This document shows, piece by piece, positions 1 to 64,000 of a stretch of DNA of 64,000 nucleotides. The stretch comes from Sanderia malayensis. Taxonomy: Eukaryota > Cnidaria > Scyphozoa > Semaeostomeae > Pelagiidae. The translations under genes and the position numbers were made by a program. The notes below the pieces were generated by a model that worked only from the letters and a program-made list of their open reading frames with translations, had not been told where the DNA came from and did no database searches. The DNA lies in contig RQOL01000636.1 in assembly GCA_013076295.1 (NCBI GenBank), positions 186,001 through 250,000 on the forward strand. The letters run 5' to 3'. Position 1 is the first letter of the stretch. Every line of letters starts with the position of its first letter.

Positions 1-2110
1 AGTGTGTCTATTACATCTTGAAAAAGTTGCCTCTTAGGCCCCCGGGCATCGATCACTAAGCCCACATTCACAGGTATTGGTCTGTTTTCAGCATAATCAG
101 GGCCTTTCAAATATGCTGGTGCTGCTGCAAGTGACTCTTCAGGATGGGATATCTTGATGAACTTTGTAGCAGCTTTAAGTTTCATTGCCATTATGCAGAT
201 AATCATTGCCAGCATCTATCTTTTACAATCCATCCCTTTCAATGTTACACTCATCTTCTGTGAAGTGAGTTAGCTCTATCAGCTTCGGTATATGGTCTTC
301 CTTTAACTCTACATTGTTTGCCACTGTCAATGCATCATTAGGTTTTGATGCAAATTCAGCAGACGTAGATGCACAACACAGGTCATCAACTGGAGTATCT
401 ACCACGATTTCATCATCAACACTACGGCATTCTTCGGTGTGGATTTGATAGTTTGAAAATTTTATGGCTGAAAAACAATTTTCACATTGTATTTGTGGAT
501 CTTCATCACATTGTGAATTTTGGTCCTTAAAAAAGAGAGGCAACAGCATAGGTATAAGAGACTTGACAATATTTGTTGTTGCAAAATCTTGAGATCAGAA
601 AAGAAGTTTACTCAAAAGCACTGACAGTGCCGTATAAATTATATTCAGCATTATTTTGTACAATAAATTTTACATTTAACGAAATAAAGATTATTTTGAC
701 CAAAATACAGTATAGTGGACAAAAGGAGACACTTTACTACCCTCATCACACACTCATCACACTCACTTAACACTCATCACACTCGAATACATTACAATGA
801 TACCAGACACATGGAAACAATGTGACAACTCAGTGTGAATTTAAATGGGTTAAACCAAGCGACCATGCAACTACTAATAGATTGTGGTATTAGAAAATTT
901 ACCTTGTCTTCATTGCTGTTGGTGCACTGTTGATGATGTTCTCGCAATTGGTCTATTGGAATCTCTACAAGGCACCCCAAGCATAGATTGGAACATCTGG
1001 AAAATAATAATACCACTAAACAAGGGATACTAAATGGATTGAAAATGCAATAATATGATTTCAGGTTTTTAGATAATACTGCAATAAGAAGAAAAATACA
1101 GTATTATGTAAAAACACAACAACCATAAATTTGCATAACAAAATAGCACAACCTTAATGGTAGACCCCCCAGGGGTCAACCACAGTCAGGCAAGCACAAG
1201 ATAACAGATTCCCAACTTTGTTTACTTATTGATAATATGTCACAGTAGTGATGACAGGAAGTAGTTGAAATACTACCAGTTATCTGATTCACAAATATAT
1301 ATTGCATTGCCGGTATTGCAGATTTGTGGTACTTACCATGGGATGCTGCGGTGGAACTTTTGACATGGAAAGGTTCATCTGTATTGGTATAATGTATCCC
1401 AGAGCAGACCCAAGGCCACTGAGATCCCTCAAGAGTATAACAGAATATCCACTATGAGGTGGAATAAGCAGTTGTAATGTTTCCTTCGTACCTTGTGATC
1501 GCAGTATGTCAAACCCTCCACATCCCTGTAATTTGGGATATATATTTTTCCAGTTCCATGGCCACACGAGGAGCATCCCCATCCTGCGTGAAGGTAACCT
1601 TTTTCCTTCCAAGACCAGCTTCACCTAATGCTAGTTTGCTTTTTGATTTGGAGGGTATGATGTGTTAGCTTTGGACAAACAAAAAAAATCAAGTGTCCAA
1701 GTCTCTTTGACAGAAGGTTTTCCCTGACTACGCCATCCTCTGCCCCTTCCATTTTTTGATACAGGTCTCCCTGGGCGTCGATCTTGTGGCCTGCTGTATG
1801 GCGCAAATAAGCTTCTAAAATTCTGCCTTGCCAACAGCTGCTGATGGACAGGTCCTGTTGATGTTGATGCAGCAGCATCTAATGAGTTGTTGGGCATAGA
1901 AAAACTTCTGATTGTTGACCCTTGTATATTGCTGCTATTTCTGCTTGGTCCACTTGCATTACCAGGAGTATTATTGTCAGTAGTTGTTGTACTTCTACTA
2001 CTGGCATCCTGTATCATCCGCTCTGCAATATCCATGATTTGGAGCAATCTCTGGTCACCTTCGCCATTATTCCGAAATACCATCTTTTTCGACCATGCTG
2101 CTATTCCCAC
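1..2110 (-). pseudogene. Degenerate HECT-type ubiquitin ligase-like gene with two C2HC zinc fingers, 3' end off the window
   Basis: Read on the minus strand from about 2110 down. The first part (2110-1631) is Ser/Thr/Asn-rich and ends in a conserved-looking FFCLS...SYPPNQK block. It runs on after a frameshift near 1640 into a GEAGLGRKKVTF segment, then after another near 1555 into GGFDILRS...LRDLSGLGSALGYIIP (to about 1337, followed by a GTAAGT donor). Zinc-finger-like exons follow: CSNLCLGC...HHQQC (1016-890) and CENCFSAI...HTEEC (549-223), both C-x2-C...H-C. From about 200 to 1 the frame reads PVNVGLVIDARGPKRQLF, which resembles the start of HECT domains (D-x-GGP-R-FF). This order is typical of multicopy G2E3-like genes of invertebrates and fish, which would transfer ubiquitin to unknown substrates. 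The catalytic HECT Cys lies outside the window. The frameshifts may be decay or assembly errors. Confidence 0.5.
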
Positions 2111-2205
2111 CGGAAAAGATAAGCAGCAGGTGGGCTACTACCTCACCGAAATAATTATTTGGAATGTTAGAAAATGATGAAGGGTGATTGATATTTTAGA
2201 AATGT

Positions 2206-2400
2206 CGCAAAGGTCATTGAAATTTTAGAACTAACCTTGCATGAGAACACAGAGTGACTGAAATTTTAGAAATGTTTCACAGGTCACACAGAATTCAAAA
2301 CATGAGTGATTAACATTTTAGAAGTGTTGCGCAAATGAATGCAACTTTAGAACTTAGCCTGCATGATTAGATGAGTGCAATTTTAGAAATCTAGTGGCGC
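2206..2400. repeat. Degenerate short tandem repeat with ATTTTAGAA core
   Basis: The core ATTTTAGAA recurs about every 25-40 bp, with related words (GAAATGT, CACAGGTCA, GCATGA) between. The same TTTTAGAA word recurs at 3139-3152 and 3369-3380. No coding signal is seen. Confidence 0.45.
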
Positions 2401-3390
2401 AAGTGGGGGCTATTACTAAAAAGGGGAAAGGAGAGGAAAACAGAGGAAAGGGGAGGAAAGGGGAGGAAAACAGAGGAAAGGGGAGAAAAGGGGCGGAAAG
2501 CAGAGGAAAGGAGAGGAAAGGGGGAAAACGGTGGATCTAGACCAAAATCTGACTGGTGCAATTTATGGGTTTTTAGGGCATGTCCCAAGGCTTTCGTAAA
2601 CTGCCACACCCTTTGACAGACAACACGTAATCATTCTGACTTAACAAGTGTTTTAAAATATTTCTTTCATTGTTTAGAAGAAGCCTTAAAGTAAAACCAC
2701 TCTTCGTAAAATTGGCCTAGCTTTTACAGCAATATATGCTCTGTTTGATATAACCTGTCAGTCCAGCTGTGAATGTCATCGGTCAATTATAATATACCGC
2801 AGAAAGTGTAAATATCAATGGGATTCATTGTGGACTGCGAATAAATAATTTCCTCTGCACTTATTGTGTTGCAAACTATATGTTGTGTGAACGTTATCTT
2901 TAATCGATTACGTCACTGCCTTTGGGGGAATCTGACTGGTGCAGTTGCACCAGTTGCACCAGTCCAAATCCGCCCCCCCCTAGAAAGCACGCCTGTTCAT
3001 TTCTTGTTATTGGTTGAATTATCTGTCAATGTTAATTACTATTTCCATTTCAATTCGTAATTTTTTTTTCATATATACTTCTTTTAGCTGTTAGGTTCAT
3101 GTTCAGCTACACCATATACTTTATATGTACAAGTGGGTGAACTTTTAGAAAACAAACGCCCAAAAACAATACGTACATATAATTTATATGGTGTAGCCGT
3201 GTTGACATGTAAATTCCTGGAATAGACCACCATAGATTTTTCCTAAAATAACAGATTCCTCCCCTTTCTTCTGTTTTCCTCCCCTTTCCTCTGTTTTCCT
3301 CCCCTTTCCTCCCCTTTCCTCTGTTTTCCTCTCCTTTCTCCTTTTTAGTAATAGCCCGCAAGTGGGTGAACTTTTAGAAAACAAACGCCA
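2397..3390. repeat. Foldback structure with purine-rich and pyrimidine-rich inverted arms
   Basis: The left arm (about 2400-2530) is an imperfect array of GGGGAGGAAA/ACAGAGGAAA. The right arm (about 3250-3358) is its reverse complement, CCTCCCCTTTCCTCTGTTTT. Both arms end outward in the same words (GGGCTATTACTAAAAAGG on the left, its complement on the right). The block AAGTGGGTGAACTTTTAGAA plus following bases is present at 3131 and again at 3361, a direct duplication flanking the right arm. The interior (2540-3250) has no supported gene. It could be a non-autonomous foldback transposon. Confidence 0.5.
3107..3196. repeat. 24-bp near-perfect inverted repeat (hairpin)
   Basis: Arms at 3107-3130 and 3173-3196 are complementary apart from two bases (each begins CTACACCATATA read inward). 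They enclose one copy of the duplicated AAGTGGGTGAAC block. It may be a tiny MITE or stem-loop. Confidence 0.55.
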
Positions 3391-3500
3391 GAAAACAATA
3401 CGTCAATGAAATTTTGGAAATTGTGTTGAAACCTTGCAATGAGCTATATTTGGCTGTAAATACGTGCCATATTTTTCAAACTCAATTTTTCCCCACCAAT

Positions 3501-3507
3501 TATAAAA
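3501..3507 (+). promoter_or_regulatory. Possible TATA box upstream of the Helitron-like reading frame
   Basis: TATAAAA lies just after a CCAAT word (3496-3500), about 235 bp before an ATG at 3742 (MSKQWN) that matches the start of the second Helitron copy (MTKQWN near 15762). Position is the only support. Confidence 0.25.
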
Positions 3508-4398
3508 GCCAAACTCTGTCTTTTTCTATTCTCTTCCCATTTCATTGTATCGAGTCAGGACCTCTTAACTCTCAGACACCAGTGACAATCTAATATCTTG
3601 TTATAAGCTCAATCTTAGCAGAGAAAATAAATTGATTTACGTTCCCTACGTATTTCATGTCGATATTTCCTTTCTTGCTCATAATTATTTACTTTTCTTT
3701 CCTTCTGCTCAAATACCTCAAGTCTATCTTTTCATTTCAAAGATGTCAAAACAGTGGAATGTTGCAGAGCTCATTCCTACTGGAAATCCAGATTTGCTGT
3801 CAGAATCATGCCAAGGAATTCGTTTGCCACATCTAGTCAGACACAAAAAGCTTCAATAATTGACATGCCTCCATTTTCTGACGAAAAGGTAGCTCCAAAA
3901 TAGTTTGGTATCCCTTTGGCGAGCAGATAAACCTCAGACAAACACGCAAATGTTTATCCGCAATGATTATAATGGTAACTGAAGATAAAAATACAAATTC
4001 CTAGGCTACAATTTAGATTAATAATAACAACAATGAAATACTCTATAAATGTAGGAGAAAGTACAAGCTATCGATAACAACACAAAAGGCATGAATATTG
4101 AAAGAGCGATCAGTTTAGTCTGTGATTAATTGATAAATTTCCTCAGCGTTATATAACAAAACAAATATTAATTTAGAATAAAGATAAAGTCACTCACAAA
4201 GCTGTGAATCCTGGAAGCTGCACATTAATCAGTCTAAAACATTCCAAAATCGTAGCGTGAACAGTCGTAAATAGCGGCGTAAAGGCAAACGAAGAACTAA
4301 CAAAAACTCAAGGTTGGTGGAAAACTCGCGATGAAGTTATTTTGGGTAAATTCCCTTTGACCGAGGGGAAATCCCTTATTTAACTTCGACACTGTTAC

Positions 4399-4960
4399 AT
4401 GACAGGTAGAGAACTTGCACTTTTGGATAAAGCATTTTCTTGGCCCAAGTGTGACAATTGTCACACTATCATTCCCCAGAAATTGTTGCCCAACTATCAG
4501 AGGAAATTCAAAAGCAAAAAAATGCTAGTCTGTATCCTTCATTGGACTACTGTGTCTCTGTTCTTGAAGGGACACTCGACAGAGCCAGCAGCAAACTTTC
4601 CTTTATTAAGAAATGTTTCAGTTCCATTTTAGATTACAGCATGGATTTTGAGCTCTTGCACTTTAAATTCGACAGATGGATTTTAAGACAATTACTGGCA
4701 CAATAAATCAAGGCAAAATATCCCGTTGCACTCCTTATACCGCCCTTTCCTCAAAAACCTTTTCACCTGCTTTCTGGCAGAGACAACATAGATATCTCCT
4801 TGATACTGTCCGCCAAAAAGGCTGTCCCTCTGTCTTTACTACAATATCACCTTCAGAATGGACATTCACATCACCCTCTTTGTTAGATAATATCCGTCAA
4901 GTTTATAATTTTCCACCATGCACTACTGCCTTATTCGAAACTTCCCACTTTACACACATA
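4399..4960 (+). pseudogene. Helitron-like Rep protein, N-terminal segment
   Basis: Overlapping frames across a frameshift near 4680 give FSPAFWQRQHRYLLDTVRQK, then FTTISPSEWTFTSPSLLDNI and FETSHFTH. This follows the Helitron_like_N pattern (FW..Q...L, G.P..F.TlS..eW). In the family this region lies just before the HUH endonuclease domain that nicks and joins single strands in rolling-circle transposition. The frame stops dead at 4960, where an ATA target duplication and another transposon begin, and resumes at 7432. Confidence 0.65.
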
Positions 4961-5515
4961 TGGACCGGGCTGTGGTTACGGCAAGTACCGCCCGAGCCCA
5001 GAGAAATTCTGATGTGGATTTTTGAATAGCTATTGACCCGGTGCTCAGAAATGGAATGGTAAACGGGGGTCTGCTGGTGCTTCTGGGAGCTGGGGGGGGG
5101 ACCTTTTATGTGGAATGCCTCTGCGGAGGAGTCCAAAATCAAATCCTCATTTCTAAAGAACTACAAGACTTTTGGCGGTGGAATTCTTTCAGGAATGGAC
5201 TGTTTGACTCTTTCTGACTAATTGACGGTAAACGTGCCCATTTTTTGTCACATGACTAAAAGTTTTTGTCACGTGACTAAAATTTACCCCTTTTCCTTAT
5301 ATGGATTTTCTTCACATTTTTAGAAATTTTAGCATGATTATGGACAAAAGTGACACACCTTCGCTCGAAAGTGGCTTAGTCAGTATTTGTATTGTTATAT
5401 TTAGCATCTGAATTCATTAGTAGGCACAAATGGCAACAAACATATATAAAAGTAAACAAGTAGAAATTCAACTTACAACTTAAGAAATAGTAACCCCAAT
5501 ATTAATCTTGTAATG
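4961..5515. repeat. Left long terminal inverted repeat of the 4961-7431 transposon
   Basis: Aligns by eye over its full length with the reverse complement of 6903-7431, including GGGGGTCTGCTGGTG, CAAGACTTTTGGCGG and AATTCATTAGTAGGCACAAA. Its outer 170 bp also match 63541-63712. Confidence 0.75.
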
Positions 5516-5586
5516 CATCATCCTTAGCTGTATCATCTTGGAGGGAGCTATGAAGATCAACGATCTTTCTTCGTCCATTTCATGGC

Positions 5587-6903
5587 GTGCATAAAACTTT
5601 TAAGGAATATCCCAGAGACATACGAAGGACTTACATGGCAATTTTTACAGATGATTCTGGGGGATATACATGTGTCAATATTATTGCAGATAGGTACGAA
5701 GAAATCCCAATCAAGTCCACAGAAAGAAACAGACGTGGAAGCCCATGGAAAATAATCACACGGTCAGAAAAATCAAATGTTTGTTGAGACACATTCTTCA
5801 AAAACGGTGAACTCGAATAATCGCACTGATTGTGTCAGTTATCGCACAAAATAACGAAGAAGTACTTGGCTTGCTGTAATCAGAAGAGCTGTTTGTGTCT
5901 ACAGAGAATCACCAAAAATTGCACATAAAATTGTAGAAATAGAATCAAGTCTCGTAAGTAACCATGAGGAAGCAGACACCAAGGTAGTATTGCATTGCAT
6001 TCATGCACTTGAGAGGAACCAAAGCAAAAATGTAATTATCAGATCACCATCTGGAGACACAGACATGGCTGTTATAATGATTGAAAAACTAACATAGTTC
6101 GAAACAAGATCCTTCCTTGATAATGGCACTGGAAATAATTGGAAAGACTTGTGGCTTAACAATGTCAAAATGAGTAAAGATGCTAAACGGGTTTCACGCC
6201 TTTACAGGAAATGATTACATATGAAGCTTCTTTCGAAGAGGTAAAGCCATGGGTAGTCTGGCCCGGGTGGCGAGGTGGCGATTGCCACCCAGGCCTTCTG
6301 ATTTTTAACGTAAACTAAAACTACGGGCCCTTTTCGAAGACTTCAACCACCCTAAACTGGGCCCCTTTGATTTGCCAGCCACCCTGCAATTGTGATGCCA
6401 GACCGCCCGTAAAGCGCTATGCTGGAAGGTAGCAGAGAAGAATCCGCGATTCTTGTGGGCATTCAAGGTACTTAGGATGGAATTGAATTTGGCACAAGTT
6501 ATTTTGGAAGTATTAAAAGAATATGTTTGCAATCTGTATGTTGCAAGGAAAAGAAAAGTAACTAGCGTACAACACCAGATGTTTCAGCGAAAATATGAAA
6601 TTGAAAACAAGATCGTTGATCTTCATCACTCCCTCGATAATCAGTTTGTGTTAAAGTTGCATATTAGCCAAGCAAATTTTTTTGCTAAAAATAGGAAGTC
6701 AGGCGGAGAAAATCAGCTTGGGTTGGCCACATCTTTTGGGTCATTGTTGGACAGAGAAATGCGAGAATGTTTGGATGGAAAAACAATTCCCAGAAAACAT
6801 CGAAGATTTCTTAATTGGACTGAATGACAGTGAAAATGAAGATGAAAATAATGTACTTGGAATAGACAATGACACTGACGAGATCGAGAACGATGAATGT
6901 TGA
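5587..6903 (+). pseudogene. Transposon-encoded protein of an uncharacterised invertebrate family (EEADT/FTG motif; possible FEN/PIN-like nuclease)
   Basis: Broken frames on the plus strand. Around 5950-6090 they read NHEEADTKVVLHCIHAL, then VIIRSPSGDTDMAVIM. Around 6205 comes FTGNDYI followed by SFFRRGKAM. At 6500-6900 come EYVCNLYVARKRKV, MFQRKYEIENK, LKLHISQANFFAK and an acidic tail ending at 6903. The order HEEADTR...DTDV...FTGcDs..F.gKgK...EyVC.LYg...LH..RAnYqa is familiar from multicopy uncharacterised proteins of cnidarians, molluscs and insects. The E-A-D and D-T-D acidic motifs resemble FEN/PIN nuclease active sites; that link is inference. Several stops and frameshifts, so inactive here. 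Confidence 0.5.
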
Positions 6904-7431
6904 AGAAGATTAACGTTGGGGTCACAATTTGTTATGTTTTAAATTGAATTTCTACTTGGTTATTTTTATATATGTTCGTTTCCATTTGTGCCTACTAATG
7001 AATTCAGATGCTAAATATAACGATACAAATACTGACTAAGCCAGTTTCGGCAAATGTGGGTCACTGGTGTCCATAATCATGCTAAAATTTCTAAAAATGT
7101 GAAGAATTTCCATATAAGCAAAATGGGTAAATTTTAGTCACGTAACAAAAAACGGGCATGTTTACCTTCAATTAGTCAGAGAGAGTCAAACAGTGCATAC
7201 CTGAAAGAATTCCACCGCCAAAAGTCTTGTAGTTACTTTGGGAATGAGGTTTTGATTGTGGACTCCTCCACAGAGGCATTCTACATAAAAAATCCCCCCA
7301 GCTCCCAGACGCACCAGCAGACCCCCTTTTACCATTGTATTTCTGAACACACGGATCAATAGCTATTAAAAAATCCACATCAGAATTTCTCCAAGCTCGG
7401 GTGGTACTTGCCGCAACAACAGCCCGGTCTA
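6903..7431. repeat. Right long terminal inverted repeat of the 4961-7431 transposon
   Basis: Reverse complement of the left repeat with scattered substitutions. The element's coding region ends exactly where this repeat starts (stop at 6901-6903). Confidence 0.75.
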
Positions 7432-7434
7432 ATA

Positions 7435-8178
7435 ATGGAACAAGTTGTACATGGATTTCTTTTTGGAACAAATGACCAGCGATGGTCTACTCATTTATTC
7501 CATTGTGAACATAATCCAAAAACATAGTGTTGCACCTTATTGTTACCGATTTGAATTTCAAGGCTGGGGCACAATTCATCTGCATTTATTGGTATGGTTA
7601 AACAATTTTCGGTATACACAGTTTCATTTATTAGAGCAGATGTACCCCCTCCTTCTGATCCCTTACATGATGATGTTCTTAAATTCCAACTTTCCAATTC
7701 TCCGTCCTACTGTCTAAAACTTCAGTCACATGATACATATGTAACTTCAAATGACGGAACAGATAAGCTTCACATCAAACATAATGCTGAGGCATTTGCT
7801 CTTAATTTACGTGCCTATATCGACACATTACTTCCCGATCTCAGATGTTCTATGGATGTCCAAACAAGTGATGGCCAGGGCATGGTTTTAAAGTATGTAA
7901 CTTCATACGTCTCAAAATGGAGTGAAACATTTCACACCGAAACACTCTTTGCCACGGACATCAATGTGTCTCACGCAGCATTCCGATACCTTGTAAACCT
8001 GAACATTTGTGAACCAGAGATGTGGAGTCTCTTATCTAACATGAAGATTGCTTTCAACTTGGGTGTAAACATCGACTTTTATCCACCTCTACCAAAGGTA
8101 GCTAAAAAAGTGAACAATTGCAACAATATTATTCACGGCCAAAAGATTTTGAGACCCTTTCATTATTGGAGTGGCTAA
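7435..8178 (+). pseudogene. Helitron-like Rep protein, HUH and catalytic Tyr segment
   Basis: Starts immediately after the inserted transposon with MEQVVHGFLFGTNDQRW. After a frameshift near 7525 it reads YRFEFQGWGTIHLHLLVWL, where HLH is the HUH metal-binding motif. After another shift near 7600 it reads SFIRADVPPP and then VLKYVTSYVSKW, which holds the expected catalytic Tyr pair. It ends CEPEMWSLLSN. In Helitrons this domain cleaves and joins DNA. The frameshifts and the upstream insertion inactivate it. Confidence 0.7.
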
Positions 8179-8380
8179 GACATCAGAACAAACCTAAAAA
8201 GCAATCACGAGACAATAGTATCCCAGTCTTTGTCGGAGTGTCATACTGTTCTTTTTTTAACCCCCTTTACTTTTTCCAGCTACTGATGCTAAATTATCCA
8301 CATTCATCTTTAGCAGAAATTGTGCCTCCTCCAAATGTTGTTCAAGCTCCACAATAAATTGCGTATTTTATTAAGGCAAT
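8110..8380 (+). repeat. Direct duplication of Helitron sequence, first copy
   Basis: Nearly identical to 9106-9375 (offset 995-996 bp), including TTATTGGAGTGGCTAAGACAT and the CTCCTCCAAATGTTGTTCAA region. The two copies flank a 725-bp GC-rich repeat block. Confidence 0.8.
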
Positions 8381-9105
8381 TAGGGGTCATCACTCGCTTC
8401 GCTCGTTCGCCCCAGCCCCGGCCCGCCAAGTAAAAACAGCTTAATCTGGCAGGCGCTCTTCGCACCCTGCATTCGCTACCGCTCATGCCCATACATACAT
8501 GCATACATACATACATACATACATACATACCTACATACATACACACTGGTGTCTTTGCTCGCCTTCGCTCGCTTGCCACAGCCCGTCAAGTAAAAAATGC
8601 TTAATCCGGTTGGCGCACTTCGTACGCTGCATTCGCTACCGCTCATGCCTCTTTCAACCCCACATACAATGGGCTGGCTCGCTGCACTGAGCCTGTCTAT
8701 CTATTATCAAGAAACATTGATTGATAAGGCGCACTTTGTTCGCTGCATTCGCTGCTGCTCATGCCTTTTTCAACCCCACGTACAATGGGTTGGCTCGCTG
8801 CGCTCGCCTCTCTATCTATTATCAAGAAACATTGATTGGTAAGTGAAGTGAACTATAAAGAACTCGCTGAGCCGCTGAAAAATGAACTATTCATATGTTC
8901 ATATAAAGGCAATACTATTTTTGTCATGCTTAGGTAAGATGTAGAAAATAAACTATTATTCATTTATTTTGCAATTAGATATTCTCTTTTATACTCTGAT
9001 TCTTCTTCTTAAGAACCTTCATTATTAATTTTGCAGTTGAAAAGGATAAGATACAACGGTTTCTACAAGTTTCATTTCAACTGACACACAATAATGAACT
9101 ATAAA
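8381..9105. repeat. GC-rich stem-loop repeat block with a TACA microsatellite
   Basis: Begins TAGGGGTCATCACTCGCTTC, the same start as at 50751. It holds GCGC...CTTCG...GC stem-loop words, two units containing CAACCCCACRTACAATGGG and CTATCTATTATCAAGAAACA, and a (TACA)n tract at about 8489-8550. The same units occur at 49608-49990. Nothing coding is supported. Confidence 0.6.
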
Positions 9106-9375
9106 GTGAACTATTGCAACAATATTATTCACGCCCGAAAGATTTTGAGACCCTTTCATTATTGGAGTGGCTAAGACATTAGAATAAACCTAAAAGGCAA
9201 TCACGAGACAATAGTATGCAGTCTTTGTCGGAGTGTCATACTGTTCTTTTTTTAACCCCCTTTACTTTTTCCATCTACTGATGCTAAATTATCCACATTC
9301 ATCTTTAGCAAAAATTTTGCCTCCTCCAAATGTTGTTCAAGCTCCACAACAAATTGCGTATTTTATTAAAGCAAT
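9106..9375 (+). repeat. Direct duplication of Helitron sequence, second copy
   Basis: This copy leads straight into the helicase reading frame, so it is probably the original, with 8110-8380 the duplicate. Confidence 0.75.
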
Positions 9376-10736
9376 ATTTTTGATTCCCAACCACTTACAA
9401 CCTCGCTCCTTTGAAAAAATTCTCCAATCTGAAGGACACAAAACACTCATCATTAAGAATGTTCTTTCTTACCTTCAAAGTTTGAAAGACATTCTTACTG
9501 CACATTCCCTCCATGTCCTCCCGAATAGTTCCACGTTAAACGTTGCCAAGTCAAAAGACCCAGCTCTTCAGTTACAAGGACTACAACTTGTCTTTTATAA
9601 CCTCTTTAAAGACACTTTAGTTGCCCGCACAGGATATTACAACAACAATACAACAATGACAACTGACACGCAAAAATACCTTGTTCTAACAGGAGATCCT
9701 GGAACTGGCAAGAGCTATACAATGCAATGCTGCATACAGCTATCTCTCTTGAAGAAGGACTCCATTGTTATAGCAACCCCAACTGGTGCTTTAGCTTGTT
9801 TTTATAAATCCCTTTATGCCGATAATGTAACCACAGAAACAATTATTTCTTTGTTCCGAATCCCTGCAGAAACTGATGCTAAAAACTCTATCAACTGGAA
9901 CATTGGTTTTTGTGATGTCATTTTCATTGACGAAATTTCTCAAATCTCTACAGGAAACTTTTCACACATTGCTCACACAGTCAACACATTACCAGTCAGA
10001 CCAATTGTTGTAATTTGTGGAGACTTTCTACAACAACAACCAATTGCCATGATGGAACCATTGATGGAAAGGTGTCACAAGTCCCTTCAATTAAGCACAA
10101 CCCAATTTTCCTCCAACTTTCTCATCAGTATAATTTAAAACAGCAATTTCGCATCAATGACAATATATTACTGAACTTTCTGCAAGACATTAAATATTGT
10201 CGACCCAAGGAGAACATGCTCCAAATACTGCAACAAGATCGAATTTTGTGTGCGACTCCTGTCACAGAAGAAATCATTGTTCATATTCACCAAGAACCTC
10301 CATCACATATCTTTCTAACTGTCAGTAATGCTTCTAGCAATTTTATAAACACTGCCATAATCTCAAGCATCACAAGTAAACCCACAATAAACGTCATTTC
10401 CTGCACTGTAAACCAACAAAAAACAAGATATTTAATGGCTTGCCTGTGATGCTGCTCGAAAATTGCGACAAACCTTGAGGCTTTGTCAATGGACAAATAG
10501 CAAGTATTCCTTTTATGCAAGGACAAACTGTCATTTTCAGGCATCCCAATGGGCATTATATCAATGTGTATCTCCTCACCTGCCCCGAAACCTTCATCGT
10601 TTACTATCCTTTAATACCAGCCTATTCTTGTACCATTACCAAAGTGCAGGGCCAAACATTGCCAAACATAATTATTTGGATTGATCAGCCAAAAACGCCA
10701 GCTGGCTCTCTCTGTGTTGCAGTTTCATGAGTACGA
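9233..10736 (+). pseudogene. Helitron-like PIF1-family helicase domain
   Basis: The first frame (9233-10137) carries motif I LTGDPGTGKSYTMQ, motif Ia ATPTGAL, motif II VIFIDEISQIS and motif III VICGDFLQQQPIA. A frameshift near 10100 leads to HQYNLKQQFRINDNILLNFL. Near 10515-10735 come motif V/VI parts SCTITKVQGQTL and GSLCVAVS. A TGA follows where the SF1B motif VI Arg is expected (then VRQQENLCF). PIF1-type helicases unwind DNA during Helitron transposition. This copy cannot make a complete helicase. Confidence 0.8.
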
Positions 10737-10800
10737 CAACAAGAAAATCTTTGTTTTCTTACACAGCTCCACTCATCTCAGTTTGAGCATGTTTAGAAAT

Positions 10801-12744
10801 ACAAATGTATATAAAACTTCTAATCATGCTTTACTTAATATATGATATATGTCTAAAAAATGAAAGTGCTCAGCTAAAAGGATAACAAAACAATCTGTAT
10901 GGCTCGTAATAAGCACGATATTCCATGGAATGATAATATCAAGAGGGATGTGGGACTACCTGTGCTTTTATAATGAGACTCTGGTTCTATTCTGTTATGC
11001 GGATTGAATTCGGATGAGAGGCAGCTTTGAAGTGCAGGTAGCTCTTGTTGTATTCATTATCAAATTCTAAAACAGGAAAGTCAAAGGTTTTCAGTTTGAA
11101 AAGTTGATGCAACAGCAAAATAATGTAGGTACTGCTAAAATAGTGTTCAAGCTGATAGAATGAAAATGGAGCAACGCACAATCAACTGCAGCTTAACGGT
11201 AATCGTCTGTCTGTCATAACGTATTGTGCTATGAATTATATCCATTTAGTATCTTCATGTGCGGTTTGATTTTGTTCACTCTTTTCGCATGACAAAATAG
11301 CTAGGCTGGTCATTCTAAGAAACTGACTCGCCTTTTATTTTCAACAGATCGCGCCGTGTAATGGAATTACAGAATCGAACTTGCTCTTTTGTACAGCTAC
11401 AAGCATACACCCAACCCCAACAATCTTCAAATTCCACAGATTTACAAAAAATGAAAAGAAACGATCTTTCCTGTGGGGTAAAATTAAGATTCATCACCAT
11501 CATTGTAATAATAAACACTGCACTGAGGAATTTTTACTTTGACTTATTACGCACGAAAGAAAGAAATTTGTGATGAGTGGAAACAAAAGTGAAGCATGTA
11601 TTCACTGCTCACTCACATCAGAGGGAATGCCTATTTTGAATCACAGTCAGCGAAGAACATTTATGGTTCCAACCTACTTTATAAGGTTAGCTCTTAGCAA
11701 ATAAAATACAGGACTGCGAGTAGTTGGCCACTTCAAGCCTCTATGCATCTCTTATGCATGAGCTGAGAAAAAAGGATTCTTTGTTGTTGGCAAATCATAG
11801 TGTTTCACCATGTAAATAAATTAATAAATTATTGCAAACAAAAGCAATATGATCAAAGACAGAAAAATATCCGGTTATTTCACATCTATTTGCTTTATAG
11901 TTTTCAATGTTACAACTGTGGTTTCCTAGCTTACATTCACCATACTTTAACATTGAAATTAAACTTAGATTAAATTATTTTCTGTCATATGATTAATAGC
12001 CTCAAACTTTCTTTGCAGTAAAATAGATCGCATAGCAACCTATATGCATTCAAGCAACCCCAAGAAAATGCAAACAGAGGTTGAAGATAATCTGCAATTA
12101 CTGCAATTTAACAAAATCCTGTTTACAACAATAAGTTAAGAAATAAGTCATGAAATAAAGATATGGCTTGGGACAAGGGCTGATTAATAAGTTCACTCTG
12201 CATTAGAAATTGATTAATTGGGTGGGGACACAAAAGCAAGTTAGAGAGCATGTACACATCCTACCTTTTTCTTGGGGGATGGCTGAATGAAATCATAAGA
12301 GATACCTGAATGTCTTGACACAGCTTCCTTATAATAGAGATAATATCGACAATATCATTTCACTTCCTTATAGGTAAGTACTTATCAGTCATACTTTATC
12401 AGCAAATCCAGTGACATATTCATAATTTGAGTAAAACTGCCTGGACAAAAAGACACATTTTACTTCCTGATCCATCACACCAAAGCCATAACTACAATGC
12501 AACCATGCCCATGCCTGCTTAAAGTAAACACTGCTCACTCAGCACCAACACTAGCCTCTTTGTGGCTTCTACAGCTAGATTTTATCCACAGCAATGGATC
12601 CCTCATATTTACAGGGTAAAAATACCTGAACTTGGATTTTTTTCAATACGGGCTTAACTTTTTTTCCTAACTGTCTTGTTAAGGGCATTTACTTGTGGAA
12701 ACCTTTATCCCACTGTGAATTCAAATCTGCAATCAGATTTTAGT
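10801..12744. other. AT-rich stretch without supported features
   Basis: Only short frames without recognisable motifs are seen, and no clear RNA gene. It may include the Helitron 3' end, which I could not place. Confidence 0.5.
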
Positions 12745-12830
12745 CACCGTATTTCCTCTATTGAAAACTCAGCTTTTGCATGCAGCGTTTAATAGAGGGC
12801 GGCGCTCATTAGAGGTAGGCGTTCTTTACA
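12745..12830. repeat. Fragment of a dispersed CCGTATTTCCTCTA repeat
   Basis: CACCGTATTTCCTCTATTG followed by TAATAGAGGGCGGCGCTCAT and AGAGGTAGGCG. The same vocabulary (GGGGGCGCTTATT, AATTAGAGGAAATATGG) fills 52075-52495. It looks like a MITE end. Confidence 0.45.
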
Positions 12831-13414
12831 AAATGAAAAGTAAGATAAAGGGAAAAACAGACAATGTATTCTTTTCCCAAAAACACGTAATAAAAGATGA
12901 ATGTTGAAAAATGAAAAATGTTTTAAAGTTCACAAATGACGTGTTTATGCTGAAGTATGTCAATGTCAATGTGATTGTCTCCATCAGAGACCTCATCTGT
13001 GACACAAAAACTTTTATAGCTTTCGCTGAAGTATGTTTTCTAATAATGCCGTTTTTAAAGATATTGTGTGCAATAGAGAGAGCAGAAGTGTAATAGGAAT
13101 TTGTTAAACATGAAATAATTTGTCAAATGAAGATCTATTCTCACAGAACAAGTTTTTATTAATGACACTAAGTTGTCGGAGCTTTTATCCCATATGCTTT
13201 TGGGCACGGTGAGTTCAAATCTGCATTAAGATTTCAGGTATATTTTTCTGAAAAGTGTTATATTAAAAAACTGTTCTCTTAAGTTAATGTTAATTTAAAT
13301 TACGAGTGTAAACATGGAAGTCAAGTAATTATATTTTTGAATAGGTACATATATAAATACAAAGAAAACAACATTTGTTGTTTGAAACAAATTTTTCAAC
13401 TTCAAACCATTTTT
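12831..13414. other. AT-rich stretch without supported features
   Basis: No motif-bearing frame or repeat is seen here. Confidence 0.45.
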
Positions 13415-13670
13415 GATGCGTCAAACAAAAAATTTGTTGGTCTCAGAACGCAAATTAATACACACATCTCTGTGCGTGAAACAAAAATTTATGCACCAAA
13501 CAAATACCAATGCCTAAAACAAAATTTTATGCACCAAACAAATTCCAATGCATCAAATAAAATTTTATACACCAAACAAATTTCAGTGCGTCAAACAAAA
13601 TTTCATGCACCAAACAAACTCCATTTCCTGAAACAAAATTTTATGCACCAAACAAATTGGAATGCCTCAA
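13415..13670. repeat. Short tandem repeat with 19-bp half-units
   Basis: Alternating units such as AAACAAAATTTTATGCACC and AAACAAATTCCAATGCATC give a 38-bp period with substitutions. The array directly precedes the integrase-like gene. Confidence 0.6.
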
Positions 13671-15000
13671 CTATTTTTTCAACTATGGTGTGGGGTTTGC
13701 CATGATGACAATCATGACAAATGCCGCCTTTTACAATTGCTCAATATGGCGAAAATTTCATTGGCAAGTCACTCTGGCGAAGCGTACTTACCACAGATCA
13801 GTATTGAAGGCAGTTCACCTGCACAGGAACGGAATTGTTTATCCGCGAGATATATCAAGTTGGGGTTTAATTATAAAGAAATTTTAATCATCTTGTTTAA
13901 CAGACATGGTGTATTGTTAAGCTTATGTGAACTTAAGCAAATTTTTCGAAAAATTGGCTTAAGGAGAAAAGGTTTTGAACATCAAAGCCTTTTAAACAAA
14001 GTTGTCGAAAGAATTACAAATGAGCTGAATGGAAGTGGAGCATGTATTGGGTATCGAGCAATGTGGCAAAGACTTCGGGATAACGGGGACTAATTGTCAG
14101 CAGAGAGATAGTTAGATTGGTTTTACGACTGCTCGATCCAGATGGTGTTGAACAATGTCGAAAGCACCGACTAAAAAGAAGAAAAAACAGTGCACCAGGG
14201 CCAGATTGCATATGGCACATTGATGGATACGATAAACTGATACATGGTGTATACGTGGTTCAATTGATGGTTTTACCAGAAAATTTATGTGGCTTCAAGT
14301 GGGACCATCAAATAATGATCCATCGATAATCGCTAAATATTTTCTAAATTGCGTCCGATCTACAAGGGGCACACCCCAAATTGTGTGCTCCGATAAGGGA
14401 ACTGAGAACGGTAAAGTTGCAGCAATACAAAGGTTTTTTAGAACAAACAGAGTGGACGAAAATGCAGGCCAAAAGTCCTTTAAGTACGGTAAATCTGTAT
14501 CCAACCAGCGGATAGAAGCTTGGTGGAGCATTTTGAAGAAAGGATGCAGTCAATGGTGGATAACACATTTCAAGGAACTAAAAGATCGAGGATACTTTTC
14601 CCAGTATAATATTGTTCACACAGAATGTCTCAAATTTTGCGATATGGGCTTAATACATGATGAGCTAAATTGAGTAATGCGACTATGGAATACTCACAGG
14701 ATCAGACCACAGAGAAATCAAGAGGTTCCTCACGGATGCCCCGATGTGATGTTCCTCGCACCAGAATTATTTGATGCAAGCGACAACAAAGTCCTAGTGA
14801 CCTTAGAAGATGTTCAGGGCACAGAAAGTGTATGTTGCTATGAAGATCCTGGCTCTGAAACTGGATGTTCCCCTGAATTTATGAGGTTAGCTCATATTAT
14901 TATGGAAGAAGAAGAAGAACTGACAATCTCAGAAACATCGGAGAGTGCAAGACAATTGTACATAAACCATTCATACCACATAGAAACACTTTTGGAGTAG
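13662..15000 (+). pseudogene. DDE integrase-core transposase-like gene (GYRAMW/HIDGYDKL family)
   Basis: Adjoining frames give IGYRAMWQRLRDNG, a frameshift near 14090, then LDPDGVEQCRKHRLKRRK, IWHIDGYDKL, a frameshift near 14260, and VGPSNNDPSIIAKYFLN, CSDKGTENGKVAAIQRFF and NQRIEAWWSILKK. The D, D and E of the rve-type catalytic triad are all present (HIDG, SDKG, RIEAW). A TGA at 14671-14673 separates the C-terminal part (NTHRIRPQRNQEVPHGCPDV), which ends at 15000. The family is common in cnidarians and fish as integrase core domain-containing proteins, presumably of DNA-transposon origin. No terminal inverted repeats were found. Two frameshifts and a stop make it inactive. Confidence 0.75.
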
Positions 15001-15240
15001 CTAATTCCGTAATGCCTTTAAGAATCAATTGGGAAGGGGCACAAAGTTTATTTAGGAATACCTGAACTCGCAGTTCTGCATTATTGTCGCTGATGTTTGC
15101 AATACTTTTGAAAAAAAACGTCCATTCAGAACCACCATGAAAGTGTTTTCTGGCCTTCTGGAGCCTTCTTGTGTCTGAAATACATGATTCAACTGAAGAA
15201 GCTCAAGTGGGGATAGAAAATTCAAGAATAAATACAGAAC

Positions 15241-15404
15241 TCACCTCTTTTCTGATTGGCCGATTTCGATCCTCTTCTGGGTATAATTGTTCGTTAGCTT
15301 TTCATTTTCGTTCTCTTTCTGACGTACTACTCTGATGAGTGTCAGTCGAAAAGCTTTAGTATTTACTATGTTTCGCTATGTTTCCGATTTTCAAAGCAAT
15401 ATTA
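15241..15404. repeat. Dispersed repeat, copy A
   Basis: Matches 24657-24827 over about 165 bp (TTTTCTGATTGGC, TTCGATCCTCTTCTGG, TCTCTTTCTGACGTACTACT, GTTTCCGATTTTCAAAGC). The inverted CCAAT (ATTGG) and TATAAT-like word suggest it may once have been promoter-containing. Confidence 0.6.
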
Positions 15405-15651
15405 AGTCCAGTTATTAAAAAAACTGATGCGCGGCCAAATTTTCCCATACTGACCCCTATAAAAAATGATTAGTGTGTCATCAAACTGACGCAATAGCTC
15501 TTCAATGGACCTGGCTGTGTTTGAGCTTGTAAAAAATATACTTATACTCGTCAGAAAACACTCAAAATAGGTTCATAGTGATACTCAGATCTTTTTATTT
15601 CCATCTCCATAAAAAAATGATATGTCATTTCAGGCTGCATAAGCCCTTTAA
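15405..15651. mobile_element. Solo right end of a Kolobok-like (TTAA) transposon
   Basis: Homologous to 44436-44685, the right end of the element described below. It shares TTTCCCATACTRACCCC, AGGTTCATAGTGATACTCAG and the terminus GGCTGCATAAGCCCT followed by TTAA (15648-15651). No left end is seen nearby. Confidence 0.6.
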
Positions 15652-15686
15652 TTTAATATTACTTTCTTCACTTTCTGGATAATACA

Positions 15687-17564
15687 GTGAAACAAAAGCC
15701 ATCTGTCGTGAGTCACCTCAAGGTTCCTTTGATTAATAACTGTTTTTATTTTTCGCACCATGACAAAACAATGGAATATAACAAATGCCAGCTCTTTCTG
15801 GAAGTCTCCAGATGTCATATTTTTACAACCACCTGTCGTGCTATCAAAAGAAAATCAAGACTTTTTTCTGATCTACGTGAAGAAAATTAAAAGTCCAGTA
15901 ACGTTGTTAATGACTTAATTTTTTGGATTAAGAATTTATCATGGACGAGGTGTGACAACTGTCATTCCATCTCAACGCAAAGACTGTAGCCAAGCTATAG
16001 CCGTCGCTTTAAAACTAGCAAAACATTTTATTGCCCCTGCGCAACCGACAGATACAATGTTCCAAAGCCACAAAATTTCCCAGAAGAATTGTCAGGTGTT
16101 GACAAGGAGGAAATTTACATCCTTTGCCCATTCTACATTAATCTGAAAAGAAAAAAATAAAAGATATGGCTAAAGCGTGAGGAACTGTTTGTTTTGAGTA
16201 ATATGCTCTCCGTTGTCTCTACAGGACAAAATCGATTCTTTAACTGACTCAAATAAAAAGCAATGTTGTCAAACAGCATACAATTTTATAATGTTATCCG
16301 AAGAGTCTTCCTGCAAAGAATACATAATGAGAAGAGACAATATAGCTTCACAAAAGTTAACCATTATGTCTCTTGAAATGTTTCGCTGGGTTGGGTTGGA
16401 ATATGCTTTGTAGCCCAACCTATGCCCATTAACAACAATGTGTGAATCTTGGCATGAGGGCACACGAGATACATCCAGCAACAAATAGTTTTTCATTACT
16501 AAATGTTCACCCCATTTATGGCCTTGAGAACCAAACGTTTGTCACAAGGCTTTTTCCAACGTTAACATAGATTATTGATATTGTAAGACAAAAAGGTTAC
16601 CCTTCTCTTTATATAACCCTTTCCCCCAGCTGAATGGACATTCACATCACCCTCTTGGCTTGATGACTTGGTTTCAAATTATAACTTTCGCCGAAAAGAG
16701 ACTGCCTATTTAGAAATGGCATATTTTATGCATGTTCTTGAAAAAATTATACGTGGCTACTTATCTATTCGAGTAGACATTCCTTCTCTGTCTGTCCCTT
16801 TAAATCCCCATGTTATCAAACACAAACAATTAAAGAAGCATTCCCATTCTTTAATGCTAGAGGAAAGAGAAACTTTTGTTGAATGTTATAGAGAATCCAA
16901 GATTCTTCACATTAAACATCCATTAAACGTTGTTAGAAGCAAAAGGGCACAAAGATTATTTCATTAACAATGCACCTTTTTACTTACAAAGCCTAAAGGA
17001 CCTTCTCTTTGCTTACTCTTTACAGGTTCTTCCCTTTAATCTTTCCATTATTGATTACTTTCATCGTGATGATCGAGCTTCACTATTACAAGGAAAACAG
17101 CTTATGATATATGCAAGTTTCTATCTTCTCTGGAAGAACGATATAATGACTATAAACTCAATACAACACCAGAGTCAGAATGGCGAAAACACCAATTAAT
17201 TGTTCATCAATCAAGAAGCAGAAAAAGTTTCCTTTCTCTCCCATGTTTTGACTATTACATCACTAATGATTTGTCAGTAATTGTCAGAACACCTACTGGG
17301 TGCCTTTCATGTATATATAAAGCTTTATATATGGTGACAAAATCACTTCCAACACCATACACAGTGTCTTTCATTACCCCGTTAATCCAAATGACAAAAA
17401 AAAAATTGGCAATCGGTGTCATTTTTGAGGACAAAATTATGCATGTGTCACAAACTATTTTTTATCATATAGTGCACGCCTTAACGACCCTTCTAGTTCA
17501 CCCAGTAGTGATGATCTGCTGTGATCTTGCACCTATAGCAACAGTTAACCATAGCAACATTTGA
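15687..17564 (+). pseudogene. Helitron-like element copy 2, internally deleted and decayed
   Basis: Paralogous fragments follow the order of copy 1. MTKQWN lies near 15762. RQKGYPSLYITLSPS, a stop, and WTFTSPSWLDDL lie near 16585-16665. AYFMHVLEKIIRGYLS (about 16717) corresponds to the Rep segment interrupted in copy 1. At 16930-17110 come KDYFINNAPFYLQSLKDLLF and LLQGKQLMIY, matching the pre-helicase region of copy 1. At 17271-17560 come VRTPTGCLSCIYKALY and HPVVMICCDLAPIA, matching motifs Ia and III. Motif I and most of the HUH domain are missing. The uninterrupted MHVLEKIIRGYL here shows what the insertion at 4961 broke. Confidence 0.65.
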
Positions 17565-17605
17565 GCTTTGATTTTATATATTCCTAATTTCGTAATCACT
17601 TTTAG

Positions 17606-18079
17606 TTGCACTTTGGTTTCATAAGTGGCCTTTCCCAAGAGCTAAAAAACAACGTTGTTTTGAATCAACCTGAAACCTTTGCCGAATCTGAAAATTTAGC
17701 CTGCCTTATGGAGGCCATTTCGCAATCAAAGAAAAGCCCACCAACCGCTATTCAAGAACAGCACATTAAAGTTACCTTCTTGTTTCGCTTGCTGCCCAAA
17801 AGAAATGTTTCACAGCCTGTTCAAGTTTTGTCAGCATCTAATCTGCAAGCTTCAATTTCGCACATCTCTGATCCATCATTGCAACCTCCAATTTCGGGGA
17901 AGTCTGATGCCCTCCAAAATTATCCAGTTGCCCAGCAACATGACCAACGTGACTTTGGTGAGGCCATAGCAGCCAACATCATTGCAGCAATAAATGCCAT
18001 TTTTGCCAATCTGCAAAAGCAAGGATTTTGCGATGCTGGCAAGCCGTGGCAACCATGTGGAACCTATGGAAGTCCCTGA
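17606..18079 (+). pseudogene. Gag C-terminal fragment (Ty3/gypsy)
   Basis: FISGLSQELKNNVVLNQPET and the following ESENLACLMEAI resemble the end of a retrotransposon gag (FI.GL....Q..V....P.T...A..LA). The rest is low in recognisable motifs. The true start is missing. Confidence 0.5.
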
Positions 18080-18249
18080 GGACACAACCTTCCAAGAACT
18101 GATGAGCAACCCACAGATCGGTTTGAATTTATTATGCAATGAGCAAAGAGATTTTTCTGCACAAACTGATTGTGAAAAATTTCTACCCTGAAGCGCGACA
18201 GTAAAACACAATTGCCCAAATATTCCCTGCATTAACGGGGAATGACGTA

Positions 18250-20455
18250 ATGGAGTCAAGGAAATCCCCTTCCAATGTTTTGATCTGGGGAAATGTGATG
18301 AAGCAGCAAACGAAAATACTAGTTGATACGGCTGCTGCAATGATTGTAATAAGCGAAAATATTATACAGATGTTTTACGACCTTCTTTTGCTGTTCAAGC
18401 TAACTGTTAACTTAAAAGCGTCAAAACTGCCAATGGAACTCTAATCCCAGTAAAAGGCTCAATAGCATTTCCAATCAAGATTCGTGATTCCGAATGTTTA
18501 TGTCATGCGGCAATTGTTCCCGATTTCACTTACAATGTTGTTCTCGGTTGTGATCTATTACACAATATGAGTGCAGTTATTGACGTACGCAATCAATCCA
18601 TAACTTTTTTGAATAACAATGTAGTTGCTTTTGCCAGTAAAGACGTTCCACCATTAGTCCCAGATGTAGCAGTTGCAAATACGACAGTGATAGTTGGCCA
18701 CAGCAAAGTTATCCTCCCTGTTTGTCTGACAAGTTTTCCAGCAATTCCGGTCACCGGTCTTATTGAAGCAAGACCTAAACTTAACGACCAACATCATATT
18801 CTTGCTGCTGTATCTTTATCTTCATCTGACTTAAATGGTCCAGTCTCGTTAAAATTATTAAACCCAACAGACAATTCAGTAATTCTTTATCAAGGATCTG
18901 TAGTTGCAAAATTTTCTGAAGTTAAAAGTGATGACCTAATTATACCTTTAGACTCCAGCCAATCAAACGCCTCTCGCCCTTGCCCACAACAAATGACTTT
19001 CTCGCATCATTTAAATTGTTGCCCAGCCCATCCATTTCTACTGCTCAGTGCGAAGAGCTTGCTGAATTCTTCTGTCAATATGAAGATGTTTTTCCTGTGA
19101 CTAGTCTTGACCTGGGTCATACGACTGTAATTGAGCATAAAATTGACACTGCAGGTGCTAGGCCCATAAAGCAACCCCTGTATTGTGTTTCGCGGGCACA
19201 ACGTGCTGACAGCGCATATCTAACATGTTAGAACAAAACGTCATCAATGTTTCGAGCAGTTCATGGAGCACCCCAGTTGTCTTAGTTAAAAATAAGGAAG
19301 GTACGAGCAGATTCTGCATTGATTGTAGAAAACTGAATGCAGTCACCACAAGGACAGTTATCCTTTCCCAAGGATTGATGATGCTTTAGATTCTCTCGCA
19401 GGACAAAAATATTTTACAACTTTAGATTTGCAGTTGGGTTACCTTCAGGTTGCTATGCATCCAGATTCCAAAGACAAAACAGCTTTCATTTCTGATGCCG
19501 GGTTGTACGGGTATAACGTAATGAGTTTTGGCTTAACAAACGCACCTCCGAGTTGTCAAAGATTAATGGCACGTGTTTTGCATGGACTTTACTGGAAAAT
19601 TTGCTTCATTTATATTGATGATATCATCGTGTTTTCATCCACTTTTGAAGGACATCTCAATCGACTTGGCCTAGTATTTCATCGCCTAGTATTTCATCGC
19701 CTTCGTGAAGCGAATTTAAAACTTAAGCCGTCTAACTTAAGCATGTCATTTCGCTCGTTCGCCAGTCAACTTTCTGGATTTCATTGTTTCATCTGAAGGA
19801 CTCCTACCTGACCCAGATAAACTAGAGTCAGTCAAGTCGTTTCTAACACAGACGTCAGTAAAATCCCTCTGTAGTTTCCTCTGCCTCTGCAATTATTACA
19901 GTCGTTTCGTCAAAAATTTTGCTAAGATTGTATTGCCTCTCAACCGTTTAACATGTAAAGATCTTAGTTTCGAATGGTCTCCTGAATGTGCGTCTGCGTT
20001 TCAAAAATTAAAACATCGTTTCTGCTATTCGCCTATACTCGAATACCCAGATTTCACTCAGCCATTTCATTTGTACACGTATGCCAGCCAGTTTGCTCTG
20101 GGCTATATTTTAGGACAGAAAATTCATAGTCGTGAATTCGTTGCCGCTTATGGAGGTCGTGAACAAAACCAACAGAAAAGAATTACAGCACCACAGAACG
20201 TGAGGCACTAGCTGTTGTCGACGGTATTGCACGCTATCAACCCTATCTGTCAATGTGTAAGTTTTATGTGGATACAGATCACAGTATTTTGTCTTGGCTT
20301 GTGCGTGTCAAGGATCCTACTGGTCGCCTCGCTCGATGGTCTTTACAACTACAAAAATATGACTTTGAAATTATTCACCGTACAGGTATGGCCAATGCCA
20401 ATGCATTTGAAAATGGTATGCCTACACATTCAATGAACCCTTTGTATTAACCTCT
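18250..20455 (+). pseudogene. Pol polyprotein remnant: protease, reverse transcriptase, RNase H (Ty3/gypsy)
   Basis: The protease motif reads ILVDTAAAMIVIS near 18320, so the catalytic D-T-G has become D-T-A. A frameshift near 18415 follows. RT parts: PIKQPLYCVSRAQRA (about 19165), SWSTPVVLVKNKEG (19260), TLDLQLGYLQVAMHP (19422) and FIYIDDIIVFS (about 19607). A 15-bp tandem duplication (CTAGTATTTCATCGC) near 19671-19700 adds five residues. A frameshift near 19790 leads to PDPDKLESVK and FEWSPECASAFQKLKHRF. In RNase H the usual L-x-TDAS is LYTYAS, losing a catalytic Asp. It ends near 20450 after VDTDHSILSWL and RLARWSLQLQKYDFEI. Confidence 0.75.
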
Positions 20456-21679
20456 CTAAAGTTGAAAAAACCTCTATGTGACTCAATTCAATTAGTAAAT
20501 CATTCAGTCGAGTTATTGTGGTAATTATAGATCACAATTTTAAAATAGTGGTGTTTGAAAAGGAAAATCATCTTTTAAAAAAAATCATAAAATCATCTTC
20601 CATTCACCAACGATCTTAGCACAGAAGGATGGAAATGTTACTCTGAATGGATTTTTCATCAAGTGTTTGGCAATACAACTCATCAATGCAGGAAATTTTC
20701 ACGGAAATTCAAAGACCACCAAAGATACCTAAAATGCGGGCAGAAACTTTTATTAAAATATTTTGTGCTTACATAGTCTCTATTCTTCGCTTATTAAATT
20801 ATTAATTGCGAAATGTTAAGTTTCCATCAATCTATCTTCAAAGCCAGTTTCTTAAAATAGTCGCAGTCCATTTTGACCAGTTTATATTATATGAATAATA
20901 ATAATATTACCTCATGATCAGACAGCTTGCAAAGATAATACACTTGACTTTTACAATACTCTGCAACATTGCAGGTTTTCACTTCTGTGCTAAGCAGTAT
21001 AGCCTTGTAAAACAAAAAGAATTGAGCTAAAGAAAATAGAGCGTACCTGGAGTAACATGACCAGGATGTAACATCTGGCAATTGATAATAAGCAACGGCA
21101 GCTGAACAGAGCATCTAGACAGTAGTTGTTCAGCAAGAACTCTTTATCAACAACAAGTCAAATTCTATTTGCTAGATAGTAAATTGCTCTCATGAGATTT
21201 GTGATTGTCTACTCCATTAATAAATGTCAACAAATTAAGAATGCTTAAAAGACAATAGAAGCAGAAAATATCCCTCGTGATACACGAGAATGTTGTGATT
21301 GTTCGTTACGTAATACACATACAGAGTAATGGTGTGAGAATTTTGTAATTATTTAAGTTCTGTAAATGCTCAAATTGGCGCAATTGGCATACTTGGAAAG
21401 ATATATAGAAGACAGCAATGAATGAATATTATCTGTAACGTGAGACATAAATATAATTACTAAAAGAGCATAAGATGTGATATTTAAAAATATTTAAATC
21501 ACAAAACTTTAAAAGGGCATCTCTGGTAAATATATTATCAAACATGTATTAACCATGATGATGATGCTAATGACCTCTGGAATGTAAAGTGGACGATTAA
21601 TAAACTTTAGATAATTAGAATAATACTAACAATACTAATAATAATAATTTCCTTTTCTGTACCCAAAAATGGTAATAGC
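20456..21679. other. AT-rich stretch without supported features
   Basis: No convincing coding motif or structured repeat was found between the gypsy remnant and the KDZ gene. Confidence 0.45.
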
Positions 21680-21682
21680 TTA

Positions 21683-24600
21683 TATCATCAGAGCACTGTC
21701 AATCTCATTGTTACTTTCCGTGATGTTGATATCTTCTTCTTCATCATCTTTTTCAGCAGAATCAAAACTTGCTTCATCTTCTTCTTCCCCACGAGATAAA
21801 AGGGCAGCATATTGAACACCCAACGCTTTTTTAAACACATCGGCACATTTTCCGAGGTTGCTCTGACATAAGTAAACCCAGGGCCGGTTCCATGGGGGGG
21901 TGTGGGGGGGTGTGACACCCCCCCAAGAATTGAATTTTAGCGATTTACTCGTAAATTTCGATTTTGGTCGGTAAATTATGTTGCGAAAGTTTATATGGTT
22001 TGTGGTAAGGTTTTTTTTAAATTGCTCGGTACATAAGAGCTTACACCCCCCGAAGAAAATTTTCTGGAACCGGCCCTGAGTAAACCCCAAACTTCTTGAG
22101 CCACTGCAAACCCCACAATTTTGGTGTGGTGTCTCGACCATCTGCAGATGTGAGAAGAATTTCCTGGAAGAAAAAATACTACTATAAGCATTGACCTAAC
22201 ACAGAGATTCAAACGAAATGTTTCTGCAAAACTGTTTCATATGCCTTTATATTTTGATTCGAAGGTACTTTCAATTGAAGGTCAATGATTGTTCTGATTT
22301 CACTCGATTCAAGACCTACGATGTACTTACAGCAATGAGGCTATCAAATCAAAATCACATGAAGTAAAGAAAGTACTAAGTAACGACAATATGCAATAAG
22401 TTACCTGATATATGCACATCAATGGAAGAGATGTGTTGCTGTAATTCACATGGCTTATCTTTGTAATGCTTGCAATATGCCTTCATTTCCTTTACACACA
22501 GGCTTAACTCCTCTTTACTTCGTTGTATGATAACATTTTTATCAACTATTTGCTTCCTTACCAAGTGAGGCAAACTTCTTTTCACCACAAAAACAAGTCA
22601 ACACAAAAAATCTAAATTGCATCAATAAAAAATACAAGCATGTATCAAGGATGTTTTTATTTCCAGTTATTCATCCACGAATTTTAGTTCTTTTTTTTCA
22701 AAATGTCTAGGAATATTTCAGCAGTCAAATGTCATATATCGGTATCCAATGAACTGTGTTTTTATTACGGCAAATATTTATGAAAAAACTCTTTACCTGC
22801 AAGTTGCAAAATTTCCACATTCTGTTTTTGAATGTTTAAATAAGTATTTACAATTCTGTTTTTTAAAAGACCAAGGGTACATTCAGCAAGCATTTGTTTT
22901 CCATTTGAAATCAACTCATTCTTTAAATACCCATGTTCTTGCAGTTGATGTTCTTAAGACTCCATCTTCTTCCTCTTCCTTTCAACTTCTTTTTGCATTC
23001 CGACCACTAGCTCGTAAACATCTTCTTGTCCTGCAAATACTCACACTATTAAAATGCATTCAGCACCTTGTTGCCGACTTTATTCAGATTTTCTCGTGTG
23101 ACTCACATGAAATTGTACTACATGCTTCATCAGTTTTGTTGCTTAATTCTTGAAGTGCACAAATTGCTTCAAGCTCCTAGTGAAGTTTGTAATACTCTTC
23201 AGTTTTCTTGCAGATTGTAGTGGATCTTTGAATCTGGAAATCTTCTAAAATAAAGCATATAAGAGACACATTCACTCGTGAATAAAAAGATAAAACAAAC
23301 AACTATCATGCTAAAATATTTTACATTTACAGACCCAATGCCTGTAAGTAAAGACAAGGTAAAACAAAGCCAATTATAGGCACGTCCCTGTACTATTTCA
23401 TGAATATGGAAATAGCAATGCAAATTTTACAGTTTCTGACTCACCTTAGCATATTGCTTAGCCAAAGAAACGGCAAAATTATCTTTCGGTGATTCCAAAA
23501 TGCTGTGTGCTCAAATGTAGCATGTACCAAAAATTCAAATGTACCATGTACCATAACAAATATTCAAATGCACCCTGTACCAAAAATTAGATAAAGCATC
23601 ACAATTCATATAATTAAAATGAATCATACCTGCAGCATTTATTTTCTTGGTAGTTAAACCACACTTGGTAAAGTAGAAAAAAAACTGTTCCATGCTTTCT
23701 CCTGTTGACAAAGCAGCGTTTTCTTGATAGGTTCCTCCCCAGACAAGCAAAAATTAATTTAAAAATTTGGACTAAAGTCAAAAAATTCAGTTTTTATACC
23801 TAGAATTTATATTTCTGAAAAGATATGTTTTATGGTGGCCATCAAAATGAATTGAGTGGCGGGCTTCAATGCAGACGGGACAAGCAAACCTATTTTCTCC
23901 AGCTTGACTTAAAATCTCATTTTTACAATATGCCCATTCTCGATAGGACTTGCCAAACATTGTAGCATGCATGGTTTCATGCTAAAAAAGAATTGTTATA
24001 TAATAAATGATCTTGATCAAACAAATGAATAGAAGTAAAACCTAAACTTTGGCAAACAAGTTGCACTCACTCGACCATAATCCTTGTATATTAATTCTAG
24101 GCTCTTTATGAATGCCGACAAAGAACTGGCAGGTGAATGATTGCTGATTGAATCCCAAAGCTCTAGCATGTCTTCCGCATAAATTGTAGTTGTCTTGTGT
24201 GGATGTCCTGGCCAAAATCCAGACTTTATCACAGTTAAAGAGCTGCTGCCTACAGCACGAAAGGAGCAGTTGTGGCAATGATACAGTATATCATTGAATT
24301 CAAAGCGACCTTGTAAAGACAAAACATAAAAATTCAATGATAAATACCAGTTTCTATCATGCAGGATTTCAAGAAAAATGTATGCTTGACACACATAAGT
24401 TATTTTCATCATCTTCATCATAATCGCATCAGCCAGGAAACTATGGTTTAACAGTCGTTGATCAGTACAGAACTTAGCGAAACATTATCGGCAGAGAAAG
24501 GTCAAAATTTCATTTAGGAAATTTAGAATTTGTCTACATCAAATCCATGAATCCCATATGGTGTAGACCGAAGGAGTTTGTTTTCCCACTAGAGCTCTTT

Positions 24601-27600
24601 CAATAATCTATTGTTCAATCACCAGTGATGATTGGTTGTTTTTGCGCTATACCAATCATTCATCTCTTTTCTGATTGGCCAATTTCGATCCTCTTCTGGA
24701 TATAATAATTTATTGGGTTTTCATTTTTGTTCTCTTTCTGACGTACTACTCCAATGAGTGTCAGACGAAAAACTTTAGTAGTTATATGTTTCGCGATGTT
24801 TCCGATTTTCAAAGCTACACATATTAATCTATGGTTTCATCCAATATCAGGAATCATTATAATGTTGCAGATTAACTATGATGATTATTATGATTACAAA
24901 TATGATCACGTGTGTGAAGTATGATTAATTTATTGACATTTAGAGTATATAGTTAGATAGGGCATTGCAAGCGAGTAGAAGGTTGTGTTTGTTGTACAAG
25001 GCCCACAAGAACATTATGTTTGTCGACAAGGTAATTAAAAAGTTAGAGATCACACATCATGGCAAGCAGCCGGATCGAATTATCTCCGTTGGGTACATTT
25101 GATCCTTATTCTGACCAGAGCAGTTTAGGCCAGCGCTGGACAGCGTGGAAGCGACGTTTTCAACTGGCATTGAACATTCTCTTGCCCAAACCAGTATTTC
25201 TGATCATACAGCTCATGCTGTCAGATTTCAACGCAAGCCGCCAAAGATACCTCAATTTTTCAAGTCCAACAAACGCGATGCGAAACTGTGTGGACATTGT
25301 GGTGGTACATGGCCTCATAACAAAAGCCCGTGCCCTGCTCAAAGTCAAACTTGTCAAACCATTTTGCTAAAGTATGTCGCAGTGGTTTCAAGAACTCTGC
25401 CCAACCCAAAAGGTTCAACCAAACACGCTGTTCGTCACGTTCTTGCAACACCCCCTGCTGCTGCTCAAGCTGAGCCAAACAACAGTAATGAAGAGTATCT
25501 GTTCACATTGAGTTTTTCTGACAAACATGCTCCCAAAGCACAAATCACGCTCAATGAGATACTCCTTTTTATGATAATTGACACTGGCCTCATAACAAAA
25601 GCCCGTGCCCTGCTCAAAGTCAAACTTGTCAAACCATTTTGCTAAAGTATGTCGCAGTGGTTTCAAGAACTCTGCCCAACCCAAAAGGTTCAACCAAACA
25701 CGCTGTTCGTCACGTTCTTGCAACACCCCCTGCTGCTGCTCAAGCTGAGCCAAACAACAGTAATGAAGAGTATCTGTTCACATTGAGTTTTTCTGACAAA
25801 CATGCTCCCAAAGCACAAATCACGCTCAATGAGATACTCCTTTTTATGATAATTGACACTGGTGCTTCAATTAATATCTTGATGAACACACCTATAAGAA
25901 GTTTCAAGAAATTAAAGAAATTGCTTTAACGCGTGGAAAACCCGTATTTTTGCTTATGGTGCTGCCAACCAGTTACCGGTGCTTGGAACATTCGAAGGAA
26001 CTTTCGAATCGGATTCTTGTTACACAGTATCACCTGCTCATGTAGTCACTGGAAATCAGGGATGTTTGCTGAGTTATAACACCGCCTCTGCACTGGGTCT
26101 TATTCAAGTCAAAGTGAACACGGTCAATGAGCAACAACAGCAACTTTCACATGAAAAGTTACTTTCAGAATTCGCTCACATTTTTAATGGCATTGGTGCA
26201 TTAAAAGGTTTTGAAGTTGCGTTACACATTGACCCTACAGTACCTCATGTTGCCCAACCAGCTAGACATATCCCATTTCACATGATGCAACAAAAAGTAT
26301 CTACCGCTTTGAGAAAACTCGAGGAACAAGGCATTATAGAGAAGGTTGAAGGACCAACACCATTTGTTTCGCCGCTGGTAATCACACCTAAAAAGGATGG
26401 TGATATATGCCTCTGCATGGACATGCGTATGGCCAACACAGCAATTCAGCAAGAACGACACCCTTTACCCACAATGGACGATTTAATTCATGCCATGAAT
26501 GGTTCAAAAGTGTTTCTGAGTTAGATTTACGCTCTAGATATCATCAATTGACACTTGCGAAAGAAAGCAGATACATAACAACATTTGCAGCACACCAAGG
26601 ATTAAGGCGCTACAGGAAACTCAACTTCGGAACAAATTCCGCAAGTGGAGTTTTTCAACATGTGATTCAGGAGCAGATCAAGGACATTCCAGATTCGCTG
26701 AACATAAGTGATGACATCATAGTGTTTGGAAAAACTCAAGCAGAGCACGACAATGCAGTCCGGGCAATTTTTTAACGCCTATCTGACAGAGGATAGACGC
26801 TGAACAAAGAAAAGTGCGAGTTCAATCGCAGCAAGCTCACATTTTTTGGACTCGTTTTTCAAACGAAGGAATCTCACCCGATCCTACAAAAGTCAGTGTG
26901 ATTCATAGCGCTCCTCCGCCATCTTCCGTCAAAGATGTGAAAAGTTTTCTCGGCATGGCCACCTATTGTTCAAAGTTTATCCTAAACTTCAGTGATTTAC
27001 CGCAGCCTCTGTGAAGTTTCACAAAGAAGAACGCTCCCTTCTGCTGGACTCCGACACACACAAAGGCATTTTGCAACATTAAATCTGCCCTCACAAGCAA
27101 CACTGTCATGGCTTACTTTGATCAAAGCAAAGACACTGAGTTTGTTACTGACGCATCACACGTTGGACTATCTCCTATTTTGTTACAACAAACACCAGGT
27201 ATACATGGCAGGAAAATTGTAGCTTATGTCAGCCGTTCACTGTCGGATGTTGAGAGAAGATATTCTCAGACAGAGCGTGAAGCCCTAGCTATCGTGTGGG
27301 CAATCAAGAAACTCCATTTGTACCTCTTTGGTGGTCATTTCACGCTCATAACCGATTGCAAACCCGTTGAGATGATTTTTGGCAATCCACAATCCAAACC
27401 GCCTGCCAGAATCGAACGGTGGAATCTCAGATTACGGGAATACAATTTCGAGATTCAATACATGAAAGGTCTTGACAACCCTTCAGATTATCTCTCGAGT
27501 AATCTTCGAAAAGAAGATTCGGATCAGCACATTGACAATCATGCGGAGCAATATCTTCAATTTTGGACAACTCATGCTGTCCCCAAAGCGATGACTCTGG

Positions 27601-30560
27601 ACGAAATCCAGACAGAAACAAAGTTGAACAAAACATTGCAACACATTGTAAACACAATTCGTACAAACAACTGGAAATATCTTGCAAAGAAACCTGCAGA
27701 CCTTGACGAAGAAATCTCGTTTCGGGAGTTACAGTTATTCGCTCAGATTCAAGACCAATTAACCATGGACGATGACAACAGTGTTATTTTGCGAGGATCT
27801 GCATTGTTTTGCCCTCCAAACTTCGCAACAAAGCTATTCACATTACACACGAAGGACACGAGGGTTTAGTCAAAACCAAGCAGTTATTACGTGAGAAAGT
27901 TTGGTTCCCTGGCATCGACAACACGACCAAACAAGCACTTGAACACTGCCTTCCCTGTCAGGCCAGTTGACCCAAAAGTCGCCCGGAACCTTTGAAAATG
28001 ACTGCTCTGCCTCCCGAGCCGTGGCACACCATTAATATTGACTTCTGTGGCCCGTTCCCAGGAGGAGAATATTTATTAGTCATAATTGACGCATACAGCC
28101 AGTTCCCTGAAGTGGAAATTGTTTATTCAACATCAGCCAATACGACAATACCAAAACTGGAACACATTTTTGCAATGCACGGTATACCCCAACTGATAAA
28201 GAGTGACAATGGTCCTCCGTTTCCTGGACATGAATTTTACAAGCTCATGCAAGAAATGGGAATAAAGCATAGGCCAAGCACACCATTGTGGCCTGAAGGT
28301 AACTCGGAAGCTGAATGCTTTATGAAACCAATCGTGAAAGCAATTTCGACTGCTCCCAATGAAAACAAAAATTGGAAACACGCAATCTTCAAGTTTTTAC
28401 TCAATTATAGAGCAACGCCACACTCTATGACTGAACACTTACCAGCCGAACTTTTGTACAACCGTAAAATACGTACAAAACCCCAGCTCGTTGCAGTACC
28501 AAGTGAACTTGATCAAGAAACAAAGGAGAAGGATGCACAAGCAAAAACGAAAATGAAAGAAAGTGTGGACGTCACGTCACATCCAAAATGTTCAGACATC
28601 AAAGTTGGAGATCTTGTTGTTATCAGAGAACCCAAACAGAACAAACTCTCGTTGAAATTCAACCCGTTGCCTTATACAGTTGTCGTACGTAAAGGCAGTT
28701 GTGTAACAGTGCATCGCGATGGACATTATGTCACAAGCAACATTTCGTTTCTGAAGAAACTGTCCGACAAATTGAAACATGGAAGTGATGGAGAGGATGA
28801 CGATAAGTATGATTATGGTGATGACCCACAGACAGCAGTATGTGAACCGGAACCAGAACAAAATCATTATGCAGTGAGAAATAGACACAATGTGCAGAGA
28901 TACGGACAGAACATATATGATAAGTAATTTTCCATTTGTTTTATATTTGCAGTAATGATAACAATAATTTTGTGCATATTCAAAAAAATATATTTGCATT
29001 AATTGTATAGAGACAATTCATTTAAAGTAGGGAGAGATATAATGTTGTAGATTAACTATGATGATGATTATGATTACCAATATGATCACGTGTGTGAAGT
29101 ATGATTAATTGATTGACATTTAGAGTTTATAGTTAGATAGAGCATCACAAGGGAGTACAAGGTTGTGTTTCATAAACGTGTCGTTCATCTTACAAGCTCT
29201 GAGTTCTGTAACTTAGCTAAGGCCCACAAGAGTATTATAATCATGAGTGAAGTTGGACAGGGCAAAAGAACAATAGAGATATGTGGCATTTATACCAAAT
29301 GCCTTTTTGGATTCTGCTCAGCTCCAAATCATGAACATATGACTAAAGTTGTCAAACTATGACTATATTTACTTGCAAATAAAGAAAATTACAAACCTTT
29401 AGCAGTGACAATAGTTATTATAGTATCTACACAGATCTTTGATAAAGTGCCATGCTCTTGGCATTTTGGACATGGATCTGGGTAATAAACTGGCAAAGGT
29501 CTTTCTACAAGGCAATATCAAAAGCAAGATAAAAAAGCATCAGGTCACATCCTATCTCATGCTAATTCAGGAAATGGATGTTTCTAAACATCATAAAAAC
29601 TTACCTGCATAACTTAACTGATCATCCTCATCCAGGGTTTGCCTGTTGCTGATACTTTCAAAGTATCCAGACTTCCAGATCTTTCTATCATGGAAAGGGA
29701 ATTCCGAATGCAATTTTTTATCACAGACAACACATAAAATCTTTCTACATGAGATACAATTGGTTTGTAATCTCTTTCCACAGTCTTTGCATCTGGAATC
29801 AGGCTTTGGAATGCTGTTCTTAAAAATCTCACAGCTAAAAACGTAACTTCGTGCTGATGACCAGTTCTGAGAAAGTACGTGCATTCTCTGCTCCCGTTCT
29901 GATCTAGGCTTTGGGAAAGTATTTTCAACAGAACTAAGCTCAGTTTGTTGTTCTTCAAGCGTCTTTGGATCAGTTGAACCATGATCTAAATCAATATTTA
30001 TAGACAATTCAAATTCCAATTAATAAACTCAACATAAAGCTACCTAAATATTGCACAAACCAAATGTTATGCCTACATACCACTTATGCTATTGTCATTC
30101 ATCATTTCATCCATCGAATCATCCTATAGATCAACATTTTCAACTGAAAGGCTTGTCGATGAGCCAGCTTGATCTGCATAAAAATGAAAAGTATGCATTA
30201 CAGCCATTTATATATAAACAAATGTATGACATGCATGAGTATAACATAATAAACATCCCTGCATGGTAAGGAAAATGTTCAGATTACATAACTTGTTATC
30301 TTACCCAAATATTCAAAGCATTTCAAGATCTGATCCTTTTTTGCCCGTCTCTGAATAAAAATTTGCATTTAGAATTTTTCTTTAAAAATTACGTGCCAGA
30401 AAAATCTGTCAATAGAATTACCTTATCAAATATAACAGCAGGACTTCAAGGCTATTTAAGATCATCACAAAGCAAGAAACATACTTACCTTTTTCTTCTG
30501 CTCCCTTATTGTCTTTTACTCCATTCAATAAAGTAAGTTTTACTAACTTCAATCGAAGCT
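21683..30560 (-). CDS. KDZ-type transposase gene with CxC cysteine clusters, multi-exon
   Basis: Minus-strand exons with good splice signals: about 30560-30489 (KLRLKLVKLTLLNG); 30350-30306 (RRAKKDQILKCFEYLG); about 30171-30080 (Asp/Met/Asn-rich, one TAG); 29985-29605 (CKDCGKRL...CISCRKILCVVCD, HSEFPFHDRKIWKSGYFESI); 29508-29398 (YYPDPCPKCQEHG); 24310-24071 (FNDILYHCHNCSF, IKSGFWPGHPHKTTTIYAED); about 23982-23801 (FACPVCIEARHSIHFDGHHK); about 23743-23630 (STGESMEQFFFYFTKCGLTT); 23497-23445; then less certain exons to the stop at about 21683 (LGKCADVFKKALGVQYAALL, acidic tail). The paired CxC clusters, GFWP segment, H-x-DG and GE-x-ME-x-F motifs fit KDZ (Kyakuja-Dileera-Zisupton) transposases. 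An intron holds a complete gypsy element and the last exon a MITE, so it is probably old and perhaps inactive. Confidence 0.6.
21879..22078. mobile_element. 200-bp hAT-type MITE with 8-bp target duplication
   Basis: Termini CAGGGCCGGTTCC and GGAACCGGCCCTG are perfect inverted repeats. The flanking octamers 21871-21878 and 22079-22086 are both AGTAAACC. The CAGGG-type end and 8-bp duplication are typical of hAT elements. Runs of G/C lie just inside the ends. It sits in the last KDZ exon; removing it restores the local frame (KKFGVYLCQ). Confidence 0.85.
24657..24827. repeat. Dispersed repeat, copy B
   Basis: Second copy of the repeat at 15241-15404, ending 30 bp before the gypsy insertion site. 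Confidence 0.6.
24863..25014 (+). repeat. 5' LTR
   Basis: Starts TGTTGCAGATTAACTATGATG and shares ATGATCACGTGTGTGAAGTA and the ending GGCCCACAAGA with 29043-29235. It is about 41 bp shorter than the 3' LTR because of a gap after GGTTGTGTTT. Confidence 0.7.
25059..25928 (+). pseudogene. Truncated gag and start of protease (Ty3/gypsy)
   Basis: The N-terminus ELSPLGTFDPYSDQSSLGQR is typical of this gag group. The frame then jumps to a Cys knuckle (CGHCGGTWPHNKSPC), so most of gag is deleted. Positions 25311-25585 repeat as 25586-25860, a unit of 275 bp that shifts the frame. The second copy leads into the protease active site IIDTGASINIL; the frame then breaks near 25928. Confidence 0.7.
25311..25860. 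repeat. 275-bp tandem duplication inside gag/protease
   Basis: Two almost identical copies in tandem, with GG shared at the breakpoints (TGGCCTC start, ACTGG end). Not a multiple of three, so frame-breaking. Confidence 0.85.
25979..28927 (+). pseudogene. Pol remnant: RT, RNase H and integrase (Ty3/gypsy)
   Basis: RT starts in 25979-26524 (EEQGIIEKVEGPTPFVSPLV), stops at 26522, then continues after a shift with ELDLRSRYHQL and NISDDIIVFGKTQAEHD, where the active site is S-D-D in place of the usual Y-x-DD. Further breaks occur near 26775 and 27010. RNase H (27108-27869) has FVTDASHVGLSPILLQ and QTEREALAIVWAIKK. The integrase HHCC zinc site (H..H near 27855, CLPC near 27950) spans a stop. The core (27992-28927) keeps D, D and E in INIDFCGPF, IKSDNGPPF and EGNSEAE. 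The C-terminus is acidic. The integrase core and RNase H are each intact, but the polyprotein is not. Confidence 0.8.
29023..29042 (+). promoter_or_regulatory. Polypurine tract before the 3' LTR
   Basis: AAAGTAGGGAGAGATATAA directly precedes the 3' LTR start (TGTTGTAG), the expected place for plus-strand priming. Confidence 0.5.
29043..29235 (+). repeat. 3' LTR
   Basis: Homologous to 24863-25014, with about 41 extra bases (CATAAACGTGTCGTTCATC...) before the shared AAGGCCCACAAGA ending. Confidence 0.7.
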
Positions 30561-30970
30561 TCACGAAATCTCTATAATACTAAAATCTGAGCGGTAAAGG
30601 TGCCCGGATCAAAGACGCTCAGTCGCGAGTTTTGTCCGACCCGTGTTCAGAATCTGGCTGCTCTATTTATTTCCAAGACCACTCACAAATTTTTCATCTA
30701 CCGGGTTTATTTGCATAACCTTTTTGCTTTTTCGAAAATCCTTTTGGTTTTCGAGATATTTCCAATTTTCTACCTTGAAAATTCTTTGTGGTTTGTTTAC
30801 CCGTAACAAGGCCTTTCTCTTTCGTGTGGGAGCATGGAGTGTGTGCTGTTCTTTTGCCTTTAGTTTTCCGTGGGGGGGGGCATGTCCAGAGCTTTGAGGC
30901 CTACTGAAACTTTTGAATAGAACACCACGTGTTGTGCTCAGCGACCCCCTGACACTTACGGCCTATGGAT
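30561..30970. other. Region between the KDZ 5' end and the BEL/Pao remnant
   Basis: No motif-bearing frame. It holds T-rich stretches, a G run (30866-30880) and possibly the KDZ promoter. Confidence 0.4.
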
Positions 30971-30974
30971 GATG

Positions 30975-33419
30975 TTATGTTTCTGGAAAGATTGATGGTG
31001 CGTTGTTTTGGGTTGCTGAGTCTTTTCGAAACAATGAAACCCTGTTACGTTTCGGACTCATCCGATCATGTCCTTGGTTACCGCGGCCTTTGATTGGCGA
31101 GGAAAGTGTGCAACTGATTATTGATTTTCGAATTTGGGATGGGCAGGCAAACCGAATGGATTTTTTCGTTAGATGCAATGAGATGCCATCTTGCTTCAGA
31201 AACCTTTTTCATTCCTGCAATGGTTACGCTCTCTTTGTCTTCACTCATCGTCTCAGGTTGGTCTTCTCCGGAGATGACAATACCTTTCAACTGGAATTCT
31301 CCTTTGCTGACCACGTGTTTGAGTTCTTGAGAACGTTGATGAGCAAGCTCAATGGATTCTTCTCCACTGACACAATCATCTACTTAGGTATTATTCAAGA
31401 CGATATTGGATGCTTCAGGCATTGAGTCTGATGACATCCTTGCGATCTCTTGAAGTGCGTGCTGTGAATGATATCCAGCTAATCGAACACCATAAATCAA
31501 CATCTTCGTCACCTTTTCCTCAGGGATCTCTCGTGGATCAAGATCCTGTTGCCATATATAGTGTTGATAACACCATTGATCTTCACTTGGTTTGAGGGTG
31601 CTGTACATCTTACTGTTACCAGTTGTGAATGCGGCTCTGTGAATCTTACAGCGTACTTTAATTTCTTGCAGACGGTAGAGATTGTTACGTCCTTTGGCGA
31701 TGACGTCATTGAGACTGAAGCCGGCCGATGTGGGAGAAGAAGCATCGTATACAACTCTGCAAGGGGTACTGATTGATCCAGGCTTCCATACTGCTCACCA
31801 AGGGATGTAGTGTACGATTTGAGTCTGAAGCATCTGTTGAATGTGGACTGGCAGATTCTATTCTATGTATGGCAGATCCAAGATTCTGTAACTTCTTCTC
31901 TGAATTGATGACATCCTCTTTTTCCTTGATGTTCCCGACTTTGTTTAGTTTGCGAAGTTGTTGTTGATATACTTCTCCTTGTTGGGTGCGAGCTTGACTT
32001 GGGGATCATGAGTAAATGGAAGGTTTGCAGTGATGATGTTTGCTTCTTCGTTGATATAAATTGATTCGTTGCTAAGGTCTTTTTCAGCCTCCTCTTTGAT
32101 CCTGATATTCTCGGTTGAACCATGACTCTTACAATCCTTGCAATTGCAACAATTGACACATCTGTAGAGAATCTCGCTTCTGGCTCTCTCTGCAATGTCG
32201 AAGAGGTTTTTACAATTGCGATACACAGTGTTGGTTGTCGGATGGATGTCGATGTCCAGTTCATCATTCTTGAACCCGAATGCTGACAGGGATGCATAAC
32301 TTGTCAAAGATAGTCCTTTGCTGAAGAGTGTGTTGTAGAACTTCTTGTGGATCTCGTCGAAGAATGCATGTGAACCCTCAATAACTCCCCTTCCATTGAC
32401 GCTGTTGAAAACAGACTCGTATATTGATAAGCCTTCTGATGTTTGGAAGACAAGTTTGGGATGAAAGCGCAAGTACATGACACCAATCAAGATGTCAATG
32501 TCACCTCCAATTGATTTTGCAAGTGATGGAAGTGTTGAAATATCGGCCATTGATGCATAGGCTTTGTGAAGTTCAGCTGCTGCAGATGGCAAAGGGTACA
32601 CAGGGAAGGTTTGAGTGATCTGGTTGAGACAAATTACCGACAACGGAACCATTTGGCCATTCTGAAGCGGAAGATTGACTGAGTAGATACCATGGGACGA
32701 TTGTGCTGTGGTTCCAGCGACACCACCAATGTTGACACATCCATTGAATATTTTCGTGGCATACAATCACAATCTGTCTATGGCAGCTTTGCGGACAACG
32801 AAGTCACTGCATCCATTATCAAGGAATATAGTGAATGGTTCATCATTGATAATAATACGTTGCAATAGGTAGATGCCAGTATTGGGAGTGCTAAGATGGC
32901 ATTCGGCGCGGAAAGAAACTCGGATTTCCGTTGCAAAATTTGGAAGATGTTGCTTGTTGGTGATGTACTGATTCTTGTACGTCTCAAGGAGCGTCTTGTT
33001 ATCTTCTGTGTCTTTATGATCTTCACAGACTAACACATGCTTCTTGGCCATCCATGATTGATGGCTGGGGTGCTTTCCACCAAAGCCTTGTTGGCATCTT
33101 CCATCTCAATGCTTGCCTTTTGCTGCTTTTGCTCCTGGAAGAAGGCACTGGAAACAAAGTCCTTTGCGCTTGAGTTTTGACAATCGTTCACGGGGAGTCT
33201 TGTCGACAAAATTCTGGCATGAAAAATATTGTGTGACAAACCAAAGGACCATGTGACCATCTTGCCCCATGGTCCTTTGGTTTGATTGTGCTCAAAGGAA
33301 CACTTGCCGTCGCAGAAGTAGCAGATTGGTTCTGGATCTTGGGCTGGTGGTGAATGATGACTTCCATATCTGGGGGGCTTGGACCAGGGAGCCCGAAGGG
33401 TGGGAGGAGAAACGCACAT
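30975..33419 (-). pseudogene. BEL/Pao pol remnant: zinc region, protease, reverse transcriptase
   Basis: 33419-33030 holds a gag/pol linker with CYFCDGKCSFEH. Next come KKHVLVCEDHK and ILDNGCSDFV-type protease text (seen as FLDNGCSDFVVRKAAIDRL near 32790). 32766-31945 covers LPSLAKSIGGDIDILIGVMY and YRCVNCCNCKDCK, a Cys-rich block typical of BEL/Pao pol. RT follows in pieces: PCRVVYDASS, KMYSTLKPSEDQWC, KMLIYGVRLAGYHSQHAL. At about 31386 the YVDD active-site Tyr codon is a TAA stop (then VDDCVSGEESIELAHQRSQ). GEFQLKGIVISGEDQ and KESVTIAG follow. RNase H and integrase are not recognised. Confidence 0.75.
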
Positions 33420-33479
33420 TAGTTTTGTTGCTCTATGTCAGATGCGGGGATGAGATTGAGATTTTGATGAGATTTTGAA

Positions 33480-35140
33480 AACGAGGCTTATTTTCGAGAC
33501 GTTTAATGAAGGTGATGGCTACCAGTGGGTGTTTTACAAAGCTGCGAAGCTGTGCAAAGTTTTGATTTGCCGAAAGCGATTTAAAAACATTGAAACGCTT
33601 GATGAACATTAAAGAATTTGACTTAACAGGACAGTATTGTCATTAGACAAGAATTTTAAATAAATGGAAACTTTGGCCGCGATTTAGGCCGTCTTTCCAT
33701 GACGGTGTGAGATCGCTTCTTCGAAAAGTGTTGTTTTGAAACAGATTCCGAGTTGAAAACACTGAAATTAGCACCAAGGAGAACACAACACAAATAAAAA
33801 TTCCAATCGACCTGCAACAATTGTTATCAATGTTTATTAATTATCACCATAAACCTATTTTAACAGTAAACATCAAGAAGGAAAACAACCTTGAACAAAA
33901 CAATGAAATGAAAACAATGAAAGGAAAACATTGAAATGACTTGACTAGATCTTCCAGCTTTGCTTTGATTATTCTTCTTGTCAAAGATTTTAGCACCTCT
34001 TCAATATCATCCAGTAAATGAGATGTAATGGTTCTGAAAGAAAAGAACACTAATCTTAATTATAATCTGGCCTCAAATATCCTTTCTAATACACATTCCA
34101 AGTAGCAGCAGGAGTATGGAAGGAAGTAAATGAAAAATAATTTCCTTTTAATAAATTTCCATTTTCTTTTCCCATGCTCTTAGTATTGTTGACCTTGAAA
34201 GATAGTTTTTTATTGATGACTCTTGAAGTTGCTACTATATATACTAATTGCTACTATATTCTTGAAGTTCAGAATATAGTAGCAATTCAATGGATGTCAT
34301 GCTCATTCCACTGCTGAAAAGTATTGGAAAGTATTTGACCTGATTAATTTTGAATCCAGTTTCTTCAAAATCATGTTGCTTTGATGAAACTGCTGGAGAA
34401 CATTTTCCCTGCAATCAGAAATTCACCACATGTTGAAACTGGTCTGCTGTACAAAATTTGATGGTTCACATTTTCTTTATTTGCATTTTGTTCTTCAGAG
34501 AGCAAATTTTTATTTGCTTCACAAAAATCAAATCTTTTTTTGGCAGACAATTCTTGTTGTGTTGGACAGGGTCTTTTCTTTATGCTACTTTCACCTTCCA
34601 TTTTTGCAAATATTTATTGAAAGTTTTTGAGAGCTTGACTTTCTTTTCGTTGGAATCAACTTGTTAAAACAAAACAGTCGAAAAATCTTTTCAAAAAATC
34701 AAATATTTAAAGAATGTTACATTCCTTTCAATCAAACGTCGCGGAACAAGACCGAACTATAGCTTTCCATTGCCATCTGAAACTGACTCAGGGATTGGTT
34801 TTGGTCAAAACATTCGAGGCCAAAATTTCAAAACGTTACTAACGTTAGTTAAGGAAACAAATTAATTTCTTGTAAAGTAAAGGAGTTAAACTTCAATATT
34901 CGGCAAAGAAATTTAACTGGAAATAACGGGCTGAGGAGAAAATAGAAAAAATCGCAAGTTGTAATCCGGAAATTGAGAGTTAGGCCACAACTGGCGACAA
35001 TTACAAACATTACCTAAATATTGAAAATAAGTAGTGTTTCCATTCAAACCAAGCAGAAAGGTGGCAAATTTACTATAGAATGTAATAAAATCTTAATTTT
35101 CAACTTACCAGTGAAGATCTCTGATCAATGTTGAATTCTT
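33480..35140. other. Unidentified sequence inserted between BEL/Pao gag and pol
   Basis: AT-rich, with two modest minus-strand frames: 34601-34371 (CPTQQELSAKKRFDFCEANK) and 34050-33844 (LLDDIEEVLKSLTRRIIKAK). Neither is recognised. Its position inside an otherwise continuous gag-pol order implies an insertion, but I found no clear terminal repeats. Confidence 0.4.
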
Positions 35141-35144
35141 GCAA

Positions 35145-36654
35145 AGTGATCCGTGCATCAAAATAAACATTCAAAAACTGCCGCAGCAAGCGCAAATTAG
35201 CGCAACCTCGTTTGCCAGTGCATCACACATGGATCGCATCCGCAATGCGCGTTGCGCCTCCCGTACTTTATGCTCCCTGGCGTGGACTGCTTCTGCTTGC
35301 CCCCCATTTTGTCATCTTTGTCGCCAGATTGGATGCTTGCTTGAAGCAAAGCTTTTTCCTAAAGAAGTTTGGTGTCCTTCTCCAGGAAGAGTACGAGCTT
35401 GTCCCACTTCTCCTTCTCATCTTTGATGTCTTCCTCACAAACGATTGTGAGCCATTTATCAAGTTGTGCGTCTCCCATCAATGAATAAACGTGATCGAGA
35501 CTAGTCGCCATAATAAAGTTGGTTTACGATTTGATGTTGTATTCAGAGTGAGACGAGATCTCTCAGAAGATTGATCAGCCCTGTGACAGTTTTGAGAGCT
35601 TGTACAGGATCAACCTTTCTCCTGATTGAATCGAGTCTTTTGATCTCAGAAAGTTTTCTAGCAAAAGGAACTTTAGAGTTGCTGTACGGTTGGAATAATC
35701 GTTCCCAAATAATGTCAATGTCAGTCAAACCTTTTACCATTGATAGTACAGGTTTGTCGAGATGTCGAGATTGTTGATCACCAAATCAGAAAGCAACTTC
35801 TTTGGCGTATTTCGAGAATATAGCTTTCCAAAGTCTGATTTAAATGTATAAATATCTATTGCAGACTCATATCCAGAAAATATCTTGAGCTGAATGTCTC
35901 GGTTGGACTCCTTAAAAGATTTGAATTTATCGTTTTCTCTGATTGTCAATTGTTCATTAAGAGAATCTGTAAACTTATCTCGTGTTTCACAGAGCTTGGG
36001 GTATCTCTTCTCAATGATTGAAATCCTGACCGAGAGTTCATCACTTGACGGTACCTTGAGTACGTCTTGGTAATTGCTGGAATGGTCGGACAATTTCGAT
36101 TTGATTTGAATCAGTTGTTGATCCGCTGATTCCGAAAGTGTTTACATAGCGACAATTTCCAGATGAGAAAGAAGAATGTTTGTGTCGTTGATGATGAATG
36201 CCAGGAACTTCTCTTGGAGTTTGGCTTTTTCTTCCACTGCTCTTTCGGCTCTGACTTGATCGTCCGGTTTAAAATCTTTACATTTCAATATGAAGTCCTG
36301 GACTTCGGAAATTGTAGTACCCAAAGTTTGTTTGTGGATGGCATGAACGTGCAGATGAACACTTGGACACAGATATTTCAGGGCATTGATGACTTCAGCA
36401 TTATCAGCTTGTGATGCTTTATGGATATGGTGTTCCACCACAATACCGTTCAGCTCGTTGATACTGGTTTACATGTCAGTGATAATCGAGGTCATCTTGA
36501 CGTGATAATTGACTTCATGCCTTATCGGACTTCCGTCCTCCATCATCAATTGGTAGTTGTTTCCAGTGTGACTTGAGTCAAGTTCAACGATACATCCAGT
36601 TTTATAGAAGATGGAGTAGTCAATACTTTGGCCATGCCTAGGCCGTGTATTCAT
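35145..36654 (-). pseudogene. BEL/Pao gag remnant
   Basis: Starts MNTRPRHGQSIDYSIFYKTG at 36654 with A at -3. Stops near 36474 and 36142 break it. Diagnostic text: IQLKIFSGYESAIDIYTFKS (about 35870-35810), IDIIWERLFQPY (about 35715) and a following coiled region. The FSGY...DIYTFK..F and IW.RL motifs are typical of BEL/Pao capsid. It ends near 35150 with REAQRALRMRS. Confidence 0.65.
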
Positions 36655-38589
36655 TTGTTAAAGGGCTTATGCAGCCAAAAATGACCTACCGTTTTTTAAC
36701 TGAAATGGAGAGAATTTAACGTGCTCAGAAGCATGCCGCAAATAGAATTTGAAAACATTTTGTAGTTTTTGAGTTATTCATTGCCAAAGTAGGCATTTTG
36801 GACAACTTTTTTCAGAAACTGTGACATCACAGTGATGCCCGATCCCAGACACCCCTGTGAACCGCGGTCAACAACACGCTGGTCAGAGTGAAATTTTTAG
36901 AGTGGTTCTTAATAGCTACGTACTTTTTGCATTTTGGCAAAATGGCAACGAAATCTACTGCAAGACCTAAATTTCACGGCCGTTCATGTGTTGCCGGGGG
37001 ACCGAATGGAGAAAGTTGTACAAACACTCAGTTTGTAGATAATGTCTCTATAATGTCTAATGTCTTCATAAGTTCCCGAACTGTTTTTCAAATCCAACGC
37101 TGCATCGTGTTTGGGTGGAGTTTGTTAGGAGACACCGCAAGAACTGGCAGCCCACACCAACATCTTCGTTATATTCCATACACTTTGAGGAATCTAGCTT
37201 TTCGGTCAATAAAGAAATCGCAAGACAGCTTGGCATCAAGATAAGTCTGAAACCAGATGCCATCCCCATGATTGATGTGGCAGTCAGGCCTAAAGAGTCT
37301 GCTGATGTCAGTGAACGAAATCGCAGAATGGTATGTACCAGTTTGGACTAATATACCTAGAAAACAACAACAATAACTGTGTAAATGCATTATAGATAGT
37401 TTTTATTTATTACAGACACTGGTTGATACTTTGGATGATGATAGTTTGCGTGATGGTGACACTTGCGATGAAAAACAACAAACTATAAATGCAATGAGAA
37501 GGTCACTTTGGTATTACAAACAGAAATTAACAAAACTAAATGAACAAAATAGAGTAGGTGATCTAGTTATACACACATTGTGATTTTGTTAGTTACTCAT
37601 TTTTCATTTCTTTATCTGCAGTCACCTGTTGATGAGGATCATCTAGATGACATGTCCACCTTTCATGAAGAAATGAAGGAGGAGCTGCACAATTATGCCC
37701 AGGTGATAGATGCTGCTGATGACATAACAGATACAGATTGGTCTTCTTGTGAAGAAGATATACCAGAGGATGGTTGTGGCACTAATTCAAGCATCAGGTA
37801 CCTTAAACATGACAGTATAGATGCTTGTATTACAATAAGAGCCACTTGGCCCCACACATTCATCATATGTAATGACTACTCAATTGTTTGCAGTGTTCTT
37901 CCTGATACAAGACCTACCCATGAGCCACAATGTGTAGTATTTCTGGGCATGCTGCTATCAGTATTCAACATGTTTTGCTTCAAATGCAAGGCAGAGAAGC
38001 CCTCTGTTAAAATTAAAAGAAATGGCACAATGGCTATAGTGATACAGTCATGTAACCACTGTGTAGACAAAGTGGCAGAGCCAGCCGTTTGCATTTAATT
38101 GTCTTCCCGCTGGCATTATCATAATGTGTTTTGGTAGCAGTCAAGTTTGTTTTTCAACAATCCATGTAATGGTGAGTATCTCAAATTGAATAGCAACATT
38201 ACAATAACTTCTTCTTTTTTTCAGGTATTTGGGTATATGGGTTTATGCAGCATTTCACTGAGGACATATTTTGCACACCAGAAAAGATTATTATTTCCGT
38301 CCATTTCAAAGGACTGGAAACACTATCGTGCTCTGCTGATGGAGAAGGTAGCAGCCATAGAAGATCCTGTATGGTCCGGGGATGGACGTTTTGATTCAAT
38401 GGGACATAGTGCTAAGTATGGAGCTTACTACCCTGGGTACCAGAGCCTCATAAATAAATAATTAAAATTAAAATTAGAAGAAGAGAAGAAAAAGGAAGAA
38501 AGAGAGAGGCTCTGGTCAAATGGTAACGTCGATTGTGGGGATTGACCAATGAAAAGCCTATATACCCATATTGGAATATAAATTTGATT

Positions 38590-38685
38590 GGCTAATGCGA
38601 GTCACATGACAGGTATTTGATTTTGTGATTGTGTGTGATCAGAAAACATGATTCATCGCATGGCATTTGACCAGTTGTTGATAAA
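38590..38685 (+). promoter_or_regulatory. Candidate promoter between the left end and the RecQ-like gene
   Basis: An inverted CCAAT (TGATTGGCTAAT) near 38587 and CACATGAC words lie within 100 bp of the ATG. A direct CCAAT and TATATA occur at 38546-38564 inside the subterminal region. Confidence 0.25.
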
Positions 38686-39234
38686 ATGGAGACTGAAAGT
38701 TTGAAGCGAGCTGTGGATACTATACTTTCAAGATTTTTTAGTAAAATTGAGAGTTTAACTGCACAGCAGTTTGAGATATTGAAATCTTTATTTGTGCATT
38801 GTAAAGATACACTTGCTATACTGCCAACTGGTCATGGAAAATCATTACCGTTTCAAGTTGCACCTTTTATCGCTCACGGGATTGGAAGGCCCGAAGCTGA
38901 ATCTAAAGATATTGTCATAGTTGTTTCACCTTTATTCGCAATCATGGACACACAGGCGAAAGAATTAAACAGACTTGGAATTACATCATGTTGCTTGCAT
39001 GATGAATCATTGAATACGAAGGCTTTGAGTGATGGAAAATATCACATCGTCTATGGCACCCCAGAATCCTGGACACAAGGTGAATGGTGGAAAATGCTGC
39101 ACTCAAAAACCTACCAAGAGAAAATCCTTTTGATTGTTGCTGATGAGGCCCACTGCATTCCGAAATGGTGGGTTTTCTCTCCCAGTATATATGTCATATA
39201 TATTTGTTTTTACGTTTTACCAAAACTAGACTAG
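38686..39234 (+). pseudogene. RecQ-like SF2 helicase, N-terminal RecA lobe only
   Basis: ATG at 38686. LTAQQFEILKSLF fits the helicase Q-motif region. Motif I is ILPTGHGKSLPFQV, Ia is IVVSPLFAIMDTQAKEL, Ic is YGTPE and II is LLIVADEAHCIPKW. RecQ proteins normally continue WGHDFR, but the reading turns to WWVFSPS after a likely donor (GTGGGT at about 39169) and no second lobe, zinc or HRDC region follows. The next 350 bp are AT-rich with GCTAGC repeats. The gene was therefore deleted internally, probably making this copy non-autonomous. Confidence 0.75.
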
Positions 39235-39529
39235 CTAGCTAGTCTATTTCATTTTAAATATATAGCTAGCTAGATATAGCTAGCTACTGTATAATTGAAT
39301 AAAAACAAGAAAGAACAATATAGAAATTGTGCAAAAAAATTCTTGACTTCAATAATCACTCAGAATAATACACTCGGGATATAGAATACATAGCAGACAA
39401 AACATGCAATTTGAGTTTTGTTTTAAGATTATTTTGGTAACCTGTTTATTTTCTTTTTTGCATCCGCCTCTTTGACCATTTTAGTATGATGTACATTATA
39501 ATCAGTATATTTACTCAAAATTAATATAG

Positions 39530-41521
39530 TTATTTGGAATAGGTTTTTACAAGTTTCTTTTTTTGATCTTTCAACCAGTTTATTAGTGATGATACAGCCA
39601 GTGGTGAAAGCAAATTTCTTTCAAACTTATTAAAGTGTTCATGTTCTCTTCCTGGGGTCAGCTTGAAAACTTTCTTAGATAGTAGATTTTTGACCAGATG
39701 GTCAAAATCATTTTTCTTGCTTTTAACTTTGTGATGTCCACTGGGCATTGTCGTTGTTAGATCTTTGTCTGTGGACTCAAGCATTTTCTGAAGAAAGTCC
39801 AGTGCATGTGATTCACGCTTTGCATTTTTTTCGTTGAGGTTTACTCCCAGATTATGTAACAGCTCTTTCGTAAGGCAGTTAAGCTGTTCAAGTCTCAGGT
39901 CACATGAAATGTTTCGACCTTTCCCCCCTTTCCTATTCACTGTTCTATCCCAAACAAGTTGTTCTGCTTCTGCTGGTGGTGATATGGCTTCCACTCTTGC
40001 CAACAGTAAAAATGCTGCATATGCATATTTATGATGCTTGTATGCTTTGAAATACAGAAGGAAGAACCTCCAACACCTAATGATCCGTTTTCCATCCCCC
40101 TCTTTAACGGCATCCTCTGCATTTCTTATAAGCAATCCAAGATTTAGTCTTGATCCTGCATAATTAAGAACATCATCTTGTTCCATCTCACCACATGTTT
40201 TATCTTCTTTATTCTCTTGGACCTCAAAGGAATGTATTTTGACTTCATGGCTAGCCCGAACTTTTTTATTTCGGTATTGCTTTGTGCATCCAGGAAAGCG
40301 ACATGCAAATGACATGGTTTGTCTTTCTTGATCAGCAGTTGTGACACTTTGCTGGATGTCAGCAACATGTTCCATGTTCTTACCAATAATAAAATCTTGC
40401 ACCAGTTTCTTCACATGGCCTATGAACCATTCTTGCTTTCTTTCATTGCTTGCGCAAAGGATCATTGGGGGTATAACATTCTCTGAGGGGCTGTCAATGT
40501 CATCAATCCCAAAGTATGTCATAGCCAATGTGGTAATGAGAGCATCAGTTTCAAAATTGACATAATCTTTACATGCATTGAATTTATCTAAAACATTTCC
40601 CCTTGCATTGCTGTTTCTTACCAGATTCATGTTGTACTCCATTGATGCTATATCTTTGGATGAGTTTGGATCATAAAATATTTCAAACAATATCTGAAGG
40701 AAGAAAGAACAATGTCTATAAATGAAGCTAAATTTCAATCATGTCTACATTATTTATCTTTTTTAGGCTGCTCCTGTTTGGTAAACCTTTTTTTCTAGAG
40801 AGTTTAAAACAATTTGCAAGAGCTTAAAAACAATTTGCATACACTCAAGTTAGAATGTAAAATTGTGTATCCAATAACTTAATGGCTGTATCTCTTTTTT
40901 AAAATGAATTTTTGACATGAAAGAAACATTTAATATAAATGACACATAAATGTATTTAAATATTTATATGAACTAAGTTGTTTTGATTGCACAATCTCCA
41001 TAGAAATTCATAGAAATCATAGAAATTATGTTCACAGGCATCTAGCTTATATTTGAGGTGATATGGTACTATTTTTTGTAGCAGTTGTGCCAATTAAGGT
41101 CTGTAACATCAAAAGTTTTTGGTGTTACAAAAGTTAGCAAGTCAGAGTTTGCCTTTCTTGTATGATTAGCCACAATACTCAGGGCAATTGACCAAAATGT
41201 TAATTTTTTATGGCTAATAAAAGAATGGAGATACTTTTTGAAGAAACTTACATGGTAAATATATCGAATAGCATGCCAATCTTCATTTTTAGTTATCAGG
41301 CCATCCAAACGGTCAAACTCCGAGTCAGCCTCAGACATTGCTCCCTGGAGGTTTCTTCCCCTTTCTTCAGTGAGATTGTCTCCACCAAAAAATATCTTTT
41401 GTACAACTGTTTTCTTTTTTGTTTGTTCATTTTCTGTATTGCTGACATGGCAAGGTACATATCTTTCTTGGATGCTTTGCATTATATCAATCATTTCTGC
41501 ACCAATTGATTCATTTTTCAT
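39530..41521 (-). CDS. DUF6589-like transposon protein with an internal C2H2 finger
   Basis: Upstream exon (41521 to about 41252, donor GTAAGT): GGDNLTEERGRNLQGAMS and RLDGLITKNEDWHAIRYIYH, matching a G-D-x-LT-x-ER...DwH pattern. The main exon starts at 40693 after a CAG acceptor and runs 387 codons to 39530. It contains a C2H2 finger CRFPGCTKQYRN...HEVKIH and then WDRTVNRKGGKGRNISCDLR plus LEQLNCLTKELLHNLGVNL. The last block matches my recollection of DUF6589 (N-G.GkNI..DL..EhlN...K..l..lG.N). The family is known from fungi and invertebrates with no established function. The main exon is open throughout; the N-terminus appears cut near the element end. Confidence 0.6.
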
Positions 41522-43351
41522 GATAAGACCAATGATGATAATGATTTGGGCAAAAAGTGATTGATTGCAAGAAGTGATTGAATTGATTCATATCATGCAA
41601 CTTGAAACGAAAACGAGGTTGTGTTACCATTTGACCAGAGCCTTATTTCTCTCTTCTTTTCTTTTTTTCCTCTTCTTCTTTTTATTTAATTAATTTATGA
41701 GACTCTGGTACCCAGGGTAGGAGCTTACACTATGTTATGCAACTCAATATCCAAGATGGTGCACTTTGCATTAGTACAGGTTAGTTAAAATGTTGTCTAT
41801 CTTTCTTTGCATAATTGTTCTTCCACACATGTTGCTGCAACCCTATATTTGTTCTTCACAGGCAAATGAAACTGGCAGCAGCACTGGGACAGAGTTTGAA
41901 GGGTGCAAACGTGCCTTTTCATTTCTGAAGGTTTCTGGTCTTAGAATTAATTCGTTTATCTGTGACCACCACAAGAGCATCGCAACGTGGATAACCAGCC
42001 TGAAACTGAACATTACCATGATTTGTGGTATGTTTGTAAAAGCATCACAAAGAAAATGCTGAGTATTGGTAAAGAGACAGGATGTGATGCTATACATGGT
42101 TGGATCAAAGGCATACGGAACCATCTTCTCTGGCCAGCACAATCAACAAAACAAGGATTTGGTGATCTGATTCTTGCTAAGTGGAAGTCCATGATACGCC
42201 ACATTTCAAACAAGCATTGTGAGCATCCTGACAAACTCTTTGACAAATGTGCTCATGGCGACATTGAAGAACGTGATTACATCAACTCTGGTAGGGAGTG
42301 TTGTAATAAAGTTATTTTTTGTTTGCCTTGTTTATGAATATGACTATTTCAAGTCTGCCTTCTTCCATAGGCTCACATGCATATGAACGACTGTATTCTG
42401 TGACCATGAATGCTAGAATACTTTCCGGAATAAAACACGTATCATCTGATGCTCAAACAAGTTGTTTGGAAAGTTTCCACTCAACACTAAATCATTGGCA
42501 TCTGAAGATGACTCATTTCTCTTGACCTGGCACATACTGCAGGTAAATTGCAAGGCCTTATTACTCAAGGAAGATGTCTATGTATGTACCAAATTATGTA
42601 TTTTTTGACCTGTGTTTTCATTTTTCTCAGGCATGTGCTAGCTATGATGCATTTTAATGAAAATGTCAAAAGAGAGTCACGCCAAGCCAAAGATGGCAGC
42701 GTTTATTACAATGTCACTTATCCCAAATTCAAACTAGGGGAAGAGGTAGTATGAGAAGACGCTGTTCCACCCACATATGGTATACCTTATTTGCATGTAT
42801 CCAGTATATTTGCATTGTTCTTGACCACACATCGGCTTCTGATATTCTTCATCTGCTATGCAAAAATTATATTTGTATACACTTTTCTTTCAGAGTATGT
42901 TAATAGTATTAAAGAAATGATGTTCTCTATATATTTGAATGATTTGCAAGCAACTGTGGATGAATATATTGCTGCACGACCAGATCCACTGTGTGCACAA
43001 TTTGACAGCAGAGCGTCAAAGGCTCCTGCTGTGCAGCAATGTAAAGAGAAGCAGCAACTTCAAACAACTAAATTTCCTTGTGGTAGGTCTACACTTAGAC
43101 TTGGAAATATAAATCTCTGGTTATAGCATGCAAATTGCAATTGGTTTAAATAACAACCTACATTCCTTTTTAGAATCAGAACAACTTTTCTTGGAGGCAC
43201 TTAATGAAATGCCAACTCCAGCCCCAATCTCAACATTTGAAAGAAGAGCAAGGCACTGCAGAAAGTGCCACATGCCCACGAGAGGGCATCTGAGGGGAAA
43301 TTGCTCCAACCAAAAATAGTTTTTTTTATTATTTTTATTATTTTTAATTAC

Positions 43352-44220
43352 CTATGTTCTCTCCTGAGTGGCTGAATATCCATGGGTTCTACCAGTTGCA
43401 AATTTTGTTCTGATGTACGTGTAGACACATGCAGATAATGGTCTTGCATTATCCCATCCCAGGTAACCAAACAGGAATCTGGTTACCCAACGATATGCAA
43501 CTGCTCGTAAATATCTGTAATTAAAGTAAATTTGTTCTGTTCTGTTAAGTTCCATTGAAACGAAAGTAAGTCCCCCTAATTATCACATCATACACTTGGG
43601 TGTTCAACTGTTTTTGCAACTTACTCATTTTTCGATTGAGCCGATCTTTGACGATAAAGTCGTCCTGTCCTATCTTGCAGCTCACGGCCAATCATTTCAA
43701 GGACTACAGGGTTTGTAACAGGGAGAAAGTCCCCGTGTTTTGTTATATAGGGAATGCGTTCGATGCTGCCATCGAAGGTTAGTTTCCCTAATGCTTGAGC
43801 AATTTCTCAGCAACAGTGGTGCTCTCTTGGGCCTTGCAGATAGTCTTTAGAGCAATGAAGGCAAGTGCACCTGAACGAATCAACTCAGGCAAATGAATAA
43901 AATTAGAATGACAACAATGTAATAAAATGAAATTTAATAACTGCCGTGGACTTCTCAATGACAATATACACTAACCATTCATCAACAGAACTTCTATTTT
44001 CGAAGCAGGCATTAATCTCTTGAAGGGATAGGCCGTCACATCCACAATCTTCATCGCCGTAGTCGACTCCAGGTCTGGCGAGGGGCTCTCCTTCGTACGC
44101 GCTTCGAACATGTGAACTAACTATAGAATAATCTTCGTCTTCTTCGCTGCTATTAGGACTTCTTGTTTCGTTTGTTTCGTTGTCCGAGCTAGAACTGGTG
44201 TATTCGCAGCTATCCGACAT
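43352..44220 (-). pseudogene. P2RX7_C-domain-like protein encoded by the Kolobok-like element
   Basis: Exon 1 (44220 to about 43974) starts MSDSCEYTSSSSDNETNETR and is acidic/Ser-rich. A middle exon (about 43880-43630) reads HHCC, a TGA, then FDGSIERIPYITKHGDFLPV and ends at a GTAAGTT donor. The last exon (about 43550-43352) reads LRAVAYRWVTRFLFGYLGWD and CVYTYIRTKF before its stop. An acidic start, a Cys-Cys zinc region, AYR..v.w..G.LG and a C...IR..F motif fit the P2X7 intracellular (P2RX7_C) domain, often found as stand-alone multicopy genes in invertebrates. It lies tail-to-tail with the transposase (34 bp between stops). Confidence 0.6.
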
Positions 44221-44685
44221 TTATACTACTTCTTGTTTCTGCGTCTCTTGTGCAGAGAACAATCGCTTGGTTCAATGTGACGTCACAGAAAACCAAAATC
44301 ACAAAAATTTTACTTTGTTCAAAAATTTGTTATAAATCCCATTTTTGATCAAAAGCAATGGAAATCCACTCATAATGTGAGAAAAACATCGGTATTTTCG
44401 CAATTGGTTAGAGAATCAAAACCGCTTTGCGCTATCTCAAGTCATTAAAAAAATTGTGACGCGGTGAGTCGAAATTTCCCATACTAACCCCATGGGAGCT
44501 CAATTCTTGTGTCATCACTGTGACGTCACACGTTTCTACAGACATGGGTGGGTTTGAGCTTAAATAAAACATACCTATACTCATTGGAAAACACTCAAAA
44601 CAGGTTCATAGTGATACTCAGATCTTTTTCTCTCCATTTCGGCAAAAAAAACGATAGGTAATTTTTGGCTGCATAAGCCCTTTAA

Positions 44686-45430
44686 TATTTGCTGTTTGAA
44701 TGTAGTGGAAGGGCGATTTTGAGGATACCCAAATTCAAACGAAGCAGGTATTTGTAACTTGATGTGAATGATGTTCAAACTGAAAAATAAGTCTGATATG
44801 TACAATTGAACTAAAAACAACTTAGTCTAAAATATTTAACCTAAGAGTTGCTCAAAAAACAAAATGGCTGCCAACCAAAGCAAACCAAAAAAGAAAACCT
44901 ACCGGCCTGGCAGCATGAAAATGTTATGAAAAATCGAAATGTCTCAATTAAAGTTTAATTGATAAAAAAGTAAATTTGAACGATGAACATTGATCTGACT
45001 GAATTTGAAAAATCGACTTGAGTGAACTTTTTACTTCTTGACTGGGTGTGAGCAACTGAGCATCATGCATGAGTGAGGAAGGTCTATTTATAAACTACCA
45101 TAAAAAGCCCTATGTAGCCTGAACACGAAAATATATGATGGCATTAAAACAAAATGGTAGCAAAAAACAAATACAAAATGATAAATTCTACAACATGAAA
45201 TGAGCTAAATGAAGAAAAAAATTTTATTTATTATATACAATTGACTAAAATGATTTATTTTGCTACACCTACAAAGATTAGAAATGAGCAATTTTATATT
45301 GTATCACTTCTATGAATTTTTTAAACACAAATAAACGCATAAGTTTAATATACTTAGGAAATAAAATATAGATTATATATATGAAATATAATATGATTAG
45401 GTGGTTCTGTTACTATTGCCAAAGAGAAAC
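44686..45430. other. Probable BEL/Pao 5' leader, otherwise featureless
   Basis: It directly continues the BEL/Pao sequence upstream of the gag ATG once the Kolobok-like element is removed. AT-rich with no supported gene; an LTR could not be delimited. Confidence 0.35.
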
Positions 45431-45438
45431 GTTTTTAA

Positions 45439-46905
45439 CAGGGGCGGCTGGAAAGGAAAATGGAGTGGTACTAGTTGAAAGGAAACTTTTCGAACCACGC
45501 CCTTTAGATCAGCCTAAAATGCAACCACGCCCATATTTTCAACATTTGAATCATGTGGAGGAGCACATCAGTTTAAACACATAAATTTCTTCTAAAAAAT
45601 TCCTCGTGTAAAGGAAAAACAAGCAGTTATAAACTTCTCATTACAGTATATTATCAAAATAATTATTTTTTTGAAAATCTTTCAAAACGACGCTGATTGT
45701 AGGCCTTGAATCTAGCTATAACATTATCTTTAAAAACAGGTAAAAGTGAAAGCGATCTGAGGATTTGGAGAAAAATCAACATTTCTTTTTTTTTGCAACA
45801 TTGTTGATCTGCTTGGCGAAACAACTCTCTTCATTCTGCTAAACACTCTCTCACAGTGTACACTGGTGAGAGGTTTTGTTGCTGCAAGTTCCAGTAATTT
45901 CATTACCCAGGGTAATGCATCTTGAAGACCAGCCATTTTTATTACTTTTAGCAGGTCTTGTACAGTTGGCTTTCCTTCATTTACTAAATCCTCTTCGACT
46001 GTTGACTCCATTTGCCTTTCAAAATAATCTGCATCTTCAATGGCATTTCTCTCTCGTTCTTTATTTTGATTATGCTCTTCATTAGCTTTCTTTAATCTAC
46101 GTCGTCTTTCTCTTTTTTTCGCCACTACCTGGTCTCGCTCCCATACAGTCTTTTCCAATAAAATGCCAATTTCAGAATTTGAATATAAAATGCTTAAATT
46201 ATGTTCTAGAGCCAGAGGATCAGATACAACAAATGGATACAGATTTTTGAGATCGTTAATCAGGTCTTTTTGTTTTGCTTGGGATACGGCACGCCTTTCT
46301 GCAAATTTTGAAGGGTGAATCAAATCCATCCACTCCAATTTTTTTAAATTGCTGAAGCGCCAAAGCAGTTGGTCTGTGAATTGTTGGGTTACTTCAGTGG
46401 ATATTGCTATCAGCTTTTGCTTCCAACTTTCTGAAGAATCTATGGCACTTTCAATTCCTCTCCATCCATTTTGCTGACAAACTGAAGGAATCTCGGGGTC
46501 AAGAATCATTGTGTCTTCCCAAACTTGATTGCTGTCCAAATTAAGCAAAAATGCTTGAAAATCTTCTAACATCATTAACAGTTGAGTGGCATCAAGAGTG
46601 GGGTTTTGCATCACTGTTAAGATCGGAGGACAATGGGCAAATATCTTACGATAAAATTTCAAAAGAAAAGCAAACTCAATATGCTGTATTTGCACACAAA
46701 GACCTCTAGCAGAAACTTGTGTATCTGTATTAACACTATTCTCATTGGCCAATTCATACAGCACAGTACCTAGACTTTCATATAAAGAATCTACAACAGA
46801 AATGGCCGTATCGCGTGATGACCAACGTGTATCTCCTGGTAGCGGCAGACTATGACCAAGCTGAGATGTGCGTTTTAATAATGCATAATAATACATAATT
46901 GATTT
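45439..46905 (-). mobile_element. hAT transposon, 3' part
   Basis: The terminus CAGGGGCGGCTGG at 45439 is preceded by the octamer GTTTTTAA. The matching other end was not found, because a LINE and repeats replace the upstream half. The transposase C-terminal half is within. Confidence 0.6.
45730..46896 (-). pseudogene. hAT-family transposase, C-terminal half (ZMYM1-like)
   Basis: Open for 388 codons. LPLPGDTRWSSRDTA is a typical hAT core motif (T-RW). The C-terminal dimerisation region is LPWVMKLLELAATKPLTSVH followed by CERVFSRMKRVVSPSRSTM. The N-terminal BED/zinc region and first catalytic Asp are missing because a LINE 3' end abuts codon 1. The long intact frame suggests recent activity. 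Sequences of this type are usually annotated as zinc finger MYM-type protein 1-like. Confidence 0.75.
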
Positions 46906-47057
46906 TATAATGCGCCCCTATATTATACAATACTCTGCGGCGCATACAATTTATAGATAGAAGTAATAAAATTAATGAATTGCATCAAATCAAAATAACT
47001 GAGAATTACAAAAATTTTCTAAAAATTACAGTATTTACAATGAAAAAAAAAAGATCC

Positions 47058-48920
47058 TTAGAACTTAAATGCTTGTTCGAAAAAATGAGTTTTTAATGCC
47101 TTCTTAAAAATAGTTATGTCCTTAGATTGCCTAATATGGAGAGGCAAAGAGTTCCATGTGCGAGGTGCAGCATATTCAAATGCTCTCTTCCCAAAAGTCT
47201 CTGTTTGAACTCTTGGGATACCAAGTAGGGATAGCTCTGCTGATCTAAGCGTTCTGGGAGCGCTTTTACTGATCAGTAATTCCTTTAAATAAGCTGGTAC
47301 AATATTGTTCATGCACTTGAACACTAGTAATGAAAGTTTGTACAGGATCCTATACCTGATAGGCAACCAGTGTAATTCTTTCAACATTTTTGTGGCACTA
47401 TCTCTCCAACTCCTGTTTAAAGTCAATCTGGCTGCTGCGTGTTGGAGTCTCTCTAGTTTTTTAATTGTGACATCAGGCAGTCCAAATAACATGGCATTTC
47501 CATAGTCAATATGTGATGTCACAAAAGCATGAACTAAACCTTCAAAGGTGTTACGGTTGAAGTATTTCCTGACTTGCCATAGTCTATATAGTTGGTAGAA
47601 TCCTTTTTTACAGACATTGCTGACATGATCTTTCATTGATAAATTTTCATCAAAGATGACGCCAAGGTTTCTTACTTTCTGTACTGGAGAAACAGAACAT
47701 TCACCTACTATGCTTTCTAATGAAACTTTTAGCAACTGTTTACTGCCACCAATAATGATGATCTCAGCTTTGTCATCATTGATTTTTAGTTTATGTTGTA
47801 GCATCCATTTTCTTACAGCAGCAATACAACTAGTGATTTCATTTAATGCCTCAGCTTCACTTTTACTGTTGGGCTTGAAAAATATATAGAGTTCATTGTC
47901 ATCTGCAAATCCCCCTACATTAACATCATACTGAGCCATAAGATCATATAACGATGACAGATAAGATAGAAATATCACTGGCCCTGCACAGCTTCCCTGT
48001 GGCACACCATACTTGCGGTTTGTAAAATAAGACTGAAACCATTGACTGACCTGACCACTGATCTTGAATTTATGTTGAAAGATTTGTTGCAATGTATTCA
48101 TGTCCAAGGTGTCAAAAGCAGCACTTAAATCAAGCAGCACTAACAGAGACACCCTCTGGTTATCCATATTTTTTAAAATATCAGAGTGTACTCTAGTTGA
48201 AATGGTCTCAGTACTATGGTATTCTGTGTATGCAGCATTTCTTTTAGGCATTTGGTCATTTCTTTCTAAATATTCTCTATACTGTTTCACTGCAGCAGAC
48301 TCCACCACCTTAGAAATGAATGGCGGATTACTGACTGGTCTGTAACTTTTAAAAATAAGATCAAGACCAACTTTTTTCAAGAGTGGAATTACAAGAGAAC
48401 ATTTCCAATTTGATGGGAAATTTCCAGTCTGTAGTGATAAGTTTATAATTTTTGTGATACATGGCAGCAGAATATCCAAACATTTCTTTATAATTGATGT
48501 TCGTGCCGGATCTAACTGACAGTATTTTGAAGAGCACTTTGAAATTAACTTCATTATTTGGTCACTGTTGAGCTCTGCAAACTCTCTGAATTCATTGTGG
48601 CTAAATGTCTCACAGTTTTCATAATTATGATGATCACCCAGGCTTTCATTTTGCAGTATTTCTGTTATATCATTCCCAATTTTGTCAATTTTCTCCATAA
48701 AAAATTGGCCAAACATGTTAGCTAATTTATCCACAGATGAATGTTCAGGATAGGGAGTGTCATGATTCCTACTCGTTAATGATTCTAAAACTTTGAACAG
48801 TTTCTTTTGGTCACCCTCACAGTTGTCTACTTTATTTTTGCAGTATTCTAGTTTCTTTGTTTCATGTATACCAAGGGCAGTCTGGGATTTCTTTAATACA
48901 CTTGGTGATTCTTGGGGCAT
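47058..48920 (-). CDS. LINE reverse transcriptase (CR1/L2 type)
   Basis: Open for 620 codons. FKSYRPVSNPPFISKVVES, AYTEYHSTETIS, LLVLLDLSAAFDTLDMNTL, then NRKYGVPQGSCAGP and VGGFADDNELYIFF (F-ADD active site). Downstream: NDDKAEIIIIGG, KVRNLGVIFDENLSMKDHVS and TLNRSWRDSATKMLKELHWL. Between SYFTNR and YGVPQGS about 20 residues usual for the family are absent, an in-frame deletion likely to inactivate the enzyme. Confidence 0.85.
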   Translation of the reverse strand: MPQESPSVLKKSQTALGIHETKKLEYCKNKVDNCEGDQKKLFKVLESLTSRNHDTPYPEHSSVDKLANMFGQFFMEKIDKIGNDITEILQNESLGDHHNYENCETFSHNEFREFAELNSDQIMKLISKCSSKYCQLDPARTSIIKKCLDILLPCITKIINLSLQTGNFPSNWKCSLVIPLLKKVGLDLIFKSYRPVSNPPFISKVVESAAVKQYREYLERNDQMPKRNAAYTEYHSTETISTRVHSDILKNMDNQRVSLLVLLDLSAAFDTLDMNTLQQIFQHKFKISGQVSQWFQSYFTNRKYGVPQGSCAGPVIFLSYLSSLYDLMAQYDVNVGGFADDNELYIFFKPNSKSEAEALNEITSCIAAVRKWMLQHKLKINDDKAEIIIIGGSKQLLKVSLESIVGECSVSPVQKVRNLGVIFDENLSMKDHVSNVCKKGFYQLYRLWQVRKYFNRNTFEGLVHAFVTSHIDYGNAMLFGLPDVTIKKLERLQHAAARLTLNRSWRDSATKMLKELHWLPIRYRILYKLSLLVFKCMNNIVPAYLKELLISKSAPRTLRSAELSLLGIPRVQTETFGKRAFEYAAPRTWNSLPLHIRQSKDITIFKKALKTHFFEQAFKF

Positions 48921-49608
48921 GTTTGTTCAATAGTTCAGAAATGCAATCATGATATTGAGACACCAGAACATCAAGATCGTCTGATGGAGATACATACAGA
49001 TGTATTTCTGACAGATCCTGTTTGAATTTAGCAATATCTATGTCCTTTATTTTTCGAAAACAATAGTTTTCTTGATGCATTTTGAACAATATAATTTTGT
49101 TTTCACACTAACAAATGAGTGGTCTGAGATGAAGAAACTAGCTCTCACATCATGTACTTCAAAATCACAGCCCTTCCTAGTGATTATCAGGTCAAGTGTG
49201 TTTTCTTTGTTATGGGTAGGTACATTTATATGGTTGACCAGACCTACAGATGCTCAACCATACATATCTTGAGCCACTTGAATTTTCCCTGTCATTTACA
49301 TGTAGATTAAAGTCTCCCAAAAGTATTAGTTTTCCATTAAACATCACAATATTTTCCAAAAAATCAGCGAACTCATTCAAAAATACTGCTTCAGTGACAG
49401 GAGGGTTACGAGAATAGGGTGTCCTATACACCCCAACCACCATTGTACTCTGTCCTTTATATTTCAAGTGCCATTTGGCAAATTCAAATGCTGATTTTTT
49501 ACCCTTCTGTGCCTGAATAAGATCCAAAAACATCTTGTAAACAAGAACCAAACCAACACAAGACCTGCTTTCCCTTGAAGAATTACTGATGGAGTAATTT
49601 CCTGGTGT
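48921..49608 (-). pseudogene. LINE endonuclease domain, partial
   Basis: VVGVYRTPYSRNPPVTEAVF and KLILLGDFNLHVNDRE (G-DFN-x-H) are apurinic-type endonuclease motifs. After a frameshift near 49240 come NTLDLIITRKGCDFEVHD and ISDHSFV (S-DH). The first catalytic region (N/E motifs) is missing at the 5' truncation. The linker KDIDIAKFKQDL...HAPRITK leads towards the RT frame. Confidence 0.7.
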
Positions 49609-49990
49609 AATATCATGCCTCTCTCAACCCCACGTACAATGGGTTAGCTCGCTGTGCTCGCCTGTCTATCTATTATCAAGAAACATTGACTGATAGGGCG
49701 CACTGCGTGCGCTGCATTCGCTTGGCTCATGCCTCTTTCAACCCCACGTACAATGGGTTAGCTCACTGCGCTCGCCTGTGGTTGGTACACTTTCTTGCGC
49801 TGCATTTGCTTACGCTCATGCCCCTTTCAACCCCACTTACAATGGGTTAGCTCGCTGCGCTCGCCTGTCTATCTGTTATCATGAAACATTGACTGATAGG
49901 GCGCACTTCGTGCGCTGCATTCGCTAGCACTCATGCCTCTGCCTACTCCTCTTACAACGGTGTGGCTGGCTCCGCTCGCCTGATAACCCC
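49608..49990. repeat. Tandem GC-rich stem-loop repeat, about 118-bp units
   Basis: About three to four units of CATGCCTCTTTCAACCCCAC, GTACAATGGGTTAGCTCGCT, CTATCTATTATCAAGAAACA and GGGCGCACTTCGTGCGCTGC. The last word can form a GCGCA-CTTCG-TGCGC hairpin. The same units lie at 8640-8850. Confidence 0.7.
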
Positions 49991-50750
49991 TTATCATAAT
50001 TTGTTTATTAAAACTTTGGGCTTGTTTACATTAGGCCCAAGCGTCGCAAGCATGCCGAAGCAACAATGGGGGTCGCCCACTACCTAAACTACAACTATCT
50101 CACTCAAAAAACAAAACAAAGCTATCACCTGTGTTTTCAATTGTTTCCTGTAATTTTCCAGAGGTCTCTCAAACAATTAGCAAGTCTTTACAAAGATAAT
50201 TCAGGTCGTAAAACACTTTGAAAGGCGCCCAGTTATCCTTTGTGTGCAAAACAAAAACACGCGTCTTCTCCAAAAGTACCTGCTGTTCAACCCGAGGGCA
50301 AATTTGCATGATAACGAAATACGCGTGACAGTTCACGTGAAGTCGCCAAAGAGCCAATCAAATTACAGCAAAAGGCGAAACGGGTCACGTGAAGAGCGAA
50401 TATTCTGTTCGAAAATGGAGTTCGGGACGCGAATTTGGAAGTTTCACCAGCGTAAACCGTAGTTTTTTAGTGATAGCCAATTAGGCGAACAAAAACAAAG
50501 AATTTCCCAACCTTTTAGTCGAAACTGTGAGCTCTTATATAGATAACTTTTTGGTTCAGCCGGCAAAGAACAACTTACTTAAAAATAGGGCAGACTGAAG
50601 GTCTGAAAAAAAGCCTTTATGGATACCTTGTTCGCCGTTTCGGCCCATTGTTTTGGGGCGTTCAACCTATTGTTTCGGATCGAATCTATTGTTTCAGCGC
50701 AGTTTCGAGCCCTTGGCACGTGATGACGCAGAATAGTAATATTAGACTAG
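49991..50750. other. Intergenic stretch without supported gene
   Basis: Short frames only. It contains CCAAT-like words and CACGTGA motifs (50334, 50386) but nothing assignable. Confidence 0.4.
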
Positions 50751-50890
50751 GGGTCATCACTCGCTTCGCTCGTTCGCCCCAGCCCGTCAAGTAAAAAGAG
50801 CTTAATGTGGTTGGCGCGCTTCGCGCGCTGCATTCGCTCGCGCTCATGCCCACCGATTAGATTTGCTCGCTCCGCTCGCCTAAGAGTGTG
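50751..50890. repeat. GC-rich stem-loop repeat, single unit
   Basis: Begins TAGGGGTCATCACTCGCTTC as at 8381 and contains GGCGCGCTTCGCGCGCTGC, a near-perfect stem with a CTTCG-type loop, then GCTCGCTCCGCTCGCC. It truncates the KDZ-like gene on its left side. Confidence 0.65.
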
Positions 50891-52074
50891 TCATCAGGAA
50901 CCGCTTTCCGACCTGGTTACCGCTTACCGACATGGTTCTTCCAATGGAAGCGATCAACCAAAAAGTGTGTTTCTTTGAAATATGACGGATCGCGATTTAA
51001 ACAGTACTGATGTAAATTGCAGCAATTATCATAGACTATTACCTTTGGAGCTGTATAGAGAATATACAAACCATTATTATCAAGCTCAGGAAGTAGTTCT
51101 AAGTTGTGAATTATAAAACATCAAGTGAGGTACATACCTATTGGGAATCTTGTACGAATAATCGTGAATGGGACTTTAACAGATTCCTGGGAATCCATAA
51201 TTTGGAATCCATAGCAGATCTCTACGGGAAAAATTACACTTTGGTTATCTTTCTATCAACTCCCTGACCTTTATGAATATTGCATGGAATAAAATCATAG
51301 TACAATATTACCATGCTCGCAATACATTGTAAATATTCCGGGGTATAGGTTTGGATGACCGGTGTAATCTTTATTCCAATTCTCCCTGCCTCTTCGTTTG
51401 CTTTTGTCCTTGACATATTTTCCTCGCTCGCATAAAACTGGCCATGCAGGAAAAAATGACATATTCATGCCATTTGCTTGTTCAATTGGTGGTCCCAGAT
51501 GGTGTTGAGGTACAGAAAAGCACGCCTCTGCCTTTTCTTGCATGTTTCTAAACAGCTCTAACCAGCTCATACTCAAAGGCTCCGATGGCAGTTTTTTTAA
51601 AACTCCATAAATGATAGGAGCGCAATTCTGTATTTCAATCAAATGTTTCCGCTCGCTTCTCACAACTACACCTCTATTTAACTCATTTAATATTTCGCTG
51701 AGTATTGTGGAAACAGGGAAATAAGAGCAAACTGGCGAGTTTGACGATAAACACTTGAAGAGAACCCAGATAGTTTCAGGAATGTTCTTTATTCCACCAT
51801 ATTGTTGCTCCAGCTTCGTGATAACATGAAGTAAGCTTGAGTTGTGTTCACGAAGTCTCTCATTTAGCCTATGGCGTTCCACTTGGTCTGTTTCACCACG
51901 TGACTTCACAAACTTTTTCAGTGCCGTCCTTGTATCTTCATTAGAGATGAATACTCTATCTCTAAACCCAGTGCAAAAATAATAATAAACAAAATTACTA
52001 ATTCATTCCCGCGTAACGAAAAACTTAGAAGGGGGCGTTACCTAACGCTTACAATTGAATCATAAGAGCATTTC

Positions 52075-52495
52075 AGTGGGCATAATAAGCGCCCCGGTGC
52101 TTATTAAATATTTTGCAAATATTGGATGGGCGCTTATTAAAGGGGGCGCTTATTTCACAGTCCTAAAATTTTCAAATCAAACAACCTCAAAAACAAAAGA
52201 ATAATCTTATATAGTTCCAAATGTTATTCAATTTCAAGCAGTGAAGATCAACTTCAACTGCTGATTTTGACTCCATTGCATTTCCAAACGCTCACGCTCA
52301 AGTGTCTTTCAAGCCTGGAGTTTCTACGTTATTATTTGAACCAAACAGTCAAAATGTAAGAATTCTATTAACCGCCTTGGGTGGTTAATAGAGGGGGCGC
52401 TTATTTCATACTTTTTGATTTTAAGGTAGGCGCCTATTGGAGGGGGCGATTAAAGGATGGTGGACGCTAATTAGAGGAAATATGGTATGCAATAC
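52075..52495. repeat. MITE-like GGGGGCGCTTATT/TTAGAGGAAATA repeat in a KDZ intron
   Basis: Several GGGCGCTTATTAAAG/AGCGCCCC words in both orientations. The right end is GCTAATTAGAGGAAATATGG, whose reverse complement start (CCATATTTCCTCTAATT) resembles 12745-12762. The left boundary is unclear. Confidence 0.5.
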
Positions 52496-54835
52496 TATGC
52501 TACTTATCTTCCACGCAATGTGATGGACTCTTCTGCTTGTTCCTGAACTTCTAACTGGTTGAAGTAAATGCGTCGAAACCCTAAAGATGTTGCATCACAA
52601 AAGATCCGTTGTGGGTATTGGCCGCAGTTGTTGCACAAAAAACCAGTATCAACATCTAGGTCAAGTAAACCAAGGAACGCATACCAGCTCATTCTCCACT
52701 GGGTATAGCCAAGAAAGTGCTCACAATTGAACCCAGAGTCCACAGGATTCTTGTTCCAGACTTCAAGATAACTGACTAAATTTTGGCTAAAAGTTATAAT
52801 AGTATTAAGCACCAGCTCCCCCAACAATTTGCAAATATTTGTTTCCTTACGCCTCCATTTATAATATTCTTAAATAGATATCAAAAAATCATCATTTGTT
52901 TGTCAATTAACCATTGCATAACTGGTGCGTTTTCTAGCAATAAAAACGTAAAAAAAGTCCCCGGAGTCGTGCCCCCGGACCCCCGTACTCGCCCAGCTTT
53001 CCCAACATCAAAATGCGTGCCTCAAGAGCTTCAAAAGCGTGCATAATCGAATATTAACATTGTTAATCAACATACCTATTTCCAGTTATGAAATTGTGCA
53101 TATAATTTCGTAGAACATCATGACCAACAAGAAAATCTCCCATGTTTAAAATTCCCTTGCTGCACCCATCATACTTTGCAACTTCTCTACACGCTTCATT
53201 ACTGCAAACTTTGAACGGTACTAAAAATGAAAATGCATTATTAAAAGGATAACATATATCGTTCCAATGCCCTATCCCCAACGTCAATTTACTTTTTATA
53301 TTACTTTAGAAACAACGGGCCAAAAACACTCACCCGAAACATCAAATATATACTTTTGAGTGTAAAACTTCTTGTTATTTATCCATTGAATTTCAGTTGA
53401 TAAAACCGCCTTGCAAATGCTGCACATAGATGATGCAAAGTCATCTATTATTATAAAATGATCTTCAACAGTGTCAACAATACCATTTAAAAACCCAGAG
53501 AATGGAATTTTCATTGTTGAAACTGCCGGGCGAGAGTATATCTTTTGTGCTGAACTTCGAAGATATTCATGTTGCTGAACCATATCAAGCAAACAATCAG
53601 GTATATCCGCGTCTGTTCCATTTCTTGCAAGAGTCGATTTTATGCAAGACATATGATTGCAAGAATATCGAGTAGACGTGCAAGTAAAACATCTGAAACC
53701 CCTTCTATCAGCACCAACAATTCCAAATGAGTCAAGTGGTGGTTTTACAATGACCATCGACTTTCCAGACAATGGTAGCTGAACAAATGTAGACAAACCC
53801 TGTCAAAAAAACCTTTCATGGTTACAATGAATAAAGTATGGCCAAAGAGAGATAACTTCTTACCCAATCGGCCCTTTTACACTGGCCCTAAATGGCGATG
53901 GTTTTTGTTACACATAACATATTTTTATACTTTATAGGGATTTTATGTGAAAGCCTGACCAGGTGCATACACTTGAAAACAACACGCATGAAAATATCAA
54001 TATAAAAATGAGAGCTTTTTTCCATGGGCAAGTTTAAAAGACGACAGAGATGACTTGATTTTGAATACCAAAAACTGAGAGGATAGAAAAAAGGGAGAAG
54101 GGCAAAAACAAAATTAAAAAAAATGTAGAAAGCAGCAAGACAATCAACTTTGGGGAACAGAACTCAGAAGTGCGAAGAATATGAATCAATAATTAATTTC
54201 TTTTTAGTAAGAAATTTGATAACAAATTACAGAATATATGTTAGGATTCACATAATTTGGGCAGTGTAAAAAGGGCCAATAGAGTACCAGACATGAAGTG
54301 GATAAAAGAAAAGTGGTTTGCAAGCTCAGATATCGCTCAATAATTTATTGTATTTTAGGAATATGGTTTTTTTGCCACTACCTGATGATACCAGTGGTCT
54401 GTGTATATGTCTATAAAACAATTGAAATTTGAAAAGTAATAGAGAAGTGTTGCTACAAAATTTATAATTACATCAAAATTATTTGAAAATTGTGTTATTA
54501 TGAAGCACAGCCAAATATTTAAACATCACATGTTTAAAGTGGCATAAAATGTATTTGTACATAATGTACATGAACATTTTTACATACCTTCATTTATTGC
54601 TGGCATTGTTACTCCATTGAATATTTCCCAAACACTAAACACTTCAAAGCATATCTTCATATGAATGCAGTCAGCAAATTTTTCTTTAAGCATCTCCTTA
54701 AGCTCTGTATGAAAAAGGAGTTTACAAAAGTTTCACAAAAGTTACAACCAATGTTTCAAACCAGAGCAAGATTTTTCTATTGCCTTATCTTGACATATTT
54801 GATATGAAATGGTAGATGACCATGTCAATGACAAA

Positions 54836-54909
54836 CAGCACTGTGGGATTTGAACCCACAATCTCATTTCTAATTCTAGAAATGTGTGTTGCTGTTACAC
54901 CAAGTGCTG
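54836..54909 (-). tRNA. tRNA-like sequence, probably a pseudogene or SINE head
   Basis: 74 nt on the minus strand. The acceptor arms CAGCACT/AGTGCTG pair 7 of 7. The T arm GTGGG-TTCAAAT-CCCAC has a good B box (GGTTCAAATCC). The D arm is GTGT/ACAC with A-box-like TGGTGTAACAG. The anticodon arm ATTTC/GAAAT pairs, but its loop (TAGAATTA) is 8 nt and the D loop lacks GG. I do not assign an anticodon. Confidence 0.4.
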
Positions 54910-56519
54910 GTAGACATTGTCACTGAAACAGGTGTCTAGTATTAACTAAACTGGCTCATATTAAAGTAATGTGCAACAAAACCAATTGATATATTTTAAC
55001 ATACCTTGTGCACCATGAATAATTTCTCTGCTTAAATTTCTAACAAAGTCGGAACGCCCTTCATGGCAAGAACAGTAATACACCCATTGCAGATTGTTGT
55101 TACACTTAATGGGAACCCTTGACACAATACAGTACCTCTGAAGCTAAAAATATTTCGAAAATATAAAAAATTAAATTCTATTAAATATCCAAAAGATAAT
55201 AAACAATAGCATGACAACAAAGGCTGAAAAATATTACCTTCAACATCTGCCTTTCAGTATCAAAATCTTGAATGAGGTAATCAGTATTTCCACGTATCTG
55301 CATCACTGATTTTGCTTTCAAAACTTGAAAAAGATATGACTGCTCAACAACAGACATGCCCTATAATATGAAAAATATGTAGAGTATTGTCACGATGGTT
55401 CAAGTAAAGGGAGCCCCCATACTAGAAAGTTTATTTCTGCATGCGGAAGATAGTTTTTCTCATCAAACTTGACACACTACCACCATAGCAGCACCTCTAC
55501 TAAGGTGGTAGTGTTTGATGGTTGTAGTGTTTGACAAGTACAATTTTCAATTTTGCGCACTTGATTGGCAGTTTTGCACCTGGCAGTTTGTTCGTATGTG
55601 TAAAATCTTCTACATGCAGTACATACTTTCTAGTCTGGGGAAGCCCCATTTCTAAGTTAAGAATTCTTTGCCACAAACTTGGGTGTACCTGGTGTCTTTG
55701 TTTTAGTACTCGTCATTCTAAGCTACTCTGCCATTTTTTGCAATATTGCAATTTCCACACATTCCATGCAAGAACAAGTTGGCAATACAACAAGCATACA
55801 TTGCAATAGCATATATGCAAACCACAAACATGTAATACCTGTCCACATTGATTTGGTGTCACTGTCACTCCTTCTTGACCAATTTGCATTTCGCTTCCAA
55901 TGGCCGTAGATCTATTATCTAAAACAAAATAAAAATTCTAAATAATCCCACTTAACATACAGGGTAGGATATCCTTTCATATTCATTAAACAGTGAACGC
56001 AGCCCATATACCTTACCTGGTACATGCAAATCTGCATTCTCTAGCACATCAACTGAGTTTTGCTGTGGCACATATAACCCAATACCATCGTCCTCATCAC
56101 CACCACCATCACCAACATCATCATCCTCGGTCAATTCCATATTATTCAGTGGGTTAGGGTTGATTTTTTTCCTTTTCGGACGGCCTTTTGGTCTCTTTCG
56201 CCCTGACAATTTAGGCCTCCTTGGGAAAATTGTATAAGCAGGCAGGCCTTCATTTGGACCAAAAACATTATCTGGTCTGTTAAAAGAGGACGAACACAAT
56301 TGAAAATGTTGGCGGATGCTTTCTCTCCCTAACCCAAGCTCGGGCCTTCCAACTATTTCTCTGTTCGTTGTATTTTCTTCTGCCATCACAACATCACAGT
56401 GGGTCAGGCAATTCATGCAATGCCGCCGCCATATACAAATGGCCTCATCTGGGGACATGAGTGAACACGTGATAAAGTGTGTTGGTTGAAGAAGTACCAA
56501 ATTCAGGAACATTTTATGC

Positions 56520-59500
56520 CTCCACTTTTGTTGAACATCGCTGTTCCACGCAGATTGAAGGCCAAAACAACAGAAACCCACCCCACTTTTGTTGAATATT
56601 GCTTTCCCACTCGGATCGAAGGCCAAAACAACAGAAACCCACCCCACTTTTGTTGAAGATTGCTTTCCCACTCAGATCGAAGGCCAAAACAACAGAAACC
56701 CACCTCACTTTGTTGAAGATTGCTTCCCAATCAGATCGAAGGCCAAAACAACAGAAACCCACCCACTTTTGTTGAAGATTGCTTTCCCACTCAGATCGAA
56801 GCCAAAACAGAAAACCAATTTTGTGAGATTCCCACTCAGATCGAAGAAAAAAAAAAAAAAAAACCCACATTGTTAAGATTGCTTTCCACCAGATGAAGGC
56901 AAACAACGAAACCCACCCCACTTTTGTTGAAGATTGTTTCCCATCAGATGAAGGCCAAAACAGAACCCACCCACTTTTGTTGAAGATTGCTTTCCCACTC
57001 AGATCGAAGGCCAAAACAGAAAAACCACCCCACTTTTGTTGAAGATTGCTTTCCCACTCAGATCGAAGGCCAAAACAACAGAAACCCACCCACTTTTGTT
57101 GAAGATTGCTTTCCCACGCAGATGAAGGCCAAAACAACGGAAACCCACCCCACTTTTGTTGAAGATTGCTCCCACCAGATGAGGCCAAACAACGAAACCC
57201 CCCACTTTTGTTGAAGATTGCTTTCCCACTCAGATCGAAGGCCAAAACAACAGAAACCCACCCCACTTTTGTTGAAGATTGCTTTCCCACTCAGATCGAA
57301 GGCCAAAACAACAGAAACCCACCCCACTTTTGTTGAAGATTGCTTTCCCACCAGATCGAAGCCCCACCCCCCACTTTTGTTAAGATTGCTTTCCCACTCA
57401 GATCGAAGGCCAAAACAACAGAAACCCACCCCACTTTGTTGAAGATCGCTTTCACTCAGATCGAAGGCCAAAACAACAGAAACCCACCCCACTTTTGTTG
57501 AAGATCGCTTTCACTCAGATCGAAGGCCAAAACAACAGAAACCCACCCCACTTTTGTTGAAGATCGCTTCCCACTCAGATCGAAGGCCAAAACAACAGAA
57601 ACCCACCCCACTTTTGTTGAAGATCGCTTTCACTCAGATCGAAGGCCAAAACAACGAAACCCACCCCACTTTTGTTGAAGATCGCTTCCCACTCAGATCG
57701 AAGGCCAAAACAACAGAAACCCACCCCACTTTGTTGAAGATCGCTTTCCCACTCAGATCGAAGGCCAAAACAACAGAAACCCACCCCACTTTGTTGAAGA
57801 TCGCTGTTTCACTCAGATCGAAGGCCAAAACAACAGAAACCCACCCACTTTTGTTGAAGATGCTTTCCCACTCAGATCGAAGGCCAAAACAACAGAAACC
57901 CACCCCACTTTTGTTGAAGATTGCTTTCCCACTCAGATGAAGGCCAAAACAACGAAACCCACCCCACTTTTGTTGAAGATTGCTTTCCCACTCAGATCGA
58001 AGGCCAAAACAACAGAAACCCACCCACTTTGTTGAAGATTGCTTTCCCACGCAGATTGAAGGCCAAAACAACGGAAACCCACCCCACTTTTGTTGAAGAT
58101 TGCTTTCCCACTCAGATCGAAGGCCAAAACAACAGAAACCCACCCCACTTTTGTTGAAGATTGCTTTCCCACTCAGATGAAGGCCAAAACAACGAAACCC
58201 ACCCCACTTTGTTGAAGATTGCTTTCCCACTCAGATCGAAGGCCAAAACAACAGAAACCCACCCCACTTTTGTTGAAGATTGCTTTCCACTCAGATCGAA
58301 GGCCAAAACAACAGAAACCCACCCCACTTTGTTGAAGATTGCTTTCCCACTCAGATCGAAGGCCAAAAACAACAGAAACCCACCCCACTTTTGTTGAAGA
58401 TTTTCCCACCAGATCGAAGGCCAAAACACAAAACCACCCCACTTTGTGAAGATTGCTTCCCACTCAGATCGAAGGCCAAAACAACAGAAACCCACCCCAC
58501 TTTTGTTGAAGATTGCTTTCCCACGCAGATTGAAGGCCAAAACAACGGAAACCCACCCCACTTTTGTTGAAGATTGCTTTTCCCACTCAGATCGAAGGCC
58601 AAAACAACAGAAACCCACCCCACTTTTGTTGAAGATTGCTTTCCCACTCAGATCGAAGGCCAAAACAACAGAAACCCACCCCACTTTTGTTGAAGATTGC
58701 TTTCCCACTCAGATCGAAGGCCAAAACAACAGAAACCCACCCCACTTTTGTTGAAGATTGCTTTCCCACTCAGATCGAAGGCCAAAACAACAGAAACCCA
58801 CCCCACTTTTGTTGAAGATTGCTTTCCCACTCAGATCGAAGGCCAAAACAACAGAAACCCACCCCACTTTTGTTGAAGATTGCTTTCCCACTCAGATCGA
58901 AGGCCAAAACAACAGGAAAAACCCACCCCCACTTTTGTTGAAGATTGCTTTCCCACTCAGATCGAAGGCCAAAACAACAGAAACCCACCCCACTTTTGTT
59001 GAAGATTGCTTTTCCCACTCAGATCGAAGGCCAAACAACAGAAACCCACCCCACTTTTGTTGAAGATTGCTTTCCCACTCAGATCGAAGGCCAAAACAAC
59101 AGAAACCCACCCCACTTTTGTTGAAGATTGCTTTCCCACTCAGATCGAAGGCCAAAACAACAGAAACCCACCCCACTTTTGTTGAAGATTGCTTTCCCAC
59201 TCAGATCGAAGGCCAAAACAACAGAAACCCACCCACTTTTGTTGAAGATTGCTTTCCCACTCAGATGAAGGCCAAAACAACAGAAACCCACCCACTTTTG
59301 TTGAAGATTGCTTTCCCACTCAGATCGAAGGCCAAAACAACAGAAACCCACCCCACTTTTGTTGAAGATTGCTTTCCACGCAGATTGAAGGCCAAAACAA
59401 CGGAAACCCACCCCACTTTTGTTGAAGATTGCTTTCCCACTCAGATCGAAGGCCAAAACAACAGAAACCCACCCCACTTTTGTTGAAGATTGCTTTCCCA

Positions 59501-62430
59501 CTCAGATGAAGCCAAAACAACAGAACCCACCCCACTTTTGTTGAAGATTGCTATCCCACTCAGGTCGAAGGCCAAAACAACAGAAACCCACCCCACTTTT
59601 GTTGAAGATCGCTTTCCCACTAAGATAGAAGGCCAAAACAACAGAAACCCACCCCACTTTTGTTGAAGATTGCTTTCCCACTCAGATCGAAGGCCAAACA
59701 ACAGAAACCCACCCCACTTTTGTTGAAGATTGCTTTCCCACTCAGATGAAGGCCAAAACAACAGAAACCCACCCACTTTTGTTGAAGATTGCTTTCCCAC
59801 TCAGATCGAAGGCCAAAAAACAGAAACCCACCCCACTTTTGTTGAAGATTGCTATCCCACTCAGGTCGAAGGCCAAAACAACAGAAACCCACCCCACTTT
59901 TGTTGAAGATCGCTTTCCCACTAAGATAGAAGGCCAAAACAACAGAAACCCACCCCACTTTTGTTGAAGATCGCTTTCACTCAGATCGAAGGCCAAAACA
60001 ACAGAAACCCACCCCACTTTTGTTGAAGATCGCTTCCCACTCAGATCGAAGGCCAAAACAACAGAAACCCACCCCACTTTTGTTGAAGATCGCTTTCCAC
60101 TCAGATCGAAGGCCAAAACAACAGAAACCCACCCACTTTTGTTGAAGATCGCTTTTCACTCAGATCGAAGGCCAAAACAACAGAAACCCACCCCACTTTG
60201 TTGAAGATCGCTTTCACTCAGATCGAAGGCCAAAACAACAGAAACCCACCCCACTTTGTTGAAGATCGCTTTCACTCAGATCGAAGGCCAAAACAACAGA
60301 AACCCACCCCACTTTGTTGAAGATCGCTGTTTCACTCAGATCGAAGGCCAAAACAACAGAAACCCACCCCACTTTGTTGAAGATCGCTTCACTTCCCACT
60401 TCTTAGATTGAGATGGCCAAAACCAACAAGACCCCCCCCCCCCACTTTTGTTGAAATTGCTTTCCCACTCAGATCGAAGGCCAAAACAACAGAAAAACCC
60501 ACCCCACTTTTGGTTGAAGATTGCTTTCCCCACTCAGATCGAAGGCCAAAACAACAGAAACCCACCCCACTTTTGTTGAAGATTGCTTTCCCACTCAGAT
60601 CGAAGGCCAAAACAAAAACAGAAAAACCCAACCCACACTTTTGGTTGAAGATTGCTTTCCCACTCAGATCGAAGGCCAAAACAACAGAAACCCACCCCAC
60701 TTTTGTTGAAGATTGCTTTTCCACGCAGATTGAAGGCCAAAAACACGGAAACCCACCCCACTTTTGTTGAAGATTGCTTTCCCACTCAGATCGAAGGCCA
60801 AAACAACAGAAACCCACCCCACTTTTGTTGAAGATTGCTTTCCCACGCAGATTGAAGGCCAAAACAACGGAAACCCACCCCACTTTTGTTGAAGATTGCT
60901 TTCCCACTCAGATCGAAGGCCAAAACAACAGAAACCCACCCCACTTTTGTTGAAGATTGCTTTCCCACTCAGATCGAAGGCCAAAACAACAGAAAACCCA
61001 CCCCACTTTTGTGAAGATTGCTTTCCCACTCAGATCGAAGGCCAAAACAACAGAAAACCCATCCCACTTTTGTTGAGATTGCTTTCCCACTCAGATCGAA
61101 GGCCAAAACAACAGAAACCCACCCCACTTTTGTTGAAGATTGCTTTCCCACTCAGATCGAAGGCCAAAACAACAGAAACCCACCCCACTTTTGTTGAAGA
61201 TTGCTTTCCCACTCAGATCGAAGGCCAAAACAACAGAAACCCACCCCACTTTTGTTGAAGATTGCTTTCCCACGCAGATTGAAGGCCAAAACAACGGAAA
61301 CCCACCCCACTTTTGTTGAAGATTGCTTTCCCACTCAGATCGAAGGCCAAAACAACAGAAACCCACCCCACTTTTGTTGAAGATTGCTTTCCCACTCAGA
61401 TCGAAGGCCAAAACAACAGAAACCCACCCCACTTTTGTTGAAGATTGCTTTTCCACTCAGATCAAGGCCAAAACAACAGAAACCCACCCACTTTTGTTGA
61501 AGATTGCTTTCCACCAGATAAGGCCAAAACAACGAAACCACCCACTTTTGTTGAAGATTGCTTTCCCACTCAGATCGAAGGCCAAAACAACAGAAACCCA
61601 CCCCACTTTTGTTGAAGATTGCTTTCCCACGCAGATTGAAGGCCAAAACAACGGAAACCCACCCCACTTTTGTTGAAGATTGCTTTCCCACTCAGATCGA
61701 AGGCCAAAACAACAGAAACCCACCCCACTTTTGTTGAAGATTGCTTTCCCACGCAGATTGAAGGCCAAAACAACGGAAACCCACCCCACTTTTGTTGAAG
61801 ATTGCTTTCCCACTCAGATCGAAGGCCAAAACAACAGAAACCCACCCCACTTTTGTTGAAGATTGCTTTCCCACGCAGATTGAAGGCCAAAACAACGGAA
61901 ACCCACCCCACTTTGTTGAAGATTGTTTCCCACTCAGATCGAAGGCCAAAACAACAGAAACCCACCCCACTTTTGTTGAAGATTGCTTTCCCACTCAGAT
62001 CGAAGGCCAAAACAACAGAAACCCACCGCACTTTTGTTGAAGATTGCTTTTCCACTCAGATCAAAGGCCAAAACAACAGAAACCCATCCCACTTTTGTTG
62101 AAGATTGCTTTCCCACTCAGATCGAAGGCCAAAACAACAGAAACCCACCTCACTTTTGTTGAAGATTGCTTTCCCACGCAGATTGAAGGCCAAAACAACG
62201 GAAACCCACCCCACTTTTGTTGAAGATTGCTTTCCCACTCAGATCGAAGGCCAAAACAACAGAAACCCACCCCACTTTTGTTGAAGATTGCATTCCCACG
62301 CAGATGAAGCCAAAACAACGACCCATCCCACTTTGTTGAGATTGCTTTCCCACTCAGATCGAAGGCCAAAACAACAGAAACCCACCCCACTTTTGTTGAA
62401 GATTGCTTTCCCACTCAGATCGAAGGCCAA
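56520..62430. repeat. 61-bp tandem repeat array, about 97 units
   Basis: The main unit reads CCCACTCAGATCGAAGGCCA, AAACAACAGAAACCCACCCC, ACTTTTGTTGAAGATTGCTT, T (61 bp). Variants: type B with CGCAGATTGAAGG and ACGG, scattered and repeated in 61260-62200; type C with GAAGATCGCTTTCAC, clustered at 57435-57830 and 59600-60390. Units near 56800-57200, 58400-58450 and 61500-61540 carry many single-base losses, which may be consensus errors. Because 61 leaves remainder 1 on division by 3, long translated frames occur in all phases; they are by-products of the repeat, not evidence of genes. Confidence 0.95.
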
Positions 62431-62433
62431 CAC

Positions 62434-62473
62434 ACTAGGGAGGTGGCGTGCGAAGCGCGCCAGCCTCCCTAGT
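62434..62473. repeat. 40-bp GC-rich hairpin at the end of the array
   Basis: ACTAGGGAGGTGGCGTGCG is almost perfectly complementary to CGCGCCAGCCTCCCTAGT. The loop region GAAGCGC resembles the CTTCG loops of the GC-rich repeats at 8.4, 49.7 and 50.8 kb. Confidence 0.7.
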
Positions 62474-62765
62474 TCAATAATAAAAAGCAACTGCAGAATT
62501 ACCATAAGTTGGTGGTTGGTGGTTGGATAGCCAACACATGCCTATTAACAACAAGCAACACAATACATGCGGTGATGAAGTTGTGAATTTACAAAGCAGG
62601 AAGCCTTCCAGAACACAAAGCTTGGTTACCTGCAGTATGTGCCAAGCCAAGAGAAATGTATCATTTTTGGGTGCCAGTGATTCAGAGTTGAATGGAACTC
62701 TTCCAGAGAACTTGTTTGAGCATCTGAGGAAATGCGCCTGATGTCTCCTAATATTTGGGTGTTCA
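62474..62765. other. Stretch between the hairpin and the Kolobok-like fragment
   Basis: Contains a short plus frame with CSMCQAKRNV...LFEHLRKCA, of uncertain value, and no other supported feature. Confidence 0.3.
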
Positions 62766-63430
62766 TCAAAATGCATGCAATCTATCATACGCATATGTAC
62801 CTGCAACAAGAGAATGTGATGCAGCATGACAGCAGACAATGAACAAATGATAAGAAGACAGATAAATGAATACATGAGTTTGCAAACCAATTTTGATGTA
62901 ATCACGTCTCTCAAGCTCACCCTGAGCACATTTTGGATACAATTGATCTGGATGGTCACTATGTTTATCTGCAATGTGGCGCATCAATGAATTCCACTTG
63001 GCCACAATGAGATCACCACACCCTTGCTTTGTCGACAATGCACACCAAAATAGGTGGCTGCGTATGCCTTTACACCAACGCAGGATAATTTCACAGCTCT
63101 TTTCTTTGCCTGCTTTGAACAGTTTTTTCTTGATACCTAACCAAGGATGATTTTGGTGAGTCTCGCAGTTGTTAGATATTATTAATATAATGTGGTTTAC
63201 TTACCCTTGCATATATGCCACAAGTCATGGAAATGGTGCGTATTGGGCTGTGTTTCCCTGGTCCACTTTGCTATGCCTCGATATCGATGACTAATGAATG
63301 ATGCAATTCGTAGACCTGCATTCTTCAAGTATGCGAAGCAAAGCTTGCAACCCTCCACTTCCATAGCATTGCCACTACCTGTCTGGTTTGCCTTGAATAG
63401 AGTGTGCGAATTGTAATGAACAGGCATGAC
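62766..63430 (-). pseudogene. Second Kolobok-like transposase fragment
   Basis: Exon 63430 to about 63203: NAMEVEGCKLCFAYLKNAGL, then HRYRGIAKW, FHDLWHICKG. After an intron: LFKAGKEKSCEIILRWC (about 63125-63070), then GCGDLIVAKWNSLMRHIADK and YPKCAQGELERRDYIKIG. It then reads AGTYAYDRLHAF and stops at 62766. It matches the 41862-42400 part of the plus-strand transposase (HDLWYVCKS, FGDLILAKWKSMIRHISNK). The THAP and GDGR parts are missing; the upstream side is cut by a terminus of another transposon family near 63541. Confidence 0.7.
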
Positions 63431-63540
63431 CTGTATAATTGCAACTAGAGGCTGGATAAACCTTTAGGCAATATGGAATCTTACTTGCAGTAATTCAAAG
63501 TGTACCAATTTCGATATGGAGTTGCAGAACATTGTATATA

Positions 63541-63712
63541 TAGACCGGGCTGTGGTTACAGCAAGTACCACCCGAGCCCGGAGAAATTCTGATGTGGATT
63601 TTTGAATAGCTATTGACCCGGGTGTTCATAAATGTGATGGTAAACGGGGGTCTGCTGGTGCGTCTGGGAGCTGGGGGGACTTTTTATGTCGGCTCCCCCT
63701 GCGGAGGAGCAA
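63541..63712. mobile_element. Isolated terminus of the 4961-7431 transposon family
   Basis: Begins TAGACCGGGCTGTGGTTACA and follows the left inverted repeat for about 170 bp (GATGTGGATTTTTGAATAGC, CGGGGGTCTGCTGGTGCGTC), then diverges. It shows that TAGACCGGGCTGT is the family end. Confidence 0.75.
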
Positions 63713-64000
63713 TTTCAACATTCGTGCTGCTAAACATACCCAGAGCTAATGCTTGACGTTTTGCATTAACCGATTACTGTACATTATAATATATTACACG
63801 CCAATTATGTAATATTAATTTAAATGGAATGTGAACTGGATGTATACGCCTCTTAGAAGCCTGCGTCATACACAGCATGTTATGTATTTATGTACATTTG
63901 TAACTATTTTCCCAAAACAATAGATTTGTTATTTGCAATAGCTTAGTGTTCATTTACGTAATGGAATTTCAATTCCGGTTGGCATTCAAACTAGACCATA
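63713..64000. other. AT-rich end of window
   Basis: No supported feature. AATTCCGG and TTAA words only. Confidence 0.3.

Follow-up and report, generated by a model that had tools for sequence, protein, structure and literature searches.

Results

An inserted element with a helicase lobe and DUF6589 exons interrupts a host gene

Within the window, the whole 64,000-nucleotide stretch of DNA analysed here (C591:186001-250000; eukaryotic assembly searched: 184 Mb, 918 contigs), an element of 3291 bp at 38429-41719 interrupts a repetitive host gene with a partial THAP-like domain (Table 1). The outermost 17 bp of the element are identical and inverted at the two ends (17/17; 38429-38445 versus 41703-41719), and they begin gapped terminal inverted repeats of about 100 bp with 83% identity over 97-99 bp. 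At each end the motif ACCAGAGCCT is present twice, in opposite orientations, and one position is mismatched at the right tip; in the left repeat, the motif lies at 38439-38448 and recurs, inverted, as AGGCTCTGGT at 38507-38516. A paralogous gene on contig C45 provides an empty site: it matches both flanks (C45:888744-889949 and C45:887285-888752), and the two matches overlap by exactly 9 bp. Flank matches to a remoter paralogue on C303 overlap by 8 bp. When the flanks are joined without the element, the host reading frame stays open across the joint.

Two exons of the window copy match DUF6589 (E 2.9e-23 and 3.3e-5; C591:225731-226702 and 227192-227539), and its helicase lobe 1 is 98% identical to that of a sister copy whose helicase matches PF00270 and PF00271. 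The original prediction of a mobile unit that restores the host frame on removal is thereby borne out by the 17-bp ends, the exact 9-bp duplication, the empty site with its 9-bp overlap and the single open frame of the joined flanks, as is the predicted cargo of a RecQ-type helicase lobe and a convergent DUF6589 protein, both profile-supported in the window family and encoded by convergent genes.

Table 1. Features of the window element and its surroundings (window positions), and its sister copies (contig positions)
Feature	Position	Strand	Remarks
Part of repetitive host gene with partial THAP-like domain	37115..37348	+	E 0.00029, 22 bits, below the Pfam cut-off of 23.9
Left target-duplication copy, GGAGCTTAC	38420..38428	.	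9 bp
Left terminal inverted repeat	38429..38527	+	First 17 bp equal the other end
RecQ-type helicase exon 1, lobe 1, GHGKS and DEAH boxes	38686..39167	+	Predicted donor GT at 39168
DUF6589 exon E (last), C2H2 finger, third predicted catalytic residue (E of DLRLEQLN)	39530..40693	-	
DUF6589 exon D, 5' end cut by deletion, second predicted catalytic residue (D of GGDNLT)	41252..41532	-	
Internal deletion joint	41532..41533	.	Element 1-3104 joined to last 188 bp
Right terminal inverted repeat	41623..41719	-	
Right target-duplication copy, GGAGCTTAC	41720..41728	.	Exact 9-bp match to left copy
Sister copy	C303:1392448-1402015		9568 bp; duplication GAGGAAAAT
Sister copy	C430:165917-178583		12667 bp; duplication CCAGCAGGC
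Sister copy	C815:201650-205301		About 3.65 kb, degenerate right tip; duplication TGTTTCTTG

The window copy is an internal deletion derivative of longer elements

A DNA search of the genome yielded three further copies, 98-99% identical to the window element and each flanked by a 9-bp duplication of different sequence. Of these, the two longest (9.6 and 12.7 kb) exceed the window copy by 6.3 and 9.4 kb, nested inserts counted, and both carry the two helicase lobes and a five-exon DUF6589 gene. The C430 copy owes its greater length to a nested insert of 4469 bp that has an 8-bp duplication of its own, and about 1.4 kb of further inserted sequence is present in the C303 copy. The window copy arose by internal deletion, and the deleted part takes in helicase exon 2 (lobe 2) and DUF6589 exon C, which holds the first predicted catalytic residue. 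The expectation that the second helicase lobe had been lost here, and that longer relatives with this lobe should exist, was confirmed by the C303 and C430 copies.

The end motif TACCCTGGGTWCCAGAGNCT, with at most one mismatch, occurs 94 times in the 184 Mb and not once in the reversed control, and chance is therefore excluded. Allowing up to 15 kb between them, these occurrences give 31 facing pairs, of which 23 are less than 300 bp apart. We read the flanks of 24 of the 31 pairs and of the C815:201650 copy, and among these 25 copies the 9-bp duplication is exact in 16, agrees at 8 of 9 positions in eight and is absent in one (L074). Several copies have common flanks and represent a single insertion multiplied as part of a larger repeat; grouped by eye, the distinct insertion sites number 16 (ten exact, five with 8 of 9, one with none). 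Among the copies read, the six with these ends that are longer than 3 kb (window, C303, C430, C464, C815:99828 and C815:201650) all contain both helicase and DUF6589 sequence, contrary to the outcome, named in advance as fatal to the original prediction, in which the same ends would enclose a standard transposase without RecQ or DUF6589 genes. The 18 short copies that were read, miniature derivatives of the element, measure 112-229 bp and are too small for coding.

The longer copies encode a RecQ-type helicase and a predicted DDE transposase

In the C303 copy, helicase exon 2, with lobe 2 and a cysteine cluster, lies about 3.5 kb past exon 1, and the predicted splice is in frame, joining PKW to GEM; the reading frame has one in-frame stop. 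This helicase matches TIGR00614 with an E value of 5.7e-61, but its 206.7 bits are below the cut-off of 219.8, and it matches WRN in the PDB (E 2e-37). Both lobes are present in the C303, C430, C464 and C815:99828 copies, and the C430 copy has stops or frameshifts in the helicase and DUF6589 genes alike. The helicase was also considered as the mobilising enzyme itself, a candidate that we dropped because we found no evidence whatever for it.

On the opposite strand of the C303 copy, an open protein of 1116 aa is read from five exons, all in phase 0 and one of them with a GC donor; it matches DUF6589 in two exons (E 2.6e-24 and 1.4e-8). AlphaFold models of two DUF6589 relatives resemble the P-element, Hermes, ISCth4 and RAG1/Transib recombinases, with P element and Hermes matching no worse than ISCth4, and they have a predicted RNase H core with a helical insertion ahead of the catalytic E. 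The guess that DUF6589 is a recombinase is therefore well supported. The fold and the acidic triad, both as predictions, are those of a DDD/E transposase, and the protein is accordingly worded here as a predicted DDE transposase. A profile search of DUF6589 against solved transposases gave no sequence link, only five weak zinc-finger matches, and Pfam at E up to 0.1 returned no standard transposase family, only DUF6589, helicase models and weak unrelated matches.

Predicted exons of the two genes interlock in one branch of a larger family

The C303 copy runs in the order helicase exon 1, transposase exons E, D and C, helicase exon 2, transposase exons B and A, such that the predicted helicase intron encloses transposase exons E-C and the predicted intron between transposase exons B and C encloses helicase exon 2. 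The same exon order is kept by an element on C464 (6580 bp, last transposase exon 58% identical, duplication GCCCAAAGA; helicase splice sites canonical) and by its near relative C815:99828 (6856 bp, duplication GCATTCACT).

Genome-wide, a DUF6589 match is found no more than 10 kb from at least 19 of 26 RecQ clusters. This count and those that follow are lower bounds, since scoring covered 29 of 343 candidates for RecQ and 102 of 159 for DUF6589. The genes are on opposite strands in all 19 pairs and tail to tail in 15, and in the other four (C303:1396708, C430, C464 and C303:4313683) lobe 2 is found at the 5' side, which matches the interlocked arrangement; C303:4313683 was placed in this set from positions only, and C815:99828 stands outside the 19. 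Tail to tail is the commoner layout and may well be the older one, and interlocking appears, from these gene positions, to be a trait of one branch of helicase/DUF6589 elements.

DUF6589 has at least 103 matches in this genome, at least 98 of them above the cut-off, and is absent from the 14 named control genomes that were searched. Among the best 30 of the 103 loci, which include the C464 and C815 paralogues as well as the four copies of the window family, 25 have a helicase within 1.5-kb flanks, always (25/25) on the opposite strand and 3' of the DUF6589 exon; the remaining loci are L016, L027, L030, L040 and L041, and L016 has a helicase 1.5 kb away. A further alignment-based protein search added only two lancelet proteins. 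The cnidarian and lancelet DUF6589 proteins are mostly annotated as uncharacterized, hypothetical or DUF6589.

A putative nuclease-type relative occurs in the same genome

A group of elements with a long ORF also matches DUF6589 (E 6.2e-10, 1.7e-8 and 1.2e-6). The one member with both ends read, C787:366827-372977, has inverted repeats of 424 bp; its target duplication is ATA, a 3-bp match expected by chance 1 time in 64. For a copy on C45, one end was examined, and the match ends short of the tip. The C-terminal block of the group has the motifs EADT and DTDVLVL and, in two of three rows, a GCDTT-like motif; read by eye, it is a candidate PIN/XPG-like nuclease. Searches gave this reading no support: the Pfam model 5_3_exonuc_N reached only E 0.014 in one of the three proteins, and the block matched neither the PDB nor a host XPG exon. 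The nuclease of AcademX is of the XPG type. XPG_I was also tried as a partner of DUF6589 and rejected: none of its four matches in the genome is near DUF6589. Profile comparison of the helicase-type and nuclease-type DUF6589 groups gave an E value of 1e-4 and a probability of 58% over 101 columns in the region of the catalytic E. We regard the C787 element as a probable AcademX-like sister of the window family.

Discussion

Our analysis makes it highly probable that the window element is a DNA transposon with an internal deletion (AcademH being its most likely type and cut-and-paste its likely mode) and that its longer copies encode a RecQ-type helicase together with DUF6589, a predicted DDE transposase. 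Helicase and 9-bp duplication together are the published AcademH signature, and AcademH, compared here by its published description, is therefore the most likely placement, rather than a new class. It is improbable that the element belongs to a separate, undescribed helicase-transposon superfamily that merely resembles AcademH. The interlocked genes would suit such a superfamily, as would the fact that AcademH was compared by description, not by sequence (our literature searches found no AcademH sequence or domain description), and that the term DUF6589 was not found in the literature searched; against this, the signature as given in the accessible part of the literature combines a helicase with the 9-bp duplication, and the DUF6589-matching relative (E 6.2e-10) with a putative nuclease C-terminus has a 3-bp duplication of the AcademX type. 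Mutator-like elements (MULEs) have 9-bp duplications and long inverted repeats, and the element could in principle be a MULE that acquired a helicase. We consider this very unlikely, as Pfam, searched up to E 0.1, hits DUF6589 but none of the MULE models, and P element and Hermes fit the predicted structures at least as well as ISCth4. Least credible is the reading, foreseen as an adverse outcome by the original prediction, that DUF6589 and helicase are captured host fragments and some other, unrecognised transposase moves the element: the single lobe and two exons of the window copy, taken alone, and the missing match to a standard Pfam transposase family would fit it, but longer copies extend the two genes to both lobes and to five exons, the pairing is found again in many diverged families, the DUF6589 models resemble DDE recombinases, and, besides the exons of the two genes, no ORF above 130 aa lies wholly within the 9.6-kb copy (floor 70 aa).

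For an AcademH-type transposon of this build, we propose that the DUF6589 transposase would pair the ends via the inverted ACCAGAGCCT motif pairs, excise the element and join its ends to the target at a stagger of 9 bp. The helicase would come into play once the cuts are made, either in opening the ends or, as we favour, in strand displacement during repair of the donor gap from a sister copy. Interruption of this repair would give rise to internally deleted copies with intact ends, such as the window copy, and we favour the gap-repair role because such copies are the expected leftovers of interrupted repair and because, by analogy, the RecQ helicase BLM is needed in Drosophila in the repair that follows P-element excision. 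Having neither helicase lobe 2 nor the exon of the first predicted catalytic residue, the window copy would need the proteins of a longer copy and would move only with them. A broader and distinctly tentative proposal is that DUF6589 may be the DDE core of helicase-partnered transposons, that one branch evolved interlocked opposite-strand genes, and that the element's own BLM/WRN-like helicase might steer donor-gap repair, so that a cut-and-paste element copies itself back.

If true, our reading would make a transposase, with an active site open to test, of an unannotated family that has at least 103 matches in this genome, and would improve gene annotation in cnidarians and lancelets. The family would also be a clean test case for two questions: what a RecQ helicase is for in a DNA transposon, and how interlocked opposite-strand exons allow the expression of two genes.

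With the P element, hAT (Hermes) and RAG1/Transib, the family shares a predicted RNase H core in which a helical insertion precedes the catalytic E. P and hAT make target duplications of 8 bp and Transib of 5 bp, and we know of no helicase gene in any of the three. Helitrons have neither target duplications nor terminal inverted repeats, whereas the window element has both. KolobokH targets the 4-bp TTAA, whereas the window family has varied 9-bp targets. In the accessible part of PMC9587614, KolobokH is, like the window family, a DDE transposon encoding a RecQ helicase; it differs in being reported there from fungi only and in having the helicase downstream of the transposase.

With AcademH, the window family shares a helicase, here of the RecQ family, terminal inverted repeats, and a DDE transposase, predicted here, Academ being listed among the DDD/E superfamilies in the accessible part of PMC9587614. 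The duplications of 9 bp agree with the 9 or 10 bp given for AcademH in the available part of a 2023 paper (PMC10045372), where AcademX has 3 or 4 bp and the lengths are tied to the AcademH helicase and the AcademX nuclease; the title of the founding paper places AcademH in animals and fungi (Kojima 2020). The novelty implied by the original prediction was thus overstated: helicase-coding DDD/E transposons with 9-10 bp duplications are AcademH and already in print. Set beside AcademH by its description, the window branch may stand out by its interlocked helicase and transposase exons. The C787 element resembles AcademX in its long DUF6589-matching protein, its putative nuclease C-terminus (by eye) and its 3-bp duplication, which falls within the published range as accessible to us, and the AcademX kind differs from the window family in having a nuclease in place of the helicase and another duplication length. 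The helicase-type and nuclease-type groups of DUF6589 mirror the published split between AcademH and AcademX, and Academ is therefore the likely home of DUF6589.

Nested insertions, miniature copies and relatives

The C430 copy, a longer sister of the window element, contains a 4469-bp nested insert flanked by an 8-bp duplication (CTGCCATG), with the ends CAGAGGTGGAAA and a single open frame of 976 aa that gave no Pfam match. By its duplication and ends, features typical of hAT elements, this insert looks hAT-like. The other longer sister, the C303 copy, carries an insert that is not present in the C430 copy, with GACTCGCGA/TCGCGAGTC close to its ends. The C303 copy itself lies within a frame that, judged by eye, resembles a Helitron helicase.

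Seven miniatures of 112 bp each (L059, L062, L063, L070, L071, L072 and L075) have identical surroundings, in reverse orientation at L070; because these flanks are common to all seven, the miniature seems to have spread through the genome as passenger of a larger repeat.

The DUF6589 relatives at L079-L081 and on C787, each one long frame with a C-terminus judged nuclease-like by eye, are likely AcademX; in the C787 element the inverted repeats measure 424 bp and the duplication 3 bp.

Numerous partial relatives of the interrupted THAP-like gene occur across the genome. Its motif GDGRFDSMGHSAKYG is reminiscent of Kolobok transposases, and the window element may therefore represent a transposon within a transposon.

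Coordinates of the features discussed
Feature	Location	Remark
Open frame, C430 nested insert	L012:352-3279 (C430:173351-176278)	
Helitron-helicase-like frame around C303 copy	C303:1391926-1392477 (L009:1479-2030)	By eye
Insert of ~1.4 kb, C303 copy	L009/L010, about C303:1399260-1400630	
Long single-frame DUF6589 relatives	L079-L081, C787:366827-372977	
Gene interrupted by window element	Window 37115-42700	THAP-like, multi-copy
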